In this document: positions 1 to 64,000 of the stretch, piece by piece | How the letters are laid out: every line of letters starts with the position of its first letter | Position numbering within the stretch: the first letter of the stretch is position 1 | Assembly: GCA_017643165.1 (NCBI GenBank) | Contig: JAEPNY010000001.1 | Coordinates: 868,001-932,000 of the forward strand | Direction of reading: 5' to 3' | DNA: 64,000 nucleotides | Source of the DNA: Psychroserpens sp. | GTDB lineage: Bacteria > Bacteroidota > Bacteroidia > Flavobacteriales > Flavobacteriaceae | The notes under the pieces: model-generated | Told to the model about the DNA's origin: nothing | Database searches by the model: none | What the model saw: the letters and a program-made list of their open reading frames with translations, nothing else | Made by a program: the position numbers and the translations under genes

Positions 1-72
1 CAATTTGATATTGCCGAAGTAAATCAAGAAGGTGTTGTGGTTTCATTAGATGAAGAAGAAGACGATAATTAA
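1..72 (+). CDS. C-terminal end of an unidentified protein (5' truncated)
   Basis: The first 23 codons read through in frame 1 to a TAA at 70-72. The tail ends in an acidic stretch (SLDEEEDDN). A hairpin terminator follows directly, which supports a true gene end. The fragment is too short to name a family. Confidence 0.6.
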   Translation, partial: QFDIAEVNQEGVVVSLDEEEDDN

Positions 73-104
73 TTAACATAGATAGAGTTTTAAATTAGAA
101 TTAG

Positions 105-137
105 CTCTCAACATGTATTTGTTGAGAGTTATTTTTT
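105..137 (+). terminator. Rho-independent terminator
   Basis: An 8-bp perfect stem (CTCTCAAC at 105-112 with GTTGAGAG at 121-128) with an 8-nt loop is followed by a T-rich run. It lies 32 nt after the stop of the truncated gene and separates it from the tRNA. Confidence 0.8.
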
Positions 138-174
138 TATTCTAAAAAAAGCTGTTATCTTTGCTGTCCAATAT

Positions 175-247
<73 letters not shown>

Positions 248-253
248 CGAAGA

Positions 254-285
254 AGCTCCTTGAGAAATTAAGGAGCTTTTATTTT
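254..285. terminator. bidirectional terminator between tRNA-fMet and amidohydrolase
   Basis: AGCTCCTT (254-261) pairs perfectly with AAGGAGCT (270-277) across an 8-nt loop and is followed by TTTATTTTA. The tRNA (forward) and the amidohydrolase (reverse, stop at 300) converge here, so it probably ends the tRNA transcript and possibly the opposing one. Confidence 0.7.
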
Positions 286-299
286 ATGTGAAATTCAGA

Positions 300-2027
300 T
301 TATTCGGTTTTTTGATAAACCACCTTCCCATCAAAAATGGTCATGACAATCTCAGTATCTAATATCTGATTTTCATCAACCGTCATGAGATCTTGATTAT
401 AAATAGTAAAATCAGCGAGCTTCCCAGGGTGGATTGATCCCTTGATCTCTTCCTCAAAGGCGCCATAAGCAGCGTCAAGTGTATAGGATTTCAAGGCTTG
501 CTCGCGTGTCATTTTTTGTTCTGGCTCGTATCCACCTTCAGGCATGCCTTGTAAAGTCTTACGACTTACACTTGCGTAAAAACTGGCGATTGGATTTATT
601 GGTTCGACAGGAACATCAGTTCCATTTACAATAGGAACGCCACTTTGTAAGAGATCCTGCCACATGTATGCGCCTTCTTTAATTCGTTTTTCGCCTAAGC
701 GATCAATTGCCCAAGGCCTGTCGGAAGACATGTGTACGGCTTGCATTGCAGGAATGACCTTTAACTCAGCAAAGCGTGGAATATCCTCTGGATGTAAATG
801 CTGGGCATGTTCGATTCTAAATCTGTGATCGGTGCCTTTCTTTGATAATTCTGTTAAGGCCGCTTCATAGCGATCTAAAATCTCTCGATTTGCCCGATCA
901 CCAATGGCGTGTGAACATACTTGGAAACCGTTTTGGAGTCCGCTTAGCGATGTTTCTTTTACAAATTCCATTGGCAGTGTTTCATGTCCGAAATGATCCG
1001 GTCGATCGGAGTATGGTTCTAAAAGCCAGGCGCCTCTCGAACCAAGAGCACCATCACAATTTAGCTTAACCGAACGTATCGTGAAACGATGATCAGGATC
1101 AACATTGATTCCTTTTTCATACCATTCATTAAGCAATTCTTTATCCCATCCTGTAAGCATAGCGTACATTCTGATATTCATCTTATCATTGGCTTTCATG
1201 TCATCGTACAACGCAATCGTTTCTCTACCAATGCCTGCATCATGGAAGCTTGTTATTCCATTTTTATAACAGGCTTTAATTGCTAGATCAAAGGCTTGTT
1301 TGTCAGATTCAGGTGTGTTTTCAGGAATATGACTTGTAATTAGGGTTTGTGCACGTTCATTAAATACACCTGTAGGTCTTCCAAATTCATCTACTAAAAC
1401 TTCTCCGCCTTCAATTTTATAAGATTTAATCCCTTCATCACTAAGTACGCGTAAGCCTGCAACTTCCATTGCTTTGGCATTGGCGAATCCTGCATGACCA
1501 CTCGCATGACGTAAATAAACAGGATTGTCAGGTGAAACTTCACTTAAACGATGATGTGTTTGAAAACCATTTACAAGTTCTTTAGGCATACTATCCCACT
1601 TACTTTGATGCCAACCGCGACCCGTGATCCATTCACCAGGTTTAGCTGTTTTCACACGTTCAGCAACAGCATCTATTATCTCTTGATAACTAGTGGTTTC
1701 TAAAAGATCCAATCGTAATTCATTATAGCCTAATCCCATAAAATGACCATGGCCTTCGATGAGACCTGGTGTCATGGTCTTGCCTTCAAGATCTAGAAGT
1801 TCAGTTTGATCATTTTTGAAACTTTCGGCTTCTGCCATACTACCAGCAAATAAAATTGTATTGTTCTTTACTGCGACAGCTTCAACAGTAGTCTGTGTAG
1901 AATCCACGGTATATATGGTTCCGCCATGGATAATCATAGTTGCGTAGTCTTGATCTTTTTTGGCACAAGAATTAAAAAAAAGAATGGCAATAGCCATTAC
2001 AAATAGTTGCAAAAATCGTGATGTCAT
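300..2027 (-). CDS. lipoprotein amidohydrolase (YtcJ-like, amidohydrolase family 3)
   Basis: 575 aa from the ATG at 2027. The frame stays open to an upstream ATG at 2075, but the downstream start gives a proper lipoprotein signal (MTSRFLQLF..., hydrophobic core, then FFNSC), so it is preferred. The body is an amidohydrolase of the YtcJ group: an HxH metal motif in EGHGHF (about H93/H95), the family segment DGALGSRGAWL, SHAIGDRANR, RIEHAQH and a late catalytic-type Asp in NGTDVPVEP. These enzymes hydrolyse amide or related bonds with one or two bound metals; the substrate cannot be told from sequence. It probably sits lipid-anchored in the periplasm or outer membrane. It is monocistronic and divergent from the methyltransferase gene at 2103. 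Confidence 0.85.
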   Translation of the reverse strand: MTSRFLQLFVMAIAILFFNSCAKKDQDYATMIIHGGTIYTVDSTQTTVEAVAVKNNTILFAGSMAEAESFKNDQTELLDLEGKTMTPGLIEGHGHFMGLGYNELRLDLLETTSYQEIIDAVAERVKTAKPGEWITGRGWHQSKWDSMPKELVNGFQTHHRLSEVSPDNPVYLRHASGHAGFANAKAMEVAGLRVLSDEGIKSYKIEGGEVLVDEFGRPTGVFNERAQTLITSHIPENTPESDKQAFDLAIKACYKNGITSFHDAGIGRETIALYDDMKANDKMNIRMYAMLTGWDKELLNEWYEKGINVDPDHRFTIRSVKLNCDGALGSRGAWLLEPYSDRPDHFGHETLPMEFVKETSLSGLQNGFQVCSHAIGDRANREILDRYEAALTELSKKGTDHRFRIEHAQHLHPEDIPRFAELKVIPAMQAVHMSSDRPWAIDRLGEKRIKEGAYMWQDLLQSGVPIVNGTDVPVEPINPIASFYASVSRKTLQGMPEGGYEPEQKMTREQALKSYTLDAAYGAFEEEIKGSIHPGKLADFTIYNQDLMTVDENQILDTEIVMTIFDGKVVYQKTE

Positions 2028-2090
2028 GTTAGTAGTTTTAAGTTTTGGTAAGTTACAACAATTATAGCACTTCAATAAAAGGGAAGTTTA

Positions 2091-2098
2091 TATTTTTG
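2091..2098 (+). promoter_or_regulatory. Bacteroidota -7 box (TATTTTTG) for the SpoU methyltransferase gene
   Basis: TATTTTTG fits the TAnnTTTG consensus and ends only 4 nt before the ATG at 2103, so the mRNA should have almost no 5' leader. No clear -33 TTG was found. Confidence 0.55.
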
Positions 2099-2102
2099 CA
2101 GT

Positions 2103-2561
2103 ATGATTGACAACTTTGAAAATGAGTTTTTTGGCATAGGAATCCAAAATGGCAAGACGCCTGAGAATTTGGGTGTGCTATGGCGTACAGCACAAAATCT
2201 TGGTGCTAGTTTTATTTTTACGATCGGAAATCGTTATGCGAAACAAGCCTGTGACACCCACAATGCAGTTAAGTCGATGCCTTATTTTCATTATGAGAAT
2301 TTTGATGAATTCTACAAGCATATTCCTAAAGGTGCTCGTATCGTTGGTGTTGAACTAACCGAAGAAGCTGAACCGTTAGAAACATTTCACCATCCACGAC
2401 GATGTGTTTATTTATTGGGCGCTGAAGATCATGGCTTATCGAAACAGGCCATAGAAAAAAGTCATTTTCTGGTAAAATTTAAATCTGAATTAAGCCTTAA
2501 TGTTTCCGTAGCCGGAAGTATTGTTATGTACGATCGTGGAATAAACAAACCTAGATCGTAA
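2103..2561 (+). CDS. TrmH/SpoU-family RNA 2'-O-methyltransferase
   Basis: 152 aa, the length of a bare SPOUT domain without an added RNA-binding domain. The three SpoU motifs are present: motif 1 NLGVLWRTAQNLG (about residues 23-35), motif 2 YLLGAEDHGLS (about 100-110) and motif 3 LNVSVAGSIVMYDR (about 132-145). Motifs 2 and 3 form the trefoil knot that binds S-adenosylmethionine. The likely substrate is a tRNA or rRNA ribose, but single-domain members differ in target (TrmL-like or others). It is followed after 29 nt by era, so both may be co-transcribed as a translation-related pair. Confidence 0.85.
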   Translation: MIDNFENEFFGIGIQNGKTPENLGVLWRTAQNLGASFIFTIGNRYAKQACDTHNAVKSMPYFHYENFDEFYKHIPKGARIVGVELTEEAEPLETFHHPRRCVYLLGAEDHGLSKQAIEKSHFLVKFKSELSLNVSVAGSIVMYDRGINKPRS

Positions 2562-2590
2562 CTTTGTAAAGAATTTAAGAAATTAGAGAT

Positions 2591-3472
2591 ATGCATAAAG
2601 CAGGTTTTGTAAATATTATAGGGAATCCTAATGTTGGGAAATCAACATTGATGAATGCCTTTATCGGTGAGAAGCTGTCTATAATTACCTCAAAGGCTCA
2701 AACCACACGACACCGCATTTTAGGGATAGTTAACGGTGAGGATTTTCAGGTGATTTTAAGTGATACACCAGGAATAATTAAGCCAGCTTATGAGTTACAG
2801 GAATCCATGATGGACTTCGTGAAATCTGCCTTCGATGATGCAGATGTTTTGTTGTATATGGTTGAAATTGGTGAAAAAGATCTAAAGGATGAAGCCTTTT
2901 TTAACAAGATCACGAATTCCAAAATCCCCATATTATTACTACTCAATAAAATTGACACCTCTGATCAGGCACAATTGGAAGAACAAGTTCAATTGTGGGC
3001 TCAAAAAGTTCCAAATGCAGAAATATTCCCGATATCGGCATTGGAAGGTTTTAATGTCAAGGAAGTATTCAATCGCATCATAGAACTACTACCAGAATCT
3101 CCGCCATTTTATCCTAAAGATCAACTCACGGATAAACCAGAACGTTTCTTTGTAAATGAAACCATTCGCGAAAAGATATTATTGCACTACAAAAAAGAGA
3201 TTCCATATGCCGTTGAGATTGAGACGGAAGAATTTTTCGAAGAAGAAAATATCATTCGAATGCGTTCAGTAATTATGGTGGAACGCGATACTCAGAAGGG
3301 TATTATCATCGGACATAAAGGAAGTGCCTTAAAACGTGTAGGAGTAGAGGCTAGAAAAGACCTTGAGCAATTCTTCGGGAAGCAAGTTCATCTTGAACTT
3401 TATGTTAAGGTAAATAAGAATTGGAGATCTAACCAACGTCAATTAAAACGTTTTGGATATAATCAGAAGTAG
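2591..3472 (+). CDS. era: GTPase Era
   Basis: 293 aa, the usual Era length. The N-terminal GTPase domain has G1 GNPNVGKS (residues 11-18), G3 DTPG (58-61), G4 NKID and G5 SALE. The C-terminal KH domain carries IGHKGSALK, which binds the 3' end of 16S rRNA during 30S maturation. In Flavobacteriia the anti-SD end of 16S is masked by bS21, so this contact has added interest in this lineage. It lies close to the second ribosome-assembly GTPase gene, der, with one reverse-strand gene between them. Confidence 0.96.
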   Translation: MHKAGFVNIIGNPNVGKSTLMNAFIGEKLSIITSKAQTTRHRILGIVNGEDFQVILSDTPGIIKPAYELQESMMDFVKSAFDDADVLLYMVEIGEKDLKDEAFFNKITNSKIPILLLLNKIDTSDQAQLEEQVQLWAQKVPNAEIFPISALEGFNVKEVFNRIIELLPESPPFYPKDQLTDKPERFFVNETIREKILLHYKKEIPYAVEIETEEFFEEENIIRMRSVIMVERDTQKGIIIGHKGSALKRVGVEARKDLEQFFGKQVHLELYVKVNKNWRSNQRQLKRFGYNQK

Positions 3473-3493
3473 GTTCGAAATTTCAATCCTGGA

Positions 3494-4012
3494 TTAATCT
3501 ATTGCATGTATATCTTCACTTCGAAGTGTGTCTCTCATGAAATGGTGTAGTTGATGCATTTCATCATGTCCCGCTTTTTTTCCTAATCGACCACCAAAAT
3601 AGAGGACAAACCAGAAAATAACCATCATTAAAGTGAGAAAGACTTGTATGACATAGCGTTCTCCTAATGACCAGTTGACATAAGCCCAAATACCAAAACC
3701 TATAAACAATCCTGCTACGACAAAATGCAAGAACATGAATAGTGTCCAAACGGTTGGGTTCGGTCCGAATAAACCATAAATCGTACTGGAAGGTCCTGTT
3801 TCGTCCTTATTGATCTCTAAATGTAACTGCGGCGACCAAAAGTGTTGTTTGGCTTTTGGGATCTTAATAAATACATGATCATCAATTCGAATCACTACAA
3901 AGTCAGATTGTGCTTTTTTTGTAGCTTCAAAAAGTCCCAATAGATATTCATTATCATGATTTACACTGAATTTAAATCGCGGTCTTAATACAACTTCGTT
4001 AGATAATGACAT
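3494..4012 (-). CDS. uncharacterised two-helix membrane protein
   Basis: 172 aa. A soluble N-terminal half (about 1-95) is followed by two predicted transmembrane helices (about 96-121 and 127-150) and a His-rich tail (HDEMHQLHHFMRD). No signal peptide or known catalytic motif is visible. It lies convergent to era (21 nt gap) and divergent from der. No family was recognised. The well-formed helices and good coding length make it a real gene. Confidence 0.7.
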   Translation of the reverse strand: MSLSNEVVLRPRFKFSVNHDNEYLLGLFEATKKAQSDFVVIRIDDHVFIKIPKAKQHFWSPQLHLEINKDETGPSSTIYGLFGPNPTVWTLFMFLHFVVAGLFIGFGIWAYVNWSLGERYVIQVFLTLMMVIFWFVLYFGGRLGKKAGHDEMHQLHHFMRDTLRSEDIHAID

Positions 4013-4111
4013 GGCACTTTGAATTGATGCTTTAAATTACTATTTTTTATTAAAAAATTGGAATCCATAAATCTTTAACTTAAAAATCGCTTAGCATCAG
4101 TACTTATTTAG

Positions 4112-4119
4112 TATTTTTG
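4112..4119 (+). promoter_or_regulatory. -7 box (TATTTTTG) upstream of der
   Basis: A perfect TAnnTTTG match 28 nt before the der ATG at 4148, in the divergent spacer. No convincing -33 TTG was found at the expected distance. Confidence 0.5.
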
Positions 4120-4147
4120 CCCACTATTTCAGAGGAAATTAGAAGTT

Positions 4148-5458
4148 ATGAGTAATATAGTTGCCATAGTAGGACGACCTAATGTAGGAAAGTCTACCTT
4201 TTTTAATCGCTTAATCCAGCGACGTGAAGCTATCGTTGACGCAGTTAGTGGTGTGACACGCGATAGACATTATGGAAAAACAGATTGGAATGGTCGTGAG
4301 TTTTCACTTATCGATACAGGTGGTTATGTACTTGGCAGTGACGATGAGTTTGAGGCTGAAATTGATAAGCAGGTTGAATTGGCGATTGACGAAGCCGATG
4401 CGATTATTTTTATGGTCGATGTGGAAACAGGTGTAACTGGAATGGACGAAGATGTAGCCGAATTACTTCGCAAAGTAGATAAACCTGTGTTTTTAGTTGT
4501 CAACAAAGTAGATAATAACAAACGCGCCGAAGATGCCGTAGAATTCTATGCACTCGGTCTGGGTGAGTATTACACAATTGCAAGTATAAATGGTAGCGGA
4601 ACTGGAGATTTGTTAGATGCTGTGGTTGCTGCCTTACCAGAGAAGGATGAAGCTGAAGTAGAAGTAGAGGAGTTACCAAGATTTGCAGTGGTTGGGCGAC
4701 CAAATGCCGGAAAGTCATCATTCATAAATGCATTAATTGGTGAGGATCGCTATATCGTTACAGATATTGCAGGTACAACTCGCGATGCCATTGATACAAA
4801 ATACAATAGATTCGGATTTGAATTCAATTTGGTGGACACGGCAGGAATACGCCGAAAATCGAAAGTTAAGGAAGATCTTGAGTTTTATTCGGTGATGCGA
4901 AGCATACGAGCAATTGAACATTGTGATGTTTGTTTATTAGTATTAGATGCGACGCGAGGGTTTGACGGTCAAGTTCAAAATATCTTTTGGTTAGCAGAAC
5001 GCAATCGTAAGGGAGTTGTAATCCTAGTTAATAAATGGGATTTGGTAGAAAAGGATAATCATACGACCAAAGAATTTGAAAAACGCATTCGTAAAGAGAT
5101 CGAACCATTCACTGATGTTCCAATCGTTTTTATATCGGTACTGAACAAGCAGCGAATTTACAAAGCTATAGAAACTGCGGTTGAGGTTTATAAAAACCGT
5201 TCGAAGAAAGTTAAAACCAGTAAGCTCAATGAAATTCTTCTACCAATAATAGAGAATTATCCACCGCCAGCGTATAAAGGTAAATTTGTGAAGATCAAAT
5301 ATATCATGCAGTTACCAACTCCGCAACCACAATTTGCATTCTTCTGTAATTTACCACAGTACGTACGTGAACCCTATAAACGATTTTTAGAAAACACGCT
5401 AAGAGAGCATTTCGACTTTCATGGCGTTCCAGTTAGTGTGTATATGCGTAAAAAGTAA
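4148..5458 (+). CDS. der: GTPase Der (EngA), 50S ribosome assembly
   Basis: 436 aa, typical for Der. It holds two consecutive GTPase domains: G1 GRPNVGKS (8-15), DTGG, NKVD in the first, and G1 GRPNAGKS (about 181-188), DTAG, NKWD in the second. A KH-like C-terminal domain follows (about 350-436). Der acts in late 50S subunit assembly. The first domain has DTGG where the second has DTAG, as is normal in the family. The T9SS gene starts 12 nt downstream. Confidence 0.97.
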
Positions 5459-5470
5459 TTCCTAGAGCTG

Positions 5471-7900
5471 ATGAAAAGATTGGTATTCATATTTGTTGTG
5501 TTTCGAATTGGATTCCAATTGTCATATGCTCAAAATACACCGCCGGAAATTGTTGTAGATGGACTTCAGGAATATTGCGCCGGAATTCCAATGCCTATTG
5601 TTACGGATGTCGCGATTACAGATGCCGACCCGAGCGACACGACTTTAAATGTCGTTTTTATTCAAATTTCTGGAGGATTTACGGTTAATCAAGATCTTCT
5701 TGTTCTCAATGGAACACATCCTAATATAACTGCTTCATGGAATGCGACCGAAGGGAAGCTAACACTTCAAGGTCCTGCTACTTTTGATGAATTTGAAGAC
5801 GCCATAAGAAATGTCACTTTCGAAACTGTTCAGACCAACTTTACTGAGGATAAAGATTTTTCAATTAATCTAGGTGACGCTAATTTCTTACCAGCTACGG
5901 GTCATTACTACCTATATGTGGCAAGTGATGGTATTACTTGGAATTCTGCTCGTGAAACTTCAGAAAATACATTCTATTTCGGATTGCAAGGATATCTTGC
6001 GACAATCACTTCTGAAGAAGAGGCGCAATTTGCAGGAGAACAGAGCCCAGGAACGGGATGGATTGGCGCCAGCGACTTTGGTAGTGAAGGAACATGGCGT
6101 TGGGTAACGGGACCTGAAGAGAACTTGGTGTTTTGGGAAGGCGGTGTAAATGGGGCGCCAGTAGCAGGTCAATTTTCATTTTGGAATGCAGGAGAACCCA
6201 ATAATTTTGGAGATGAGGATTTTGCACATATAACCGATCCGAGTATTGGTAATTTGGGTTCATGGAATGATCTGCCAAATGCTGGCGACCCAGAAGGACC
6301 TGCAAGTCCGTATTATCCTCGCGGGTATTTTGTTGAATTTGGAGGCATGCCTGGTGACCCAGAAATTAATTTGTCTGCAGGTTCTACAATAATTACACCT
6401 AAGCTTACCTTCGAATCAGACGTTGCATGTGCTGATGGATTAACTGCATTAACCGTTGCCTCTAATACACCAACTGTACTATGGTTTGAATCTATAGATT
6501 CTTCAGAGATTATAAATTCTGGCACCTCTTATGAAGTGTCATTGACTGAAAACACAACCTTTTGGATCATGCCGCTTTTTGATGGATGTACAGAGAGTTC
6601 TCGAATTCCGTTTGCAGTGACTTATTTGCCTAGTCCGTCAACTCAGGATATAACTATTGAGCAATGTGATGATGAGATTCCAGATGGACTCTCAATATTT
6701 AATCTTGAAATTTATGAAGCTGCTGTTGCTGATGGTATCGAATCTAATAGGCTAGTTACCTTTTACGAATCAAGCGATTTGAGTGATCCAATCGAAGGCG
6801 ATCTTTATAACAACATTACAAATCCTCAAGTCATTTATGCTCAAGTCGTTGACACCACGACAGGTTGCTCGAGTACTGCAGAAGTGACCTTAGAGGTAGC
6901 ATCTATGGTGTTAGGAACATTCACATTGGAAGATTGTGATACAACAGGAAACACCGGACGTATAATATGGGATTTATCTCAAGCAATACCGATTATTTTA
7001 GAAGGCTTACCGCCGTTTTATGACGTATCATTTTATGCGTCTTATCAAGATGCTCTGTTAAAAGATAATGCGCTGGTCAATAATTTTTTTAATCCTGAAC
7101 CTTATTTCTACACGATTTATTATCGTGTTGAAGAGTATGGAGATTGCTTCGCTATAGGAGAATTGAATCTAGTCGTTAAACCATTACCGAATGCACTAAA
7201 TGAGGAAACCCTATTGTATTGTTTAAATTCATTTCCTGAAACGATCACGTTAAGCGGAGGAATAATTGATGATGTCCCAAATAATTTTTATTACAATTGG
7301 TCTACAGGAGAAACTACAATTGATATTGAAATAAATGAAATTGGTGTTTATACAGTAGATATTTCATTTGTTGATGGGTGTTCTCGAACCAAAACCATTA
7401 CGGTTATTCCATCTAATGTAGCAACAATTGAAAGTTTCGAAGTTGATGACCTATCTGAAAATAACGTCATTACTGTTTTGGTTTCTGGAGAAGGTGTCTA
7501 TGAATATGCTTTAGATAATATTGAAGGACCATATCAGGAATCAAATGTATTTGAAAATGTGCCTTCTGGAATTTATACTATTTATATTCGTGATATTAAA
7601 AATGACTGCGGAATATCAAGTGATCAATTCTCGGTTATAGGATACCCTAAGTTTTTCACCCCGAATGGTGATGGAACTAATGACTTTTGGCAATTAAAAG
7701 GAATATCTGATCAATTTCAACCGAATTCTGAGATTTTCATTTTTGATCGCTATGGAAAGTTACTTTACACGCTTAATTCACCGTTTGATCAATGGGATGG
7801 GACTTTCAATGGTCAGCCATTACCAACTTCTGATTATTGGTTTTCTGCCACTTTACAGGATGGCCGATCGTTTCGAGGATATTTTACGTTGAAACGCTAG
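5471..7900 (+). CDS. T9SS type B cargo protein with C-type lectin-like domain
   Basis: 809 aa. The signal peptide runs to about residue 20 (...QLSYAQ). Residues about 135-285 are C-type lectin-like: LATITSEEEAQF, TGWIGASD, FWNAGEPNN (an EPN sugar-binding motif) and FAHI...WNDLP. The middle is made of Cys-containing beta-rich repeats of the kind common in flavobacterial adhesins. The end (about 725-809) is a gliding-motility-associated C-terminal domain: FFTPNGDGTNDFW, IFDRYGKLLY, WDGTFNGQPLPTSDYWF and a final GYFTLKR, the signal for type IX secretion and cell-surface attachment. The likely role is surface glycan binding; the ligand is unknown. It starts 12 nt after der but is unrelated in function. 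Confidence 0.88.
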   Translation: MKRLVFIFVVFRIGFQLSYAQNTPPEIVVDGLQEYCAGIPMPIVTDVAITDADPSDTTLNVVFIQISGGFTVNQDLLVLNGTHPNITASWNATEGKLTLQGPATFDEFEDAIRNVTFETVQTNFTEDKDFSINLGDANFLPATGHYYLYVASDGITWNSARETSENTFYFGLQGYLATITSEEEAQFAGEQSPGTGWIGASDFGSEGTWRWVTGPEENLVFWEGGVNGAPVAGQFSFWNAGEPNNFGDEDFAHITDPSIGNLGSWNDLPNAGDPEGPASPYYPRGYFVEFGGMPGDPEINLSAGSTIITPKLTFESDVACADGLTALTVASNTPTVLWFESIDSSEIINSGTSYEVSLTENTTFWIMPLFDGCTESSRIPFAVTYLPSPSTQDITIEQCDDEIPDGLSIFNLEIYEAAVADGIESNRLVTFYESSDLSDPIEGDLYNNITNPQVIYAQVVDTTTGCSSTAEVTLEVASMVLGTFTLEDCDTTGNTGRIIWDLSQAIPIILEGLPPFYDVSFYASYQDALLKDNALVNNFFNPEPYFYTIYYRVEEYGDCFAIGELNLVVKPLPNALNEETLLYCLNSFPETITLSGGIIDDVPNNFYYNWSTGETTIDIEINEIGVYTVDISFVDGCSRTKTITVIPSNVATIESFEVDDLSENNVITVLVSGEGVYEYALDNIEGPYQESNVFENVPSGIYTIYIRDIKNDCGISSDQFSVIGYPKFFTPNGDGTNDFWQLKGISDQFQPNSEIFIFDRYGKLLYTLNSPFDQWDGTFNGQPLPTSDYWFSATLQDGRSFRGYFTLKR

Positions 7901-7920
7901 TAAGAAATACGTACGAGAGA

Positions 7921-8778
7921 TTACCAACTTCCGCCAGCTCCACCACCAGAGAATCCACCGCCACCACCGAAGCCGCCAAAGCCACCACCAGAGAATCCGC
8001 CACCTGAACTGCCACTTCCCCAAATGCCACCGCTTGATCCACTGCTTCTACCATAACTTCCTCGTCCCATGTTGCTTAATATAATAGCATCAAGTAAACT
8101 TGTTCCTTTTTTTCTATAACCGCCACCACCGCCGCCTTTTCTGTTTTTAGTAATTGCGATAATTATGATGATGAAAATAATCACCATTACCAAAAGAACG
8201 ATTAGAGGAAATAAGGCTTCAATGGTATTATCAGATTTTGGTTGTGCTTTGTATTTACCACTTAAGACATCAAATATGGCATCGGTACCTTTATCTAATC
8301 CGGCAAAATAATTTCCGTTTTTAAATTCTGGAATAATAATACCTCTTATGATTGTTCCATTTATACCTGCTGTAAGTCGGTCTTCAACACCATAACCTGG
8401 AGATATCCAAATCTTTCTATCATCTTTAGCTAATAAAATAAAAACGCCATTGTCTTCATTTTTTTGACCGATCTCCCATTTATGTCCCCATTTTGGAGCC
8501 AGTAATCCAATATTTTCACCTTTCGTGGTTGGAATGATAACGATCATGACTTCAGTTGAGGTCGTATCGTTATAACGAACAAGCTTATCATATAAGTACT
8601 TGTATTCAGATGTACTTAAGGTATTTGTACTATCTATAACCGGTGGAATAAAACTTGGTTTGTCTGGGATATTATATTGCGCAAATCCTTGAACACAAAG
8701 TATCAAAAACATGAAGCATGTTAAGAATGTTGTCTTATCGATTCTAAATGTATGTATTGAAGATCTTAAAATGCGCAT
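7921..8778 (-). CDS. TPM-domain protein with glycine-rich tail (YgcG family)
   Basis: 285 aa. A signal sequence ends near FAQ (residue about 33). The TPM domain (DUF477, about 45-175) includes VMIVIIPTTKG and ISPGYGVEDRLTAG. A transmembrane helix (about 190-211) and a low-complexity glycine/serine tail ending in GGSW follow. This is the usual YgcG layout: domain outside, tail after the membrane anchor. It is the last gene of the LemA-TPM-TPM set, 3 nt after the previous stop. In other bacteria TPM proteins pair with LemA; their biochemical role is unsettled. Confidence 0.85.
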   Translation of the reverse strand: MRILRSSIHTFRIDKTTFLTCFMFLILCVQGFAQYNIPDKPSFIPPVIDSTNTLSTSEYKYLYDKLVRYNDTTSTEVMIVIIPTTKGENIGLLAPKWGHKWEIGQKNEDNGVFILLAKDDRKIWISPGYGVEDRLTAGINGTIIRGIIIPEFKNGNYFAGLDKGTDAIFDVLSGKYKAQPKSDNTIEALFPLIVLLVMVIIFIIIIIAITKNRKGGGGGGYRKKGTSLLDAIILSNMGRGSYGRSSGSSGGIWGSGSSGGGFSGGGFGGFGGGGGFSGGGAGGSW

Positions 8779-8781
8779 GAG

Positions 8782-9219
8782 CTATCCTTTTGAAATTGTA
8801 TCTGGAAGTTCATTAATGTCACCATGATCCCAAGGAAAATGAGCCTCTAATTGTTCACCCGCTTTTAACACACCTTCAATAATGCCTTTTTTAAATTGGC
8901 CATCTTTAAAATGATCTAACATGATGTCTTTAGTGCAATTCCAGAAGTCATTAGCAACCACATCGTTAATGCCTTTGTCTCCATAAATTACAAATGTTTT
9001 GTCATCTACTGCTACGTATATAAGTACACCATTTTGAAGTTTAGTATTATCCATTTTTAAGTAATGAAAAACCTCAGTAGCACGATCAAATGCATCTGCT
9101 GGTGCGTGACGTTCTATATGAACTCGAATTTCACCAGATGTATTTTGCTCAGCAATACGGATGGCTTCGATGATCTCCTGTTCTTCGTCAGCGGTCAGAA
9201 AGTCTTCAATACTTGACAT
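8782..9219 (-). CDS. TPM-domain protein, soluble form
   Basis: 145 aa with no signal peptide or membrane helix. The whole protein is one TPM domain: TSGEIRVHIERHAP, then VLIYVAVDDKTFVIYGDKGIND and a helical end. It sits 2 nt after lemA and 3 nt before the anchored TPM paralogue, so the three genes are almost certainly one operon. A cytoplasmic copy next to a secreted copy suggests they work on opposite faces of the membrane, which is inference. Confidence 0.85.
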   Translation of the reverse strand: MSSIEDFLTADEEQEIIEAIRIAEQNTSGEIRVHIERHAPADAFDRATEVFHYLKMDNTKLQNGVLIYVAVDDKTFVIYGDKGINDVVANDFWNCTKDIMLDHFKDGQFKKGIIEGVLKAGEQLEAHFPWDHGDINELPDTISKG

Positions 9220-9221
9220 TA

Positions 9222-9815
9222 CTAATTGCTAAAATCTACATTTACGGGTTTGTCAGCTCCAGGATCAGAGTCATAATAAGGTTTTTCAGAATAACCAATA
9301 ATACCAGCAATAAAGGATCTAGGTGCCTTTTTCACATATTTATTATAAGGTTTTATGGCCTCATTATAGCGTGTACGCGCGGTTTGAATGGTATTTTCAG
9401 TACTAGTTAATTCATCCTGAAGTTTTAAGAAATTTTGGTTGGTTTTCAAATCTGGATATTTTTCTACCACCAGTAGTAATCTTGATAATGCACTACTTAA
9501 TCCGCTTTGAGCTTTATTAAATTGTTCTAACTTTTCTGGGCTAAGATCATCGGCATTATTAATATTTATTTCAGGTTTTGTTGCCTCAGCTCTTGCTTTT
9601 ACCACGGCTTCTAATGTGCTTTTCTCAAAGTCGGCCGCACCTTTTACAGTATTGACTAGATTACCGATGAGGTCGTTTCGTCTTTGATAGGACGTTTGAA
9701 CATTTCCCCAAGCTTCTTTTACGTCTTCGTTTAGATCTACAGCTGCATTATTGACGTTCACGCCATATATTCCCAATAATAAAATAATTAGGATTGGTAC
9801 GATCCATTTTTTCAT
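9222..9815 (-). CDS. lemA: LemA family protein
   Basis: 197 aa. One N-terminal transmembrane helix (about 4-21) is followed by a long helical domain: AWGNVQTSYQRRNDLIGNLV (about 36-55), LSSALSRLLLVVEKYPDLK and FLKLQDELTSTENTIQTARTRYNEA. These are the conserved LemA segments. The C-terminus contains FIAGIIGYSEKPYYDSD. LemA proteins are membrane-tethered helical bundles of unclear function. It heads the lemA-TPM-TPM set and lies 12 nt after the MerR gene. Confidence 0.92.
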   Translation of the reverse strand: MKKWIVPILIILLLGIYGVNVNNAAVDLNEDVKEAWGNVQTSYQRRNDLIGNLVNTVKGAADFEKSTLEAVVKARAEATKPEININNADDLSPEKLEQFNKAQSGLSSALSRLLLVVEKYPDLKTNQNFLKLQDELTSTENTIQTARTRYNEAIKPYNKYVKKAPRSFIAGIIGYSEKPYYDSDPGADKPVNVDFSN

Positions 9816-9827
9816 GTTGATATAGTT

Positions 9828-10157
9828 TTATAGTTGTGTTTTTATTTTGATCAGTTGCGCTTTGATTCCTTCAAGCTTATCTATGATCTGAAACTTGTCA
9901 AGCGACTGTTTCTTTTCTTCTTTCAGATGAATTTTTGCGCCTTCAAGTGTGAAACCGCGTTCTTTTACTAAGTGATAGATGAATTTTAAGTTATTGATAT
10001 CTTCAGGCGTAAATTTGCGATTTCCTTTAGCATTCTTTTTTGGCTTCAACACATCAAACTCTTTTTCCCAAAAACGAATTAATGAGGTATTTACATTGAA
10101 TGCTTTCGCAACTTCACCGATGCCGTAATAACGTTTTTCTGGGAGATCTATATGCAT
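9828..10157 (-). CDS. MerR-family transcriptional regulator
   Basis: 109 aa. The N-terminal MerR helix-turn-helix (about 8-75) reads YYGIGEVAKAFNVNTSLIRFWEKEFDVLKP, with the wing GNRKFTPEDINNLKFIYHLV. The rest is a short helix for dimer formation, with no metal-binding cysteines or ligand domain. Its size fits the small MerR-like regulators common in Bacteroidota. It lies 4 nt after the M23 peptidase gene and just before lemA, so it may control this group, but no operator was identified. Confidence 0.85.
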   Translation of the reverse strand: MHIDLPEKRYYGIGEVAKAFNVNTSLIRFWEKEFDVLKPKKNAKGNRKFTPEDINNLKFIYHLVKERGFTLEGAKIHLKEEKKQSLDKFQIIDKLEGIKAQLIKIKTQL

Positions 10158-10161
10158 ATGC

Positions 10162-11133
10162 TTAATCTAGTGATTGATTTTCTAAGGATGCTTTTTCTAA
10201 TAAGTTCGCATACTCTTCGGCTGTTAAATTTCCGTAGTAAAAGTTAATAGGATTAATACGCTCACCATCTTTAAATACTTCATAATGTAAATGTGGCGCT
10301 TCAGATCTTCCTGTACTTCCGACGTAACCAATAATATCGCCACGCTTAACTTTTTGATTAGGCTTTACATTATACTTGTATAAGTGTGCATATAACGAAA
10401 CGTAACCATAGCCATGATCGATTCTTATATGCTTTCCATAACCTGACGAATTACTGTCTGCACGTTTTACAACACCATCTCCAGAGGCGTACACTGGTGT
10501 GCCACGCGGAGCTGTGAAATCCATTCCCCAATGGAATTTACGTGCTTTTGTAAACGGGTCGGTTCTGTAGCCATAGCCAGACGCCATATGCTTGAGATCT
10601 TTATTCTGTACGGGTTGAATGGCAGGAATAGCAGACAGGAACTTTTCTTTATCCTCTGCTAATACGGCAATTTCATCTAATGAACGCGACTGAACCACGA
10701 TCGCTTTTTGGAGTTGATCAATTCTTCGGTTACTTTCAATGACTAATTGCGAGTTGTCAAACCCTTCAAATTTTGAATATCTATTAATACCACCAAAACC
10801 AGCACGTCTCTGTTCTTCGGGAATAGGATTCGCTTCAAAATACAGCCTGTAAATATTATTATCGCGTTCTTCAACACTCTCCAATGCTGCAAAGGCATTG
10901 TCAACACGCTTATTGAGAAGATCGTATTGTAATTGAAGATTCGTCAATTCATGTTTTAATGCGCGTTCTCTTGGCGATTCAATGAATTGACTTGCAATAA
11001 AAACAAAAAAGAAACCGAAAAGTGCCGCAGCGAGTAAAAATAACATTCCGAACTTTATGGTTCGTCCTTTTTTACGTTCAATTTTGCGATACGAAAGAGT
11101 TTCTGAATCGTAATAATATTTTACTTTAGACAT
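10162..11133 (-). CDS. membrane-anchored M23 (LytM) peptidase
   Basis: 323 aa. A cytoplasmic basic stretch precedes one transmembrane helix (about 28-50). A coiled-coil region (about 58-165) leads to the M23 domain (about 185-290). Zn ligands are visible as HWGMD (HxxxD) and HLH in APHLHYEVF. The architecture matches envelope LytM proteins that cut or regulate cutting of peptidoglycan cross-links; with all ligands present it should be active. It is the first gene of the reverse-strand group and divergent from alaS. Confidence 0.92.
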   Translation of the reverse strand: MSKVKYYYDSETLSYRKIERKKGRTIKFGMLFLLAAALFGFFFVFIASQFIESPRERALKHELTNLQLQYDLLNKRVDNAFAALESVEERDNNIYRLYFEANPIPEEQRRAGFGGINRYSKFEGFDNSQLVIESNRRIDQLQKAIVVQSRSLDEIAVLAEDKEKFLSAIPAIQPVQNKDLKHMASGYGYRTDPFTKARKFHWGMDFTAPRGTPVYASGDGVVKRADSNSSGYGKHIRIDHGYGYVSLYAHLYKYNVKPNQKVKRGDIIGYVGSTGRSEAPHLHYEVFKDGERINPINFYYGNLTAEEYANLLEKASLENQSLD

Positions 11134-11175
11134 ATCTTAAAAAGTTCTATTTTTGCATGATTATAGAACGTTTTA

Positions 11176-11183
11176 CAAATATA
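11176..11183 (-). promoter_or_regulatory. -7 box (TATATTTG, reverse strand) for the M23-MerR-lemA group
   Basis: Reading the reverse strand gives TATATTTG about 43 nt before the ATG at 11133. No clear -33 TTG was seen at 18-20 nt. A forward-strand TATTTTTG at 11148-11155 also exists, but it is 159 nt from alaS. Confidence 0.45.
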
Positions 11184-11313
11184 TAAATTGTTTCTTATTT
11201 AAAGTAATTTAAGAAAAGCAAGGGAGTAAAGTCGTGATTTTTAAACGTTAAGAAATTAATATTTATATTAAAACGTTTGCAAATAATGGCCGCTCGTTAA
11301 ATTGATCAAACAC

Positions 11314-13929
11314 ATGAAGTCACAAGACATCCGAAATACGTTTTTAGAATTTTTTGAAGGGAAAAAACACAGCATAGTGCCTTCAGCACCTATGGTTCTT
11401 AAAGATGACCCAACACTTATGTTTGTGAATTCAGGTATGGCGCCATTTAAAGAATTCTTTTTGGGAAATGCGCAGCCAAAATCAAATCGTATTGTGGATA
11501 CACAAAAATGTCTAAGAGTTTCAGGTAAACATAATGATCTCGAAGAAGTAGGGTATGATACCTATCACCACACCTTATTCGAAATGTTAGGCAACTGGAG
11601 TTTTGGTGATTATTTTAAGAAAGAGGCGATTGCTTGGGCATGGGAGCTATTGACGGAGGAATACGGCATTGACAAAGATATACTCTATGTGACGGTTTTT
11701 GAAGGAAGTAATGACGATGATAATTTGCCAATGGACCAGGAGGCTTATGACATCTGGAAGCAATATATTCCAGAGGATCGCATTCTAATGGGTAATAAGA
11801 AAGATAATTTTTGGGAAATGGGTGATCAAGGTCCGTGTGGACCTTGTAGCGAGATTCATGTTGATATTCGTTCGGCAGAAGAAAAAGCAAAAGTAGATGG
11901 GAAGTCGTTGGTTAATATGGATCATCCACAAGTGGTTGAAATATGGAACTTAGTTTTCATGCAATACAATCGCAAAGCAAATGGCTCACTAGATAACTTA
12001 CCTGACAAACATATCGATACTGGTATGGGATTTGAACGATTATGCATGGTATTGCAAGGCGTTCAGTCTAACTACGATACAGATGTTTTTACGCCTATAA
12101 TTCGAGAAATTGAAACCATCACAGATAAAGATTACGGTAAAGATGATAAAGTAGATGTAGCTATTCGTGTCATCTCTGATCACGTTAGAGCCGTAGCGTT
12201 TTCAATTGCTGACGGACAATTACCAAGTAACAATGGTGCTGGTTATGTGATTAGACGTATCCTAAGACGTGCTGTACGATACGGATTTACATTCCTCGAT
12301 AAACAAGAGCCATTTATTTATCGTCTTGTTGAAGTGCTAGTTAAGAAAATGGGCAAAGCCTTTCCTGAACTTAAAGAACAACGACAACTTGTTGAGAATG
12401 TAATTAAGGAAGAGGAAAGCTCGTTTTTAAGAACGCTGGAACAGGGATTAATCTTATTAGAACGCCTATTAGAGAATAGTGTTACTAAAGAGATTTCTGG
12501 TGCAAAAGTGTTTGAACTTAAAGATACTTACGGTTTCCCAGAAGATCTTACAGATTTAATCCTTCGCGAAAAAGGATTTACATACAATGCCTCTGAATTT
12601 GATAAGAAGCTTAAAGAGCAACAAGATCGAGGTAAAAAAGCTTCTGAATTAAAATCTGATGATTGGACCGTACTTATTGAGGATGAAGAACAAGAGTTTG
12701 TAGGTTATGACACTTTAGAAGCAAAAGTTAGAATCACAAAATATAGAAAGGTGACATCAAAAAAAGATGGTGAATTGTATCAACTCGTCTTTAATCTTAC
12801 ACCGTTTTATGCTGAAGGTGGAGGACAAGTAGGTGATAAAGGTTACCTCGAAGATGTGCATGGAGACGTGATCTACATTATCGATACGAAAAAAGAAAAT
12901 AATATAAGTGTTCACTTTGCAAAAGAATTACCAGAGCATTTAACGGAGACCTTTTCAGCTTCTGTAGATGCAAAACAGCGCTACAGAACTGAGTGTAATC
13001 ATACTGCTACCCATTTATTACATCAGGCATTACGCGAAGTTCTTGGTACGCATGTAGAGCAAAAAGGGTCAGCTGTGCATTCTAAATACTTGCGTTTCGA
13101 TTTCTCTCACTTTGCCAAACTATCCGTAGAGGAATTACGTGATGTTGAAAATTTCGTTAATAGAAGAATTGATGGCAAATTACCTCTTCAGGAACAACGC
13201 AATATTCCTATGCAAAAAGCTCTTGAAGAAGGCGCTATGGCACTCTTTGGTGAAAAGTATGGTGATGCCGTAAGAACCGTAAGATTTGGTCAATCAGTTG
13301 AATTATGTGGTGGTACGCATGTTGAGAATACTGGTGATTTATGGCATTTCAAAATTGTTTCTGAAGGTGCAGTTGCCGCAGGTATACGAAGAATTGAAGC
13401 GATTACTAGCGATGCTGTTAAAGACTTTTATTTCGAACATAATCGCGCGTATTATGAGATGAGAGATTTACTTAATAATGCGAAAGAACCAGTTAAAGCA
13501 CTACAAAGTCTTCAGGATGAGAATTCGCAATTAAAGAAACAGGTTGAACAATTACTCAAGGAAAAGGCACAAAACGTAAAAGGTAACTTGCGAAATGAGT
13601 TAACCGATGTAAACGGCATAAAATTTCTTTCCAAAAAACTAGATCTTGATGCTGCTGGAATTAAAGATGTGTGTTTTGAACTTGGTAGCCAATACGACGA
13701 TTTGTTTTTACTTTTTGGAGCTGAGAATAATGGTAAGGCCATATTGTCTTGCTATATTTCTAAGAAATTAGTTGAAAGTAAAGATTTAAATGCTGGTCAG
13801 ATTGTTCGTGAATTAGGTAAGTACATCCAAGGTGGAGGAGGTGGACAACCATTTTTTGCAACGGCAGGAGGGAAAAATCCTCAAGGTATTGATGAAGCAT
13901 TGACAAAAGCTAAAGATTTTATATCTTAA
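11314..13929 (+). CDS. alaS: alanine--tRNA ligase
   Basis: 871 aa from the ATG at 11314. The frame is open 12 nt further to a TTG, but ATG is the more likely start. It attaches alanine to tRNA-Ala in the cytoplasm. The class II catalytic core is N-terminal (motifs around [14 protein letters not shown] and GLGFERL-like [12 protein letters not shown]). The editing domain carries [11 protein letters not shown] and [10 protein letters not shown], the Zn-binding HxxxH and CxxxH sites. A coiled coil precedes the C-Ala domain with [15 protein letters not shown]-type glycine-rich motifs. Length is standard. Confidence 0.97.
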
Positions 13930-13955
13930 TTGATATATAATTCGGTCAATAATTC

Positions 13956-14906
13956 ATGGAATTTCATACCAAAATACCATTACAGAAACAGGCATTTAAT
14001 CAGATTGATTATCATTCGAAGATTTTCTTACTAGGATCATGTTTTTCTGAAAATATAGCAGAAAAGTTCTCGTATTTTAAATTCCAAAGTTTGGTTAATC
14101 CATTTGGAATTCTCTTTCATCCTAAAGCGATTGAAACCTTTATCAATAATGTGATTAATGAAAAGGAATATACAGAAGCTGATTTGTTTTATCATAATGA
14201 GTTATGGCAGAGTTTCGAAACACATTCTCGCCTGAGCTACCATTCTAAAGAAGAACTTTTGGTGACTCTAAATGGTTTGGTCAAAGAATCGTACCAATTT
14301 TTAAGAGAAGCATCACATGTCGTATTAACATTCGGTACTTCCTGGATTTATAGATTTATTGAAACCGATAGTTTTGTTGCCAACTGTCATAAATTACCGC
14401 AGAAAAACTTTTTAAAGGAACTATTTTCAGTTGATCATTTACAGGAATCTTTAGAAGCTATTGATGCGTTGATAAGATCTATTAATCCCGAAGTAGTCAT
14501 TATTAATACCGTATCTCCTGTAAGGCATATTAAAGATGGATTCGTTGAAAACACACAAAGTAAGTCTCATATAATAGCTGCGATTCATCAAATTGTCAAT
14601 GCGAATAAACATCAGTATTATTTCCCTTCGTTCGAAATAATGATGGATGAATTACGTGACTATCGCTTTTACACCGCTGATATGCTGCATCCAAATGACG
14701 TTGCTATACATCACATTTGGGAACGCTTTAAGTTGGTTTGGATTTCAGATAATGCTCACCTAATCCTCGATGAAATCGATGCGATACAAAAAGGAATTGC
14801 CCATAAAGCATTTCATCCAGAATCGGATGCACATCAGATGTTTCTCAAACAGTTGAATGACAAAAAAACCCAGATAGAATCTAGGTTTCCGCACATTAAT
14901 TTCTAA
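13956..14906 (+). CDS. GSCFA domain-containing protein
   Basis: 316 aa. The signature LLGSCFSENIAEKF lies near residues 24-37. The domain (SGNH-hydrolase related) continues with LTFGTSWIYR, INTVSPVRHIKDGF and the end block YYFPSFEIMMDELRDYRFYTADMLHPND, whose D/H pair resembles an SGNH catalytic dyad. GSCFA proteins are mainly found in Bacteroidota; their substrate is unknown, with esterase-type action on envelope sugars plausible. It starts 26 nt after alaS and has no signal peptide. Confidence 0.88.
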   Translation: MEFHTKIPLQKQAFNQIDYHSKIFLLGSCFSENIAEKFSYFKFQSLVNPFGILFHPKAIETFINNVINEKEYTEADLFYHNELWQSFETHSRLSYHSKEELLVTLNGLVKESYQFLREASHVVLTFGTSWIYRFIETDSFVANCHKLPQKNFLKELFSVDHLQESLEAIDALIRSINPEVVIINTVSPVRHIKDGFVENTQSKSHIIAAIHQIVNANKHQYYFPSFEIMMDELRDYRFYTADMLHPNDVAIHHIWERFKLVWISDNAHLILDEIDAIQKGIAHKAFHPESDAHQMFLKQLNDKKTQIESRFPHINF

Positions 14907-14908
14907 AT

Positions 14909-14926
14909 ATACGTCATTTGTCGTAT
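14909..14926 (+). promoter_or_regulatory. putative response-regulator operator (dyad, site 1)
   Basis: The 18-bp element ATACGTCATTTGTCGTAT has inverted arms ATACG/CGTAT and CA/TG around TT. It lies in the spacer, directly upstream of the TTG (14926-14928) of the lipoprotein promoter. It matches the element at 21549-21566 except for one A/T base in each arm. There are 23 nt between the 16-bp core (14910-14925) and the -7 box start at 14949, the same as at the other site. A position next to the -33 suits an activator. Confidence 0.55.
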
Positions 14927-14956
14927 TGTCTTGCCTTGCGTTAAATCGCAACTTTG
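14926..14956 (+). promoter_or_regulatory. promoter of the lipoprotein/beta-propeller unit
   Basis: TTG (14926-14928), 20 nt, then CAACTTTG (14949-14956), one base off TAnnTTTG at its first position. A weak -7 box with an adjacent dyad fits activator dependence. Confidence 0.5.
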
Positions 14957-14985
14957 TCTCATTATTAACCACAAATTAATCAACA

Positions 14986-15528
14986 ATGAGAAATTTTAGA
15001 CAATTTATGTTATTAATTATGACTGTTTCATTAATAACATTAACATCATGTTCAAGTGATGATGATGGCGGAGCTCCTGGAGGTGCACCAGCGGGAGTTT
15101 TAGTAGCAAAAGTAGATGGTGTATCATTTCAATCCTTAGAAATTTCATCTTCTGCTACTATTGTAGATGCTGGTCAAGCTGGAAGAAATCTAATAATTAT
15201 CGCAACAAATAGCGATGGTAATGCCTTTTCATTCACTATCATCGGTTACGATGGAGAAGGTACGTATCCAATAGGTGGAGGAGCGAACATCTTTAATACG
15301 GCTTCATATACCGAAACAGATGTTGACTTAAATAATCCTTTGAATTCAACTACAGAAATCTGGCAAGCGCCTTATGATGATACTGTAGTTGGTGAGATCA
15401 ATATATCTTCAGAAACAGAATCAAAAGTTATTGGGACCTTCGATTTTACAGGTAAAAATGTAAATGGTGATCAATCACTTAAGAACATTACTGAAGGATC
15501 GTTTGATCTTGATATAATGATGAACTAA
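14986..15528 (+). CDS. lipoprotein of unknown function (DUF6252-like)
   Basis: 180 aa. The signal peptide has lipobox LTSC (Cys about 22), followed by SSDDDGG. This serine-plus-acidic stretch fits a flavobacterial lipoprotein export signal for surface display. The mature part is beta-rich with FTIIGYDGEGTYPIGGGAN, resembling DUF6252 proteins; the assignment is tentative. It is followed 8 nt later by a beta-propeller protein and preceded by a regulated-looking promoter, so the two may form an envelope module sensed or controlled by the kinase cluster downstream. Confidence 0.7.
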   Translation: MRNFRQFMLLIMTVSLITLTSCSSDDDGGAPGGAPAGVLVAKVDGVSFQSLEISSSATIVDAGQAGRNLIIIATNSDGNAFSFTIIGYDGEGTYPIGGGANIFNTASYTETDVDLNNPLNSTTEIWQAPYDDTVVGEINISSETESKVIGTFDFTGKNVNGDQSLKNITEGSFDLDIMMN

Positions 15529-15536
15529 TAATATAA

Positions 15537-17408
15537 TTGATCATGAATACGCTATTAATTCGACTCAATTATTTGGTGATGTTTGCATTCATTTTGAATG
15601 CGACATCACTTTTTGGTCAAAAGGCAGAAGCACCATCAAACAGCTACGAATTAGGTGCCAAAATAAATGAAATGACCATAACAGAAGGAGGAACCGTCGT
15701 CGTTGCAACTAATGATGGACTGGTAGGCATCAAACCTGGTCAAGATGGATTGTTATTCAATTTTACAGATTACGGAAAAGTAAAACCAGAAGAATTAAAC
15801 TTTATTCCACGCGCACCATACGTAGTTGTTGGACAAACCGGCTTTGGTGGTTTAAGAACAAAAACTGCAGTCATTGATTATATGTCTGGAAAGGTGTTGT
15901 TCAGTACAGAAAAAAATGGCTGGAAAGCCATTGGACTCTCGCAAGTTTTAATGCCAGCAAATAAACTGGTAGTTAGTGGACAACGCAAAGCGAAAGAAAA
16001 GTATGCACAAGCCGTCGCAATATATGATCTCAATACTGGAGATCAAGTAAGTTTCTATACGTTTAAAGGCTCGAGACAAGCCATGGGAACTCCTCTATTA
16101 TTATCTGATGGTGTAATTATTCCAACCACAAAAGGCTTAATGAAAGTCGATATGGAAACCGGTAATGTACTATGGGAAAATGAATTGAAAAATATAGGCT
16201 GGATGGTTGCTGATAAAACCGAAAAGGATATTTATGCATTTTCTAGTTCAGCAAATGGTAAAAACACGAAAATATTTAAAATAAATGCAAACGGTTCTTC
16301 GGCTTGGGCTGACGAACGTAAGGTAAAAGGAGGTGTTTCTAACTTTCAAATATTACCACAAGGCCTTGCGGTAGTGAGTGACGTAGCCGATTCTGGAAAG
16401 AAAGGATTAGGTGCGCTTACGGCAGCTAAAGCCGAATCAAAAATTACCATGTTAAGTGCTTCCAATGGTGAAGATTTATGGGAGAAGGCACCAAAGACTA
16501 AAGGTTATGTTCAACATTTCTATATCATGGATGACGGTATTCTCTTTGGAATACGCGAAGGTGGAATTAATAAAATCTCTTACGACGGTCAAACACTTTT
16601 CAAGAAACCATTAAAAACAGGAGAAAATATATTGACCATGGCATCCACGCCACAGGGATTAATTTATATTACTTCAGAAGACGCTAACATTGTTAATCTT
16701 GATACGGGCGAACAGGTTTGGAGCAAACCTTTAAAATTCAAAAGAGCTGATGCAGTTAGTTCAGATTACGATAAGAAAAATGATCGGTATTTGATTGCTG
16801 CTGATGATAAACTGTATAGTATTGATGCAAATAGTGGAACTTCTGAATTATTAATGGAAGCATCTTTTGAAGGTAAGGAAGATCCAACATCGGTAGAAGT
16901 TCGAGAGAGCGGCATTTTATTAACGTCAGATCAAAATATGATGTTATTAGATTGGGATGGGAAAACGAATTGGCATGAATATCGTCGTGCTCCTGGAAAA
17001 AGTGCATTTGGTGCTATATTAATGGGTGTTACAGCTGTCGCAACAGCCGCAACTGCAGTTGCAGCATATGATGCTGCTAACCAAAATAGAAATCGACTTG
17101 GGGCTTACACATCTAGAGGTGAAGCTTACGCAGATCTTGGTGATGGTATGGCTATGGCAACTGGCGCATCTATTGGTGAAATGCTAAAACGATTTAATGC
17201 TACAGCAGCAACCCAAAATGCGCAATTTGTGCTTACCAAGTTAGATGATGGCGTAGGGTTGGTAAAATTAAATAAAGACACTGGAGTTGCCGAAAAAGAG
17301 ATCGTTTTAAAAGATAAAAAACCAGATTATCAAGTTGATGAATTTGGTGGGTATTTATACTATAAAGCAAACGATAAAACGATTTATGCTTACAATCTTA
17401 ATGATTAA
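15537..17408 (+). CDS. PQQ-type beta-propeller repeat protein, secreted
   Basis: 623 aa. Two nearby starts exist (15537 and 15543); the signal peptide ends near LFGQ either way. The body (about 35-470) is made of WD40/PQQ-like blades with recurring motifs such as IYDLNTGDQV, KVDMETGNVLWENEL and NLDTGEQVWSKPL. A short hydrophobic alanine-rich segment (about 495-520) interrupts the last part, and further blade-like repeats end the protein. No PQQ enzyme residues were recognised, so it is more likely a scaffold or binding protein. It follows the lipoprotein by 8 nt and is closed by a strong terminator. Confidence 0.75.
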   Translation: MIMNTLLIRLNYLVMFAFILNATSLFGQKAEAPSNSYELGAKINEMTITEGGTVVVATNDGLVGIKPGQDGLLFNFTDYGKVKPEELNFIPRAPYVVVGQTGFGGLRTKTAVIDYMSGKVLFSTEKNGWKAIGLSQVLMPANKLVVSGQRKAKEKYAQAVAIYDLNTGDQVSFYTFKGSRQAMGTPLLLSDGVIIPTTKGLMKVDMETGNVLWENELKNIGWMVADKTEKDIYAFSSSANGKNTKIFKINANGSSAWADERKVKGGVSNFQILPQGLAVVSDVADSGKKGLGALTAAKAESKITMLSASNGEDLWEKAPKTKGYVQHFYIMDDGILFGIREGGINKISYDGQTLFKKPLKTGENILTMASTPQGLIYITSEDANIVNLDTGEQVWSKPLKFKRADAVSSDYDKKNDRYLIAADDKLYSIDANSGTSELLMEASFEGKEDPTSVEVRESGILLTSDQNMMLLDWDGKTNWHEYRRAPGKSAFGAILMGVTAVATAATAVAAYDAANQNRNRLGAYTSRGEAYADLGDGMAMATGASIGEMLKRFNATAATQNAQFVLTKLDDGVGLVKLNKDTGVAEKEIVLKDKKPDYQVDEFGGYLYYKANDKTIYAYNLND

Positions 17409-17427
17409 ATCTTGTTGTTGAGATTAT

Positions 17428-17469
17428 GATTAGGCGTAATTATTTTTTCAATTGCGCTTAATCTTTTTT
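17428..17469 (+). terminator. Rho-independent terminator after the beta-propeller gene
   Basis: A 14-bp stem (17428-17441 with 17450-17463, two G-T pairs) and an 8-nt loop are followed by six Ts. It lies 20 nt after the stop and isolates the lipoprotein/propeller unit from the kinase genes. Confidence 0.85.
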
Positions 17470-17730
17470 AATTGCTTCTTATCGAAAAAATCTTACAAGA
17501 GAACCAATTAGTTATATATTCGTTATGCTATTAATCAATTTTTATAAAAGAGCGTCAGTTAACGTTGTTGTCCCTCAAGGCTTACATCTTCTGATGCTTT
17601 TTTTATTGCCTTTATCCTGCTTCAATTTTCTTCCTCTCTTTTTATTCCGCTATAATTCTAATAAGAATTGCATTATCTATTTTAACAGAAATAAGTATCT
17701 TTTTGATACGATTCAGAAAATATAAGTAGT
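17470..17730 (+). other. AT-rich spacer before the first kinase, with an uncertain 66-aa ORF
   Basis: Together with the terminator this makes 322 nt without a confident gene. An ORF at 17525-17725 starts 4 nt after TATATTCG, a near -7 box, and would give 66 aa with a hydrophobic middle and a polar Asn/Lys-rich end. It resembles no family and may be chance. GTATC-TTTTT-GATAC (17695-17709) is a perfect 5-bp inverted repeat 21 nt before the kinase ATG and could be a promoter-proximal operator. No standard TAnnTTTG box is close to the kinase start. Confidence 0.35.
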
Positions 17731-19617
17731 ATGCGATCACTTCTTTTTTTGTTTATAAGTCTATTTAGTGCCGTGGCAAGTGCCCAAAATTTGGATGATC
17801 TGTTTGAGGAAATAAAATCATCAGACAATGATTCTATAATTCGCATAAAAGCTGAAAGCGCTATTGAGCTAATTAATCAAAAAGAGCGACCGAATCGTTT
17901 AGGCGAAGCGTATTATTACTTAGGTACATCTTACGAGGTATCCTCACCTTCAAAAGCATTAGATTACTTTAAAAAGGCTAATCAACATTTAGAGCTAGAA
18001 CGTTCTGATCTTGTAAAAAACAGTTACTACAAGCAATCAAAATTACATACCTTATTTTCTGAGTTTCCCCAGGCTATGGAAACGGCGTTGAAATCTTTAG
18101 AATTCAACAAGATCAATGGTAATGCATTTGAAGAACAACGTGATATGTCCTTCATCGGTTATATACATGATCGAATGTACGAATTCCGAGAATCCATTAA
18201 ATGGAATAGAAGAGCACTTAAATTGGCCGAGAAATCTAAGGATTCAGGTGCGATGGCGCTTTGTTATGGTCGTATCGGAATTGCGTATGATGAACTTGCC
18301 GAACGTGCAAATTTTAATACCAAGTTATTTGATAGTGCCCTGTATTATAATATAAAAGCAGCTAAGCTGGCAGAACTAGTAGGGAATTTGGGATTTGCCA
18401 GAACAACCTATTCAAATATTGGGAATAGCTACAGCAAGCTTAAAGACTTTGAAAAAGCTGAAGAATATACATTGAAATCATTAGCGGTTCCAGGATTTGA
18501 ATCGGCGAAAGGGGTCACCTTAGTAAATTTAGGTAAGATCTATTTAGAGACAGGGCGATATCCTGAAGCAAAAAAAATATTGGATAGTGCCATGGCTAAT
18601 ACCATCAAATATGGTACTCGCAAATATCAATTAGAAGCCTATTACAGGTTTCATGAATTGGATGTGAAAAAAGGCAACTATAAAAGTGCTTTAAAGAACT
18701 ATATCGATTATAAATCAATTGAAGATTCTTTACTTAATGAAACCAAAACGAAACAAATCGTTGAAATTCGTGAACAATACAAAACGGCTGAAAAAGAACG
18801 TGAGATTTTAGTTCAAAGAGCAGAAATCGCAGAGCAAAGTCTCACGATTCAAGAACGCAATTATCAGATCTATGGTTTAATTGGAGTTGCGCTAATTTTT
18901 GGACTAATTGGTTTTTTATTTTTTAATCAGCAGAAATTAAAAAACCACCAATTGCAGAAGGAGAATGAGCTCAAAGATGCCTTACTTAAAATTGAGACTC
19001 AAAACCGTTTGCAAGAGCAACGTCTTAGGATAAGTAGGGATTTGCATGATAATATTGGTGCCCAACTTACTTTTATTATTTCATCAATAGATAATTTGAA
19101 ATATGGATTTGATATAAAAGATGATAAATTAAAACATAAATTGGATCATATCAGTCGTTTTACCAGTGCTACAATTTTTGAACTTCGTGACACCATTTGG
19201 GCGATGAATAAAACAGAAATTTCTGTTGAAGATCTAGAATCACGTATTTCGAATTTTATTGAAAAAGCTGGATTGGCCTCTGAGAATATCGCATTTCTGT
19301 TTAAAACGAATACCATAGATAAAACTGAACTTGCTTATTCTTCGGTTGAAGGCATGAACATTTATAGAATCATTCAAGAGGCTGTAAATAATGCATTAAA
19401 ATATGCCAAAGCCAAGCATATAACTGTAGATTTTAATTACGATGAAAAACAAACCATCGTGCGTATAGTTGATGATGGCATTGGATTCGATATTAAATCT
19501 GCTGAAAGAGGAAATGGCATACACAATATGCAAAAAAGAGCGCAAGACATTAATGCCCGCATTCAAATAGAATCAGAACTAAATTCTGGGACGCGTATCC
19601 AACTTTTCCTCGATTAA
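17731..19617 (+). CDS. TPR sensor histidine kinase (HisKA_3 family), copy 1
   Basis: 628 aa. A signal peptide ends near ASAQ. The periplasmic part (about 20-370) is made of tetratricopeptide repeats (AFSEFPQAMETALKSLEF-type units). A coiled coil and one transmembrane helix (about 380-402, GLIGVALIFGLIGFLFF) lead to the kinase. The phospho-acceptor is H439 in RDLHDNIGAQL, and the ATPase domain has IQEAVNNALKYAKA, DDGIGFD and GNGIHNM. This is the HisKA_3/HATPase type that pairs with NarL-like regulators, one of which is encoded downstream. It is closely similar to the next gene, so a tandem duplication is likely. Confidence 0.9.
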   Translation: MRSLLFLFISLFSAVASAQNLDDLFEEIKSSDNDSIIRIKAESAIELINQKERPNRLGEAYYYLGTSYEVSSPSKALDYFKKANQHLELERSDLVKNSYYKQSKLHTLFSEFPQAMETALKSLEFNKINGNAFEEQRDMSFIGYIHDRMYEFRESIKWNRRALKLAEKSKDSGAMALCYGRIGIAYDELAERANFNTKLFDSALYYNIKAAKLAELVGNLGFARTTYSNIGNSYSKLKDFEKAEEYTLKSLAVPGFESAKGVTLVNLGKIYLETGRYPEAKKILDSAMANTIKYGTRKYQLEAYYRFHELDVKKGNYKSALKNYIDYKSIEDSLLNETKTKQIVEIREQYKTAEKEREILVQRAEIAEQSLTIQERNYQIYGLIGVALIFGLIGFLFFNQQKLKNHQLQKENELKDALLKIETQNRLQEQRLRISRDLHDNIGAQLTFIISSIDNLKYGFDIKDDKLKHKLDHISRFTSATIFELRDTIWAMNKTEISVEDLESRISNFIEKAGLASENIAFLFKTNTIDKTELAYSSVEGMNIYRIIQEAVNNALKYAKAKHITVDFNYDEKQTIVRIVDDGIGFDIKSAERGNGIHNMQKRAQDINARIQIESELNSGTRIQLFLD

Positions 19618-19668
19618 GATTGATTTCTTAAATTATAGTATATTGAAGGTACTATTAATCAATTACAA

Positions 19669-21549
19669 ATGAAAAAAGTATTCTTAATTCTTCTAGTACA
19701 GATACTTTTAGTTTCAGTTTCTGCTCAGGAATTACCCAAAACACTTAATGATTCTGCAATGGCGTTGTATAAGAACGATCCTAATAAGGCGATTCAAATA
19801 TTGGAGTTGGCCTTGGAGCAGGCAGAAGATCAGAGCGATGAACGCCTTATTTCCAGATCTAAAAACAACTTAGGAATTGTATTACGTGATCTAGGTCGAT
19901 TCGAAGAGGCAAAGGTGCTTTCTCAGGACGCCTTAACGGTCGCTGATTCTCTTATTAATGCATCAGCTTATAATAATATTGGAGTGATTAATAGAAACCT
20001 AGGTCTTTATGATGAGGCACTGGAAAGCTATTTAAAAGCGCTCAGTATATATGAAGCAAAAGGGATGGAAAAGCAAGTAGCTACGGTTCATAATAGTATT
20101 GGTATGGTGTATAGTTATAATAATTTAAGTGAAAAAGCTATCGAGTACCATTTAAAAGCTAAAGCGTCGTTTGAAAAATTGAATGATCAAAAGGGGATTT
20201 CAGAAGTCTATAATAATATCGCGATTATTTATGCCAATTCTGGCGATTTAGATGAGGCATTAAATTATTTTAAGTATTCATTATCAATTGAAGAAGCCTT
20301 AAAGGATAAAAAAGGAATGGCCGAATCTGTAAATAATGTTGGAGCCGTCTTTTATTACATGAATGAAATAGATTCTTCCCTCATTTATTTTAAAAAATCC
20401 ATTGACATTGAGAAGTCTATTGGCAATTTAGTTGGTGTAGGGTCAAGTTATAATAATATTGCACAAGTACTTGTTGAAAATGATAGAGTTGATGAAGCGA
20501 AACGCTACATTGATAGTGCCTATACTTACGCAACGCAAGCAAAGTCGGCCTTCGACATTGAATCATCATTATTGACCTATACGGATTATTATGAACTAAA
20601 AGGTGACACAAAAACAGCGCTTCAGTATTACAAAGAATACAATAAATTGCATGATAGTATCACAAATGTTGAATCAAATAGTAAGATTGCAGAGCTGGAA
20701 ATTGGTTTTCAAACTGAAAAGAAAGAGAAGGAAATCTTGGCGCAACGTGCTGATCTAGCCGAAAAGGAATTAGATCTAAGTAAGAAAAACATACAACTCT
20801 TAGGTCTTGGTGTACTCGCTATAATCCTCTCTTTATTAGGTTACATATTCTACAATCAGCAACGGATAAAGAACAGGCAATTACAACGTGAAAATGAACT
20901 CAAAGATGCCTTAGTAAAGATTGAAACACAAAATCGATTACAGGAACAACGTCTACGAATAAGTCGTGACTTACATGATAACATAGGAGCACAGCTCACA
21001 TTCATCATTTCATCGCTAGATAACTTAAAATATGGCTTTAACTTACAAGATAAACTCAATGATAAATTAAAGACGATAAGTGCATTTACCACAGCAACTA
21101 TTTACGACCTAAGGGATACGATATGGGCCATGAATAAAACCGATATTTCTATCGAAGATTTAGAGATTCGAATTTCTAATTTTATAGATAAGGCTGATAT
21201 TGCTGCTGAAAATGTAAAATTTAATTTCTCTACCTTAGGTTTAACCGTTCCAAATTATAAGTTCACTTCTGTTCAAGGAATGAACATTTATCGGATTATA
21301 CAGGAAGCAGTTAATAATGCTATAAAATATGCTCAAGCGGAATCAATTGACGTCAATGTTACTTCTGAAATGGATACGATTGTATTTGAAGTTACAGATA
21401 ATGGAAGAGGGTTTTTAGTCGATAAGGCCAATGCTGGAAACGGATTAAACAATATGAAAAAACGTTCCTCAGATATAGGTGCCGATATAGCTATTGTTTC
21501 TGAAATCGAAAAAGGAACAATTATTCGGTTGCAAATGAAGAGATCATAA
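19669..21549 (+). CDS. TPR sensor histidine kinase (HisKA_3 family), copy 2
   Basis: 626 aa with the same plan as the preceding kinase: signal peptide (...VSAQ), about seven TPR units (SKNNLGIVLRDLGRFEEAK, VYNNIAIIYANSGDLDEAL and others), one transmembrane helix (about 380-400), H436 in RDLHDNIGAQL, then VNNAIKYAQAE, DNGRGF and GNGLNNM. The cytoplasmic halves of the two kinases are far more alike than their TPR halves. This suggests one output pathway with two different inputs. It starts 51 nt after copy 1 and is followed by the response regulator after 67 nt. Confidence 0.9.
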   Translation: MKKVFLILLVQILLVSVSAQELPKTLNDSAMALYKNDPNKAIQILELALEQAEDQSDERLISRSKNNLGIVLRDLGRFEEAKVLSQDALTVADSLINASAYNNIGVINRNLGLYDEALESYLKALSIYEAKGMEKQVATVHNSIGMVYSYNNLSEKAIEYHLKAKASFEKLNDQKGISEVYNNIAIIYANSGDLDEALNYFKYSLSIEEALKDKKGMAESVNNVGAVFYYMNEIDSSLIYFKKSIDIEKSIGNLVGVGSSYNNIAQVLVENDRVDEAKRYIDSAYTYATQAKSAFDIESSLLTYTDYYELKGDTKTALQYYKEYNKLHDSITNVESNSKIAELEIGFQTEKKEKEILAQRADLAEKELDLSKKNIQLLGLGVLAIILSLLGYIFYNQQRIKNRQLQRENELKDALVKIETQNRLQEQRLRISRDLHDNIGAQLTFIISSLDNLKYGFNLQDKLNDKLKTISAFTTATIYDLRDTIWAMNKTDISIEDLEIRISNFIDKADIAAENVKFNFSTLGLTVPNYKFTSVQGMNIYRIIQEAVNNAIKYAQAESIDVNVTSEMDTIVFEVTDNGRGFLVDKANAGNGLNNMKKRSSDIGADIAIVSEIEKGTIIRLQMKRS

Positions 21550-21566
21550 TACGACATTTGACGTAT
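21549..21566 (+). promoter_or_regulatory. putative response-regulator operator (dyad, site 2)
   Basis: The 18-bp element ATACGACATTTGACGTAT overlaps the last base of the kinase stop codon and lies upstream of the response regulator gene. It matches the element at 14909-14926 at 16 of 18 positions. A -7-like TACATTTT starts at 21589, 23 nt after the 16-bp core, the same spacing as at site 1. This fits autoregulation by the NarL-type regulator encoded at 21617. Confidence 0.55.
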
Positions 21567-21616
21567 AGTATTATTACGAATATGAATGTACATTTTTAGA
21601 ATAAAAGCATGAGATC

Positions 21617-22267
21617 ATGAATGTAAAGATTGCTATAGTTGACGACAACACGTTTTTAATCAATACTGTAAAAGAAAAGCTGTCTTTTTTTGAGGACTTT
21701 AATGTCAAGTTCACAGCAATGAATGGTTCTGAATTGTTAACCCAATTAGAAGTAAATCACAATCTTGATCTAATTTTAATGGATATTGAGATGCCTGTTC
21801 TCAATGGAATAGAGTCTACCGAAATCGTCAAAAACAAATATCCGCATATAAAGATTATAATGCTGACCACCTTTGATAATGATGAGCATATTTTTAACGC
21901 GATTAAAGCTGGAGCAGATGGTTATTTGCTGAAGGAAATCAACGCCAAAGATTTGCATGACGGTATAATTGATACCCTAAATGGTGGTGCAGCTATGAAC
22001 CCTTCAATTGCCTTAAAAACTTTAAAATTACTCCGAAATCCGTTGAGTATAGAAAACGAAAAAGATAAAGAAATTATTAAACTCTCAAATAGGGAAACCG
22101 AAGTTCTAGAACATCTAAGTAAAGGTTTGAATTATGTTCAAATTGCTGAAAATCTAATTCTTTCTACAGGTACCGTTCGAAAACACATTGAAAATATATA
22201 TCGAAAGTTACAAGTTCATAATAAAATGGAAGCGGTACAAAAGGCCAAACGCAATAACCTTATTTAA
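21617..22267 (+). CDS. NarL/LuxR-family response regulator
   Basis: 216 aa. The receiver domain (1-120) has the acidic pair in VDDN, phospho-acceptor D56 in LILMDIEMP, Thr in MLTTFD and Lys in YLLKE. A linker leads to a LuxR-type helix-turn-helix (about 150-210: LSNRETEVLEHLSKGLNYVQIAENL, TGTVRKHIENIYRKL). Such regulators bind short dyads as dimers after phosphorylation by HisKA_3 kinases. Two paralogous kinases lie directly upstream. Its 3' end overlaps the convergent coaD gene by 8 nt. Confidence 0.94.
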   Translation: MNVKIAIVDDNTFLINTVKEKLSFFEDFNVKFTAMNGSELLTQLEVNHNLDLILMDIEMPVLNGIESTEIVKNKYPHIKIIMLTTFDNDEHIFNAIKAGADGYLLKEINAKDLHDGIIDTLNGGAAMNPSIALKTLKLLRNPLSIENEKDKEIIKLSNRETEVLEHLSKGLNYVQIAENLILSTGTVRKHIENIYRKLQVHNKMEAVQKAKRNNLI

Positions 22268-22715
22268 CGATGACACTCGACGGAACTAATTTTGTGTAAT
22301 CACCATTATTTCTAATAACATCTCGAACAATCGATGAAGATATATATGAGGTATCTGCTGAGGTTAGAAGGAAAACGGTTTCTATTGGCGCCAGATCTCT
22401 ATTCGTATGTGCGATTGCTTTTTCAAATTCAAAGTCGGCCGGATTTCTTAAACCACGTAAAATGAATTGAACATTATTTTTAAGGCAGAAATCGACTGTG
22501 AGACCTTCGTATGATACCACCTTTACCTTTGGTTCATTTTTAAATGCTTCTTCAATAAAACGTTGGCGTTCATCGAGACTAAACATGTATTTTTTCTCAG
22601 CGTTAATACCAATAGCAACGATCACTTCGTCAAAAAGTCCAATACTTCTTTTAATGATATCGTAATGCCCTAGTGTAATCGGGTCGAAGGATCCTGGAAA
22701 AATGGCGCGTTTCAT
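22260..22715 (-). CDS. coaD: phosphopantetheine adenylyltransferase
   Basis: 151 aa, standard length. It transfers AMP from ATP to 4'-phosphopantetheine, the penultimate step of coenzyme A synthesis, in the cytoplasm. The nucleotidyltransferase motif FPGSFDPITLGH (with TxGH) is at residues 6-17, RGLRNPADFEFE lies mid-protein, and YISSSIVRDV is the ISSTxVR-like signature near the C-terminus. It lies 33 nt after ddl on the same strand. The 3' end overlaps the convergent response-regulator gene by 8 nt. Confidence 0.96.
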   Translation of the reverse strand: MKRAIFPGSFDPITLGHYDIIKRSIGLFDEVIVAIGINAEKKYMFSLDERQRFIEEAFKNEPKVKVVSYEGLTVDFCLKNNVQFILRGLRNPADFEFEKAIAHTNRDLAPIETVFLLTSADTSYISSSIVRDVIRNNGDYTKLVPSSVIVK

Positions 22716-22748
22716 AAAGTCGTTTTCAATCGTAAAGATACTTATTAA

Positions 22749-23723
22749 TTATTTTAATGCTTCTTCAATGGCATTCTCGAAGAGATCGCTCATACTAATG
22801 CCAGCTTCAGCAGCTTGTTGCGGTAGAATACTTGCGGCAGTTAAACCAGGAACCGTATTCACTTCAAGTAAATGTGGTTCACCATCTTTAAAAATGAATT
22901 CACTTCTGCTAAAACCGGACAGTCGCAATACACGATATATCTTTACGGCTAAGACTCGTACTTTATTTGCATCCATTTCACTAATACGTGCAGGCGTAAT
23001 TTCTTGTGATTGCCCTAAGTATTTGGCTTTGTAATCAAAGAAATCATTTTCAGAAACAATTTCAGTTATGGGTAAGACGGTAACTTCTCCTTTATATGTG
23101 ATAACTCCAACCGAAACTTCTATACCATCTAAGAACGCTTCAATAATAACTTCGTCATCCTCTTTAAATGCGACGTCTAACGCGCCTTTTATTTCTTCTT
23201 TTTTATAGACCTTAGATACGCCAAAGCTACTACCAGCTTTATTAGCTTTGATAAAACATGGTAAGCCTACTGCTTCTATAATTGCGTCTTCATCGATTTG
23301 GTCTCCTAAATTCATATAATAGGAAGGCGCTGTACGTATATCATATGGTTTTAGCGTACTCAAACAATCCCTCTTATTAAAAGTCAAAGCGGCTTGGTAC
23401 ATATTACAGCTGGTATGCGGTATTCCTAAAAGTTCAAAATAGGCTTGCATATAACCGTCTTCGCCAGGCGATCCATGTATCGCATTAAAAACACAATCAA
23501 AGCTTATTTTAGAACCATTTAAATTAATAGAAAAGTCGTTTTTATCTATTGGGAATTCTTTGTCTTCATCATTAACATATACCCATTTCTCTTTAAAAAC
23601 ATGTATGCGATATGCTGTAAATTTAGTTGGATCTAAAGTTTCATAAACGACTTGTCCGCTTTGTAGCGAGATTTCATATTCACTCGAATAACCTCCCATT
23701 ATTATGGCAATGTGCTTTTTCAT
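22749..23723 (-). CDS. ddl: D-alanine--D-alanine ligase
   Basis: 324 aa from the ATG at 23723; an ATG 9 nt upstream (23732) is in frame, but the downstream one gives the usual Ddl start MKKHIAIIMGGYSSE. The ATP-grasp enzyme joins two D-alanines for peptidoglycan precursors. Visible motifs are AIHGSPGEDGYMQ, CFIKANKAGSSFGVSKV, IEAFLDGIEVSVGV and LLEVNTVPGLTAASILPQQ. It shares a divergent spacer with a PASTA-domain protein gene and is followed by coaD. Confidence 0.95.
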   Translation of the reverse strand: MKKHIAIIMGGYSSEYEISLQSGQVVYETLDPTKFTAYRIHVFKEKWVYVNDEDKEFPIDKNDFSINLNGSKISFDCVFNAIHGSPGEDGYMQAYFELLGIPHTSCNMYQAALTFNKRDCLSTLKPYDIRTAPSYYMNLGDQIDEDAIIEAVGLPCFIKANKAGSSFGVSKVYKKEEIKGALDVAFKEDDEVIIEAFLDGIEVSVGVITYKGEVTVLPITEIVSENDFFDYKAKYLGQSQEITPARISEMDANKVRVLAVKIYRVLRLSGFSRSEFIFKDGEPHLLEVNTVPGLTAASILPQQAAEAGISMSDLFENAIEEALK

Positions 23724-23848
23724 TAATGGCAATTATTAAGGCAATTAAATTTTTTTACCTAGTTCATACAATTAAACAATAATACTCACCTTTCGTGAGT
23801 TAAGCTAAAATACCAAATAAACGGATAACAAAAACACTTTCGTTTTTA

Positions 23849-23856
23849 TATATTTG
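23849..23856 (+). promoter_or_regulatory. -7 box (TATATTTG) for the PASTA-rluD unit
   Basis: A perfect TAnnTTTG match 20 nt before the ATG at 23877. No certain -33 TTG was found in the divergent spacer shared with ddl. Confidence 0.55.
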
Positions 23857-23876
23857 TTCAAGTCAAAATAGTACCG

Positions 23877-24440
23877 ATGAGTTTGATCCAATTTCTTAGC
23901 AGTAAAACCTTTTTTAAGCAGTTAGCATTGGCTCTTGTGGCTGTAGTTGTAATAATATTTCTTAGTTCACTTTGGCTTAAAAGTACTACAAATCACAAGG
24001 AATTTGTTACAGTTCCTGAATTGAAAGGTAAATCATTAGCCACGGTCGAGATCGAGCTCGACGATAATGACTTGGTCATGGAGATTCAAGATTCTGCGAA
24101 CTACAATCCTAACTACCCAAAGTTTTCCGTTATAGATCAATATCCTAAAGCTGGCACCCAGGTAAAAGAGAATCGCAAAATCTATTTAACGCTTAATCCA
24201 TCTGGTTATCGCAAGGTTGAAATTCCGAATGTTGTGCGTCGTACCTATAGACAGGCTAAACCTACACTCGAAACCTTAGGTTTTGAAATAGGAGAGGTGA
24301 CTTACGTTGATGATATAGGAAAAGAGGAGGTGATTGAGATTAAATTTGATGGGCGTACGTTAAAGCCAGGTGAGCTACTACCGTTAACTTCTAAAATCGA
24401 TGTTGTACTTGGTAATGGTAAACGTGGTAAATCGAAATAG
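23877..24440 (+). CDS. membrane-anchored PASTA-domain protein
   Basis: 187 aa. One transmembrane helix (about 16-36) anchors two PASTA repeats outside the cell membrane (about 42-110, FVTVPELKGKSLATVEIELDD; and about 115-185, VEIPNVVRRTYRQAKPTLETLG). PASTA domains bind peptidoglycan fragments or act as spacers. There is no kinase or transpeptidase domain, so this is a stand-alone form. It is 3 nt before rluD and divergent from ddl. Confidence 0.85.
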   Translation: MSLIQFLSSKTFFKQLALALVAVVVIIFLSSLWLKSTTNHKEFVTVPELKGKSLATVEIELDDNDLVMEIQDSANYNPNYPKFSVIDQYPKAGTQVKENRKIYLTLNPSGYRKVEIPNVVRRTYRQAKPTLETLGFEIGEVTYVDDIGKEEVIEIKFDGRTLKPGELLPLTSKIDVVLGNGKRGKSK

Positions 24441-24443
24441 TCT

Positions 24444-25478
24444 ATGACAACTTCTAACGATCCAGTTGATCATAATGATGATGAGTTGTATGAGCATCAT
24501 TCATTCATAGTCGATAAAGGTCAAACCCCTTTGAGAATCGATAAATACCTAATGAATTTTATTGAAAATGCGACACGAAATAAAATTCAGGCTGCTGCAA
24601 AAGATGGAAGTATTTACGTTAATGATGTTCCAGTTAAACAGAACTACAAGGTAAAACCGAATGATAGCATTCGTGTATTGTTTGAGCATCCACCGTATGA
24701 GTATTTGTTAACACCTGAGGATATTCCTTTGAATATTATTTATGAAGATGATGAATTGATAGTCCTAAATAAACCAGCTGGTATGGTAGTACATCCTGGG
24801 CATGGTAATTATTCTGGTACCTTGATTAACGCCTTGATTTATCATTTTGAAAATTTACCTAATAATTCTAGTAATCGTCCTGGATTAGTACATCGAATTG
24901 ATAAAGATACAAGTGGCCTTTTGGTTGTCGCTAAAACTGAGGAGTCTATGACCCATTTGTCTAGACAATTTTTTAATAAAACGAGTGAGCGAGAATACGT
25001 TGCCTTGGTTTGGGGAAATGTTACTGAAAATGAAGGTACAATTGAAGGACATATTGGAAGACACCCTAAAAACAGACTACAAAATACGGTATTTGAAGGC
25101 GATGAAGAAGAAAAAGGTAAACCAGCGGTGACACATTACAAAGTTATCGAACGATTGGGTTATGTCACCTTAGTATCATGTAAGTTGGAAACGGGAAGAA
25201 CACATCAAATACGTGTTCATATGAAACATATAGGTCATACACTATTTCACGACGAACGCTATGGTGGAGATCGCATTTTAAAAGGGACCACGTTCTCTAA
25301 ATACAAGCAATTTGTTGAAAATTGTTTTAAAATATTACCACGACAAGCCTTACATGCAAAGACCTTGGGCTTCGAGCATCCTAAAACTGGTAAGCAACTT
25401 CGATTTGATTCTGAATTGCCAGAAGATATGTCGCTTTGTATCGAAAAGTGGAGAAACTACACTAAGCATCAAGATTAA
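24444..25478 (+). CDS. rluD: 23S rRNA pseudouridine synthase (RluD-type)
   Basis: 344 aa. An S4-like RNA-binding domain (about 28-90) is followed by the RluA-type catalytic domain. The catalytic Asp is in GLVHRIDKDTSGLLVVAKT (HRxDxxTSG motif), and TGRTHQIRVHMKHIGH is also conserved. It modifies uridines in 23S rRNA, by family most likely helix 69. It forms an operon with the PASTA gene, 3 nt apart. The extra N-terminal 25 residues are acidic and unconserved-looking. Confidence 0.93.
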   Translation: MTTSNDPVDHNDDELYEHHSFIVDKGQTPLRIDKYLMNFIENATRNKIQAAAKDGSIYVNDVPVKQNYKVKPNDSIRVLFEHPPYEYLLTPEDIPLNIIYEDDELIVLNKPAGMVVHPGHGNYSGTLINALIYHFENLPNNSSNRPGLVHRIDKDTSGLLVVAKTEESMTHLSRQFFNKTSEREYVALVWGNVTENEGTIEGHIGRHPKNRLQNTVFEGDEEEKGKPAVTHYKVIERLGYVTLVSCKLETGRTHQIRVHMKHIGHTLFHDERYGGDRILKGTTFSKYKQFVENCFKILPRQALHAKTLGFEHPKTGKQLRFDSELPEDMSLCIEKWRNYTKHQD

Positions 25479-25524
25479 CATTAATTTTCATTATCGCTCT
25501 ATTGAGATATTCATATTTTAAGAG

Positions 25525-25555
25525 TTGATATATCCTAGATAGAGTTGTAAATTTG
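25525..25555 (+). promoter_or_regulatory. promoter of yaaA
   Basis: TTG (25525-25527), 20 nt, then a perfect TAAATTTG (25548-25555). The ATG follows 16 nt later at 25572. Confidence 0.75.
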
Positions 25556-25571
25556 CTACAAAATTGACAGC

Positions 25572-26330
25572 ATGAAACTTGTATTATCTCCGGCAAAATC
25601 TTTAGATTTCAAGTCTAAACTTCCAACAACTAAGTTTTCGGAAGCCTGTTTTTTAAAGGAAGCAGAACGTTTAAATGGATTACTTAAGAAGAAATCTGCG
25701 CGCAGTTTATCAAAGCTCATGCATATTTCTAAAGACTTAGGTCAGCTTAACTACGAACGTAATCAGGAGTGGAGTTTGCCGTTCACGGCGTCAAATGCAA
25801 GACCAGCTGTTTATGCGTTCAATGGTGATGTTTATCGCGGTTTAGATGCCTATTCGATTAACACCAAAAATTTGGATAAATTACAGGATTCAGTGCGCAT
25901 TATATCAGGACTATACGGCTTGCTCAAACCGCTAGATTTGATGCAGCCTTATCGTTTAGAAATGGGTACGAAATTCCCTGTTGGCAAGAATAAGAATTTG
26001 TATGAATTCTGGAGGAAACAGGTCACACAAGCACTTAATGATGAGCTGGAAGATGATGAGCTATTTTTGAATTTGGCAAGTAATGAATATTTTAAGGCTA
26101 TCGACTCCAAGGCCTTGAAAGTTCCTGTTATTAATATAAAGTTTCAAGAGTTAAAAGACGGAGCCTACAAAACGATTGGGATTTTCTCTAAGTTAGGACG
26201 TGGATTAATGACGAGATATATTATTGATACTAACGCCAAAACGATAGAAGATATCAAGGGGTTTGATTACGACAACTATCGTTATGCCGAAGCATTATCA
26301 TCTGAGCAAGAATTAGTATTTACAAGGTAA
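25572..26330 (+). CDS. yaaA: peroxide stress protein YaaA
   Basis: 252 aa, standard length for the DUF328/YaaA family. Conserved segments are MKLVLSPAKSLDF at the start, AFNGDVYRGLDA, SGLYGLLKPLDLMQPYRLEMGT and LASNEYFKAID. In E. coli YaaA limits intracellular iron and so protects DNA and protein from peroxide. It has its own good promoter. Its 3' end overlaps the opposing reading frame of the bTHX gene by 48 nt. Confidence 0.94.
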   Translation: MKLVLSPAKSLDFKSKLPTTKFSEACFLKEAERLNGLLKKKSARSLSKLMHISKDLGQLNYERNQEWSLPFTASNARPAVYAFNGDVYRGLDAYSINTKNLDKLQDSVRIISGLYGLLKPLDLMQPYRLEMGTKFPVGKNKNLYEFWRKQVTQALNDELEDDELFLNLASNEYFKAIDSKALKVPVINIKFQELKDGAYKTIGIFSKLGRGLMTRYIIDTNAKTIEDIKGFDYDNYRYAEALSSEQELVFTR

Positions 26331-26456
26331 TTACTTCTTTTTTTTAGATTTACTATTAGCGACTACTGGTGTACGACTCTTTTTTCGTGGCCGTCTTACA
26401 CCGTAAGTTCCGCTACTAATTTTACCACGTCTAGATTTTTTATCACCTTTTCCCAT
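26283..26456 (-). CDS. 30S ribosomal protein bTHX
   Basis: A small, highly basic reading frame starting MGKGDKKSRRGKISSGTYGV then RRPRKKSRTP, the typical bTHX core that sits in the head of the 30S subunit. As read here it is 57 aa and runs into the convergent yaaA 3' end. A T7 run at 26339-26345 decides the tail: with one more base the frame would end at once as a lysine-rich tail with TAA at 26332-26334. The core is certain; the C-terminus is not. Confidence 0.8.
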
Positions 26457-26543
26457 GGGTTTTTACTTTTAAATTCCCTTTTAATTTAGTGAATTTTTGA
26501 CAATTAAGTTTAGTATTTTTAATCGCTCACTAATTACAATCAT

Positions 26544-27266
26544 ATGGCGTATTATTTGATTATAGCACTACAGGTTTATTGTGTGTATCATTTGATAAAG
26601 AATGGAAGAAATTATTATTGGATCTTCTTGATAATATTTTTACCTGTGGTTGGTTGTATTGTTTATCTTCTTACCCAAGTGTACAACAAGCGGGATGTTG
26701 AGAAAATTCAGGAAGATTTAACCACCATTATTAATCCCACTAAAAAAATTAAGGATCTTGAACAAACTTTAGCCTTTTCAGATACCTTTCAAAATCGAAT
26801 TAACCTGGCCGATACCTTTTATGAAAACAGAGATTTTCAAAATGCCGTAAAGCAATACGAATTGGCTATGGCCAATGGCTATGAAGATGATTCCTATATC
26901 CTTATTCAATTGGTAAAGTCATTTTATTTTTTAGATGATTACGAGAACGTTGTATTGCACGGTAAAAAAGTTCAAAACAAAGCCGATTTCAAAGCATCTA
27001 AAGCACAGTTTTTTTACGGTTTAGCATTAGATAAATTAGGTCAATTTGAATTTGCAGAGGAACATTTAAAACATATCGATCAACGCTATTCCAATTATGA
27101 AGAACGCCTGATTTTTGCCAAATTATTGATAAGCAAGAATCGAAATTCAGATGCTCTAGATTTATTAAATGAAATTTATACGGAGTCAAAACATATGACA
27201 AGCGCTAACAGAAAGAAATATAGGTCTACGATTAGAGAAGTAGAGCAGTTATTGAAATCGATCTAA
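26544..27266 (+). CDS. membrane protein with phospholipase D-nuclease N-terminal-like region and TPR repeats
   Basis: 240 aa. Two N-terminal transmembrane helices (about 3-17 and 24-44) with WIFLIIFLPVVGCIVYLL resemble the PLDc_N domain. The rest (about 65-240) is TPR-like: NRINLADTFYENRDFQNAVKQYELAMANGYED and FFYGLALDKLGQFEFAEEHL. This is probably a membrane-tethered scaffold. The stop overlaps the ATG of the next gene (TAATG), so they are translationally coupled. Confidence 0.72.
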   Translation: MAYYLIIALQVYCVYHLIKNGRNYYWIFLIIFLPVVGCIVYLLTQVYNKRDVEKIQEDLTTIINPTKKIKDLEQTLAFSDTFQNRINLADTFYENRDFQNAVKQYELAMANGYEDDSYILIQLVKSFYFLDDYENVVLHGKKVQNKADFKASKAQFFYGLALDKLGQFEFAEEHLKHIDQRYSNYEERLIFAKLLISKNRNSDALDLLNEIYTESKHMTSANRKKYRSTIREVEQLLKSI

Positions 27267-27919
27267 TGTTTTTGCATAAACATCCATACGAGCCATTTAT
27301 TAGGAATGATACGACTAAATTAATTGTTGGAACGCTACCACCACCACGTTTTAGTGTTGGTGAGCTTTTGGAGAAAGACGTTAATTTCTGTTATGGTAGT
27401 TATTATAACTCACTTTGGTTATATATTGATAAGATACATAGGTTGAATTTCAGATATGATAATTCTAATCAGGCAATAAAAGAACGAAAGGACTATCTAA
27501 TTGAACATAAGATCGGTATTTGTGATATCGTTGAGAGTGCAGAACGAAAAAAAATAGATGCCTCAGATCTGGGTATGTCCAACATCAAATTAAGAGATCT
27601 CGTGGGATTTATTTTACGGTTTCCTAGAATTGATACAATTTTATTTACCGGAGGAAACAGTAAAAACGGCCCTGAATATTTCTTTAGACGTCACTTAAAG
27701 TCTTATGGCTTGAAATTACACTTAATTGAAAATGAAATACCGCGTATTCATGAGTTTCGTTTAGATGATCGTAGGATAAGAACCGTGTCTTTAACCTCTT
27801 GTTCGGGTGCAGCAAATATATCTGTGAGTAGAAATCCACTCTTTCAACAACTCAAGTTGAGAAATCCAGATTTTAATACGTTTGATTTCAGAATACTCCA
27901 ATATCAAGAATATCTCTAA
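27266..27919 (+). CDS. uracil-DNA glycosylase superfamily-like protein
   Basis: 217 aa. KLIVGTLPPPRF (about 18-29) and CYGSYYNSLW (about 42-51) resemble the early motif and following segment of UDG-fold proteins, and DTILFTGGNSKNG fits the central strand. No classical catalytic motif is complete, so a glycosylase activity is inferred from fold-like features only. It is coupled to the upstream TPR gene through a TAATG overlap. Confidence 0.6.
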   Translation: MFLHKHPYEPFIRNDTTKLIVGTLPPPRFSVGELLEKDVNFCYGSYYNSLWLYIDKIHRLNFRYDNSNQAIKERKDYLIEHKIGICDIVESAERKKIDASDLGMSNIKLRDLVGFILRFPRIDTILFTGGNSKNGPEYFFRRHLKSYGLKLHLIENEIPRIHEFRLDDRRIRTVSLTSCSGAANISVSRNPLFQQLKLRNPDFNTFDFRILQYQEYL

Positions 27920-27962
27920 TACGAAAAATTACATTTTAGTTTTTAAAATATAGAAAATTTAC

Positions 27963-27970
27963 TATATTCG
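27963..27970 (+). promoter_or_regulatory. near -7 box (TATATTCG) directly before the DUF2851 start
   Basis: One mismatch to TAnnTTTG, ending 3 nt before the ATG at 27974, which would give a nearly leaderless mRNA. The same octamer is found before the uncertain ORF at 17525. Confidence 0.35.
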
Positions 27971-27973
27971 TAA

Positions 27974-29245
27974 ATGATAGAAAATTTTCTACATTATGTT
28001 TGGTTGTATAAAAAGATAGATATTCTCCATTTACAAACGACGCAACTTGAACCATTAGAAGTTATTTCTGTAGGATTTCCAAATCCGAATAGCGGTCCAG
28101 ATTTCTTCAATGGTCAGTTGCGTATTGGAGAACATATATGGATTGGAAACATAGAAATTCATATCAAATCCAGTGATTGGTATATACATAATCATCAAAA
28201 TGATGATGCTTATGATAATGTAATATTACACGTGGTTTATGAGCATGACGTCGAGATCTATAGAAGAGACAATTCTGTGATACCAACATTAGAGTTACAG
28301 AATTATATTAATCAAGATCTCTTAACATCTTATGAAAAATTAGTAAAAGGAGATAAGCGATTTATTAATTGTGATTTTGGTATTAGTGCAATCTCGAAGT
28401 TTGTTTGGCACGAATGGATTGATAAACTTTATTTTGAACGATTAAATGAGCGTTGCGACTTTGTGGCAGAATTAATTAATAGAACTAATGGGGATTGGGA
28501 AGCTGTATTATTTATGGCGCTTGCAAAAAGTTTTGGTTCTAATGTAAATGGTGATGCCTTTCTCAGTATTGCTAAGTCATTTGATTTTAAAGTTATCCAA
28601 AAACTTAGTCCAAATGCGATAGAATTAGAAGCTTTATTTTTTGGACAATCCGGATTATTAGATACTTCTATTGATGACTCGTACCATAAAAAACTTCAAG
28701 TCACGTATAACATTTTGAAACAAAAGTTTCAGCTTGACAGCGCAGGCGTTCAAAAGCTTAAGTTTTTCAGGTTGCGACCAATTAACTTTCCTACTATTCG
28801 GCTATCGCAACTCGCAGTACTTTACGCCAAAGAGTCGAGGTTATTTTCTAAAATTATTGAAACAGAAACAATAAGAGGTTATTACGATTTATTGCGTGTA
28901 AAAGTGACAAAATATTGGGAGTCAAATTATACGTTTAAAAACACCGCAAAATCCAGTACAAAGCTATTAACCAAACCCTACATTGACCTGCTTCTAATGA
29001 ATACGATACTTCCAATTAAGTTTTATTATGCGAAAGAAAAAGGATTGGATATTTCAGAGCATATTGTGCAGCTCATGAGTACGATTGCATCAGAAACTAA
29101 TAGCATCATTAAAAATTTTGAAGCATTAAAGGTACGTTCTCCAAATGCTTTTTATTCTCAAGCCTTAATACAGCTAAAAACTGTATATTGTGATCACAAT
29201 AAGTGTCTAAAATGTTCTATAGGTCATGTGCTTTTAAGCAAATAA
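27974..29245 (+). CDS. DUF2851 family protein
   Basis: 423 aa, the usual length. The N-terminal block GFPNPNSGPDFFNGQLRIGE, then WIGNIEIHIKSSDWYIHNHQND and NVILHVVYEHD, is the family signature. D, E and H/K residues in this block look like a nuclease-type metal site, which is inference. The end has four cysteines/histidines (YCDHNKCLKCSIGH), a possible zinc-binding cluster. Function is not established. No signal peptide is present. Confidence 0.85.
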   Translation: MIENFLHYVWLYKKIDILHLQTTQLEPLEVISVGFPNPNSGPDFFNGQLRIGEHIWIGNIEIHIKSSDWYIHNHQNDDAYDNVILHVVYEHDVEIYRRDNSVIPTLELQNYINQDLLTSYEKLVKGDKRFINCDFGISAISKFVWHEWIDKLYFERLNERCDFVAELINRTNGDWEAVLFMALAKSFGSNVNGDAFLSIAKSFDFKVIQKLSPNAIELEALFFGQSGLLDTSIDDSYHKKLQVTYNILKQKFQLDSAGVQKLKFFRLRPINFPTIRLSQLAVLYAKESRLFSKIIETETIRGYYDLLRVKVTKYWESNYTFKNTAKSSTKLLTKPYIDLLLMNTILPIKFYYAKEKGLDISEHIVQLMSTIASETNSIIKNFEALKVRSPNAFYSQALIQLKTVYCDHNKCLKCSIGHVLLSK

Positions 29246-29303
29246 GTTTTAAATTGCATGTCGTAAGCATTTAATGTTATAAATAGCAATAATATTGAAC
29301 TAA

Positions 29304-29531
29304 ATGAAGTGGTTTTACCAAATTTTATATTACTTCCAAAAGCGCGGATATTACGTTTGTCAACGCATTGCTGATCGTCTAGGAATTCGTGCAAAAGTAG
29401 TTCGAACATCATTTATTTATCTCACGTTTGTAACCCTAGGATTCGGATTTGCATTATACCTATTTATGGCATTTTGGATCAGAATAAAAGATATTATTTA
29501 TACCAAACGTTCATCCGTCTTTGATCTCTAA
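29304..29531 (+). CDS. PspC domain-containing small membrane protein
   Basis: 75 aa. It consists of a single PspC domain: GYYVCQRIADRLGIRAKVVRTSFIYLTFVTLG, then a membrane helix (about 40-60). PspC proteins are linked to envelope stress responses. It lies 3 nt before a potassium channel gene, so the two are probably co-transcribed. Confidence 0.82.
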   Translation: MKWFYQILYYFQKRGYYVCQRIADRLGIRAKVVRTSFIYLTFVTLGFGFALYLFMAFWIRIKDIIYTKRSSVFDL

Positions 29532-29534
29532 TTT

Positions 29535-30554
29535 ATGAATCCATTGCTTAAACTATTTAGAGTAAAAATATATACGGCAGTGCTGCTTCTGATCTTGCTG
29601 GTCGTTGTAGGTGTCATAGGGTTCATGTTGACGGCAAACTATACTTTCGTCGATGCACTCTACATGACTGTAATTACAATTTCAACTGTAGGATATAAGG
29701 AAGTGCAACATCATGATGTGGATGCCAAATTATTTACGATCTCACTAATTATTTTTAGTGTTGTAATTTTAGGTTATGCGATCACAGTAATAACTGAATA
29801 TATTCTGAGTAAAAACGATTTAAACGTATTAAAGCAAAAAAAGATGCAAAAGAAAATTGATGGCATGTCTAATCACATTATTATCTGCGGTTATGGTAGA
29901 AATGGAAAGCAGGCAGCCCAAAAGCTATTAGCTTATAAAAAACCTTTTGTCATTATAGAAAAGGACAAAGAAATTATTGAAAAATTTCAGAGTGAATTAA
30001 TTCCATTCATCTTTGGAAATGCAAACGAGGATGAAGTCTTAATACAAGCAGGTATTGAACGAGCAGATACCTTAATTTCGGCATTGCCAAATGACGCTGA
30101 TAACTTATTTGTAGTGCTTTCTGCAAGACAAATCAACCAACGAATGAATATCATTAGTCGTGCATCTCAGGAAACGTCTTATCAAAAATTAAAATTAGCA
30201 GGTGCTAATAATGTCATTCTACCAGATCGTATTGGTGGTGATCATATGGCGTCATTAGTTGTCGTTCCAGATTTAATTGAGTTTATAGACAATTTGTCTA
30301 TTGTAGGTAAGGGCAATGTGAATATTGAGGAAGTAGCTGTTGAAAAACTCTTCACAACATCGAAAATTGAAACACTGCGCCATCTTGACCTCAGGAAGAA
30401 AACAGGCTGTACTGTAATTGGTTATAAAAGTGAATTGGGAGAATATCTTGTTAATCCGGGAGCAGATATGCAATTGATGCCAAATTCAAAGATTATTGTT
30501 CTCGGTCGTCCAGAGCAAATCGAGAAATTAAATTCTGTATATAATATAGACTAG
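29535..30554 (+). CDS. two-helix potassium channel with TrkA-N/TrkA-C domains
   Basis: 339 aa. Two transmembrane helices (about 13-32 and 70-92) flank a pore loop with TISTVGYKEV (T51-V57). An RCK/TrkA-N domain (about 113-230) begins HIIICGYGRNGKQAA, a nucleotide-binding GxGxxG site, and TrkA-C lies at about 255-339. The overall plan is that of MthK/Kch-type channels gated by cytoplasmic ligands. The selectivity filter is unusual: Lys55 replaces the second glycine of GYG. It pairs with the PspC gene upstream. Confidence 0.88.
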   Translation: MNPLLKLFRVKIYTAVLLLILLVVVGVIGFMLTANYTFVDALYMTVITISTVGYKEVQHHDVDAKLFTISLIIFSVVILGYAITVITEYILSKNDLNVLKQKKMQKKIDGMSNHIIICGYGRNGKQAAQKLLAYKKPFVIIEKDKEIIEKFQSELIPFIFGNANEDEVLIQAGIERADTLISALPNDADNLFVVLSARQINQRMNIISRASQETSYQKLKLAGANNVILPDRIGGDHMASLVVVPDLIEFIDNLSIVGKGNVNIEEVAVEKLFTTSKIETLRHLDLRKKTGCTVIGYKSELGEYLVNPGADMQLMPNSKIIVLGRPEQIEKLNSVYNID

Positions 30555-30652
30555 TCTGATGTTCATTTTAACAAGCTGTTTTTTAAAAAATGAAATATTT
30601 TTAGCATCTTGTGAGCTAATTCAAAAAACTAACTAATAAAAATAATTCACTT

Positions 30653-32248
30653 ATGAAGAAATATCTTCTTTCACTAATTGCACTAGTTTTGCCGATCTTA
30701 ACTTTTGCTCAAGATGCTACGGAGCAAGGATTAGATCAAAAAATCGATCAAGCATTTGGCGAAGCCACTGGATGGTTCGTCAATTTCATTTTCTATCAGA
30801 TTGATTTTGGTGGTGGTGTTAAAGTGTTTTGGGTATTGTTTCCATTGATTATTGGTGCAACCTATTTTACATTCTATTTTAAGTTTATAAATTTTAGAGG
30901 ATTTTTTACGTCAATAAATATTGTAAGAGGAAAATATGATGATATAGATCATCATGAGGCAATGCCAGTTGCAGGAGACCCGACGCCAGGTGGTGACGCT
31001 ATAGAAACTATAGCAATTGAAGGACACGAAGGAGAGGTCTCACATTTCCAGGCCTTAACTGCTGCACTTTCTGCGACTGTTGGTTTAGGAAATATCGCAG
31101 GTGTAGCGATCGCAGTATCTATAGGTGGTGCTGGAGCGACATTCTGGATGATTGTTGCAGGTTTACTAGGAATGGCTTCGAAGTTTGTAGAATGTACACT
31201 TGGTGTTAAGTATAGAGATATTAATGAAGATGGTACTGTATATGGTGGCCCAATGTATTATTTAACAAAGGGATTGAAAGCGAAAGGCATGGCTGGTCTT
31301 GGTAAAGTTCTGGCAGTATTATTTGCCATTTTTGTTATCGGTGGATCATTTGGAGGTGGAAATATGTTCCAAGTGAATCAAGCATTCCAATTAGTTGAAA
31401 ATATTACAGGTGGTACAGACTCCTTCTTACATGGTTATGGATGGGCCTTCGGACTCGTAATGGCAATTTTAGTAGGTATTGTAATTATTGGAGGTATTAA
31501 ATCTATTGCAAAGGTTACAGATAAGATCGTTCCTTTTATGGTTGTGATTTATGTTGCGGCATCCTTATTTGTGATCTTCGCTAATTTCGATATGATTGGA
31601 GATGCATTTGGACAAATATTTACGGGAGCGTTTAGTCCAGAAGGTGTTGCAGGTGGTGCAGTTGGTGTTTTAGTACAAGGATTTAGAAGAGCAGCGTTCT
31701 CAAATGAGGCAGGTATTGGTTCTGCATCTATCGCGCACTCAGCCGTGAAGACTAAGTATGCTGCGAGTGAAGGAATGGTAGCATTATTAGAACCTTTCAT
31801 TGATACCGTTTTAGTATGTACAATGACAGCATTAGTTTTAATTATTACTGGAAACGTTACAGCAGCAAACGCCTCATTGAATGATGCAGAAGCAATTCTA
31901 TTGACCTCAGGAGCTTTCGAATCTGCGATCTCATGGTTCCCATATGTCTTGACAGTAGCCGTTGTATTATTCGCATTCAGTTCTATGATTTCATGGTCAT
32001 ATTACGGTTTCCAAGGATGGTCATATTTATTTGGTCGTTCAAAGAAAATGGAATATACCTATAAAGTAATTTTCTGTCTGTTTGTGATTGTTGGTGCTGC
32101 TGCAAGTTTAGGATCTGTAATTGGTTTCTCAGACGCTATGATCTTTGCTATGATGGTACCAAATATGATTGGACTGGTCATATTAGCGCCTCGCGTTAGA
32201 GAAGAATTAAGTAAATACCTCAAGGCTATTAAGCCTAGTAAAGAATAA
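30653..32248 (+). CDS. alanine/glycine:cation symporter (AGCS family)
   Basis: 531 aa. A cleavable-looking N-terminal segment (...TFAQ) precedes about ten transmembrane helices. The family signature is visible as LSATVGLGNIAGVAIAVSIGG-like residues (about 140-160) and QGFRRAAFSNEAGIGSA (about 340-356). It imports alanine or glycine with Na+ (or H+) across the inner membrane. The periplasmic N-terminal extension with a signal-like start is often seen in Bacteroidota members. The spacer upstream holds no perfect -7 box. Confidence 0.92.
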   Translation: MKKYLLSLIALVLPILTFAQDATEQGLDQKIDQAFGEATGWFVNFIFYQIDFGGGVKVFWVLFPLIIGATYFTFYFKFINFRGFFTSINIVRGKYDDIDHHEAMPVAGDPTPGGDAIETIAIEGHEGEVSHFQALTAALSATVGLGNIAGVAIAVSIGGAGATFWMIVAGLLGMASKFVECTLGVKYRDINEDGTVYGGPMYYLTKGLKAKGMAGLGKVLAVLFAIFVIGGSFGGGNMFQVNQAFQLVENITGGTDSFLHGYGWAFGLVMAILVGIVIIGGIKSIAKVTDKIVPFMVVIYVAASLFVIFANFDMIGDAFGQIFTGAFSPEGVAGGAVGVLVQGFRRAAFSNEAGIGSASIAHSAVKTKYAASEGMVALLEPFIDTVLVCTMTALVLIITGNVTAANASLNDAEAILLTSGAFESAISWFPYVLTVAVVLFAFSSMISWSYYGFQGWSYLFGRSKKMEYTYKVIFCLFVIVGAAASLGSVIGFSDAMIFAMMVPNMIGLVILAPRVREELSKYLKAIKPSKE

Positions 32249-32255
32249 CAGAAAA

Positions 32256-33134
32256 ATGTCAAATTTTAAATCCCACTTCATGTTTACAAAGCAACAAAGG
32301 AGTGGGATTTTTTTATTATTGACATTGATTGCTAGTCTACAGTTGACCTATTATTTTATTGATTTTTCTTCGGATCCTTTGGCTTTAAATGAGGCTCAGA
32401 TGAAGGAGATACAATTGGAGTTAGATTCGTTGTTTATTGTAAAAGCACAAGACAAGCAACCGAAGATATTTCCGTTTAATCCTAATTATATTACAGATTA
32501 TAAAGGCTATACTTTAGGTATGTCTGTTATGGAAATAGATCGACTTCATAACTTTAGAAAGGAAAACAAGTGGGTGAATTCTGCTCGAGAATTTCAGACG
32601 GTCACTAAGGTGTCTGATTCATTACTTGCAGAAATTTCACCTTATTTCAAATTCCCAGAATGGGTTACTAATAAGCAGTCAAATTCGTCTTACAAAACAA
32701 GCCTTTTTTCAAACACGCCTAAAACTTACGAACAAAAAATTGACTTAAACAAAGCTTCAGCCGCACAGCTTCAGAAGGTAAATGGTATTGGAGAAAAATT
32801 ATCGGTTCGAATTGTAAGCTATAGAGATCGAATAGGCGGATTTCATGCTGATATCGAAATTAAAGAGGTCTACGGTTTGTCGCCAGAGGTTATATCAGGG
32901 GTATTAGATCAGTTTACGGTCAAATCACCACGACCGATTAAAAGGATTAATATTAATACGGCTACAATTGATGAGCTGGTAACTGTAAAATATATTGATT
33001 ATGAGATCGCTCATAGCATAATCGAACAAAGAGTATTACGCGAAGGTTTTCAAAAAATTGAGGATTTAACAAAAGTTAAGGGGTTTCCGGTCAATAAAAT
33101 TGAGATAATTGAATTATATTTGACATTCGATTAA
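32256..33134 (+). CDS. helix-hairpin-helix (ComEA-like) protein
   Basis: 292 aa. One transmembrane helix near the N-terminus (about 17-36) is followed by up to three HhH units: YTLGMSVMEIDRLHNFRKENKWVN (about 88-111), IDLNKASAAQLQKVNGIGEKLSVRIVSYRDRIGGF (about 164-198) and ININTATIDELVTVKYIDYEIAHSIIEQR (about 230-258). The middle one is the clearest, with NGIGEKLSxRI. Such proteins bind DNA non-specifically; a role in DNA uptake or repair is possible. It starts 7 nt after the symporter gene. Confidence 0.85.
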   Translation: MSNFKSHFMFTKQQRSGIFLLLTLIASLQLTYYFIDFSSDPLALNEAQMKEIQLELDSLFIVKAQDKQPKIFPFNPNYITDYKGYTLGMSVMEIDRLHNFRKENKWVNSAREFQTVTKVSDSLLAEISPYFKFPEWVTNKQSNSSYKTSLFSNTPKTYEQKIDLNKASAAQLQKVNGIGEKLSVRIVSYRDRIGGFHADIEIKEVYGLSPEVISGVLDQFTVKSPRPIKRININTATIDELVTVKYIDYEIAHSIIEQRVLREGFQKIEDLTKVKGFPVNKIEIIELYLTFD

Positions 33135-33154
33135 TTATCAATAAAAAATAGGCT

Positions 33155-34321
33155 ATGAGCAGAATGTACTTCACGGAAGAACATGACTTATTCAGACAAA
33201 GTTTAAAAGATTTTTTGCAGAAGGAGGTTGTACCTCACGTTGAGAAGTGGGAAGATACCGGAGTTATAGAGCGCTTTATTTGGAAGAAGTTCGGTGAGAT
33301 GGGATTCTTTGGTTTAGCATATCCTGAAGAATACGGTGGATTAAATCTAGATTTGTTCTATACAGTCATTCTCCTTGAGGAACTTCAAAAAATTGATTCT
33401 GGAGGTTTTGCCGCGGCTATTTGGGCTCACGCTTATTTAGCGATGACTCATGTTAATAAAGAAGGAAATCACGATATTAAAGAACGGTATCTTTCACCTA
33501 GTATAACAGGAGATAAAATAGGATGCTTATGTATTACAGAACCTTTTGGTGGAAGTGATGTGGCTGGAATGAGAACTACTGCCGTTAAGGATGGTGATTT
33601 CTACATTATCAATGGATCAAAAACGTTCATCACGAATGGTGTCTTTAGTGATTATTTAGTAGTAGCCGCTAAAACTAATCCTGAATTAGGGAATAAAGGT
33701 ATAAGTATATTCATAATTGATCGCGATACTCCTGGAGTTTCGGCAACCAAATTGGATAAATTGGGATGGCGTGCATCTGATACAGGTGAAATAGCTTTCG
33801 ACAATGTGAAGATTCCGGCATCTAACTTAATGGGAGAAGAAAATAAAGGATTCCCTTACATCATGCAACACTTTGCGCTGGAACGTTTGATCATGGGAAT
33901 TAATGCGCATGCACGTGCCGAATATGCATTAGATTATGCTAAACAATATATGAGCGAGCGTCAGGCATTTGGAAAGTCCATCAATAAGTTTCAAGCCCTT
34001 CGACATGCCTTTGCCGATTGTTATGCAGATATGTTGATGTGTAAAGAATTCAATTACGCGATCACAAGTCGATTGGATAAAGGTGAGTATGTTGTAACTG
34101 AAGCTACGATTTCGAAATTACGTTCTACAAAAATGGCAGATGAAGTCATCTATCAATGTTTACAATTCTTAGGCGGATATGGTTACATGGAAGAATATCC
34201 AATGGCACGTTTATTACGTGATAGTCGACTAGGTCCAATAGGTGGAGGTACGTCTGAAATTTTGAGAGAGATTATTGCGAAAACTGTGATCGACGATAAA
34301 GATTATAAACCTGCAACATAG
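33155..34321 (+). CDS. acyl-CoA dehydrogenase
   Basis: 388 aa, standard length. It oxidises acyl-CoA to enoyl-CoA with FAD. Motifs include GCLCITEPFGGSDVAGMRTTA (about 123-142), the FAD-linked helices RQAFGKSINKFQALRH, and QFLGGYGYMEEYPMARLLRD. The late position used by medium-chain enzymes reads IGGGTSEI without Glu, whereas HFALERLIMG contains E243, the catalytic-base position of long-chain and isovaleryl-type enzymes. Chain specificity is not deducible. Confidence 0.93.
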   Translation: MSRMYFTEEHDLFRQSLKDFLQKEVVPHVEKWEDTGVIERFIWKKFGEMGFFGLAYPEEYGGLNLDLFYTVILLEELQKIDSGGFAAAIWAHAYLAMTHVNKEGNHDIKERYLSPSITGDKIGCLCITEPFGGSDVAGMRTTAVKDGDFYIINGSKTFITNGVFSDYLVVAAKTNPELGNKGISIFIIDRDTPGVSATKLDKLGWRASDTGEIAFDNVKIPASNLMGEENKGFPYIMQHFALERLIMGINAHARAEYALDYAKQYMSERQAFGKSINKFQALRHAFADCYADMLMCKEFNYAITSRLDKGEYVVTEATISKLRSTKMADEVIYQCLQFLGGYGYMEEYPMARLLRDSRLGPIGGGTSEILREIIAKTVIDDKDYKPAT

Positions 34322-34375
34322 AGAGCAAAGGAAATTTAATATCTTTAGGCGTCTAAATCAATCAAAACATACTTT

Positions 34376-35803
34376 ATGTTTAAAAGTAGCCTAAGAACTC
34401 TCGTCGCATTAACAGCATGTATATGCATTCATTCTGCTGTTGCACAAACTGAATTAAAAAATAAGATTTTAGACTTTTCGACATTAATGCCGCTAGAAAG
34501 TGCGAGTATTTATGTCAAAAACACCACGATAGGAACAGTTAGTAATGCTGATGGACGATTTGTATTACAGGTGCCTAATGAGTTCGTGAATGATACATTG
34601 ATTATTTCTTCAATTGGTTATAAATCTTATAAGGTAACGGTAGGTGAATTTGATAATTCGGCCGAGGTTTATTTAGAGGAGGATATAGCATCGCTAGATG
34701 AAATTCTTTTGGTTGCTGAAAATAGGCCGACTACAGGAAATGAGATTGTCGTTAGGGCTATAGAAAAACTAGAACGTAATCTTCCTGATTCTTCATATAT
34801 TCAAAAAGGGTTCTTAAGACACAAAGAGCGAAATAAAGTCGAATTTAAATGGTTAATTGAAAGTGCGATTACTGTATATGATTCTGGATATGGTTCAAAT
34901 AGTTCAGACTATCTAAAGGTAAATGTAGATGAGATGCGCAAGAGCTATGACCTAAGAGATATAGATAGTGTTTTTTCTTATGTATCCTATAAAAACCAAA
35001 ACACAAGACGCAGTCGGTTAAAGCCAAAAGATGTTAATCGTAACGATCTTTCTACAGATCAATTGGTAAAGGCGATAAAGTGGAATGACAACCGCGTTAA
35101 TGGACTTCAAAACATTTTTCAAGGTAAGCTGAATTTACTTCGAAATGCCAATGATGCAAATGCACTTTTCGGTGAAAATATTCTAGACCAACATCAATTT
35201 GAACTTGATACAATTTTGGTAGATAATGATCGAAAGTTATATAAGATTAAAATTTCCGAAAGTACAGAATTTGTAGGCCTCGACACCAAAGGTATTTTTA
35301 ACGAAGGCTATGTTGCTAATGGTTGGTTATATATTTATTATGATAACTATGCCATAAAGAAAATCGAATATGAATTGGTAGCGGCCTCAGACGCACAAAA
35401 AGTTAGGAGTAAACGCTTATTTGATACACAGGTAAATCATAAGCTAATTATCACGTATATAGAGTATGAAGAAAAGATGTATCCAAATTACATTTATTAC
35501 GAAACGCCTAAACTTGTCAACGTAGGTTATAAATCTGATGAGAAGCTAACCGATGAAGAAAAAGAACGTTATAATAAGGAAGAGCGCTATTATTACACCA
35601 TTCAAGAGATTTTGTTTTCCGAGATCATATTAGATAAAGAGGTTATTAGAATGAATAAAGAGAAGCCTTGGGATATGGATATCTTTTCACCAAAACCTTA
35701 CAATAAAGAGTTTTGGAAGAATTACAATATCCTATTGGAAAGTGAAGAGGATGAAAAAATGATCGAAGATCTTACTGCTAGGGCTACCTTATTTAAGGAT
35801 TAG
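34376..35803 (+). CDS. outer-envelope protein with carboxypeptidase-regulatory-like domain
   Basis: 475 aa. The signal peptide ends at ...SAVAQ (about 24). An N-terminal CarboxypepD_reg-like domain (about 30-115) reads ESASIYVKNTTIGTVSNADGRF and LIISSIGYKSYKV, as found at the start of TonB-dependent receptors. The remainder (about 125-475) has no plug or barrel motif but carries the conserved AIEKLERNLPDSSYIQKGFLR segment of related periplasmic proteins. Its exact role is unknown, possibly envelope-associated binding. Confidence 0.75.
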   Translation: MFKSSLRTLVALTACICIHSAVAQTELKNKILDFSTLMPLESASIYVKNTTIGTVSNADGRFVLQVPNEFVNDTLIISSIGYKSYKVTVGEFDNSAEVYLEEDIASLDEILLVAENRPTTGNEIVVRAIEKLERNLPDSSYIQKGFLRHKERNKVEFKWLIESAITVYDSGYGSNSSDYLKVNVDEMRKSYDLRDIDSVFSYVSYKNQNTRRSRLKPKDVNRNDLSTDQLVKAIKWNDNRVNGLQNIFQGKLNLLRNANDANALFGENILDQHQFELDTILVDNDRKLYKIKISESTEFVGLDTKGIFNEGYVANGWLYIYYDNYAIKKIEYELVAASDAQKVRSKRLFDTQVNHKLIITYIEYEEKMYPNYIYYETPKLVNVGYKSDEKLTDEEKERYNKEERYYYTIQEILFSEIILDKEVIRMNKEKPWDMDIFSPKPYNKEFWKNYNILLESEEDEKMIEDLTARATLFKD

Positions 35804-35821
35804 AAAAAAATAAATAAATAA

Positions 35822-35851
35822 TTGTGGAAATTAAATTAGTTCCTATATTTG
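35822..35851 (+). promoter_or_regulatory. promoter of rpsU
   Basis: TTG (35822-35824), 19 nt, then a perfect TATATTTG (35844-35851). The ATG lies 36 nt downstream, leaving room for the leader with its SD. Confidence 0.8.
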
Positions 35852-35870
35852 CACCCTGAAATTTTAAAAG

Positions 35871-35879
35871 AGAGGAGGT
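35871..35879 (+). promoter_or_regulatory. strong Shine-Dalgarno sequence of rpsU
   Basis: AGAGGAGGT (GGAGG at 35874-35878) lies 9 nt before the ATG at 35888. Almost no other gene here has an SD. In Flavobacteriia bS21 helps hide the anti-SD of 16S rRNA, and ribosomes lacking bS21 can use the SD of rpsU; this fits autoregulation of bS21. Confidence 0.85.
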
Positions 35880-35887
35880 TAAGAACT

Positions 35888-36082
35888 ATGTTAATAATTC
35901 CAGTTAAAGAAGGAGAGAATATAGATAGAGCGTTAAAACGTTTCAAACGTAAGTTTGTAAGAACGACTGTAAAGAATCAATTACAAGAACGCAAGCAATT
36001 CACAAAACCTTCAGTTGCACGTAGAGCTCAAGTTCAAAAAGCGCAATACATTCAAAAACTAAGAGATCAAGAAACATTCTAA
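35888..36082 (+). CDS. rpsU: 30S ribosomal protein bS21
   Basis: 64 aa, standard length and composition: MLIIPVKEGENIDRALKRFKR, then basic KQFTKPSVARRAQVQKAQYIQKL. The frame is open upstream to 35849, but that would start inside the -7 box; the strong SD fixes the start at 35888. bS21 binds near the 3' end of 16S rRNA. It has its own promoter and terminator, so it is a single-gene unit. Confidence 0.96.
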   Translation: MLIIPVKEGENIDRALKRFKRKFVRTTVKNQLQERKQFTKPSVARRAQVQKAQYIQKLRDQETF

Positions 36083-36102
36083 GTGATGTTTACTCAAAAT
36101 AA

Positions 36103-36136
36103 TGATCCTGTTCGAAAGAGCAGGATCTTTTTTTTG
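36103..36136 (+). terminator. Rho-independent terminator of rpsU
   Basis: A 10-bp stem (GATCCTGTTC 36103-36112 with GAGCAGGATC 36117-36126, one G-T pair) with a GAAA tetraloop and a run of eight or more Ts. Confidence 0.92.
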
Positions 36137-36197
36137 TTCCATACCGAATGTCAATAAAAGATTGTATTTTTAAAATTGAGACCATTGAAATTGATAT

Positions 36198-37085
36198 ATG
36201 AGCTTCCAAGCATTTGCTGACTATTTATTACTTGAGAAAAATTATTCTGAATTAACACTCAAGGCTTATTTGAACGACTTAGAAGATTTTGAATTCTTTT
36301 TGTCTATAGAATTCAATGGCATGTTGATTGAAGAAGTGCAATATCAGCAAATCCGAAATTGGATTGTCAATTTAGTAGAGAGTGGTATTTCTAATCGTAG
36401 TATAAACAGAAAGATATCCTCTTTGAATTCCTATTACAAGTTTCTATTAAAAACCAAAACCATTGAGGTAAATCCACTAAGTAAGCATAAAGCTCTTAAA
36501 GTAAGTAAGAAAGTTCAAGTGCCATTTTCAGAAGAAGAAATGAAAGCGGTTATGGAAGAACTAAATAGTGTCTCTGATTTCGAAGGCCTGCGCAACCGAC
36601 TCATCATCGAATTATTTTATGCTACAGGTATACGTCGCATTGAATTAGTGAACTTAAAGCTTTCAAATATTGATCTCGCTAACAAGACTTTGAAAGTTTT
36701 AGGTAAACGAAATAAAGAACGATTCATTCCACTTATCGATACTGTCATTCTCTCAATAAAGGCATATTTAGAAGAACGGAATAAACTAGAAATCATAAAA
36801 GATGCGTCTTTTGTCTTCTTAACGAAAAAAGGGGTTAAAATTTATGAATCGCTTGTCTACAGAATAATAAATGATTATTTTAGTAAGGTTTCATCTAAAG
36901 TTAAAAGGAGTCCCCACATATTAAGGCATTCATTTGCGACTCACTTACTTAATCATGGAGCAAACCTAAACGCCGTTAAAGAACTTCTTGGTCATTCAAG
37001 TTTGGCAGCTACTCAAGTCTATACACATAATAGTATAGCTGAATTGAAAAAAGTGTATGCAAATGCACACCCGAGAAGTAAATAG
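36198..37085 (+). CDS. xerC: tyrosine recombinase, XerC/XerD-like
   Basis: 295 aa. An N-terminal SAM-like core-binding domain (about 1-88) precedes the catalytic domain with the full residue set: R146 (ATGIRRIEL), K170 (VLGKRN), H240 and R243 (HILRHSFATHLL), H266 (LGHSSLA) and nucleophile Y275. The size and chromosomal housekeeping context favour the Xer dimer-resolution enzyme over an integron or phage integrase. Which Xer partner it is cannot be decided from sequence alone. It is followed 29 nt later by hpf. Confidence 0.9.
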   Translation: MSFQAFADYLLLEKNYSELTLKAYLNDLEDFEFFLSIEFNGMLIEEVQYQQIRNWIVNLVESGISNRSINRKISSLNSYYKFLLKTKTIEVNPLSKHKALKVSKKVQVPFSEEEMKAVMEELNSVSDFEGLRNRLIIELFYATGIRRIELVNLKLSNIDLANKTLKVLGKRNKERFIPLIDTVILSIKAYLEERNKLEIIKDASFVFLTKKGVKIYESLVYRIINDYFSKVSSKVKRSPHILRHSFATHLLNHGANLNAVKELLGHSSLAATQVYTHNSIAELKKVYANAHPRSK

Positions 37086-37114
37086 AATATTGTCTAACCC
37101 GTAAACGAAGAATT

Positions 37115-37417
37115 ATGAAGGTAAACACGCAATCGGTAAATTTCACAGCAGACAAAAAACTAATTGATTTCATTCAGAAACGAATGGATAAGTTAGAATT
37201 GTTTTATGACAAGGTCATTCAAGCCAACGTGTATTTGAAGGTCGAAAATACAAGTGATAAAGAAAACAAAATCTTTGAAACTCGATTAGAAGTGCCAGGA
37301 GATAGTTTTATAGTTAAAAAACAGTGTAAAACATTTGAGGAAGGCACCGATGCAGCCGTTTCATCATTAGAAAGACAGCTCAAAAAGCGAAAACAAAAAT
37401 TGAGAGCCCATATCTAA
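37115..37417 (+). CDS. hpf: ribosome hibernation-promoting factor (HPF/RaiA)
   Basis: 100 aa, the short form without the C-terminal dimerisation domain. It has the family beta-alpha fold: VNFTADKKLIDFIQKRMDKLELFYD, ANVYLKVENTSDKENKIFETRLEVPG and a basic end KRKQKLRAHI. HPF binds the decoding centre of idle ribosomes. It sits between xerC and the tRNA-tuf operon. Confidence 0.92.
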   Translation: MKVNTQSVNFTADKKLIDFIQKRMDKLELFYDKVIQANVYLKVENTSDKENKIFETRLEVPGDSFIVKKQCKTFEEGTDAAVSSLERQLKKRKQKLRAHI

Positions 37418-37438
37418 TAAAAATTTTCAAAAAATGTT

Positions 37439-37467
37439 TTGAATAATTAAATAAATCTTTACATTTG
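37439..37467 (+). promoter_or_regulatory. promoter of the tRNA-tuf operon
   Basis: TTG (37439-37441), 18 nt, then a perfect TACATTTG (37460-37467). It lies 52 nt before the first tRNA. Confidence 0.8.
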
Positions 37468-37468
37468 C

Positions 37469-37497
37469 AGTCCGTTAGAAATAGCGGGCTTTTTTTG
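37469..37497 (+). other. leader hairpin with U-tract (attenuator-like) at the start of the tRNA-tuf operon
   Basis: AGTCCGTT (37469-37476) can pair with AGCGGGCT (37483-37490) using three G-T pairs, and is followed by six to seven Ts. It lies at or just after the expected start point, before tRNA-Thr. It could act as an early terminator or be removed during tRNA processing. Confidence 0.45.
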
Positions 37498-37518
37498 TGA
37501 GAAAAAAGTGGTTGAAAA

Positions 37519-37592
37519 GCCGATATAGCTCAGCTGGCTAGAGCAGCTGATTTGTAATCAGCAGGTCGTGGGTTCGAGTCCCTCTATCGGCT
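37519..37592 (+). tRNA. tRNA-Thr (TGT), copy 1
   Basis: A 74-nt cloverleaf with GCCGATA/TATCGGC acceptor stem, anticodon TGT in a TTTGTAA loop and standard TTCGAGT T-loop; CCA is not encoded. It is identical to the copy at 55667-55740 and first in the tRNA-Thr/Tyr/Gly/Thr-tuf operon. Confidence 0.96.
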
Positions 37593-37639
37593 CAAGAAAA
37601 AGTCCAAAATTTGTTTTGGCAACGTTCTTTAAAAACAAT

Positions 37640-37722
37640 GGGGAGATACTCAAGCGGCCAACGAGGACAGACTGTAAATCTGTTGGTTTTTACCTTCGCA
37701 GGTTCGAATCCTGCTCTCCCCA
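37640..37722 (+). tRNA. tRNA-Tyr (GTA)
   Basis: 83 nt with the long variable arm expected of tRNA-Tyr, anticodon GTA in CTGTAAA, and acceptor stem GGGGAGA/TCTCCCC. CCA is not encoded. Confidence 0.95.
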
Positions 37723-37762
37723 CTTTTATTTAAAACCTTTAACTGTTTATTCAGTTATAAAA

Positions 37763-37835
37763 GCGGGAGTAGCTCAGTTGGTAGAGCGTCAGCCTTCCAA
37801 GCTGAATGTCGCCGGTTCGAACCCGGTCTCCCGCT
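37763..37835 (+). tRNA. tRNA-Gly (TCC)
   Basis: 73 nt, acceptor GCGGGAG/CTCCCGC, anticodon TCC in a CTTCCAA loop between paired TCAGC and GCTGA. CCA is not encoded. Confidence 0.95.
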
Positions 37836-37902
37836 CAATTTAAATTGACCTTGTGTTAGTTTAAATAGAGGCAAACGTTTCTATTAAGAAAACAACCTTT
37901 AA

Positions 37903-37975
37903 AGCCGGTGTAGCTCAGGGGTAGAGCGTTTCCTTGGTAAGGAAGAGGTCACGAGTTCAAATCTCGTCATTGGCT
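37903..37975 (+). tRNA. tRNA-Thr (GGT)
   Basis: 73 nt, acceptor GCCGGTG/CATTGGC (two G-T pairs), anticodon GGT in TTGGTAA. It lies 58 nt before tuf, completing the conserved tRNA-tuf arrangement. Confidence 0.95.
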
Positions 37976-38033
37976 CTTTTAGTTTGAATATTAAATTGAA
38001 CACTAATATAAATTAAGATTAAATAAATTAAAC

Positions 38034-39221
38034 ATGGCAAAGGCAACTTTTGATCGTTCAAAACCACACCTTAACATAGGTACAATTGGACACGTAGATC
38101 ACGGTAAAACAACTTTAACTGCTGCTATTACTAAAGTATTAGCTGATGCAGGTTTATCTGAAGCTAGAGATTTCGATACTATCGATAACGCTCCAGAAGA
38201 GAAAGAAAGAGGTATTACAATTAATACTGCACACGTAGAGTATCAAACTAAGAATCGTCACTACGCACACGTTGACTGTCCAGGTCACGCGGATTACGTA
38301 AAGAACATGGTTACTGGTGCTGCTCAAATGGATGGTGCTATTTTAGTTGTAGCTGCTACAGACGGACCAATGCCACAAACTCGTGAGCACATCCTTTTAG
38401 GACGTCAGGTAGGTATTCCACGTATCGTTGTATTCATGAATAAAGTGGATATGGTTGATGATGACGAGTTATTAGAATTAGTAGAAATGGAAATCAGAGA
38501 CTTATTATCGTTCTACGAGTACGATGGAGATAATGGTCCTGTAATCGCAGGATCTGCTTTAGGTGCACTTAACGGTGAGCAAAAGTGGGTTGATACAGTA
38601 TTAGAATTAATGGAAGCTGTAGATTCATGGATTGAAGAGCCAGTTCGTGATATGGACAAGCCTTTCTTAATGCCAATTGAAGATGTATTCTCAATTACTG
38701 GTCGTGGAACTGTTGCTACAGGTCGTATCGAAACTGGTGTTGCTAATACAGGTGATCCTGTTGAGATCATTGGTATGGGAGCTGAGAAATTAACATCTAC
38801 TATTACTGGTATTGAGATGTTCCGTCAAATCCTTGATAGAGGAGAAGCTGGTGATAACGCTGGTATCTTATTAAGAGGTATTGAGAAAACTCAAATCTCT
38901 AGAGGTATGGTAATCACTAAGCCAGGATCTGTAACACCACACGCTAAATTTAAAGCTGAGGTTTATATCCTTAAGAAAGAAGAAGGTGGACGTCACACTC
39001 CATTCCATAACAACTACCGTCCACAGTTCTACGTACGTACAACTGACGTAACAGGAAACATTGGTCTTCCTGATGGAGTTGAAATGGTAATGCCTGGAGA
39101 TAACCTTACTATCACTGTTGAATTAATTCAGCCTATCGCAATGAACGTTGGTTTACGTTTCGCGATTCGTGAAGGTGGTAGAACAGTAGGTGCTGGTCAG
39201 GTTACTGAAATTTTAGACTAA
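38034..39221 (+). CDS. tuf: elongation factor Tu
   Basis: 395 aa, standard length. It carries aminoacyl-tRNA to the ribosome with GTP. Motifs: GHVDHGKTT (19-27), the effector [29 protein letters not shown] and SALGALNG. Domains 2 and 3 follow with the usual ends ([18 protein letters not shown]). Codon use is clearly optimised compared with neighbours, as expected of a highly expressed gene. Only one tuf is seen here. Confidence 0.98.
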
Positions 39222-39245
39222 ATATTTATTAAATAAATATTAATT

Positions 39246-39273
39246 AAGGTGTCTTGTTTTTGCAAGACGCCTT
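39246..39273 (+). other. hairpin between tuf and tRNA-Trp
   Basis: AAGGTGTCTTG (39246-39256) pairs with CAAGACGCCTT (39263-39273, one G-T pair), an 11-bp stem with a short T-rich loop. The following tract (GATTTATATTT) is only partly T-rich, so it may be a weak terminator or an mRNA 3' end that still lets tRNA-Trp and secE be transcribed. Confidence 0.6.
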
Positions 39274-39284
39274 GATTTATATTT

Positions 39285-39357
39285 ACGGGTTTAGCTCAGT
39301 TGGTAGAGCACTGGTCTCCAAAACCAGGTGTCGGGAGTTCGAGTCTCTCAACCCGTG
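39285..39357 (+). tRNA. tRNA-Trp (CCA)
   Basis: 73 nt, acceptor ACGGGTT/AACCCGT, anticodon CCA in CTCCAAA, G discriminator. It lies 14 nt before secE, an arrangement typical of Bacteroidota. Confidence 0.95.
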
Positions 39358-39371
39358 CAAAAGCAAAACAA

Positions 39372-39566
39372 ATGGCAGGAATTGTAAGTTATATAAAAGA
39401 ATCGTTTGACGAGTTAAAGAATAATGTGTCATGGCCAGCATGGTCAGAAGCACAAAGCTTAACCGTTTTAGTAGCTGTATTTTCAATCATATTCTCATTA
39501 GCTATTTGGGGAGTAGATACTGTATTTAGTAGAGTCATTAAGGCCTACTTTGATTTAATGGTCTAA
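39372..39566 (+). CDS. secE: preprotein translocase subunit SecE
   Basis: 64 aa. The start at 39372 is chosen because upstream in-frame codons lie within tRNA-Trp. The amphipathic helix (YIKESFDELKNNVSWPAWSEAQ) carries the conserved WP element, followed by one transmembrane helix (about 30-50). SecE clamps SecY in the translocon. It is 17 nt before nusG. Confidence 0.95.
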   Translation: MAGIVSYIKESFDELKNNVSWPAWSEAQSLTVLVAVFSIIFSLAIWGVDTVFSRVIKAYFDLMV

Positions 39567-39583
39567 AAAAATACTGAAGGATA

Positions 39584-40141
39584 ATGTCAGAGACAAGTGG
39601 AAATAAAAAATGGTATGTTGTTCGTGCAGTAAGCGGTCAAGAAAATAAGATCAAAACTTATATTGAGAATGAGATTTCTCGATTAGGTTTGGAAGATTAT
39701 GTTGATCAAGTACTAGTACCAACAGAAAAGGTGATTCAAATTCGTAATGGAAAGAAAATAAACAAAGAACGTGTTTATTTCCCAGGATACATTATGATAC
39801 AAGCAAACCTTAGTGGTGAGATTCCTCATATCATTAAATCTATTACCAATGTTATCGGGTTTTTAGGAGAAACTAAAGGCGGAGATCCTGTGCCACTAAG
39901 ACCTTCTGAAGTAAACAGAATGTTAGGTAAAGTAGATGAATTAGCTGTAGAAGCAGATGCCAATATTGCAATTCCATATACAATAGGAGAAACTGTAAAA
40001 GTAATCGATGGTCCATTCAATGGATTTGATGGAACTATCGAAAAGATAAATGAAGAAAAGCGTAAGCTAGAGGTAATGGTTAAGATTTTCGGAAGAAAGA
40101 CACCATTAGAATTAAGCTATATGCAAGTTGAAAAAGTATAA
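39584..40141 (+). CDS. nusG: transcription termination/antitermination protein NusG
   Basis: 185 aa. The NGN domain starts KKWYVVRAVSGQENKIKTYIE, and YFPGYIMIQ and the KOW domain (VKVIDGPFNGFDGTIEKINEEKRKLEVMV, about 128-156) follow. It binds RNA polymerase, linking it to ribosomes or Rho. It is part of the secE-nusG-rplK string. Confidence 0.97.
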   Translation: MSETSGNKKWYVVRAVSGQENKIKTYIENEISRLGLEDYVDQVLVPTEKVIQIRNGKKINKERVYFPGYIMIQANLSGEIPHIIKSITNVIGFLGETKGGDPVPLRPSEVNRMLGKVDELAVEADANIAIPYTIGETVKVIDGPFNGFDGTIEKINEEKRKLEVMVKIFGRKTPLELSYMQVEKV

Positions 40142-40164
40142 TAATTGTTACACTTATATAGATA

Positions 40165-40199
40165 GTATGTCTTTTTAGCTTCCACTTTAGGAGACATGC
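40165..40199 (+). other. leader hairpin before rplK
   Basis: GTATGTCT (40165-40172) pairs with AGACATGC (40192-40199), 8 bp with one T-G pair and a 19-nt loop, in the 76-nt nusG-rplK spacer. The L11-L1 operon is repressed by L1 binding its own leader in other bacteria; this hairpin is a candidate for that control, but it was not compared with the 23S L1 site. Confidence 0.4.
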
Positions 40200-40217
40200 A
40201 AAACTAAAATTTTTAAA

Positions 40218-40658
40218 ATGGCAAAAGAATTAGGTAAAGTAGTTAAATTACAAGTTCGGGGAGGTGCTGCGAATCCGTCGCCACCGGTTGGACCCGCTTT
40301 AGGAGCTGCTGGAGTTAATATCATGGAATTTTGTAAGCAATTCAATGCCAGAACTCAGGATAAACCTGGTAAAGTTCTTCCGGTAGTGATTTCCGTTTAC
40401 AAAGACAAGTCATTCGACTTTGTTATTAAAACTCCTCCAGCTGCAGTACAATTATTGGAAGCGGCCAAAGTAAAAAAAGGATCTGGTGAACCGAACAGAA
40501 AGAAAGTAGCAAAAGTAACTTGGGATCAAGTGAAAGCTATCGCAGAAGACAAAATGCAAGATTTAAATGCGTTTAACGTGAATTCTGCAATGAAGATGGT
40601 TGCAGGAACTGCACGATCTATGGGTATCACAGTTAAAGGTGGTGAAGCACCAAACTAA
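40218..40658 (+). CDS. rplK: 50S ribosomal protein uL11
   Basis: 146 aa. The N-terminal domain includes [29 protein letters not shown] with the family's proline/glycine-rich segment, and the C-terminal rRNA-binding domain ends [11 protein letters not shown]11 forms the GTPase-associated centre with 23S rRNA and is the stringent-response sensor site for RelA-type enzymes. It lies 12 nt before rplA. Confidence 0.97.
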
Positions 40659-40670
40659 AAAATTTTTGAA

Positions 40671-41360
40671 ATGGCAAGAATATCAAAAAAGAGAAAAGAA
40701 GCTATAGCTAAAGTAGAGAAGAATAAATTATATTCTCTTGAAGAGGCTTCAGCATTATTAAAGGAAATTACCTACACAAAATTTGATGCCTCTGTTGATT
40801 TAGCAGTTCGTTTAGGAGTTGATCCAAGAAAAGCTAATCAGATGGTAAGAGGTGTTGTTTCACTTCCTCACGGAACTGGTAAAGACATGAAAGTGTTAGC
40901 ATTAGTTACACCAGATAAGGAAGAAGAAGCAAAAGCTGCTGGTGCAGATTACGTAGGTTTAGATGAGTACCTAGACAAAATCAAAGGTGGTTGGACAGAT
41001 GTTGACGTTATCGTTACAATGCCAGCTATCATGGGTAAACTAGGTCCTTTAGGTAGAGTATTAGGTCCGAGAGGATTAATGCCAAACCCAAAGACTGGAA
41101 CAGTAACTATGGATGTAGCAAAAGCAGTATCTGAAGTAAAAGCTGGTAAGATTGATTTTAAAGTAGACAAAACAGGTATTGTGCACGCTCCAATTGGAAA
41201 GGCGTCCTTCAGTACTGAAAAAATCGTTGGTAACGCCAATGAGTTACTTTCAACTTTAAATAAGTTAAAACCAACTGCAGCAAAAGGTGTTTATATGAAG
41301 TCTATTTATATGTCTAGCACCATGAGCCCAAGTATTGCAATTGATCCTAAATTTAGTTAA
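40671..41360 (+). CDS. rplA: 50S ribosomal protein uL1
   Basis: 229 aa, standard length. Conserved: [25 protein letters not shown], then [10 protein letters not shown] and [19 protein letters not shown]. It forms the L1 stalk and in other bacteria represses translation of the rplKA mRNA. It lies 12 nt after rplK. Confidence 0.97.
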
Positions 41361-41380
41361 GTAGTTAAATCTTTAGTATT

Positions 41381-41902
41381 ATGACAAGAGAAGAAAAATC
41401 ACAAGTAATTGAAGAGTTAACTGCCCAATTAGCAGATAGTGACAATATTTATTTAACAGATATATCTGGCTTAAATGCAGGAACTACTTCAGACTTACGT
41501 CGTGCATGTTATAAAGCGAACGTAAAGTTAAACGTTGTAAAAAATACATTATTAACGAAAGCAATGGAAGCCTCTGATAAAGATTTCGGAGAGTTACCAA
41601 CGGTTTTGAAAGGTAACACGTCTGTAATGTATTCAGAAACTGGTAATGCTCCAGCCAAAGTAATCAAGAACTTCCGTAAAAAGTCTGAAAAGCCTTTATT
41701 AAAAGGTGCTTTTATTGAAGAAGCAATTTACATTGGTGATGATCAATTAGACACTTTAGTAGATATCAAGTCTAGAGAAGAGTTAATTGGTGAGATTATT
41801 ACCTTATTACAATCGCCAGCTAAGAATGTTATTTCAGCACTTAAATCGAGTGGTGGAACAATCGCTGGAATTGTTAAAACTTTATCCGAGAAAGAAGGAT
41901 AA
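41381..41902 (+). CDS. rplJ: 50S ribosomal protein uL10
   Basis: 173 aa. Begins TREEKSQVIEELTAQLADSD and has the RACYKANVKLNVVKNTLLTKA segment that binds 23S rRNA; the C-terminal helix carries L7/L12 dimers. Only 20 nt separate it from rplA, leaving no room for the long L10 leader structure known in other phyla. Confidence 0.97.
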   Translation: MTREEKSQVIEELTAQLADSDNIYLTDISGLNAGTTSDLRRACYKANVKLNVVKNTLLTKAMEASDKDFGELPTVLKGNTSVMYSETGNAPAKVIKNFRKKSEKPLLKGAFIEEAIYIGDDQLDTLVDIKSREELIGEIITLLQSPAKNVISALKSSGGTIAGIVKTLSEKEG

Positions 41903-41962
41903 TCAAATAAGTACGCACTTAAAACAAATTATATTTAATTAAAATTATTAAAACGATAGAAA

Positions 41963-42340
41963 ATGGCAGATTTAAAAGATTTCGCAGAACAATTAGTTAA
42001 TTTAACTGTAAAAGAAGTTAATGAATTAGCTACAATATTAAAAGACGAATATGGTATCGAACCAGCAGCAGCAGCAGTAGCAGTAGCAGCAGGTGGCGGA
42101 GCAGCAGGTGGAGACGCAGCTGAAGAAAAATCAGAATTCGACGTAATCCTTAAAGCAGCAGGTGGTTCTAAATTAGCTGTTGTAAAATTAGTTAAAGAAT
42201 TAACTGGTTTAGGATTAAAAGAAGCTAAAGGTTTAGTAGACGAAGCACCAAGCCCAATCAAAGAAGGTGTTGCTAAAGACGAAGCAGAAGCTCTAAAATC
42301 TCAATTAGAGGAAGCAGGAGCAGAGGTTGAGCTTAAGTAA
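41963..42340 (+). CDS. rplL: 50S ribosomal protein bL12 (L7/L12)
   Basis: 125 aa. The N-terminal dimer helices ([24 protein letters not shown]) join an Ala/Gly-rich hinge (about 34-52) to the C-terminal factor-binding domain ([32 protein letters not shown]). It recruits translation GTPases. The 60-nt rplJ-rplL spacer is followed by a strong hairpin after the stop. Confidence 0.97.
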
Positions 42341-42362
42341 GCTTAACAAACCTACAAATTAT

Positions 42363-42405
42363 GGTTTAGGTCTTCCGAGTCGCTCGGAATGACCTAGACC
42401 CTTTT
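42363..42405 (+). terminator. long hairpin in the rplL-rpoB spacer (attenuator or processing site)
   Basis: A 17-bp imperfect stem (42363-42379 with 42383-42400, one bulge and a G-T pair) with a 3-nt loop is followed by CTTTTG. A partial terminator or RNase III site between rplL and rpoB is known in enterobacteria and would set the ratio of ribosomal protein to RNA polymerase. Confidence 0.6.
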
Positions 42406-42464
42406 GTGTATAAAAAGGTACACAAATAAACAAGTTATTTTTTTAATCAAAATCTCGTTCATCG

Positions 42465-45400
42465 ATGTTAGCAAATACAGCTGAAAGATTAAATTTCTCT
42501 TCCATAGTAAATAGAACGGAATACCCAGATTTCCTGGATATCCAGATCAAATCCTTCCAGGATTTTTTCCAGTTAGAGACAAAATCAGAAGAAAGAGGAA
42601 ATGAAGGTCTGTATAATACCTTTATGGAAAACTTTCCAATTACAGATACACGTAACCAATTTGTATTAGAGTTCTTGGATTATTTTATTGATCCACCTCG
42701 ATACACAATTGAAGAATGTATCGAAAGAGGTTTAACCTATAGCGTGCCATTAAAAGCGCGTTTAAAATTATATTGTACAGATCCAGAACACGAAGATTTT
42801 GAGACCATAGTACAAGATGTATATTTAGGGACTATCCCTTATATGACACCTAGTGGTACCTTCTGTATCAATGGTGCAGAGCGTGTAGTTGTTTCGCAAT
42901 TACATAGATCTCCAGGAGTATTCTTTAGCCAATCATTCCACGCGAATGGTACTAAATTATATTCTGCTCGAGTAATTCCTTTTAAAGGATCTTGGATTGA
43001 ATTCGCAACAGATATCAACCAAGTAATGTACGCTTACATTGATAGAAAGAAGAAATTACCAGTTACAACATTATTTAGAGCTATTGGTTTTGAGCGTGAT
43101 AAAGATATCTTAGAGATTTTCGATCTTGCTGAAGAAGTGAAAGTGTCTAAGTCTGGTCTTAAGAAAGTGATAGGAAGAAAGCTAGCCGCTCGTGTTCTTA
43201 ATACATGGCATGAAGATTTCGTAGATGAAGATACTGGAGAAGTTGTTTCTATCGAACGTAACGAAATCGTTCTAGACCGTGATACTGAAATTGATAAAGA
43301 TAATATTGAAGAAATCCTTGAAGCTGGTGTAAAAACAATTCTTTTACATAAAGAGACTTCACAACAAGGAGACTACGCAATTATTCACAATACATTACAA
43401 AAAGATCCAACAAACTCTGAAAAAGAGGCTGTTGAACACATCTATCGTCAATTACGTAATGCAGAGCCGCCAGATGAGGAAACTGCACGTGGAATTATCG
43501 ATAAATTATTCTTCTCTGACCAACGTTACTCACTTGGTGAAGTAGGTCGTTACAGAATGAATAAAAAATTAGGATTGGATATCGGAATGGATAAGCAAGT
43601 GCTTACTAAAGAAGATATCATTACAATCATCAAATACTTAATCGAGCTTATCAACTCTAAAGCAGAGATTGATGATATTGATCACTTATCTAACCGTCGT
43701 GTACGTACAGTAGGTGAGCAGTTATCGTCTCAGTTTGGTGTAGGTTTAGCACGTATGGCAAGAACGATCCGTGAGCGTATGAACGTTCGTGATAATGAAG
43801 TCTTCACACCAATTGATTTGATCAATGCGAAGACCTTATCATCTGTGATCAACTCGTTCTTCGGTACAAACCAGTTATCTCAATTTATGGATCAAACCAA
43901 TCCATTAGCTGAGATCACTCACAAACGTCGTTTATCGGCATTAGGTCCTGGAGGTCTTTCTAGAGAGCGTGCAGGATTCGAGGTTCGGGACGTTCACTAC
44001 ACACACTACGGAAGATTATGTCCAATTGAAACACCTGAAGGTCCGAACATTGGTCTTATTTCTTCATTATCTGTTTACGCTAAAGTAAATTCAATGGGAT
44101 TCATTGAAACACCTTATCGTAAAGCTGATAACGGTGTTGTAGATATTAAGAATGAACCTACATACTTAAGTGCTGAAGAGGAAGAAGACATGCTAATCGC
44201 ACAAGCGAATATTCGTGTTGATGATAAAGGAAAGATTGTTGAAGATAAGATTATTGCGCGTCAAGAAGGTGATTTCCCAGTAGTAGAACCTTCTAATGTT
44301 CATTACACTGATGTTGCACCAAACCAGATTGCATCTATTTCGGCATCGTTAATTCCGTTCTTAGAACATGATGATGCGAACCGTGCCTTAATGGGATCTA
44401 ACATGATGCGTCAAGCCGTTCCATTATTACGTCCAGAGTCTCCAATTGTTGGAACAGGACTAGAACGCCAGGTTGCTTCAGACTCAAGAGTATTAATTAA
44501 TGCTGAAGGTAACGGTGTGGTTGAGTATGTTGATGCAAATGAAATTGTAATCAAGTACGAACGTACAGATGAAGAGGCAATGGTTAGTTTCGATGGCGAC
44601 ACTAAGACTTATCCATTAGTGAAGTTTAGAAAAACAAACCAAGGAACATCAATAAACTTAAAGCCAATTGTAACTAAGGGTGATAAGGTTGTTCTTGGAC
44701 AAGTACTTTGTGAAGGATACGCAACGCAAAACGGTGAGTTAGCATTAGGTCGTAACATGAAAGTTGCTTTCATGCCTTGGAAAGGATATAATTTCGAGGA
44801 TGCGATCGTGATCTCTGAAAAAGTGGTTCGCGACGATATTTTCACATCGATCCACATTGATGAGTACTCATTAGAAGTAAGAGATACAAAACTTGGTAAT
44901 GAAGAGTTAACTAATGATATTCCTAACGTTTCAGAAGAGGCAACAAAAGACCTTGATGAAAATGGTATGATTAGAATTGGTGCTGAAATCAAACCAGGTG
45001 ATATTCTAATTGGTAAGATTACACCTAAAGGAGAGTCTGATCCAACACCTGAAGAAAAACTTTTACGTGCGATTTTTGGTGATAAAGCAGGAGATGTAAA
45101 AGATGCTTCACTTAAAGCATCACCTTCATTACATGGTGTAGTTATTGAGAAGAAATTATTCTCAAGAGCAATTAAAGACAAGCGTAAGAGAGCTAAAGAT
45201 AAAGAAGATATCGAAGCTCTTGAAACCATATATGATAAGAAGTTTGACGACTTACAAGCAGTATTAGTTGAAAAACTATTCGCACTTGTAAATGGTAAAA
45301 CTGCTCAAGGAATCTATAATGACCTTGGTGAGGAAATCATTCCAAAAGGGAAGAAGTATACCTTAAAAATGTTAAATGCTGTAGATGATTACACGCACTT

Positions 45401-46277
45401 AACTTCTGGAACATGGACAACAGATGATCACTTGAACAGATTAGTTGCAGATTTAATCCACAACTATAAGATCAAGGAAAATGATCTTCAAGGATCACTT
45501 CGTCGTGAGAAGTTCACAATTTCAGTTGGAGACGAATTACCAGCAGGTATTATCAAACTTGCTAAAGTTTACGTTGCTAAGAAACGTAAATTGAAAGTAG
45601 GTGATAAGATGGCAGGTCGTCACGGTAACAAAGGTATTGTGGCGCGTATCGTTCGTCAAGAAGATATGCCATTCTTAGAAGATGGTACGCCTGTAGATAT
45701 CGTTCTTAACCCATTAGGTGTACCTTCTCGTATGAATATCGGACAGATCTATGAAACTGTACTTGGATGGGCTGGTCAGAAATTAGGACGCAAATATGCG
45801 ACGCCAATTTTTGATGGTGCAACCTTAGAGCAGATCAATGGATTTACTGATGAAGCCGGAATTCCACGATTTGGTCATACATATTTATATGACGGTGGAA
45901 CAGGAGATCGTTTTGATCAAGCGGCAACCGTTGGTGTGATCTACATGATCAAATTAGGTCATATGATCGACGACAAAATGCACGCAAGATCGATTGGACC
46001 TTACTCATTAATTACACAGCAACCATTAGGTGGTAAAGCACAATTTGGTGGTCAGCGTTTTGGTGAGATGGAGGTATGGGCACTTGAAGCTTATGGAGCT
46101 TCAAGTACACTACGTGAGATCTTAACTGTAAAATCAGATGACGTTATTGGTAGAGCTAAAACTTACGAAGCAATCGTAAAAGGAGAGCCAATGCCTGAAC
46201 CAGGACTACCTGAATCTTTCAACGTATTAATGCACGAATTGAAAGGATTAGGATTAGATATTAGATTAGAAGAATAA
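42465..46277 (+). CDS. rpoB: DNA-directed RNA polymerase subunit beta
   Basis: 1270 aa, standard for Bacteroidota. It contains the rifampicin-region sequence [18 protein letters not shown] followed by [20 protein letters not shown], then [11 protein letters not shown], and the C-terminal [16 protein letters not shown] and [24 protein letters not shown]. It is transcribed with rpoC after a 68-nt spacer that holds a hairpin. It binds DNA and nascent RNA in the polymerase core. Confidence 0.98.
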
Positions 46278-46288
46278 AAAAGGTTAGG

Positions 46289-46318
46289 TCTGCAGTCGTA
46301 GATTCCTACTGCTGCAGA
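46289..46318 (+). other. hairpin in the rpoB-rpoC spacer
   Basis: TCTGCAG (46289-46295) pairs with CTGCAGA (46312-46318), and after a 2-nt internal loop GTAG pairs with CTAC. There is no T-run, so it is not a terminator; it may stabilise or process the mRNA. Confidence 0.5.
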
Positions 46319-46345
46319 TTGATAACTTAAGACTATAAAGTTATT

Positions 46346-49300
46346 ATGGCAAGAAGACAAGATAAGAATACAGTACAGAGATTCAATAAAATCTCAATTG
46401 GTTTGGCATCGCCAGAATCTGTTTTAGCAGCTTCGCGTGGTGAAGTATTGAAACCAGAAACTATTAATTATCGAACACATAAACCAGAACGTGATGGTTT
46501 ATTCTGTGAGCGTATCTTCGGTCCTGTGAAGGATTTTGAATGTGCTTGTGGTAAATATAAAAGAATACGCTACAAAGGAATCGTTTGTGACCGATGTGGT
46601 GTTGAAGTAACTGAAAAGAAAGTGCGTCGTGATCGCGTTGGACACATCAACTTAGTTGTGCCTGTTGCTCACATTTGGTACTTCCGTTCGTTACCAAATA
46701 AAATTGGATACTTATTAGGGTTACCATCTAAGCGTTTGGATATGATTATCTATTACGAACGCTATGTTGTAATTCAACCAGGTGAGGCTAAAAATGCAGA
46801 AGGAGAACCATTACAAAAAATGGATTTCTTAACTGAGGAGGAGTACTTGAATATCATGGAAACGCTTCCACAGGAAAACAGACATTTAGAAGACTCTGAT
46901 CCTAATAAATTCATTGCTAAAATGGGTGCAGAATGTTTGATTGATCTATTGTCAAGAATTGACTTAGATGAATTGTCATTCGAGTTACGTCATAAAGCAA
47001 ATACTGAAACGTCTAAACAACGTAAAACAGAGGCGCTAAAGCGTTTACAAGTTGTTGAAGCGTTTAGAGATTCTAATGCAAACCGTGAGAATAAGCCTGA
47101 ATGGATGATTATGAAGGCTATTCCAATCATTCCACCAGAATTAAGACCATTAGTGCCTTTAGATGGTGGACGATTTGCAACTTCAGATTTGAATGATCTT
47201 TACCGTCGTGTAATTATCCGTAACAATCGTTTGAAGCGTTTAGTTGAGATCAAAGCACCAGAAGTGATCTTACGTAATGAGAAACGTATGTTACAAGAAT
47301 CAGTTGATTCATTATTTGATAATACACGTAAAGCCTCAGCAGTAAAAACAGATTCGAACAGACCATTAAAGTCGTTATCGGATTCATTAAAAGGTAAGCA
47401 AGGACGTTTCCGTCAAAACTTACTTGGTAAGCGAGTTGATTATTCGGCACGTTCTGTAATTGTTGTTGGACCAGAATTAAAATTATTCGAATGTGGATTG
47501 CCAAAGAATATGGCAGCAGAATTATACAAACCTTTTATCATTAGAAAACTGATTGAAAGAGGAATTGTTAAGACTGTAAAATCTGCAAAGAAAATTATAG
47601 ATAGAAAAGAGCCTGTAGTTTGGGATATCTTAGAGAATGTTCTTAAAGGACATCCAGTATTACTAAACCGTGCTCCTACATTACACCGTCTTGGTATTCA
47701 AGCTTTCCAACCAAAATTAATCGAAGGAAAAGCAATTCAGTTACACCCATTAGTGTGTACTGCATTTAATGCCGATTTCGATGGTGACCAGATGGCTGTG
47801 CATTTACCATTAGGTCCGGAAGCGATCTTAGAAGCACAGTTATTAATGTTAGCATCACATAATATTTTGAACCCAGCTAATGGTTCGCCTGTTACTGTAC
47901 CTTCTCAGGATATGGTTCTTGGGCTTTATTATATGACTAAGTTGAGAAAATCAACTAAAGAGGTTCCTGTAAAAGGTGAAGGCTTAACATTCTACTCTCC
48001 GGAAGAAGTAACGATTGCTTACAACGAGAAGGTAGTAGATTTAAATGCTGGTATTAAAGTAAGAACTCAAGACTTCAATGAAGAAGGCGAATTAACAACT
48101 CAGATCATTGAAACTACTGTAGGACGTGTACTCTTTAATGAAAAAGTCCCTGCTGCTGCTGGTTACATCAACCAGGTCTTAACAAAGAAATTATTAAGAG
48201 ATATTATTCATGATATCTTAAAAGTGACAAGCGTTCCTGAAACAGCAGAATTCCTTGATGAGATTAAAACTCAAGGATATAAATTTGCCTTCCAAGGTGG
48301 ATTATCATTCAGTTTAGGTGATATTATCATTCCAGCAGAAAAGCAAGGAATGATCGATCAAGCAAATGGTCTTGTTGATGGTATTATGGCCAACTATAAT
48401 ATGGGTCTGATTACGAATAATGAACGTTACAATCAAGTAATTGATATTTGGACATCTACAAATGCTGAGTTAACCGAGCTTTCTATGAAACGTATTAGAG
48501 AGGATCAACAAGGATTTAACTCGGTATATATGATGCTTGATTCTGGAGCTCGTGGATCTAAAGAGCAGATTCGTCAGTTAACTGGTATGCGTGGATTAAT
48601 GGCTAAGCCTAAAAAATCAAATGCAGGTGGTGGTGAGATTATTGAGAATCCAATTCTTTCTAACTTTAAGGAAGGACTTTCAATCTTAGAATACTTTATC
48701 TCTACGCACGGTGCTCGTAAAGGTCTTGCCGATACGGCATTAAAAACTGCAGATGCTGGATACTTAACACGTCGTTTAGTAGATGTTTCTCAAGATGTGA
48801 TTATCTATGAAGAAGATTGTGGAACTTTAAGAGGTATTGAAGTAACTCCACTTAAGAAGAATGAAGAGGTAATCGAAACTCTAGCAGCTAGAATCGTTGG
48901 TCGTACGTCATTAAATGATGTATACGATCCATTGACCGAAGAGTTACTTGTTGAAGCAGGTGGTCATATTGATGATGAGATTGCTAAGCGTATTGATGCA
49001 TCACCATTAGATTCTATAGAAGTGCGTTCTGCATTAACTTGTGAAGCTAAAAAAGGTATTTGTGCTAAGTGTTACGGTCGTAACCTAGCCACTGGAAAAA
49101 TGGTTCAAAGAGGTGAAGCTGTTGGAGTTGTTGCTGCACAGTCGATTGGAGAGCCTGGTACGCAGTTAACGCTTCGTACATTCCACGTAGGAGGTATTGC
49201 AGGTAACATTTCAGAAGAGAATAAATTAACAGTGAAGTTTGACGGTATTGCAGAAATTGAAGATCTTAAAACTGTTAAGAGTACTGATAACGAAGGTAAT

Positions 49301-50647
49301 GAAGTGGATGTAGTAATCTCTAGAACTTCAGAATTGAAGTTAGTAGATGCTAAAACTGGTATTACTTTAAGTACTAATAATATTCCTTATGGTTCATATA
49401 TTTATGTGAAACCAGGAAAAAAGGTGAAAGAAGGCGATGTGATTTGTCAGTGGGATCCTTACAACGGTGTAATTATTTCGGAATTCGCTGGTAAAGTGAA
49501 GTACGAAAACATCGAGCAAGGTGTGACATATCAAGTTGAAATCGATGAGCAAACTGGATTCCAGGAAAAAGTTATTTCTGAATCTAGAAATAAGAAATTG
49601 ATTCCAACTCTTCATATCGAAGATTCAAAAGGAGAAACAATCCGTTCTTATAACTTACCAGTAGGAGCACACTTAATGATTGATGATGGTGAAAAGATTA
49701 AGGTTGGTAAAATCTTAGTTAAGATCCCTCGTAAATCGGCTAAAGCTGGTGATATTACGGGTGGTTTACCACGTGTAACTGAGCTATTCGAAGCACGTAA
49801 TCCATCTAACCCTGCTGTTGTTAGTGAAATTGATGGTGTTGTTTCCTTCGGAAAAATTAAACGTGGTAACCGTGAGATTATCATTGAGTCTAAACTTGGA
49901 GAAATTAAGAAGTACTTAGTAAAACTATCGAATCAAATCCTAGTTCAGGAGAATGATTACGTAAAAGCTGGTATGCCATTATCTGATGGTTCAATTACAC
50001 CAAATGATATCTTAAATATCAAAGGACCTGCTGCAGTTCAGCAGTACTTAGTAAATGAAGTACAGGAAGTATACCGTTTACAAGGTGTGAAGATTAACGA
50101 TAAGCACTTTGAAGTTGTTGTAAGACAAATGATGCGTAAAGTGAGAATTATTGATTCAGGTGATACAATTTTCTTAGAAGATCAATTAGTACATAAATCA
50201 GACTTTATTGAGGAAAATGATAAGATTTTCGGATTGAAGGTTGTTGAAGACGCTGGAGATTCTGAAAACTTAAAACCTGGTCAGATTATCACGTCTAGAG
50301 AACTAAGAGATGAAAATTCAATCTTAAGAAGAGAGGACAAAGCTTTAGCAACAGCTAGAGAAGCTCAACCAGCTACTGCGACTCCAATCTTACAAGGTAT
50401 CACAAGAGCATCGTTACAGACTAAATCATTTATTTCTGCGGCTTCCTTCCAGGAAACAACTAAAGTATTAAATGAAGCAGCTGTTAATGGTAAGATTGAT
50501 ACGCTAGAAGGATTGAAAGAGAATGTAATCGTCGGTCATAGAATTCCTGCCGGAACAGGTGTTAGAAACTTTGATAATATCATCGTAGGTTCTAAGGAAG
50601 AATTCAATGAAATGATGAAAGCAAAAGAAGAAATGAATTACAATTAA
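46346..50647 (+). CDS. rpoC: DNA-directed RNA polymerase subunit beta'
   Basis: 1433 aa. Zinc site 1 is [20 protein letters not shown] near residues 67-88. The catalytic NADFDGD lies at 475-481 with the three Mg2+ Asp residues D477, D479 and D481. Zinc site 2 is around CGTLRG and [13 protein letters not shown]. Bridge helix and trigger loop segments are normal (GPLGLYYMT-type [30 protein letters not shown]). The gene ends before a strong terminator. Confidence 0.98.
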
Positions 50648-50682
50648 GATTCCGAAATTTATTGTAATTTTAAATCATAGTC

Positions 50683-50715
50683 ATAAAATCCCGTTTCATA
50701 CGGGATTTTATGTTC
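50683..50715 (+). terminator. terminator of the rpoBC operon
   Basis: ATAAAATCCCGT (50683-50694) and ACGGGATTTTAT (50700-50711) form a perfect 12-bp stem with a 5-nt loop; the 3' arm supplies the T-run. It lies 36 nt after rpoC. The DUF3467 gene begins 27 nt later, so some read-through is possible. Confidence 0.8.
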
Positions 50716-50741
50716 ATACTAACACATAAAATAGCTATAAC

Positions 50742-51056
50742 ATGGCAGAAGATAATAAGAATAAAAAACCTGGTATTAATATAGAATTAGATGAAAAAAC
50801 TGCTGAAGGCACCTATTCTAACTTGGCAATTATTAATCATTCAGTATCTGAATTTGTGATTGACTTTGTAAGTATCATGCCTGGGACACCAAAAAGTAAA
50901 GTCAAATCAAGAATAATCTTGACACCTCAGCACGCTAAGCGACTCTTAAAAGCTTTAGGAGAAAATGTACAGCGTTTTGAAAAAGCGCACGGCGAAATCA
51001 AAGATTATGAGCAACCACCAATTCCTCTTAACTTTGGTCCTACTGGTCAAGCTTAA
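50742..51056 (+). CDS. DUF3467 domain-containing protein
   Basis: 104 aa. The domain spans almost the whole protein: GTYSNLAIINHSVSEFVIDFVSIMPGTPKSKVKSRIILTP, then HAKRLLKALGENVQRFE. In Bacteroidota this gene commonly follows rpoC, suggesting a link to transcription, but its role is not known. It has its own terminator. Confidence 0.92.
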   Translation: MAEDNKNKKPGINIELDEKTAEGTYSNLAIINHSVSEFVIDFVSIMPGTPKSKVKSRIILTPQHAKRLLKALGENVQRFEKAHGEIKDYEQPPIPLNFGPTGQA

Positions 51057-51080
51057 ACAATTGAATCCTAATAAATTAAA

Positions 51081-51113
51081 AATGCCTTTGTCAATGAGAC
51101 AAAGGCATTTTTA
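51081..51113 (+). terminator. terminator of the DUF3467 gene
   Basis: A perfect 12-bp stem (AATGCCTTTGTC 51081-51092 with GACAAAGGCATT 51098-51109), 5-nt loop, then TTT. The palindrome may also act on the reverse strand. Confidence 0.85.
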
Positions 51114-51167
51114 GTAATTAGCGTTTCTATTATGTCGGATGAGGTGTTTTTTTTAATGGATTGAGGA

Positions 51168-51254
51168 TCAATAAGCGACTTTAGCGCGCTTAAGACTTTG
51201 CATATACCGTTTTCTGAGAAACTTGTACAGCATGCTCAATAAGACAAAGATCAT
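51168..51254 (-). CDS. possible 28-aa basic membrane peptide
   Basis: The ATG at 51254 directly follows the TAA of the Fe-S gene with no gap. The product starts MIFVLLSMLYKFLRKRYM and ends with a Lys/Arg-rich tail: a short hydrophobic helix plus positive charges. Small size and lack of known relatives keep confidence low. Confidence 0.35.
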   Translation of the reverse strand: MIFVLLSMLYKFLRKRYMQSLKRAKVAY

Positions 51255-51482
51255 TTATGCAACCTCTTGTTTAACATGAAATTGTAATGCTCCAGAAGGG
51301 CATTTTCTAACTTGTGAAATAATTTGTTCCGTAGTTGCACCCTCGAGGTCTATCCAAGGGATTACAGAATGTCTAAAAACAGATGATAATTCTTTAGCAC
51401 AGCGCTCTGCATTTATGCACTGACATGGCTTGTAGGTAACAGTAATCTCATCATTACTGAAAACATTAGGAGTCGTTTTCAT
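51255..51482 (-). CDS. YjdI-like (4Fe-4S) mono-cluster protein
   Basis: 75 aa. Cysteines C20, C22, C28 and C61 (KPCQC, ERC, RKCPSGAL) match the divergent mono-cluster ferredoxin domain (Fer4_19), which binds one [4Fe-4S] cluster. In many genomes it neighbours a GNAT acetyltransferase; none is next to it here. Downstream of prfC on the same strand with a 136-nt spacer. Confidence 0.85.
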   Translation of the reverse strand: MKTTPNVFSNDEITVTYKPCQCINAERCAKELSSVFRHSVIPWIDLEGATTEQIISQVRKCPSGALQFHVKQEVA

Positions 51483-51618
51483 TGTAGATCAATTTTGGGG
51501 TTTAATCTGTTTTAAATGTATTGAACGCAATCGTTTTCGCATGTTAAATACCGACTAAAAGTATAAAAACATCGATGAAATACAAAATTTAAGGTAAAAA
51601 ATCGATGAACGGTAAACT

Positions 51619-53214
51619 CTATTTGTCGTCGAATTCCGACGTGAAATGAAATTTTATACTTGGGTATTTCTGTTGTGTCATTTGTAATGAGAACGATGAA
51701 TCTGCTAAAAATACAAGTTGCCCACGTTTGTCTTTTGCTAAAAAGCGTTGTTTAACCCTTATAAACTCCTTGTATTCATCATTTTTGTCATCGTCAGGAT
51801 CTATCCAACATGCCTTATGAACATTTACATTTTCGTAAGTACATTTGGCTCCATATTCGTGTTCTAATCGATATTGAATCACTTCGTACTGAAGTGCTCC
51901 GACCGTACCTATGACCTTTCTTCCATTAAGCTCTAACGTAAATAGCTGTGCAACACCTTCGTCCATTAATTGATCAATTCCTTTGTACAACTGCTTTGCC
52001 TTAAGAGGATCTGCATTATTAATGTATCTGAAGTGTTCAGGTGAGAAACTTGGGATTCCTTTATAATTTAAAACTTCGCCTTCAGTTAATGTATCACCAA
52101 TTTTAAAGTTGCCAGTATCTTGCAAACCTACAATGTCACCAGGGTAGGAGACATCAACGATCTCTTTCTTCTCAGCAAAAAATGCATTTGGACTTGAGAA
52201 TTTTAGCTTTTTATTATGTCGAACATGAAGATAAGGTGTATTCCTTTTAAATTCTCCAGAAACGACTTTTACGAATGCTAAGCGGTTTCTATGGTTAGGG
52301 TCCATATTCGCATGGATTTTAAACACAAAGCCAGTAAATTTATCTTCTCTTGGTTCAACCAAACGTGTGTCACTCTGTTTTGGACGAGGTTCTGGAGCAA
52401 TGTCCACAAAACAATCTAACAATTCACGAACCCCAAAATTATTCAAAGCAGAACCAAAGAATACGGGTTGTAATTCTCCATTTAGATATGCTGTTTTATC
52501 AAATTCGGGATAAATACCTTCAACGAGTTCGATTTCTTCTCGCAAAGTTTGCGCAGAAGTCTCACCTACCAGTTCATCAAGTTTAGAATCGGCTAAATCA
52601 TTAATTTCAACCGTATCTTCAATATCTTTTTTACTATCTCCTGTGAAAATGTTTACATTTTTCTCCCATAGGTTATAGATGCCTTTAAACTCATAGCCCA
52701 TTCCAATAGGAAAACTCATTGGAACAACCTTAAGTCCAAGCTTTTGTTCAATTTCATCTAACAAATCAAATGCATCTTTTCCTTCACGATCTAGTTTATT
52801 TATGAATACGATCATTGGAATATTACGCATTCTACAAACCTCTACTAATTTTTCGGTTTGTTCCTCCACACCTTTAGCAACGTCGATCACGACGATTACA
52901 CTATCAACAGCCGTAAGGGTTCTGAATGTGTCTTCAGCAAAATCCTTATGACCTGGTGTGTCCAAAATATTAATCTTAGTACCATTGTATTCGAAGGCTA
53001 GAACTGATGTTGCAACAGAGATACCTCGTTGACGCTCTATTTCCATAAAGTCACTGGTAGCTCCTTTTTTAATTTTATTACTTTTTACAGCACCAGCTTC
53101 TTGAATAGCACCTCCAAACAACAACAGCTTTTCTGTTAGTGTTGTTTTTCCGGCATCCGGATGTGAGATGATACCAAACGTACGTCGTCTATTGATTTCT
53201 TGCGTAAAACTCAT
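51619..53214 (-). CDS. prfC: peptide chain release factor 3
   Basis: 531 aa from the ATG at 53214 (MSFTQEINRRRTFGII). The frame is open to an ATG at 53235, but that lies inside the -7 box, so the later start is chosen. The translation GTPase has SHPDAGKTT (G1), DTPGHKD (G3) and NKLDREG (G4). Domains 2 and 3 follow with the RF3-specific C-terminal region (VGALQYEVIQYRLEHEYG). RF3 releases RF1/RF2 from the ribosome after termination. Confidence 0.95.
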   Translation of the reverse strand: MSFTQEINRRRTFGIISHPDAGKTTLTEKLLLFGGAIQEAGAVKSNKIKKGATSDFMEIERQRGISVATSVLAFEYNGTKINILDTPGHKDFAEDTFRTLTAVDSVIVVIDVAKGVEEQTEKLVEVCRMRNIPMIVFINKLDREGKDAFDLLDEIEQKLGLKVVPMSFPIGMGYEFKGIYNLWEKNVNIFTGDSKKDIEDTVEINDLADSKLDELVGETSAQTLREEIELVEGIYPEFDKTAYLNGELQPVFFGSALNNFGVRELLDCFVDIAPEPRPKQSDTRLVEPREDKFTGFVFKIHANMDPNHRNRLAFVKVVSGEFKRNTPYLHVRHNKKLKFSSPNAFFAEKKEIVDVSYPGDIVGLQDTGNFKIGDTLTEGEVLNYKGIPSFSPEHFRYINNADPLKAKQLYKGIDQLMDEGVAQLFTLELNGRKVIGTVGALQYEVIQYRLEHEYGAKCTYENVNVHKACWIDPDDDKNDEYKEFIRVKQRFLAKDKRGQLVFLADSSFSLQMTQQKYPSIKFHFTSEFDDK

Positions 53215-53232
53215 AGTGATTTTTGATAGGTG

Positions 53233-53240
53233 CAAATATA
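53233..53240 (-). promoter_or_regulatory. -7 box (TATATTTG, reverse strand) of prfC
   Basis: A perfect match on the reverse strand 18 nt before the ATG at 53214. It overlaps the alternative upstream ATG (53235) and so helps decide the start. No -33 TTG was clear. Confidence 0.6.
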
Positions 53241-53399
53241 CTTTTTTCTAAGATGTTTATAAGCGATACAGTTGTAATTCTATAGCATTCTGATCGATAA
53301 TTTTTCAATCAGTTGTAGGATCTATTAAATAAAAGTTAAAAAGCAGGTGATTTGATACGTATCGGATTTTAAATCGGTTCAATTGTTAATTTAAGTTGT

Positions 53400-53407
53400 T
53401 ATTTTTG
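53400..53407 (+). promoter_or_regulatory. -7 box (TATTTTTG) of idi
   Basis: A perfect match ending 6 nt before the ATG at 53414, predicting a very short leader. The spacer upstream carries a perfect palindrome GATACGTATC (53354-53363) and GATTT-T-AAATC (53365-53375), possible operator sites. Confidence 0.5.
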
Positions 53408-53413
53408 TAATCT

Positions 53414-53938
53414 ATGATAGAAGAACAAGTAATTCTAGTAAACGAAAAGGATGAGCAAATTGGTATAATGCCTAAAATGGAAGCTCATGAAAAAGCGGTA
53501 TTGCATCGTGCATTTTCTGTGTTTATTTTTAATGAAAAGCACGAATTGATGTTACAGCAACGCGCAAAGCATAAGTATCACTCTCCTTTATTGTGGACCA
53601 ATACTTGCTGTAGTCACCAGCGTGTTGGTGAAACTAATATCGAAGCAGGAAAACGTCGTTTACAAGAAGAAATGGGGTTTGCTGTCGACCTAAAAGAAAC
53701 AACCTCTTTTATATATAAAGCTCCTTTTGATAATGGCCTAACAGAGCATGAATTTGATCATGTCATGGTTGGATATTATAATGGAGAACCGATAATCAAT
53801 CCAGACGAAGTTGAAAGTTGGAAATGGATGAGCTTAGATGCTGTTAAAGTTGATATGACATTACATCCAGATACTTATACGGCTTGGTTTAAGATTATCT
53901 TCGATAAATTCTATGAATTTATAAATATCACAAAGTAA
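53414..53938 (+). CDS. idi: isopentenyl-diphosphate delta-isomerase (type 1)
   Basis: 174 aa. Nudix-fold enzyme interconverting IPP and DMAPP for isoprenoid synthesis. TNTCCSHQRVGE holds the catalytic Cys and a metal-binding His, and the Nudix helix is ...AGKRRLQEEMGF. EHEFDHVMVGYY and ESWKWMSLDAV are also family segments. The stop overlaps the next ATG (TAATG), so it is coupled to queD. Confidence 0.93.
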   Translation: MIEEQVILVNEKDEQIGIMPKMEAHEKAVLHRAFSVFIFNEKHELMLQQRAKHKYHSPLLWTNTCCSHQRVGETNIEAGKRRLQEEMGFAVDLKETTSFIYKAPFDNGLTEHEFDHVMVGYYNGEPIINPDEVESWKWMSLDAVKVDMTLHPDTYTAWFKIIFDKFYEFINITK

Positions 53939-54348
53939 TGCGAGTTACCGTACATAGAAGAGCACATTTTAATGCTGCACATAGATTATATCGGAAGGAC
54001 TGGAGTTTTGAAAAAAATGATCAAGTCTTCGGAAAATGTAATAATCCAAATTTCCATGGCCACAACTATGAATTGATTGCCAGTGTAACAGGAGATATTG
54101 ATCCTGAAACGGGTTATGTTATTGATGTCAAAATACTGAAAGACATTATTAAATCAGAAGTTGAGGATGCATTTGATCATAAAAACTTAAATTTAGAAGT
54201 TCCTGAGTTTCAAGAACTCAATCCAACCGCGGAAAATATTGTGGTGGTCATTTATAATAAGATTAAAAAGCATTTAAATCCAGATTTTGATTTAGAAGTT
54301 ACACTTTATGAAACACCTCGAAATTTCGTAACATACTCTGGTGAATGA
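53938..54348 (+). CDS. queD: 6-pyruvoyl-tetrahydropterin synthase / QueD family
   Basis: 136 aa. Zinc ligands lie in HFNAAHRL and FHGHNYEL; the catalytic Cys is in FGKCNNPN. The C-terminal ENIVVVIYNKIK and LYETPRNFVTY complete the T-fold. The family either makes 6-carboxytetrahydropterin for queuosine or the pterin cofactor; sequence alone does not settle which. It overlaps idi by 1 nt and manA by 4 nt. Confidence 0.88.
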   Translation: MRVTVHRRAHFNAAHRLYRKDWSFEKNDQVFGKCNNPNFHGHNYELIASVTGDIDPETGYVIDVKILKDIIKSEVEDAFDHKNLNLEVPEFQELNPTAENIVVVIYNKIKKHLNPDFDLEVTLYETPRNFVTYSGE

Positions 54349-55316
54349 ATTCAAAATTTTATCCCATAAAATTTCAACCCATCCTAAAAGAAAAGATTTG
54401 GGGTGGACAAAAACTTGGTTCCATTTTAGAGAAGCCAACTCTACTCTCAAATGTAGGTGAAAGCTGGGAAATAAGTGATGTTGAAGGTGACGTCTCAGTG
54501 GTTAAGAATGGGATATTCAAGGGCCAATCGCTAAAAGAATTAATTACAACCTACACCTCAGAAATAGTAGGAGAGAAGAACTTTAAAATTTTCGGAGATA
54601 AATTTCCATTACTCATAAAGTTTATAGACGCGAAAGACGATCTTTCAATTCAACTACATCCCAACGACTCATTAGCATCAAAGCGCCATAACTCATTTGG
54701 TAAGACTGAAATGTGGTATGTAATGCAAGCCGATGAAGATTCGAGTTTAATTGTCGGATTCAATCAGGAAATGAATAAGGAAACGTATCTAAAGCATCTT
54801 GAAGATAAAACGCTCACTCAAATATTAAATTTTGACAAAGTGAAAGCAGGTGATACGTATTTCATTGAAGCTGGACGAATCCATGCAATTGGTGCAGGTG
54901 TTCTCTTAGCTGAAATACAACAGACCAGCGATATTACATATAGAGTTTATGATTGGGATCGTGTTGATGATCAAGGTAATGAGCGCGAGTTGCATAACGC
55001 TATTGCAATCGATGCCTTTGATTTTGATATGGCAGATGATTTCAGAGTCCATTATAATGCTCTACCAAATCAATCTAATCTTATGGTAGATTGTCCTTAT
55101 TTTAATACTAGCTTTTTACATATAACAGAACAGGTTGAACGCTTGAATACAAAGGATTCTTTTTTTATTTATTTATGCGTTGAAGGTGAGGGTAAAATTG
55201 AATCTCAAAACCATTCAGAAACTATTAGTGCAGGGGAAACTATATTAATTCCAGCAGCGCTAAAATCTTATAAAATAACTTCTGATAGCATGAAGCTTTT
55301 AGAAGTATATGTTTAA
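54345..55316 (+). CDS. manA: mannose-6-phosphate isomerase, class I
   Basis: 323 aa. The cupin metal ligands are visible: QLHPND, KTEMWYVMQ and GRIHAIGAG. This short form is the usual one in Bacteroidota. It interconverts fructose-6-P and mannose-6-P, feeding GDP-mannose and glycan synthesis. It overlaps queD (ATGA) as the third gene of the operon. Confidence 0.92.
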   Translation: MNSKFYPIKFQPILKEKIWGGQKLGSILEKPTLLSNVGESWEISDVEGDVSVVKNGIFKGQSLKELITTYTSEIVGEKNFKIFGDKFPLLIKFIDAKDDLSIQLHPNDSLASKRHNSFGKTEMWYVMQADEDSSLIVGFNQEMNKETYLKHLEDKTLTQILNFDKVKAGDTYFIEAGRIHAIGAGVLLAEIQQTSDITYRVYDWDRVDDQGNERELHNAIAIDAFDFDMADDFRVHYNALPNQSNLMVDCPYFNTSFLHITEQVERLNTKDSFFIYLCVEGEGKIESQNHSETISAGETILIPAALKSYKITSDSMKLLEVYV

Positions 55317-55343
55317 TTTTGTAACAACTTAAAATTATATATC

Positions 55344-55613
55344 ATGGCAAATATTCGAGACCTAAAGAAAGATATCAACTTTGTATTAGGAGATATCATT
55401 GAAGCAGTATATGTATGGGAATACGAAAACACAGATAAAGACACTAAAAAGAGTGAAGCAATTATAGATGAAGCAATTGAGACGTTTGACGATTTAATTG
55501 CAAAGGTCAATAATAGAAGTGTTGAGAACAAAAAGGCCCACTTTAAAGCGATCAAGAACGAATTAGAAGATAAAGGAAGAGCCCTTATCGATAAGTTAAA
55601 TAAATTAGGATAA
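55344..55613 (+). CDS. small uncharacterised helical protein
   Basis: 89 aa, almost all helical and highly charged (DLKKDINFVLGDIIEAVYVWEYEN, then IDEAIETFDDLIAKV and FKAIKNELEDKGRALIDKLNKLG). It has no signal peptide or membrane helix. It lies 27 nt after manA and before tRNA-Thr. Good length, ATG start and coding composition support a real gene; no family was recognised. Confidence 0.75.
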   Translation: MANIRDLKKDINFVLGDIIEAVYVWEYENTDKDTKKSEAIIDEAIETFDDLIAKVNNRSVENKKAHFKAIKNELEDKGRALIDKLNKLG

Positions 55614-55626
55614 TTTATGCAATAGG

Positions 55627-55656
55627 TTGCGAATGTCGAAAGTGATAGTATATTTG
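55627..55656 (+). promoter_or_regulatory. promoter of tRNA-Thr copy 2
   Basis: TTG (55627-55629), 19 nt, then a perfect TATATTTG (55649-55656), ending 10 nt before the mature tRNA 5' end. This is one of the best promoter matches in the window. Confidence 0.85.
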
Positions 55657-55666
55657 CTACGCAAAA

Positions 55667-55740
55667 GCCGATATAGCTCAGCTGGCTAGAGCAGCTGATT
55701 TGTAATCAGCAGGTCGTGGGTTCGAGTCCCTCTATCGGCT
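55667..55740 (+). tRNA. tRNA-Thr (TGT), copy 2
   Basis: 74 nt, identical to 37519-37592 across the whole tRNA. It is a separate transcription unit with its own promoter and terminator. Confidence 0.96.
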
Positions 55741-55741
55741 C

Positions 55742-55776
55742 AAAAAAATCCCAAACGTATGTTTGGGATTTTTTTG
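55742..55776. terminator. bidirectional terminator, tRNA-Thr / DUF4369 lipoprotein
   Basis: AATCCCAAAC / GTTTGGGATT with a GTAT loop (57-60) and A-runs/T-runs on both sides; the stem can extend through the A6/T6 tracts. It ends the tRNA forward and the lipoprotein gene in reverse. Confidence 0.85.
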
Positions 55777-55779
55777 TTT

Positions 55780-56472
55780 TTAATTTTCCTTTCGAAGAGC
55801 AATTAAGTCTTTTAATTGAACTCCGTATTTAGAATTTTTAATGTCGTCTGTTAAAGCGTCGTATATCTCTTCTAGAAACTTTACACTTGTGTCTGGAATT
55901 TCGCTGATTGCCAAGTATGGCGCTACTTCACTATCTTTATTATTAACTGCAAAATTGATCGTGTATAAGTATTTTCTTCTTAGTAGTTTGTTATAGTTCT
56001 CTTCAAACGAAACGGTAGTGTCATTAGCTTTACTAGCCTCTAGGCTTTCTTGAATGATTTCTAAGTTTCTATCATTGAACTTTGACATCATTACTAGATA
56101 TTCTTCAAGTACTTCCTGTTGTTTTGAACCTTTTACAACTGCATCATAATTAAAGTTCTTTAGGGTCGTATTGACTTCAGTCACTCCTGTATTGGCGAAC
56201 ACAGCCACGGTGCCTTCATCATTATCATTTTTATCTAACCTTAAGAAAAGCACTTCTGGTTCTTCAAGATCATAATGTAACTCAAAGTTGGGTTCACCTT
56301 GAATCTCCAATGAATCCAAAGTTACCATCATGGTGTCCTGCTGTCGTTGTAAATAAACGGTCCCTTTTTTTAAGCCTTTGACGTGTCCTTTTAATGTAAA
56401 GTCATGTTGTGGTTCTTCTTGACCACACGCGATTAATAAAACTATTGCTAATAAATTAAATAGTTGCTTCAT
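55780..56472 (-). CDS. DUF4369 domain lipoprotein
   Basis: 230 aa from the ATG at 56472 (MKQLFNLLAIVLLIACG), preferred over an in-frame ATG 9 nt upstream because it begins the lipobox signal directly (Cys about 16). DUF4369 covers about 25-120 (FTLKGHVKGLKKGTVYLQ). This domain is typically N-terminal to thioredoxin-like proteins in Bacteroidota; here the thioredoxin part is missing and the C-terminus is helical. Confidence 0.82.
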   Translation of the reverse strand: MKQLFNLLAIVLLIACGQEEPQHDFTLKGHVKGLKKGTVYLQRQQDTMMVTLDSLEIQGEPNFELHYDLEEPEVLFLRLDKNDNDEGTVAVFANTGVTEVNTTLKNFNYDAVVKGSKQQEVLEEYLVMMSKFNDRNLEIIQESLEASKANDTTVSFEENYNKLLRRKYLYTINFAVNNKDSEVAPYLAISEIPDTSVKFLEEIYDALTDDIKNSKYGVQLKDLIALRKEN

Positions 56473-56520
56473 ATAAATCAAAATTGTGAGCGCAAATATC
56501 TTATAAAATTAAATCAAAAA

Positions 56521-57831
56521 CTAGCCCATTGAAGCTAATTCCATTAAAATAGTACATCCAATTGCGGCGATAGTTCCAATGGCATATCCAAATACTGCTA
56601 ATAAGACACCAACCGTAGCTAATGAAGGGTGGAATGCAGATGCTACGATTGGAGCAGAGGCTGCACCTCCAACGTTAGCTTGACTACCAACAGCAAGGAA
56701 GAAATAAGGCGCTTTAATAAGTTTAGCAACCAATATTAATAGCAACGCATGAATGGTCATCCACACAAAACCAATTGCGATTAATCCCATATTATCAAAG
56801 ATTAGTGACAAGTCCATTTTCATTCCGATACTAGCGACAAGAATATAAATGAATACACTACCAAATTTACTAGCTCCAGCACCTTCATAATTTTTAGCCT
56901 TTGTATAGGAGAGAAGAATTGCTATTATGGTGGCTATACTAATCATCCAAAAGAATTTAGATCCAAGGAATGTAAATGTATTTCTTGTTGTTTGAGAATC
57001 GAAACCTGCTACAAACTCATCAAAAAATGGAGCAATAATATTGGCACCTAAATGAGCAATACTAACTGTACCAAAGGCAATAGCGGCAATTAGCATAAGA
57101 TCGGTTAATGACGGATTACGTTTTACTTTCTCAGTAAACGATGAAACTTTATCTTTAAGATCTTCAATGGAAGAGGTATCAGCTTTTAACCATTTATTGA
57201 TCATATTTCGTTTTCCAATTCCAATTAAAATAATCGCCATCCAAACATTGGCAACGACAATATCTACAAAGACCATCTGACCATATTTTGCTTGATTATA
57301 GCCATAAATTTCTAGCATCGCGGTTTGATTAGCTCCACCACCAATCCAACTTCCAGCTAGTGTAGAAAGTCCTCTCCAAACGGCATCAGGACCTGCACCT
57401 CCAACAGTTTCTGGTGAAATGGCCGAAATCAATAAAATGGCAATAGGACCACCAATAACAATTCCTATGGTCCCTGTAAAAAACATAATAAGAGCTTTCC
57501 ATCCCAGATTAAAGACACCTTTTAAATCTATACTCAGTGTCATTAATACCAAGGCGGCAGGTAATAGATATCTACTTGATACGTAGTACAGATTTGAACT
57601 GTGTTCGGTAATTTCACCTGTGTCTGAAACCGTCGTCCATTCTGGAGCAATTAATCCTGTTGTAGTTAGAACAGCAGGAACCATATAAGCCATAAACAAT
57701 CCAGGTACTATTTTATAAAACTTTCCCCAGAACCCTGTTTTGATGGATTCTGTTAAAAAAACAAATCCTAACGCTAGCATTAGGAGTCCGAAAACAATTG
57801 TGTCATCTGTAAAAATTGGTGTATTGTCCAT
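56521..57831 (-). CDS. DUF819 family transmembrane protein (YjcL-like)
   Basis: 436 aa with about eleven or twelve transmembrane helices. Conserved stretches: GLSTLAGSWIGGGANQTAMLEIYG (about 153-176) and FLAVGSQANVGGAASAPIVASAFHP, the glycine-rich repeats typical of the family. Probably a transporter of an unknown solute. It is downstream of the Arc-type gene, but a terminator (57877-57905) separates the units. Confidence 0.88.
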   Translation of the reverse strand: MDNTPIFTDDTIVFGLLMLALGFVFLTESIKTGFWGKFYKIVPGLFMAYMVPAVLTTTGLIAPEWTTVSDTGEITEHSSNLYYVSSRYLLPAALVLMTLSIDLKGVFNLGWKALIMFFTGTIGIVIGGPIAILLISAISPETVGGAGPDAVWRGLSTLAGSWIGGGANQTAMLEIYGYNQAKYGQMVFVDIVVANVWMAIILIGIGKRNMINKWLKADTSSIEDLKDKVSSFTEKVKRNPSLTDLMLIAAIAFGTVSIAHLGANIIAPFFDEFVAGFDSQTTRNTFTFLGSKFFWMISIATIIAILLSYTKAKNYEGAGASKFGSVFIYILVASIGMKMDLSLIFDNMGLIAIGFVWMTIHALLLILVAKLIKAPYFFLAVGSQANVGGAASAPIVASAFHPSLATVGVLLAVFGYAIGTIAAIGCTILMELASMG

Positions 57832-57876
57832 GTTTGATTGTCTTTAGTTGTCGCAAAATACCAAAATTAATGCGCA

Positions 57877-57905
57877 TAAAAAAAGCGACGCTATTAAGCG
57901 TCGCT
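57877..57905 (-). terminator. terminator at the end of the SPFH small-gene operon
   Basis: A perfect 9-bp stem (AGCGACGCT / AGCGTCGCT) with a 4-nt loop that contains part of the stop codon, followed on the reverse strand by seven Ts. The hairpin overlaps the last codons of the Arc-type gene. Confidence 0.88.
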
Positions 57906-58073
57906 GTCATCTGACTTTTTCGGTTTGGGTTGTCGGTTTTTTTCTTTAAGGTATTGCATAAGCATCCACTCAATTTGACCATTGGTACTTCGGAATTCGT
58001 CTGACGCCCATTTTTCAATGGCTTTCAACATATCCTCATTGATTCGCAAGGCGAAAGCTTTCTTCTTCGACAT
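57894..58073 (-). CDS. Arc/ribbon-helix-helix family DNA-binding protein
   Basis: 59 aa. The N-terminal MSKKKAFALRINEDMLKAIE and KWASDEFRSTNGQIEWMLMQYL form a strand plus two helices of the ribbon-helix-helix fold (FALRI as the DNA-contacting strand), followed by a charged tail. It binds DNA as a dimer in related proteins. Its ATG shares the A of the preceding stop (TAATG), and the gene ends in the terminator. Being last in an SPFH operon, it may regulate that operon; no operator was found. Confidence 0.85.
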   Translation of the reverse strand: MSKKKAFALRINEDMLKAIEKWASDEFRSTNGQIEWMLMQYLKEKNRQPKPKKSDDSDA

Positions 58074-58144
58074 TAGTTCCTAATCACATTTAAGATGATA
58101 CTTATTACCAACAAGATAAAAAACATAGCAATTTTCAGTATCAT
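58073..58144 (-). CDS. 23-aa single-helix membrane peptide
   Basis: MILKIAMFFILLVISIILNV plus IRN: a single hydrophobic helix with one positive end. Both ends overlap neighbours: its ATG overlaps the upstream stop (ATGA) and its TAA overlaps the next ATG (TAATG). This exact nesting, leaving no wasted base, strongly suggests it is translated, by coupling from the DUF1648 gene. The function is unknown. Confidence 0.65.
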   Translation of the reverse strand: MILKIAMFFILLVISIILNVIRN

Positions 58145-58647
58145 GATTTATTAATTTTTCGAGAGTAAAACAAAATACCTACAGGTGCGAGAATACTCAG
58201 ACCTAAGATGATATATATAAACCAACTTCCAAAATTAAACGTATGGCCTTTGGCTGATTCGATCATTGCATATACAATAATAGCAAATACCAACATTGTA
58301 AATAAATTGGTAAATCTTATAATCCGTGTACTTAACCGATAATTTCTTAATGCATTTTCTTCTGTGATATTTACCATGTAATTATGCATGTGCGGATATT
58401 TATTTAGAAAAATAAGACCGATTAAAGTTACCAAACCAATCGCTGGTAATAACCACAAAAAGGTTTTGCTGCTATACCCATCAACATTACCATTTGAGTC
58501 AAAATGTGATGGAATGGTCTCAGGTAAATCAGAATATGACATGATCGTAAATATAATCATCAATAGTAAAAGGGTTACCGAGAGCATATCTAAGATAATG
58601 TCTAAGCCTTGAAGTGGCACCTGTATTTTAGGTCTGTTAGTTTTCAC
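58141..58647 (-). CDS. DUF1648 domain membrane protein
   Basis: 168 aa with a GTG start 2 nt after the upstream stop. Four transmembrane helices: about 16-38, 63-82, 110-128 and 138-160. The DUF1648 signature DLPETIPSHFDSNGNVDGYSSK lies in the first loop, as in SdpI-type immunity proteins, but it lacks the second half of SdpI. Its TGA overlaps the next ATG. Confidence 0.85.
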   Translation of the reverse strand: MKTNRPKIQVPLQGLDIILDMLSVTLLLLMIIFTIMSYSDLPETIPSHFDSNGNVDGYSSKTFLWLLPAIGLVTLIGLIFLNKYPHMHNYMVNITEENALRNYRLSTRIIRFTNLFTMLVFAIIVYAMIESAKGHTFNFGSWFIYIILGLSILAPVGILFYSRKINKS

Positions 58648-58649
58648 TT

Positions 58650-58808
58650 TTATCTATTTTTATCGCGTTCAAAAACGACGCTCGTCCAGCCTTGAGAAAT
58701 TGATCTAACTACCCAGCCTTCACGCGAATATTGATTTAATAAGTCTTCGAATTGCTGAAACCTATTTCTAAACCCAAGCTTAGGAGCAACTACTTTATAT
58801 TCTTTCAT
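58650..58808 (-). CDS. DUF4177-like small protein
   Basis: 52 aa, MKEYKVVAPKLGFRNRFQQF, then a short helix and the family-type pattern LLNQYSREGWVVRSIS and VVFERDKN (residues about 24-51). It resembles DUF4177 proteins, which are soluble alpha/beta folds of unknown role. It lies between the 58-aa glycine protein (11 nt) and the DUF1648 gene (2 nt). Confidence 0.8.
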   Translation of the reverse strand: MKEYKVVAPKLGFRNRFQQFEDLLNQYSREGWVVRSISQGWTSVVFERDKNR

Positions 58809-58819
58809 GGTTCTTCAAT

Positions 58820-58996
58820 TTATTCTTCATTGTTATTTAACACGACTAAAGCTAATATGACACCGATGATAAGTCCGATTAAGGAACCAAATATGACACC
58901 CATCGCGACGTGTCCGGTAACTGCGCCAATAGTAACACCAATACTAGTGCCAAGACTGCTTCCTAAAGCGATACTTAATATTTGATTCTTATTCAT
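58820..58996 (-). CDS. 58-aa glycine-zipper membrane protein
   Basis: Two hydrophobic segments rich in glycine (SIALGSSLGTSIGVTIGAV and FGSLIGLIIGVILALVVL) with small residues every three to four positions, the glycine-zipper pattern of tightly packed membrane helices. It starts 1 nt after the SPFH gene's stop, so it is part of that operon. Confidence 0.8.
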   Translation of the reverse strand: MNKNQILSIALGSSLGTSIGVTIGAVTGHVAMGVIFGSLIGLIIGVILALVVLNNNEE

Positions 58997-58997
58997 A

Positions 58998-59858
58998 TTA
59001 ATGGCTTAATGTTCCAGTATTTACAACTGGTGATGCATCTTTATCACCACATAGTATTACCATAAGATTACTCACCATAGCGGCTTTTCGTTCTTCATCT
59101 AAGTCGACAATAGATTTTTTGCCTAATTCTTCAAGTGCCATTTCAACCATACTAACCGCACCTTCCACAATTTTATGACGTGCAGCCACTATAGCAGTTG
59201 CTTGTTGACGTTTGAGCATAGCGTTAGCAATTTCTTGTGCATAAGCCAAGTAACCTATACGAGCTTCAAGGACTTCAATACCCGCAATAGCTAATCGTTC
59301 TTCGATTTCTTTTTCGAGGGCATTACTCACTTCGTTCACACTTGAACGTAAGGTAATATCTTCAGCTTTTCCTTCATCTGCAAAGTTATCATATGGATAC
59401 ATACTAGCTAACTTACGAACAGCAGCATCGGTTTGAACACGAACGAAATTTTCATAGATATCCACATCAAAAGCGGCTTTATAGGTGTTTTCAACGCGCC
59501 AAACTAAGATCGTACTGATCATTACTGGATTTCCCAGTTTATCATTCACCTTTAAACGCTCACTGTCGAAGTTCCTTGCTCTTAATGATATTTTCTTCTT
59601 TGTGTAAAATGGGTTTACCCAATAGAAACCATTCTTTTTTACCGTTCCTATATATTTTCCGAATAATAGCAGTACTCGCGAGCCATTCGGTTGAACCATA
59701 ATGAACCCTGGTGCAATCAAAATTGCAAGTGGTATGAATAATAGATATTCAGGATTTTCCGTAACGATGGCAGCTATAATACTTCCAAAGAATAATACTA
59801 GGAAAACAAATAGCATTAAATAACCATTAGCAGGGACAATAGTTTTTTCTTCTTTCAT
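58998..59858 (-). CDS. SPFH/band-7 membrane protein
   Basis: 286 aa. Two hydrophobic segments (about 11-31 and 35-55) precede the SPFH domain (about 65-215), with WVNPFYTKKKISLRARNFDSE and IEVLEARIGYLAYAQEIA, then a helical region (RQQATAIVAARHKIVEGAVSMVEMAL). SPFH proteins form microdomains in membranes. It leads an operon with four very small genes and DUF1648, and has a clear promoter. Confidence 0.92.
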   Translation of the reverse strand: MKEEKTIVPANGYLMLFVFLVLFFGSIIAAIVTENPEYLLFIPLAILIAPGFIMVQPNGSRVLLLFGKYIGTVKKNGFYWVNPFYTKKKISLRARNFDSERLKVNDKLGNPVMISTILVWRVENTYKAAFDVDIYENFVRVQTDAAVRKLASMYPYDNFADEGKAEDITLRSSVNEVSNALEKEIEERLAIAGIEVLEARIGYLAYAQEIANAMLKRQQATAIVAARHKIVEGAVSMVEMALEELGKKSIVDLDEERKAAMVSNLMVILCGDKDASPVVNTGTLSH

Positions 59859-59905
59859 TGTTTTGACATTTAGTTAAATAAATCAATATGATATTATTTT
59901 GATAT

Positions 59906-59936
59906 CAAATATACATCAAACAATTTTATCTTCCAA
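59906..59936 (-). promoter_or_regulatory. promoter of the SPFH operon
   Basis: On the reverse strand TTG (59936-59934), 20 nt, then a perfect TATATTTG (59913-59906). The -33 element ends about 10 bp from the -24 element of the divergent sigma-54 promoter. Confidence 0.75.
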
Positions 59937-59944
59937 ATCAAGTT

Positions 59945-59961
59945 TGGCACGCCGTTTGCTA
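59945..59961 (+). promoter_or_regulatory. sigma-54 (RpoN) -24/-12 promoter
   Basis: TTGGCACGCCGTTTGCT has the invariant GG (59947-59948) and GC (59959-59960) with ten bases between them, and the fuller TGGCAC-N5-TTGC pattern. It is in a non-coding spacer and points away from the SPFH gene. No gene lies downstream in this direction. RpoN promoters need an enhancer-binding activator, not encoded here. Confidence 0.8.
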
Positions 59962-59971
59962 TTATAAAAGT

Positions 59972-60085
59972 GTAAATGCTTATGACGAGGTTCGTCGAGG
60001 AGTGATTACCTCACGTAACGGAGTAACATTTAACATTTGGTTGGTTAGTTAGTAAAAACGCATCTCATTTTTGAGATGCGTTTTT
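59972..60085 (+). ncRNA. candidate sigma-54-dependent small RNA (about 114 nt)
   Basis: From a start expected about 12 nt after the -12 GC, to a perfect terminator at 60054-60085. The only ATG reading frame (59983) is 7 codons. The RNA could form a GACGA/TCGTC hairpin (59985-59997), then has an open stretch with repeated AACATTT and GGTT, and ends in the terminator stem. Sigma-54-driven sRNAs with their own terminator are known in other bacteria. Expression is inferred, not seen. Confidence 0.6.
60054..60085. terminator. bidirectional terminator
   Basis: A perfect 14-bp stem (60054-60067 with 60072-60085), TTTT loop, with an A5 5' arm and T5 3' arm. It ends the candidate sRNA forward and the alpha/beta hydrolase transcript in reverse (26 nt after its stop). 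Confidence 0.9.
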
Positions 60086-60110
60086 AGTTGTATCTAACTG
60101 ACCTTATTCT

Positions 60111-61037
60111 TTAGTCTTTAATAAATGTTGTTATACTCGTTACGAGTTCTTCGGAAATGTTGCGAAATGCTTCGTTATACGATTTTGAATTCTCCAATTG
60201 ACCGCCTTCAATTATAAATAAAACATGATTCATGTTTTCTATGAGTACCAATTCTGCAGATTGTGATGCACTTTTAAGGCGTTTCGCTTCATCAACAGAT
60301 ACCTGTAGGTCTTTTGTACCGTTTACAATAAGCGTTGGAACTTCTAATTCTTTGAGCAACGATTGCGGATCGTATTGCATCCAATTTCTAATAAACGGTT
60401 GAAGATCTGCTCTAAAGATTGAAGTTAAGGCTTGAGGATAATCCAAGACAGTTTGACCTTCTTTCATTTGAGTGAAGGCTTTTTTAGTAGGTTCTACTAA
60501 TGAAGGATCCATAGTTCCTACTTGGTCAATAATGACACCATCAATAGTTTGTCCAGCACCAGCTAATGATATAAAACCATCAGCACGATCTTTTGTAGCC
60601 AGCATACCTACAAGACTACCTTGACTATGGCCAATGACATAAACCTTAGTATAAGTGCCATCATTTTTAAAATAATCTACGACTGAAATGGCATCATCTA
60701 TAAAATCATCAAATGTCATATTAGGATCCACATTGTTCATTCTTATTTGTTTCACTATGCGTTTATCATACCTGAATGTTGCAATCCCAGCTTCTGATAA
60801 GCTCTCGGCTAACTTTTTTAATGCATTATTCTGCATGAAGTTTTGGTTTCCATTTCGGTCTGTAGGACCAGATCCAGCAATTATGATTGCTAATTCGCTA
60901 TCTTCACTAGAAACAGGTGTTAATAGCGTACCATCAATGTGTTTATTAATGGCAATATCTTGACTAGCATATTTTTCATTTTGAGCTGGAATCGCTAAAC
61001 AGCATAAGAAGGCAAAACAACAAAGAAGATCTTTCAT
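60111..61037 (-). CDS. secreted alpha/beta hydrolase
   Basis: 308 aa. The signal peptide ends near IPAQ (about 19). The nucleophile elbow is GHSQGS (about 157-162), the acid is probably in VNGTKDLQVS, and the His is in IENMNHVLF. AGSGPTDRNGNQNF near the start is the oxyanion/early loop typical of this group. The likely activity is an esterase or peptidase on a small substrate. A large regulatory-looking spacer lies upstream. Confidence 0.88.
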   Translation of the reverse strand: MKDLLCCFAFLCCLAIPAQNEKYASQDIAINKHIDGTLLTPVSSEDSELAIIIAGSGPTDRNGNQNFMQNNALKKLAESLSEAGIATFRYDKRIVKQIRMNNVDPNMTFDDFIDDAISVVDYFKNDGTYTKVYVIGHSQGSLVGMLATKDRADGFISLAGAGQTIDGVIIDQVGTMDPSLVEPTKKAFTQMKEGQTVLDYPQALTSIFRADLQPFIRNWMQYDPQSLLKELEVPTLIVNGTKDLQVSVDEAKRLKSASQSAELVLIENMNHVLFIIEGGQLENSKSYNEAFRNISEELVTSITTFIKD

Positions 61038-61060
61038 AGGATTTAAATGTTTTTACAATT

Positions 61061-61068
61061 CAAAAGTA
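61061..61068 (-). promoter_or_regulatory. -7 box (TACTTTTG, reverse strand) of the hydrolase gene
   Basis: A perfect TAnnTTTG match 23 nt before the ATG at 61037. No TTG was found at 18-20 nt upstream. Confidence 0.5.
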
Positions 61069-61135
61069 CTTAAAAAATTAAACGAGAATCGTTGTATTTT
61101 ATGATACATCAATCAAAAGTTGAATTTTTATCATC

Positions 61136-61225
61136 ATGCATTTCATCGATGAAATGCATAATTTCATCTTAAAATGTTAAAATTAAGTGTATTTCATCGA
61201 TTAATTAAGTATTTAGACGTCTAAA
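61136..61225. promoter_or_regulatory. palindrome-rich regulatory region between divergent promoters
   Basis: A perfect 24-bp palindrome (61136-61159, half-site ATGCATTTCATC) is followed by two more ATTTCATC copies at 61161 and 61191, about two and three helical turns apart. A perfect 14-bp palindrome TTTAGACGTCTAAA (61212-61225) ends 14 nt before a forward TATATTTG. These look like binding sites for one or two dimeric regulators. Confidence 0.6.
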
Positions 61226-61239
61226 ATGATTTACTGTTC

Positions 61240-61247
61240 TATATTTG
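61240..61247 (+). promoter_or_regulatory. forward -7 box (TATATTTG) in the hydrolase-alkB spacer
   Basis: A perfect match, directed into the non-coding spacer toward the terminator-like hairpin at 61362-61385. The 14-bp palindrome covers the expected -33 area. Confidence 0.5.
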
Positions 61248-61253
61248 AAGTGT

Positions 61254-61385
61254 ACTAAAATTTAGTTTTTAGTTCAATGGATTAATTAATTAATATTTGC
61301 ATATGTGCAGACTTAGAGACCCTAAATCTACCACATATATAAAAAGCAAATTAGGAGAACCAAGGTTGAGGGACCTTCGTTTTTC
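61254..61385 (+). ncRNA. candidate small transcript, with a possible 29-aa ORF
   Basis: A forward promoter-like box (61240-61247) and a hairpin AAGGT/ACCTT (61362-61366 with 61373-61377) followed by CGTTTTT delimit about 130 nt lying in the 370-nt spacer. An ORF at 61303-61392 would encode 29 aa with RLRD repeated, but it runs through the hairpin. Either a small RNA or a micro-gene; both are unproven. Confidence 0.35.
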
Positions 61386-61407
61386 CGTTTAATAGGTTTT
61401 GGTCTCA

Positions 61408-62007
61408 CTATAAGATTTGCCGAAATGTCAAATTGATTCGTTCCCCAATCTCCTTTTTTGTTTTAGCGATCTGATGTAACCAATGATGTTGCATTTCACC
61501 TTTCATAATAAGTAGACTTCCGTGATGTAGTTGTAATTGATGTCGCTCTGACTTAATTTGACGATGTTTAAAATGGAATGGTCTCTCAGCTCCAAAACTC
61601 ACTGAAGCGATAATAGGGTTAGTACCTAATTCTTTTTCATTATCAGCATGCCAACCATTACTATCACTGCCATTTCGGTATAAGTTTAAAAGTACTGAAG
61701 TGAAGTCATGATCTATTTCCTTTTGAATATCAGATTTAATACGCAAAAGTTGTTCAGAAAAAAGCTTGGGGTACATTGTAATATTTGAATAGGAATATGG
61801 CTTTTCATTATTGGCATATAATGCGGTCAATCTTGGCTGTTTATAGGTTTTGCCAAAAATAGTGATGTCATCTTGCTGCCAATCGATCTCTGTTCTAAGA
61901 ATTTTAAAATACTCATCTGCTGTTGAACGATCGTAGAAATTTTCGATGTAAATAAGCTCCGCTTGTGGAAGTTTTAAGTGTAATTTTTCCTTCGAAAATA
62001 AATCCAT
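61408..62007 (-). CDS. alkB: AlkB-like 2-oxoglutarate/Fe(II) dioxygenase
   Basis: 199 aa. It repairs alkylated bases by oxidative demethylation. The iron ligands are HAD (WHADNEKEL) and the later His in MQHHWLHQI; the arginine for 2-oxoglutarate is in ERINLTFRQIL. NRYRNGSDS-like LYRNGSDSNGWHAD is the family core. No Ada or AlkA gene is adjacent; it is divergent from the VanX-type gene (29 nt). Confidence 0.93.
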   Translation of the reverse strand: MDLFSKEKLHLKLPQAELIYIENFYDRSTADEYFKILRTEIDWQQDDITIFGKTYKQPRLTALYANNEKPYSYSNITMYPKLFSEQLLRIKSDIQKEIDHDFTSVLLNLYRNGSDSNGWHADNEKELGTNPIIASVSFGAERPFHFKHRQIKSERHQLQLHHGSLLIMKGEMQHHWLHQIAKTKKEIGERINLTFRQIL

Positions 62008-62036
62008 CCTTAAATTTTCTCTAAATTAGCTATATC

Positions 62037-62720
62037 ATGAAACATGGCAAAATCTTCATTTTATTCACCTTACTAATTGGGTTGTCATTTACATCGCAAC
62101 AGAATGATGTATTGCCAGAAGGATTTGTTTATGTCAAGGATGTGATACCTGATATTGACATTGAATTACGTTACTATTCGTCAAATAATTTTGTGGGCGA
62201 TACGATCAATGGTTACAATTCTAATGTTTTAATATTAACTAAAGCAGCAGCCGAGGCCCTTAGTAAAGTACAGGATGATTTACATCAGAAAAACCTTTGT
62301 TTACGCGTATATGATGGCTATCGTCCGCAACGCGCTGTAAATCATTTTATGGCGTGGGCTAAAGACCTCAATGATACTATTAGAAAACATCAGTTTTATC
62401 CGGATGTTGAAAAACGTCACTTGTTTCGGGAGGAATATATTGCAACACGTTCAGGTCATAGTAGAGGTAGTACTGTAGATTTGACCATTATAGACGGAAC
62501 AACCAATGAGCCACTAGATATGGGAAGTCCTTTTGATTTCTTTGGAAAGGAATCTTGGGTTGCGCATCCTGATCTTAGCGAACAACAAAAAGCCAATAGG
62601 CAGTTGCTTCAGAAAGTTATGCTCAAACATAACTTTAGAAACTACCCGAAAGAATGGTGGCACTTTACCTTAAGATGGGAGCCATTTCCGAAAACCTACT
62701 TTGATTTTGAAATAGAGTAA
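62037..62720 (+). CDS. D-alanyl-D-alanine dipeptidase (VanX/DdpX, M15D)
   Basis: 227 aa. A signal-like N-terminus (MKHGKIFILFTLLIGLSFTS) suggests periplasmic location. Zinc ligands are in RSGHSRGSTVDLT (HxxxxxxD) and EWWHF; the catalytic Glu precedes WWH. DGYRPQRAV is another signature. Known members cleave D-Ala-D-Ala; in Gram-negative envelopes this serves peptidoglycan turnover rather than resistance. It lies 11 nt before the next gene. Confidence 0.92.
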   Translation: MKHGKIFILFTLLIGLSFTSQQNDVLPEGFVYVKDVIPDIDIELRYYSSNNFVGDTINGYNSNVLILTKAAAEALSKVQDDLHQKNLCLRVYDGYRPQRAVNHFMAWAKDLNDTIRKHQFYPDVEKRHLFREEYIATRSGHSRGSTVDLTIIDGTTNEPLDMGSPFDFFGKESWVAHPDLSEQQKANRQLLQKVMLKHNFRNYPKEWWHFTLRWEPFPKTYFDFEIE

Positions 62721-62731
62721 TACGAGTCATT

Positions 62732-63511
62732 ATGAAACGATATCTTCAAATTTTAAATGGCGTTGCATTTGTGGCGACCATTTTTATGAACTACCTGTCT
62801 AATACAGGTAAAATGAATAATACTACAATTGGAGAAGTTTCAGGTGGTCTTCAAACGCTATTTACGCCTGCCGGTTATGCTTTTGCAATTTGGGGATTGA
62901 TCTATTTATTGCTCTTGGGATATATTTTGTATCAAGGACGTAGTTTATTTGTTAAGGTTCGTGATGATGCATTTGTATTAAATATTGGTTGGTGGTTTAT
63001 CATTTCCTGTATTGCAAATAGTTTGTGGATCGTGAGCTGGATTTATGAGTATACTGGATTGTCATGTATTTTTATTTTTCTTTTACTTTTTTCATTACTG
63101 AAGATTATTTGGAATAATCGTATGGAATTATGGGATGCTCCTATTTCCGTGATCTTATTTTTATGGTGGCCTTTTGTGATATATAGCGGTTGGGTCACTG
63201 TGGCAAGTATTGCAAATGTGTCGGCTTATTTATTGAAAATTGGTTGGAACGGTTTTGGAATTTCACCAGTTACTTGGGCCATAATAATGATTGTTATTGC
63301 AAGTATCATTAATCTTGCGATTACCTGGAAACGCAATATGCGTGAATTCGCACTGGTTGGTGCTTGGGCGCTGATTGCGATTGGAGTGGCAAATCAAAAT
63401 ACAGAACTTAATTTAGCATATACAGCTTACGTCTTTGCGGCACTATTAATTTTGAGTAGTTGTATTCATGGAATAAAAAATATCAAGACCAATCCATTTT
63501 TTAATAATTAG
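62732..63511 (+). CDS. TspO-like tryptophan-rich membrane protein
   Basis: 259 aa with about seven transmembrane helices and many tryptophans. FTPAGYAFAIWGLIYLLLLGY (about 45-65), NSLWIVSWIYE and WPFVIYSGWVTVASIAN resemble TspO/MBR family segments in a longer form. Ligand and role are unknown. It starts 11 nt after the dipeptidase gene, probably in one transcript. Confidence 0.72.
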   Translation: MKRYLQILNGVAFVATIFMNYLSNTGKMNNTTIGEVSGGLQTLFTPAGYAFAIWGLIYLLLLGYILYQGRSLFVKVRDDAFVLNIGWWFIISCIANSLWIVSWIYEYTGLSCIFIFLLLFSLLKIIWNNRMELWDAPISVILFLWWPFVIYSGWVTVASIANVSAYLLKIGWNGFGISPVTWAIIMIVIASIINLAITWKRNMREFALVGAWALIAIGVANQNTELNLAYTAYVFAALLILSSCIHGIKNIKTNPFFNN

Positions 63512-63615
63512 GGTTTAATCGTTGTTATTATGCGCTTTAGGAAAAAATAGCTGTACCTTTACTGCTAATAAAGGAATGACACTTAAATTAGAAGATCATT
63601 CGAGAACTAGTTTTT

Positions 63616-64000
63616 ATGTCATTTCAATCTTTAGGCTTGTCTGATGCCTTGTTAAAAGCAATTAGCAAAAAAGGATACGAATCTCCAAGTCCCATCCAAG
63701 AAAAAGCAATTCCTTCTATTTTAGAGGGACGAGATGTATTAGCATCTGCTCAAACTGGAACAGGAAAAACCGCAGGATTTACCTTACCCTTACTACATTA
63801 TCTGTCTGAAAACCCAAAAGCAAAATTTAGACCTATTCGAGCATTGATTCTAACTCCAACACGAGAGCTTGCAGCACAAGTATATCAAAGTGTACAAGAT
63901 TATGGCGAATTCTTGAATATTAGAAGCGCTGTTATTTTTGGCGGAGTAAATCAAAAACCTCAAGTTGCTAAATTGCGTAAAGGTGTGGATGTTTTAATTG
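63616..64000 (+). CDS. DEAD-box RNA helicase, 3' truncated by the window
   Basis: The first 128 codons are present, open to the window end. Q motif: [14 protein letters not shown]; Walker A/motif I: AQTGTGKT; motif Ia: PTRELA; then FGGVNQ. The start [16 protein letters not shown] fits the RhlE group, which acts in rRNA maturation and cold adaptation. The remaining motifs lie beyond position 64000. Confidence 0.9.

Follow-up and report, generated by a model that had tools for sequence, protein, structure and literature searches.

The locus considered here raises the question of whether a sigma-54-type promoter that leads into no gene gives rise to a small RNA (sRNA) of its own. A first-pass annotation had proposed such a candidate sigma-54 sRNA gene within the window, by which the whole 64,000-nucleotide stretch of Psychroserpens sp. 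DNA under analysis is meant, and on the evidence of sequence the proposal is supported: both the sRNA gene and the sigma-54 promoter in front of it are very probably real. Going beyond that proposal, the predicted RNA is a member of a widespread and sometimes multi-copy RNA family, and its 3' box is common to other predicted sigma-54 transcripts. The conserved gene, its promoter, its fold, the shared box and the link of this box to sigma-54 sites are read from the DNA itself. The interpretation that is moderately favored here is that of a stand-alone, trans-acting sigma-54 sRNA, which would pair through its box with translation starts and take part in an envelope/protein-quality regulon.

The promoter element and the unit behind it

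The -24/-12 element TTTGGCACGCCGTTTGCT lies at 59943-59960 (+) and shows the full GG-N10-GC arrangement (letters TTTGGCAC GCCG TTTGCT), with GG at 59946-59947 and GC at 59958-59959. Transcription is predicted to start at about 59971, a position inferred as lying approximately 12 nt past the -12 GC, which yields an sRNA of about 115 nt (59971-60086, +) and agrees with the length of about 114 nt estimated earlier. Conservation resumes at TGTAA (59971-59975), and model R1, described below, matches 59970-60085. The unit is closed by an intrinsic terminator at 60054-60085 (+), which consists of a 14-bp stem with arms AAAAACGCATCTCA (60054-60067) and TGAGATGCGTTTTT (60072-60085), a TTTT loop and a U-run; all 14 of the 14 pairs are formed, as had been noted before, and the stem displays compensatory changes with 100% of cells paired. 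Given its position, this terminator can double as that of the convergent hydrolase gene on the minus strand.

The spacer is free of genes, as annotated at first pass, both flanking genes lying outside it. The divergent neighbour at 58998-59858 (-) encodes an SPFH/Band 7 protein and has, by reading, its own promoter TATATTTG on the minus strand, while the convergent neighbour at 60111-61037 (-) is annotated as an alpha/beta hydrolase gene; the sRNA unit stands alone because its flanks are a divergent and a convergent gene. Upstream of the SPFH gene, just downstream of the minus-strand TATATTTG promoter element, a highly conserved near-palindrome TGATAT-N7-ATATCA was observed (59885-59925 in plus-strand coordinates), which looks like a repressor site of the SPFH operon. 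The same operon also encodes an Arc-like protein (57894-58073), whose Pfam score is slightly under the cut-off.

The pattern TTGGCACGNNNNTTGCT has a single perfect match in the window and likewise a single one in the whole genome. When it was loosened to three mismatches, seven matches were obtained in the window against 12.7 expected from the shuffle control, hence no excess, and with up to two mismatches the genome gave 51 matches compared with 28 for the reversed pattern. The promoter and its unit are placed beyond chance by their conservation across species, which supports the first-pass view that the arrangement is not easily explained by coincidence.

Conservation in the genus and the family

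A search by DNA similarity recovered the element from all 23 genomes of the genus. Relatives that keep the terminator and lose the -24/-12 bases were looked for, and TTTGGCA[C/T] with the downstream TTTG is kept in 23/23, comprising 20 aligned genomes, whose sequences were not selected for the promoter, and three that were read singly (in G013 the contig breaks off past the box and truncates the copy). About ten bases, the initiation spacer at 59961-59970 (+), vary between the -12 and the start in the genus alignment, and the RNA is conserved again thereafter. Such a succession of block, gap and block is the look expected of a promoter followed by its predicted RNA.

A scan of named genomes for the promoter together with the box returned at least 119 stretches, nearly all from Flavobacteriaceae among the 80 of 119 that were listed. 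Three of them (L089, L175 and L200) are unlike the family, look false and were dropped; the remaining 116 hold 125 copies among the matches listed. Tandem copies were seen in several stretches, with four in L146, three each in L164 and L191, and two each in L101 and L155, and Kordia algicida possesses five copies. A match to the Flavo-1 RNA (RF01705) was also observed at L106 5271-5359, about 4 kb from one of the Kordia algicida copies. In the flanking DNA examined, the SPFH gene is found on the opposite strand near 63 of the 128 scanned copies and the hydrolase gene near 78, and neither neighbour was seen at 40, three of which are the false positives. The base after TTG varies across the family, being C in 33 of the 125 copies, and the full GC is therefore not kept everywhere.

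Since the scan of named genomes requires the promoter, a promoter-blind model of the RNA alone, termed R1, was built from a family set of 51 sequences, namely 50 of the 64 non-redundant named copies and the window, the rest having been excluded for ragged 3' ends or as outliers. A search of 249 Flavobacteriaceae genomes with R1 (E <= 2.5e-9) led to 83 matches in 74 genomes among the matches listed. The strict site TTGGCA[C/T]-N5-TTG lies upstream of 77 of these 83 (50 of the 51 training sequences of R1 being promoter-bearing copies, plus the window), as opposed to 0/83 when the same windows are read on the opposite strand. In the six exceptions, two have ATGGCAC-N5-TTG and one has TTCGCAC-N5-TTG, one base off, and three (the third copy in L308, L338 and L342) are devoid of a recognisable sigma-54 site. 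Downstream windows of equal size, read for 78 of the 83, contain seven sites, six of which lead into another box and thus into a further copy. Both the RNA and its promoter are accordingly conserved when the spacer is compared across the Flavobacteriaceae.

Among weaker R1 matches the site was found at 4 of 16. In 198 genomes of the phylum, the genome under study and other family members included, the best match outside the family has an E-value of 3.3e-7. The specificity of R1 is weak below about 55 bits, and other 3' ends as well as another RNA appear among the matches at around E 1e-8 to 1e-7, so that the 229 of 249 genomes with a match at E <= 0.01 do not amount to a family count.

These results bear on the possibility that the -24/-12 match is incidental, the RNA being made by a housekeeping sigma factor or the spacer serving as the hydrolase terminator only. 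This is very improbable. The terminator can serve the hydrolase gene too, TTTG occurs in both elements, and three of the 83 listed family matches are without a recognisable site; however, the contrast of 77 sites upstream with none on the opposite strand holds also where the neighbours differ, and the variable stretch from -12 to +1 is enclosed by two conserved blocks. The terminator-only spacer was rejected on the same ground.

No known Rfam family accounts for the RNA, and this candidate was rejected, as the window, eight family loci and six other box loci are uncovered by any. In the whole window, the Rfam gathering score was reached by tRNA only, and a search of 59850-60150 at E <= 5 returned no Qrr, the best match, Atu_C9, reaching 20.3 bits where its gathering score is 40.

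Fold of the RNA and the box shared with other predicted sigma-54 units

The predicted sRNA is arranged as a covarying stem, the conserved box UUUGGUUGGUUAG and then the terminator. The 5' part (59974-60031, +) forms an irregular stem of AAATG/CATTT, TTAT/GTAA and GTT/AAC, closed by GAGG/CCTC and marked by covariation, whose apical hairpin GAGG-AGTGATTA-CCTC at 59997-60012 (+) carries a loop that resembles the G(U/A)GGUUAC loops of other genera. In alignment A1, which comprises 24 sequences, 22 from the genus and two from other genera, two-sided changes occur at 13 of the 30 pairs of P1-P2-P3-terminator, ten in the 5' stem set and three in the terminator, as compared with 2.4 in shuffles and at most five in slid controls, the structure having been partly derived from the same sequences. 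The fold is claimed for A1 only because for three of six mixed-genera groups (59, 16 and 5 sequences) hardly any consensus fold was obtained with RNAalifold, which is probably due to badly aligning 5' halves and ragged ends. None of 200 dinucleotide shuffles folds as well as the window RNA (z -5.3), and much of this difference is given by the terminator alone. In the genus consensus folds and in the centroid structure of the window RNA, the box UUUGGUUGGUUAGUUAG is unpaired between stem and terminator, and it is partly paired in the minimum-energy fold.

Could the transcript instead be a messenger for a very short peptide? The only ATG frame within the unit, ATGACGAGGTTCGTCGAGGAGTGA, has seven codons, as recorded at first pass, and similar M-x-M-L-x-E-E frames exist in several members of the genus. 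Against this, a deletion shifts the frame in L025, the sequence changes follow base pairs, and an open reading frame conserved among the 125 copies was not found: the longest ATG frame has a median of 8 aa, 37 copies are without a complete ATG frame, and longest-frame peptides recur at most three times, single methionines aside. The peptide-coding transcript was rejected, the frame being kept neither in the genus alignment nor among the 125 copies, and it is the least probable of all the explanations weighed here.

The box itself, TTTGGTTGGTTAGTTAG at 60036-60052 (+), is the candidate pairing segment, in which GGTTGGTTA is nearly invariant in the genus; it is nearly invariant in the family set too, partly by selection, since the box had served to find the named copies. 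With up to three mismatches allowed, the genome under study contains 25 matches to the 17-nt box compared with 29 for the reversed pattern. The box is thus not common in the genome, and it is its placement rather than its count that stands out. The exact TTTGGTTGGTTA is present in four of the 25 matches, and three of these four are 3' ends of units that all (3/3) start with a strict sigma-54 site; the fourth is on the antisense strand and covers the start region of a gene for an ECF sigma factor, the start codon of which was assigned by reading.

Besides the sRNA, the units in question are two genes that bear the box after the stop codon and a perfect TTGGCAC-N5-TTG starting 49 bases before the ATG. 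One encodes a lipoprotein-like protein of 318 aa without a Pfam match (L080 1305-2261), and the other an exported-looking protein of 405 aa (L076 4844-6061). For the 318-aa gene, box and site were found together in 7/7 genomes with upstream DNA (L080, L036, L037, L038, L039, L040 and L044), one of the seven sites having T as the last base of TTGGCAC, and stretches L041 and L042 are too short to show the site; all 23 genomes of the genus contain TTTGGTTGGTTATTTAG, the form that the box takes in this gene. For the 405-aa gene the combination holds in 9/9, i.e. in eight relatives and the genome under study, after ten stretches had been gathered by the box, two of which represent other loci. At other 3' ends where the box is less perfect (L043/L054, L053, L061, L034 and L035), no sigma-54 site was found in the stretch examined.

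At the 3' end of the 405-aa gene (L076 6071-6140; L437, L438, L439, L440, L441, L442, L444 and L446), a strongly conserved hairpin comes after the box; it reads GTCCCATAAG...CTTATGGGAC in most, contains the loop part TATGCCTCAAAGCAC and is without a long U-run. This end is possibly a processed 3' RNA. As the same box precedes a strong hairpin, the mRNA 3' ends of the two genes with sigma-54 sites probably act together with the sRNA, and the shared end segment hints at a linked RNA control circuit.

Several further observations were made at box loci. L076 harbors tandem genes for exported-looking proteins (3955-4641 and 4844-6061), weakly similar and each with its own sigma-54 site, for which no Pfam or NCBIfam match was found. 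A distinct conserved RNA occurs at L343 (= L419), L346, L348, L349, L351, L352, L421 and L427, in most of which a hairpin AAGGGGTGGTTCCCTT is succeeded by TTGGTTTTTCATAATTTAAAG, TTTGGTTGGTTATTTAG (TTTGGTTGGTTAGTAAG in L349) and a terminator; AAAGT..GTTAAA lies upstream in most and no sigma-54 site was found, so that the box is the same and the promoter is different. In L053 (G000:C1:258256, -), TTTAGTTGGTTAGATAG, which recurs in 16 of 23 genus genomes, stands before a strong terminator-like hairpin.

With regard to what the box may bind, its complement was compared at gene starts. Nine of the 25 own-genome box matches lie antisense at gene starts (among them L068, which is antisense to a 3' end) against three of 29 for the reversed pattern, and the first loci of the 23-genome counts gave 9/29 against 2/30, two of the nine being one site. 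The raw counts of ACTAACCAAC-N0..25-ATG in the 23 genomes, 135 against 132 for the reversed word, show no excess, which speaks against many conserved targets. Considering distinct sites, ACTAACCAAC precedes the ATG at gene starts in 19 of 72 cases compared with 5 of 57 for the reversed word (one-sided Fisher p 0.009, uncorrected for repeated looks). The 72 are the 76 distinct main sites from 81 loci minus four flagged as antisense to the sRNA, and the 57 are the distinct control sites from 59 loci, with many control rows falling outside the sample; beyond the first loci, the main sites include 51 hand-picked ones (the sRNA itself being passed over) and ten more, and the control 29 more. Outside long ORFs the shares at gene starts are equal, 19/39 against 5/10, so that the difference may stem from 5'-leader composition, and conserved leaders recur in the control set as well.

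The individual candidates comprise the ECF sigma factor gene, where a perfect 14-nt complement of the box covers the start region, and a LuxR-type response regulator gene with a site in G000 and G006 and, by reading of L445, in G001, for which the duplex predicted in the genome under study reaches -24.4 kcal/mol compared with -19.4 for the reversed box. A small membrane protein gene has a similar site in two genomes (L055 and L378). For L472, another own-genome candidate, the reversed box pairs better than the box (-16.7 against -14.5 kcal/mol). Taken as a whole, the data are suggestive of pairing between the box and translation starts of target mRNAs, and the chances that the box is an antisense segment are judged to be even.

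Alternatively, the sRNA and its promoter may be real while UUUGGUUGGUUAG is a landing site for an RNA-binding protein, which the RNA would titrate or by which it would be protected, or a 3'-end stability signal of sigma-54 transcripts. This is regarded as rather unlikely. The box is immediately followed by the terminal hairpin, both in the sRNA and in the two mRNA 3' ends, it is more conserved than the 5' half (partly through selection, the named copies having been found by the box), and the complementary sites are without a clear excess over composition; furthermore, RbpB of Bacteroides is reported to bind single-stranded parts of an sRNA family (PMC11697453). On the other hand, an RRM_1 protein is absent from the genome under study at E <= 0.001 (0 matches), hence the known Bacteroidota RNA-binding candidate, an RbpB-type partner, was not found there, and the ECF sigma factor gene carries the perfect 14-nt complement at its start.

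Sigma-54 machinery, proposed role and comparison with known systems

All 57 relatives examined carry the rpoN gene. Even a genome of 0.3 Mb (G048), which belongs to the same order, has retained it, and retention of rpoN is known for some insect symbionts. Only two strong sigma-54 activators are encoded in the genome under study; the first, with a Fis-type HTH and no receiver, lies between a miaB-like gene (named by reading) and the LptE gene, and the second carries a receiver domain and adjoins a PPK2-like gene (named by reading). A common activator-binding site was not found upstream of the promoters, the best inverted repeat being TGATAT-N7-ATATCA in 14 of 65 non-redundant upstream regions, and the frequent upstream inverted repeats seem to belong to the SPFH neighbour gene.

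With respect to function, the sigma-54 motif of F. psychrophilum is described as preceding groESL, dnaK, grpE, lon, htpG, clpB, skp and gliding genes, in addition to one putative sRNA, Rfp36 (PMC9723704). A role in envelope and protein quality is the best guess because the motif precedes those genes, and a one-mismatch sigma-54 site, TTGGCACGATATTTTCT, was located before the OmpH/Skp gene in the genome under study. Resting on another species and one Skp-type gene here, the assignment of the sRNA to an envelope/protein-quality stress regulon is considered reasonably probable.

For the trans-acting sRNA favored above, we infer transcription, stress activation, pairing and repression as follows. 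The sigma-54 RNA polymerase would transcribe the gene after activation by one of the two activators, giving an RNA of about 115 nt with a 5' stem-loop, a mostly unpaired UUUGGUUGGUUAGUUAG and an intrinsic terminator at its end. The box would then pair in trans with C/A-rich complements around the translation starts of selected mRNAs for regulators and envelope proteins, and whenever envelope or protein-folding stress elicits a sigma-54 response, this pairing would reduce their translation. The two mRNA 3' ends of sigma-54-site genes, which carry the same box before a strong hairpin, would probably act alongside.

The accessible part of a paper on sigma-54 regulons makes no mention of sRNA or small RNA (PMC12316311), and candidate sRNAs of F. 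columnare, known here by description, are without Rfam matches in an account whose accessible text leaves sigma-54/rpoN unmentioned (PMC5395568). Within the listed open-licence literature on flavobacterial or Bacteroidota sRNA and sigma-54 (subscription papers and preprints being outside the scope), no description of the sRNA family was found. Little is known of small-RNA control in Bacteroidota, most studies having dealt with gut Bacteroides. The gain offered here is a defined and widespread candidate sRNA family in a large marine group, characterized by a clear promoter class and by conservation of both the fold and the candidate pairing box.

The Qrr sRNAs of Vibrio are sigma-54-dependent. 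The first-pass annotation had drawn an analogy to them, which stands for the promoter class and for the multiple copies but not for homology; no Rfam Qrr match was found. Qrr shares with the present family the sigma-54 promoter, the sRNA nature and several copies per genome, whereas it works with LuxO, Hfq and quorum sensing (PMC2680268), and no sequence relation is claimed. Compared by description only, Rfp36 of F. psychrophilum, also a member of the Flavobacteriaceae, is alike in being a putative independent RNA with a sigma-54-type (SM4) -24/-12 promoter (PMC9723704). FopS/GibS of Bacteroides likewise form a paralogous sRNA family with a conserved single-stranded segment followed by an intrinsic terminator, and one member is made from an mRNA 3' end; in contrast, FopS has housekeeping-type promoters and binds the RRM protein RbpB (PMC11697453), and the genome under study is without an RRM_1 match.

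A more far-reaching idea, which is tentative and held to be rather less than evenly probable, is that of a sigma-54 'RNA regulon' in Flavobacteriaceae, in which an antisense module with the common box UUUUGGUUGGUUAG would shut down regulators and envelope proteins when sigma-54 fires. If true, sigma-54 transcripts of both kinds, the sRNA with its multiple copies and the exported-protein mRNAs with their 3' ends, would carry the box before a terminal hairpin and release one and the same module, whose targets would be envelope proteins and regulators (an ECF sigma factor and a LuxR-type response regulator), in bacteria in which no RRM-type protein was found. The shared box on the 3' ends of sigma-54 genes also provides a testable idea of how one sigma factor could both repress and activate. 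In enterobacteria, MicA, RybB and MicL constitute the sRNA arm of the sigma-E envelope regulon, and one of them is derived from an mRNA 3' end. They differ from the proposed regulon in being driven by sigma-E, in their sequences and in the phylum of their hosts, and they resemble it as an alternative-sigma envelope regulon that combines an sRNA arm with a member derived from an mRNA 3' end.
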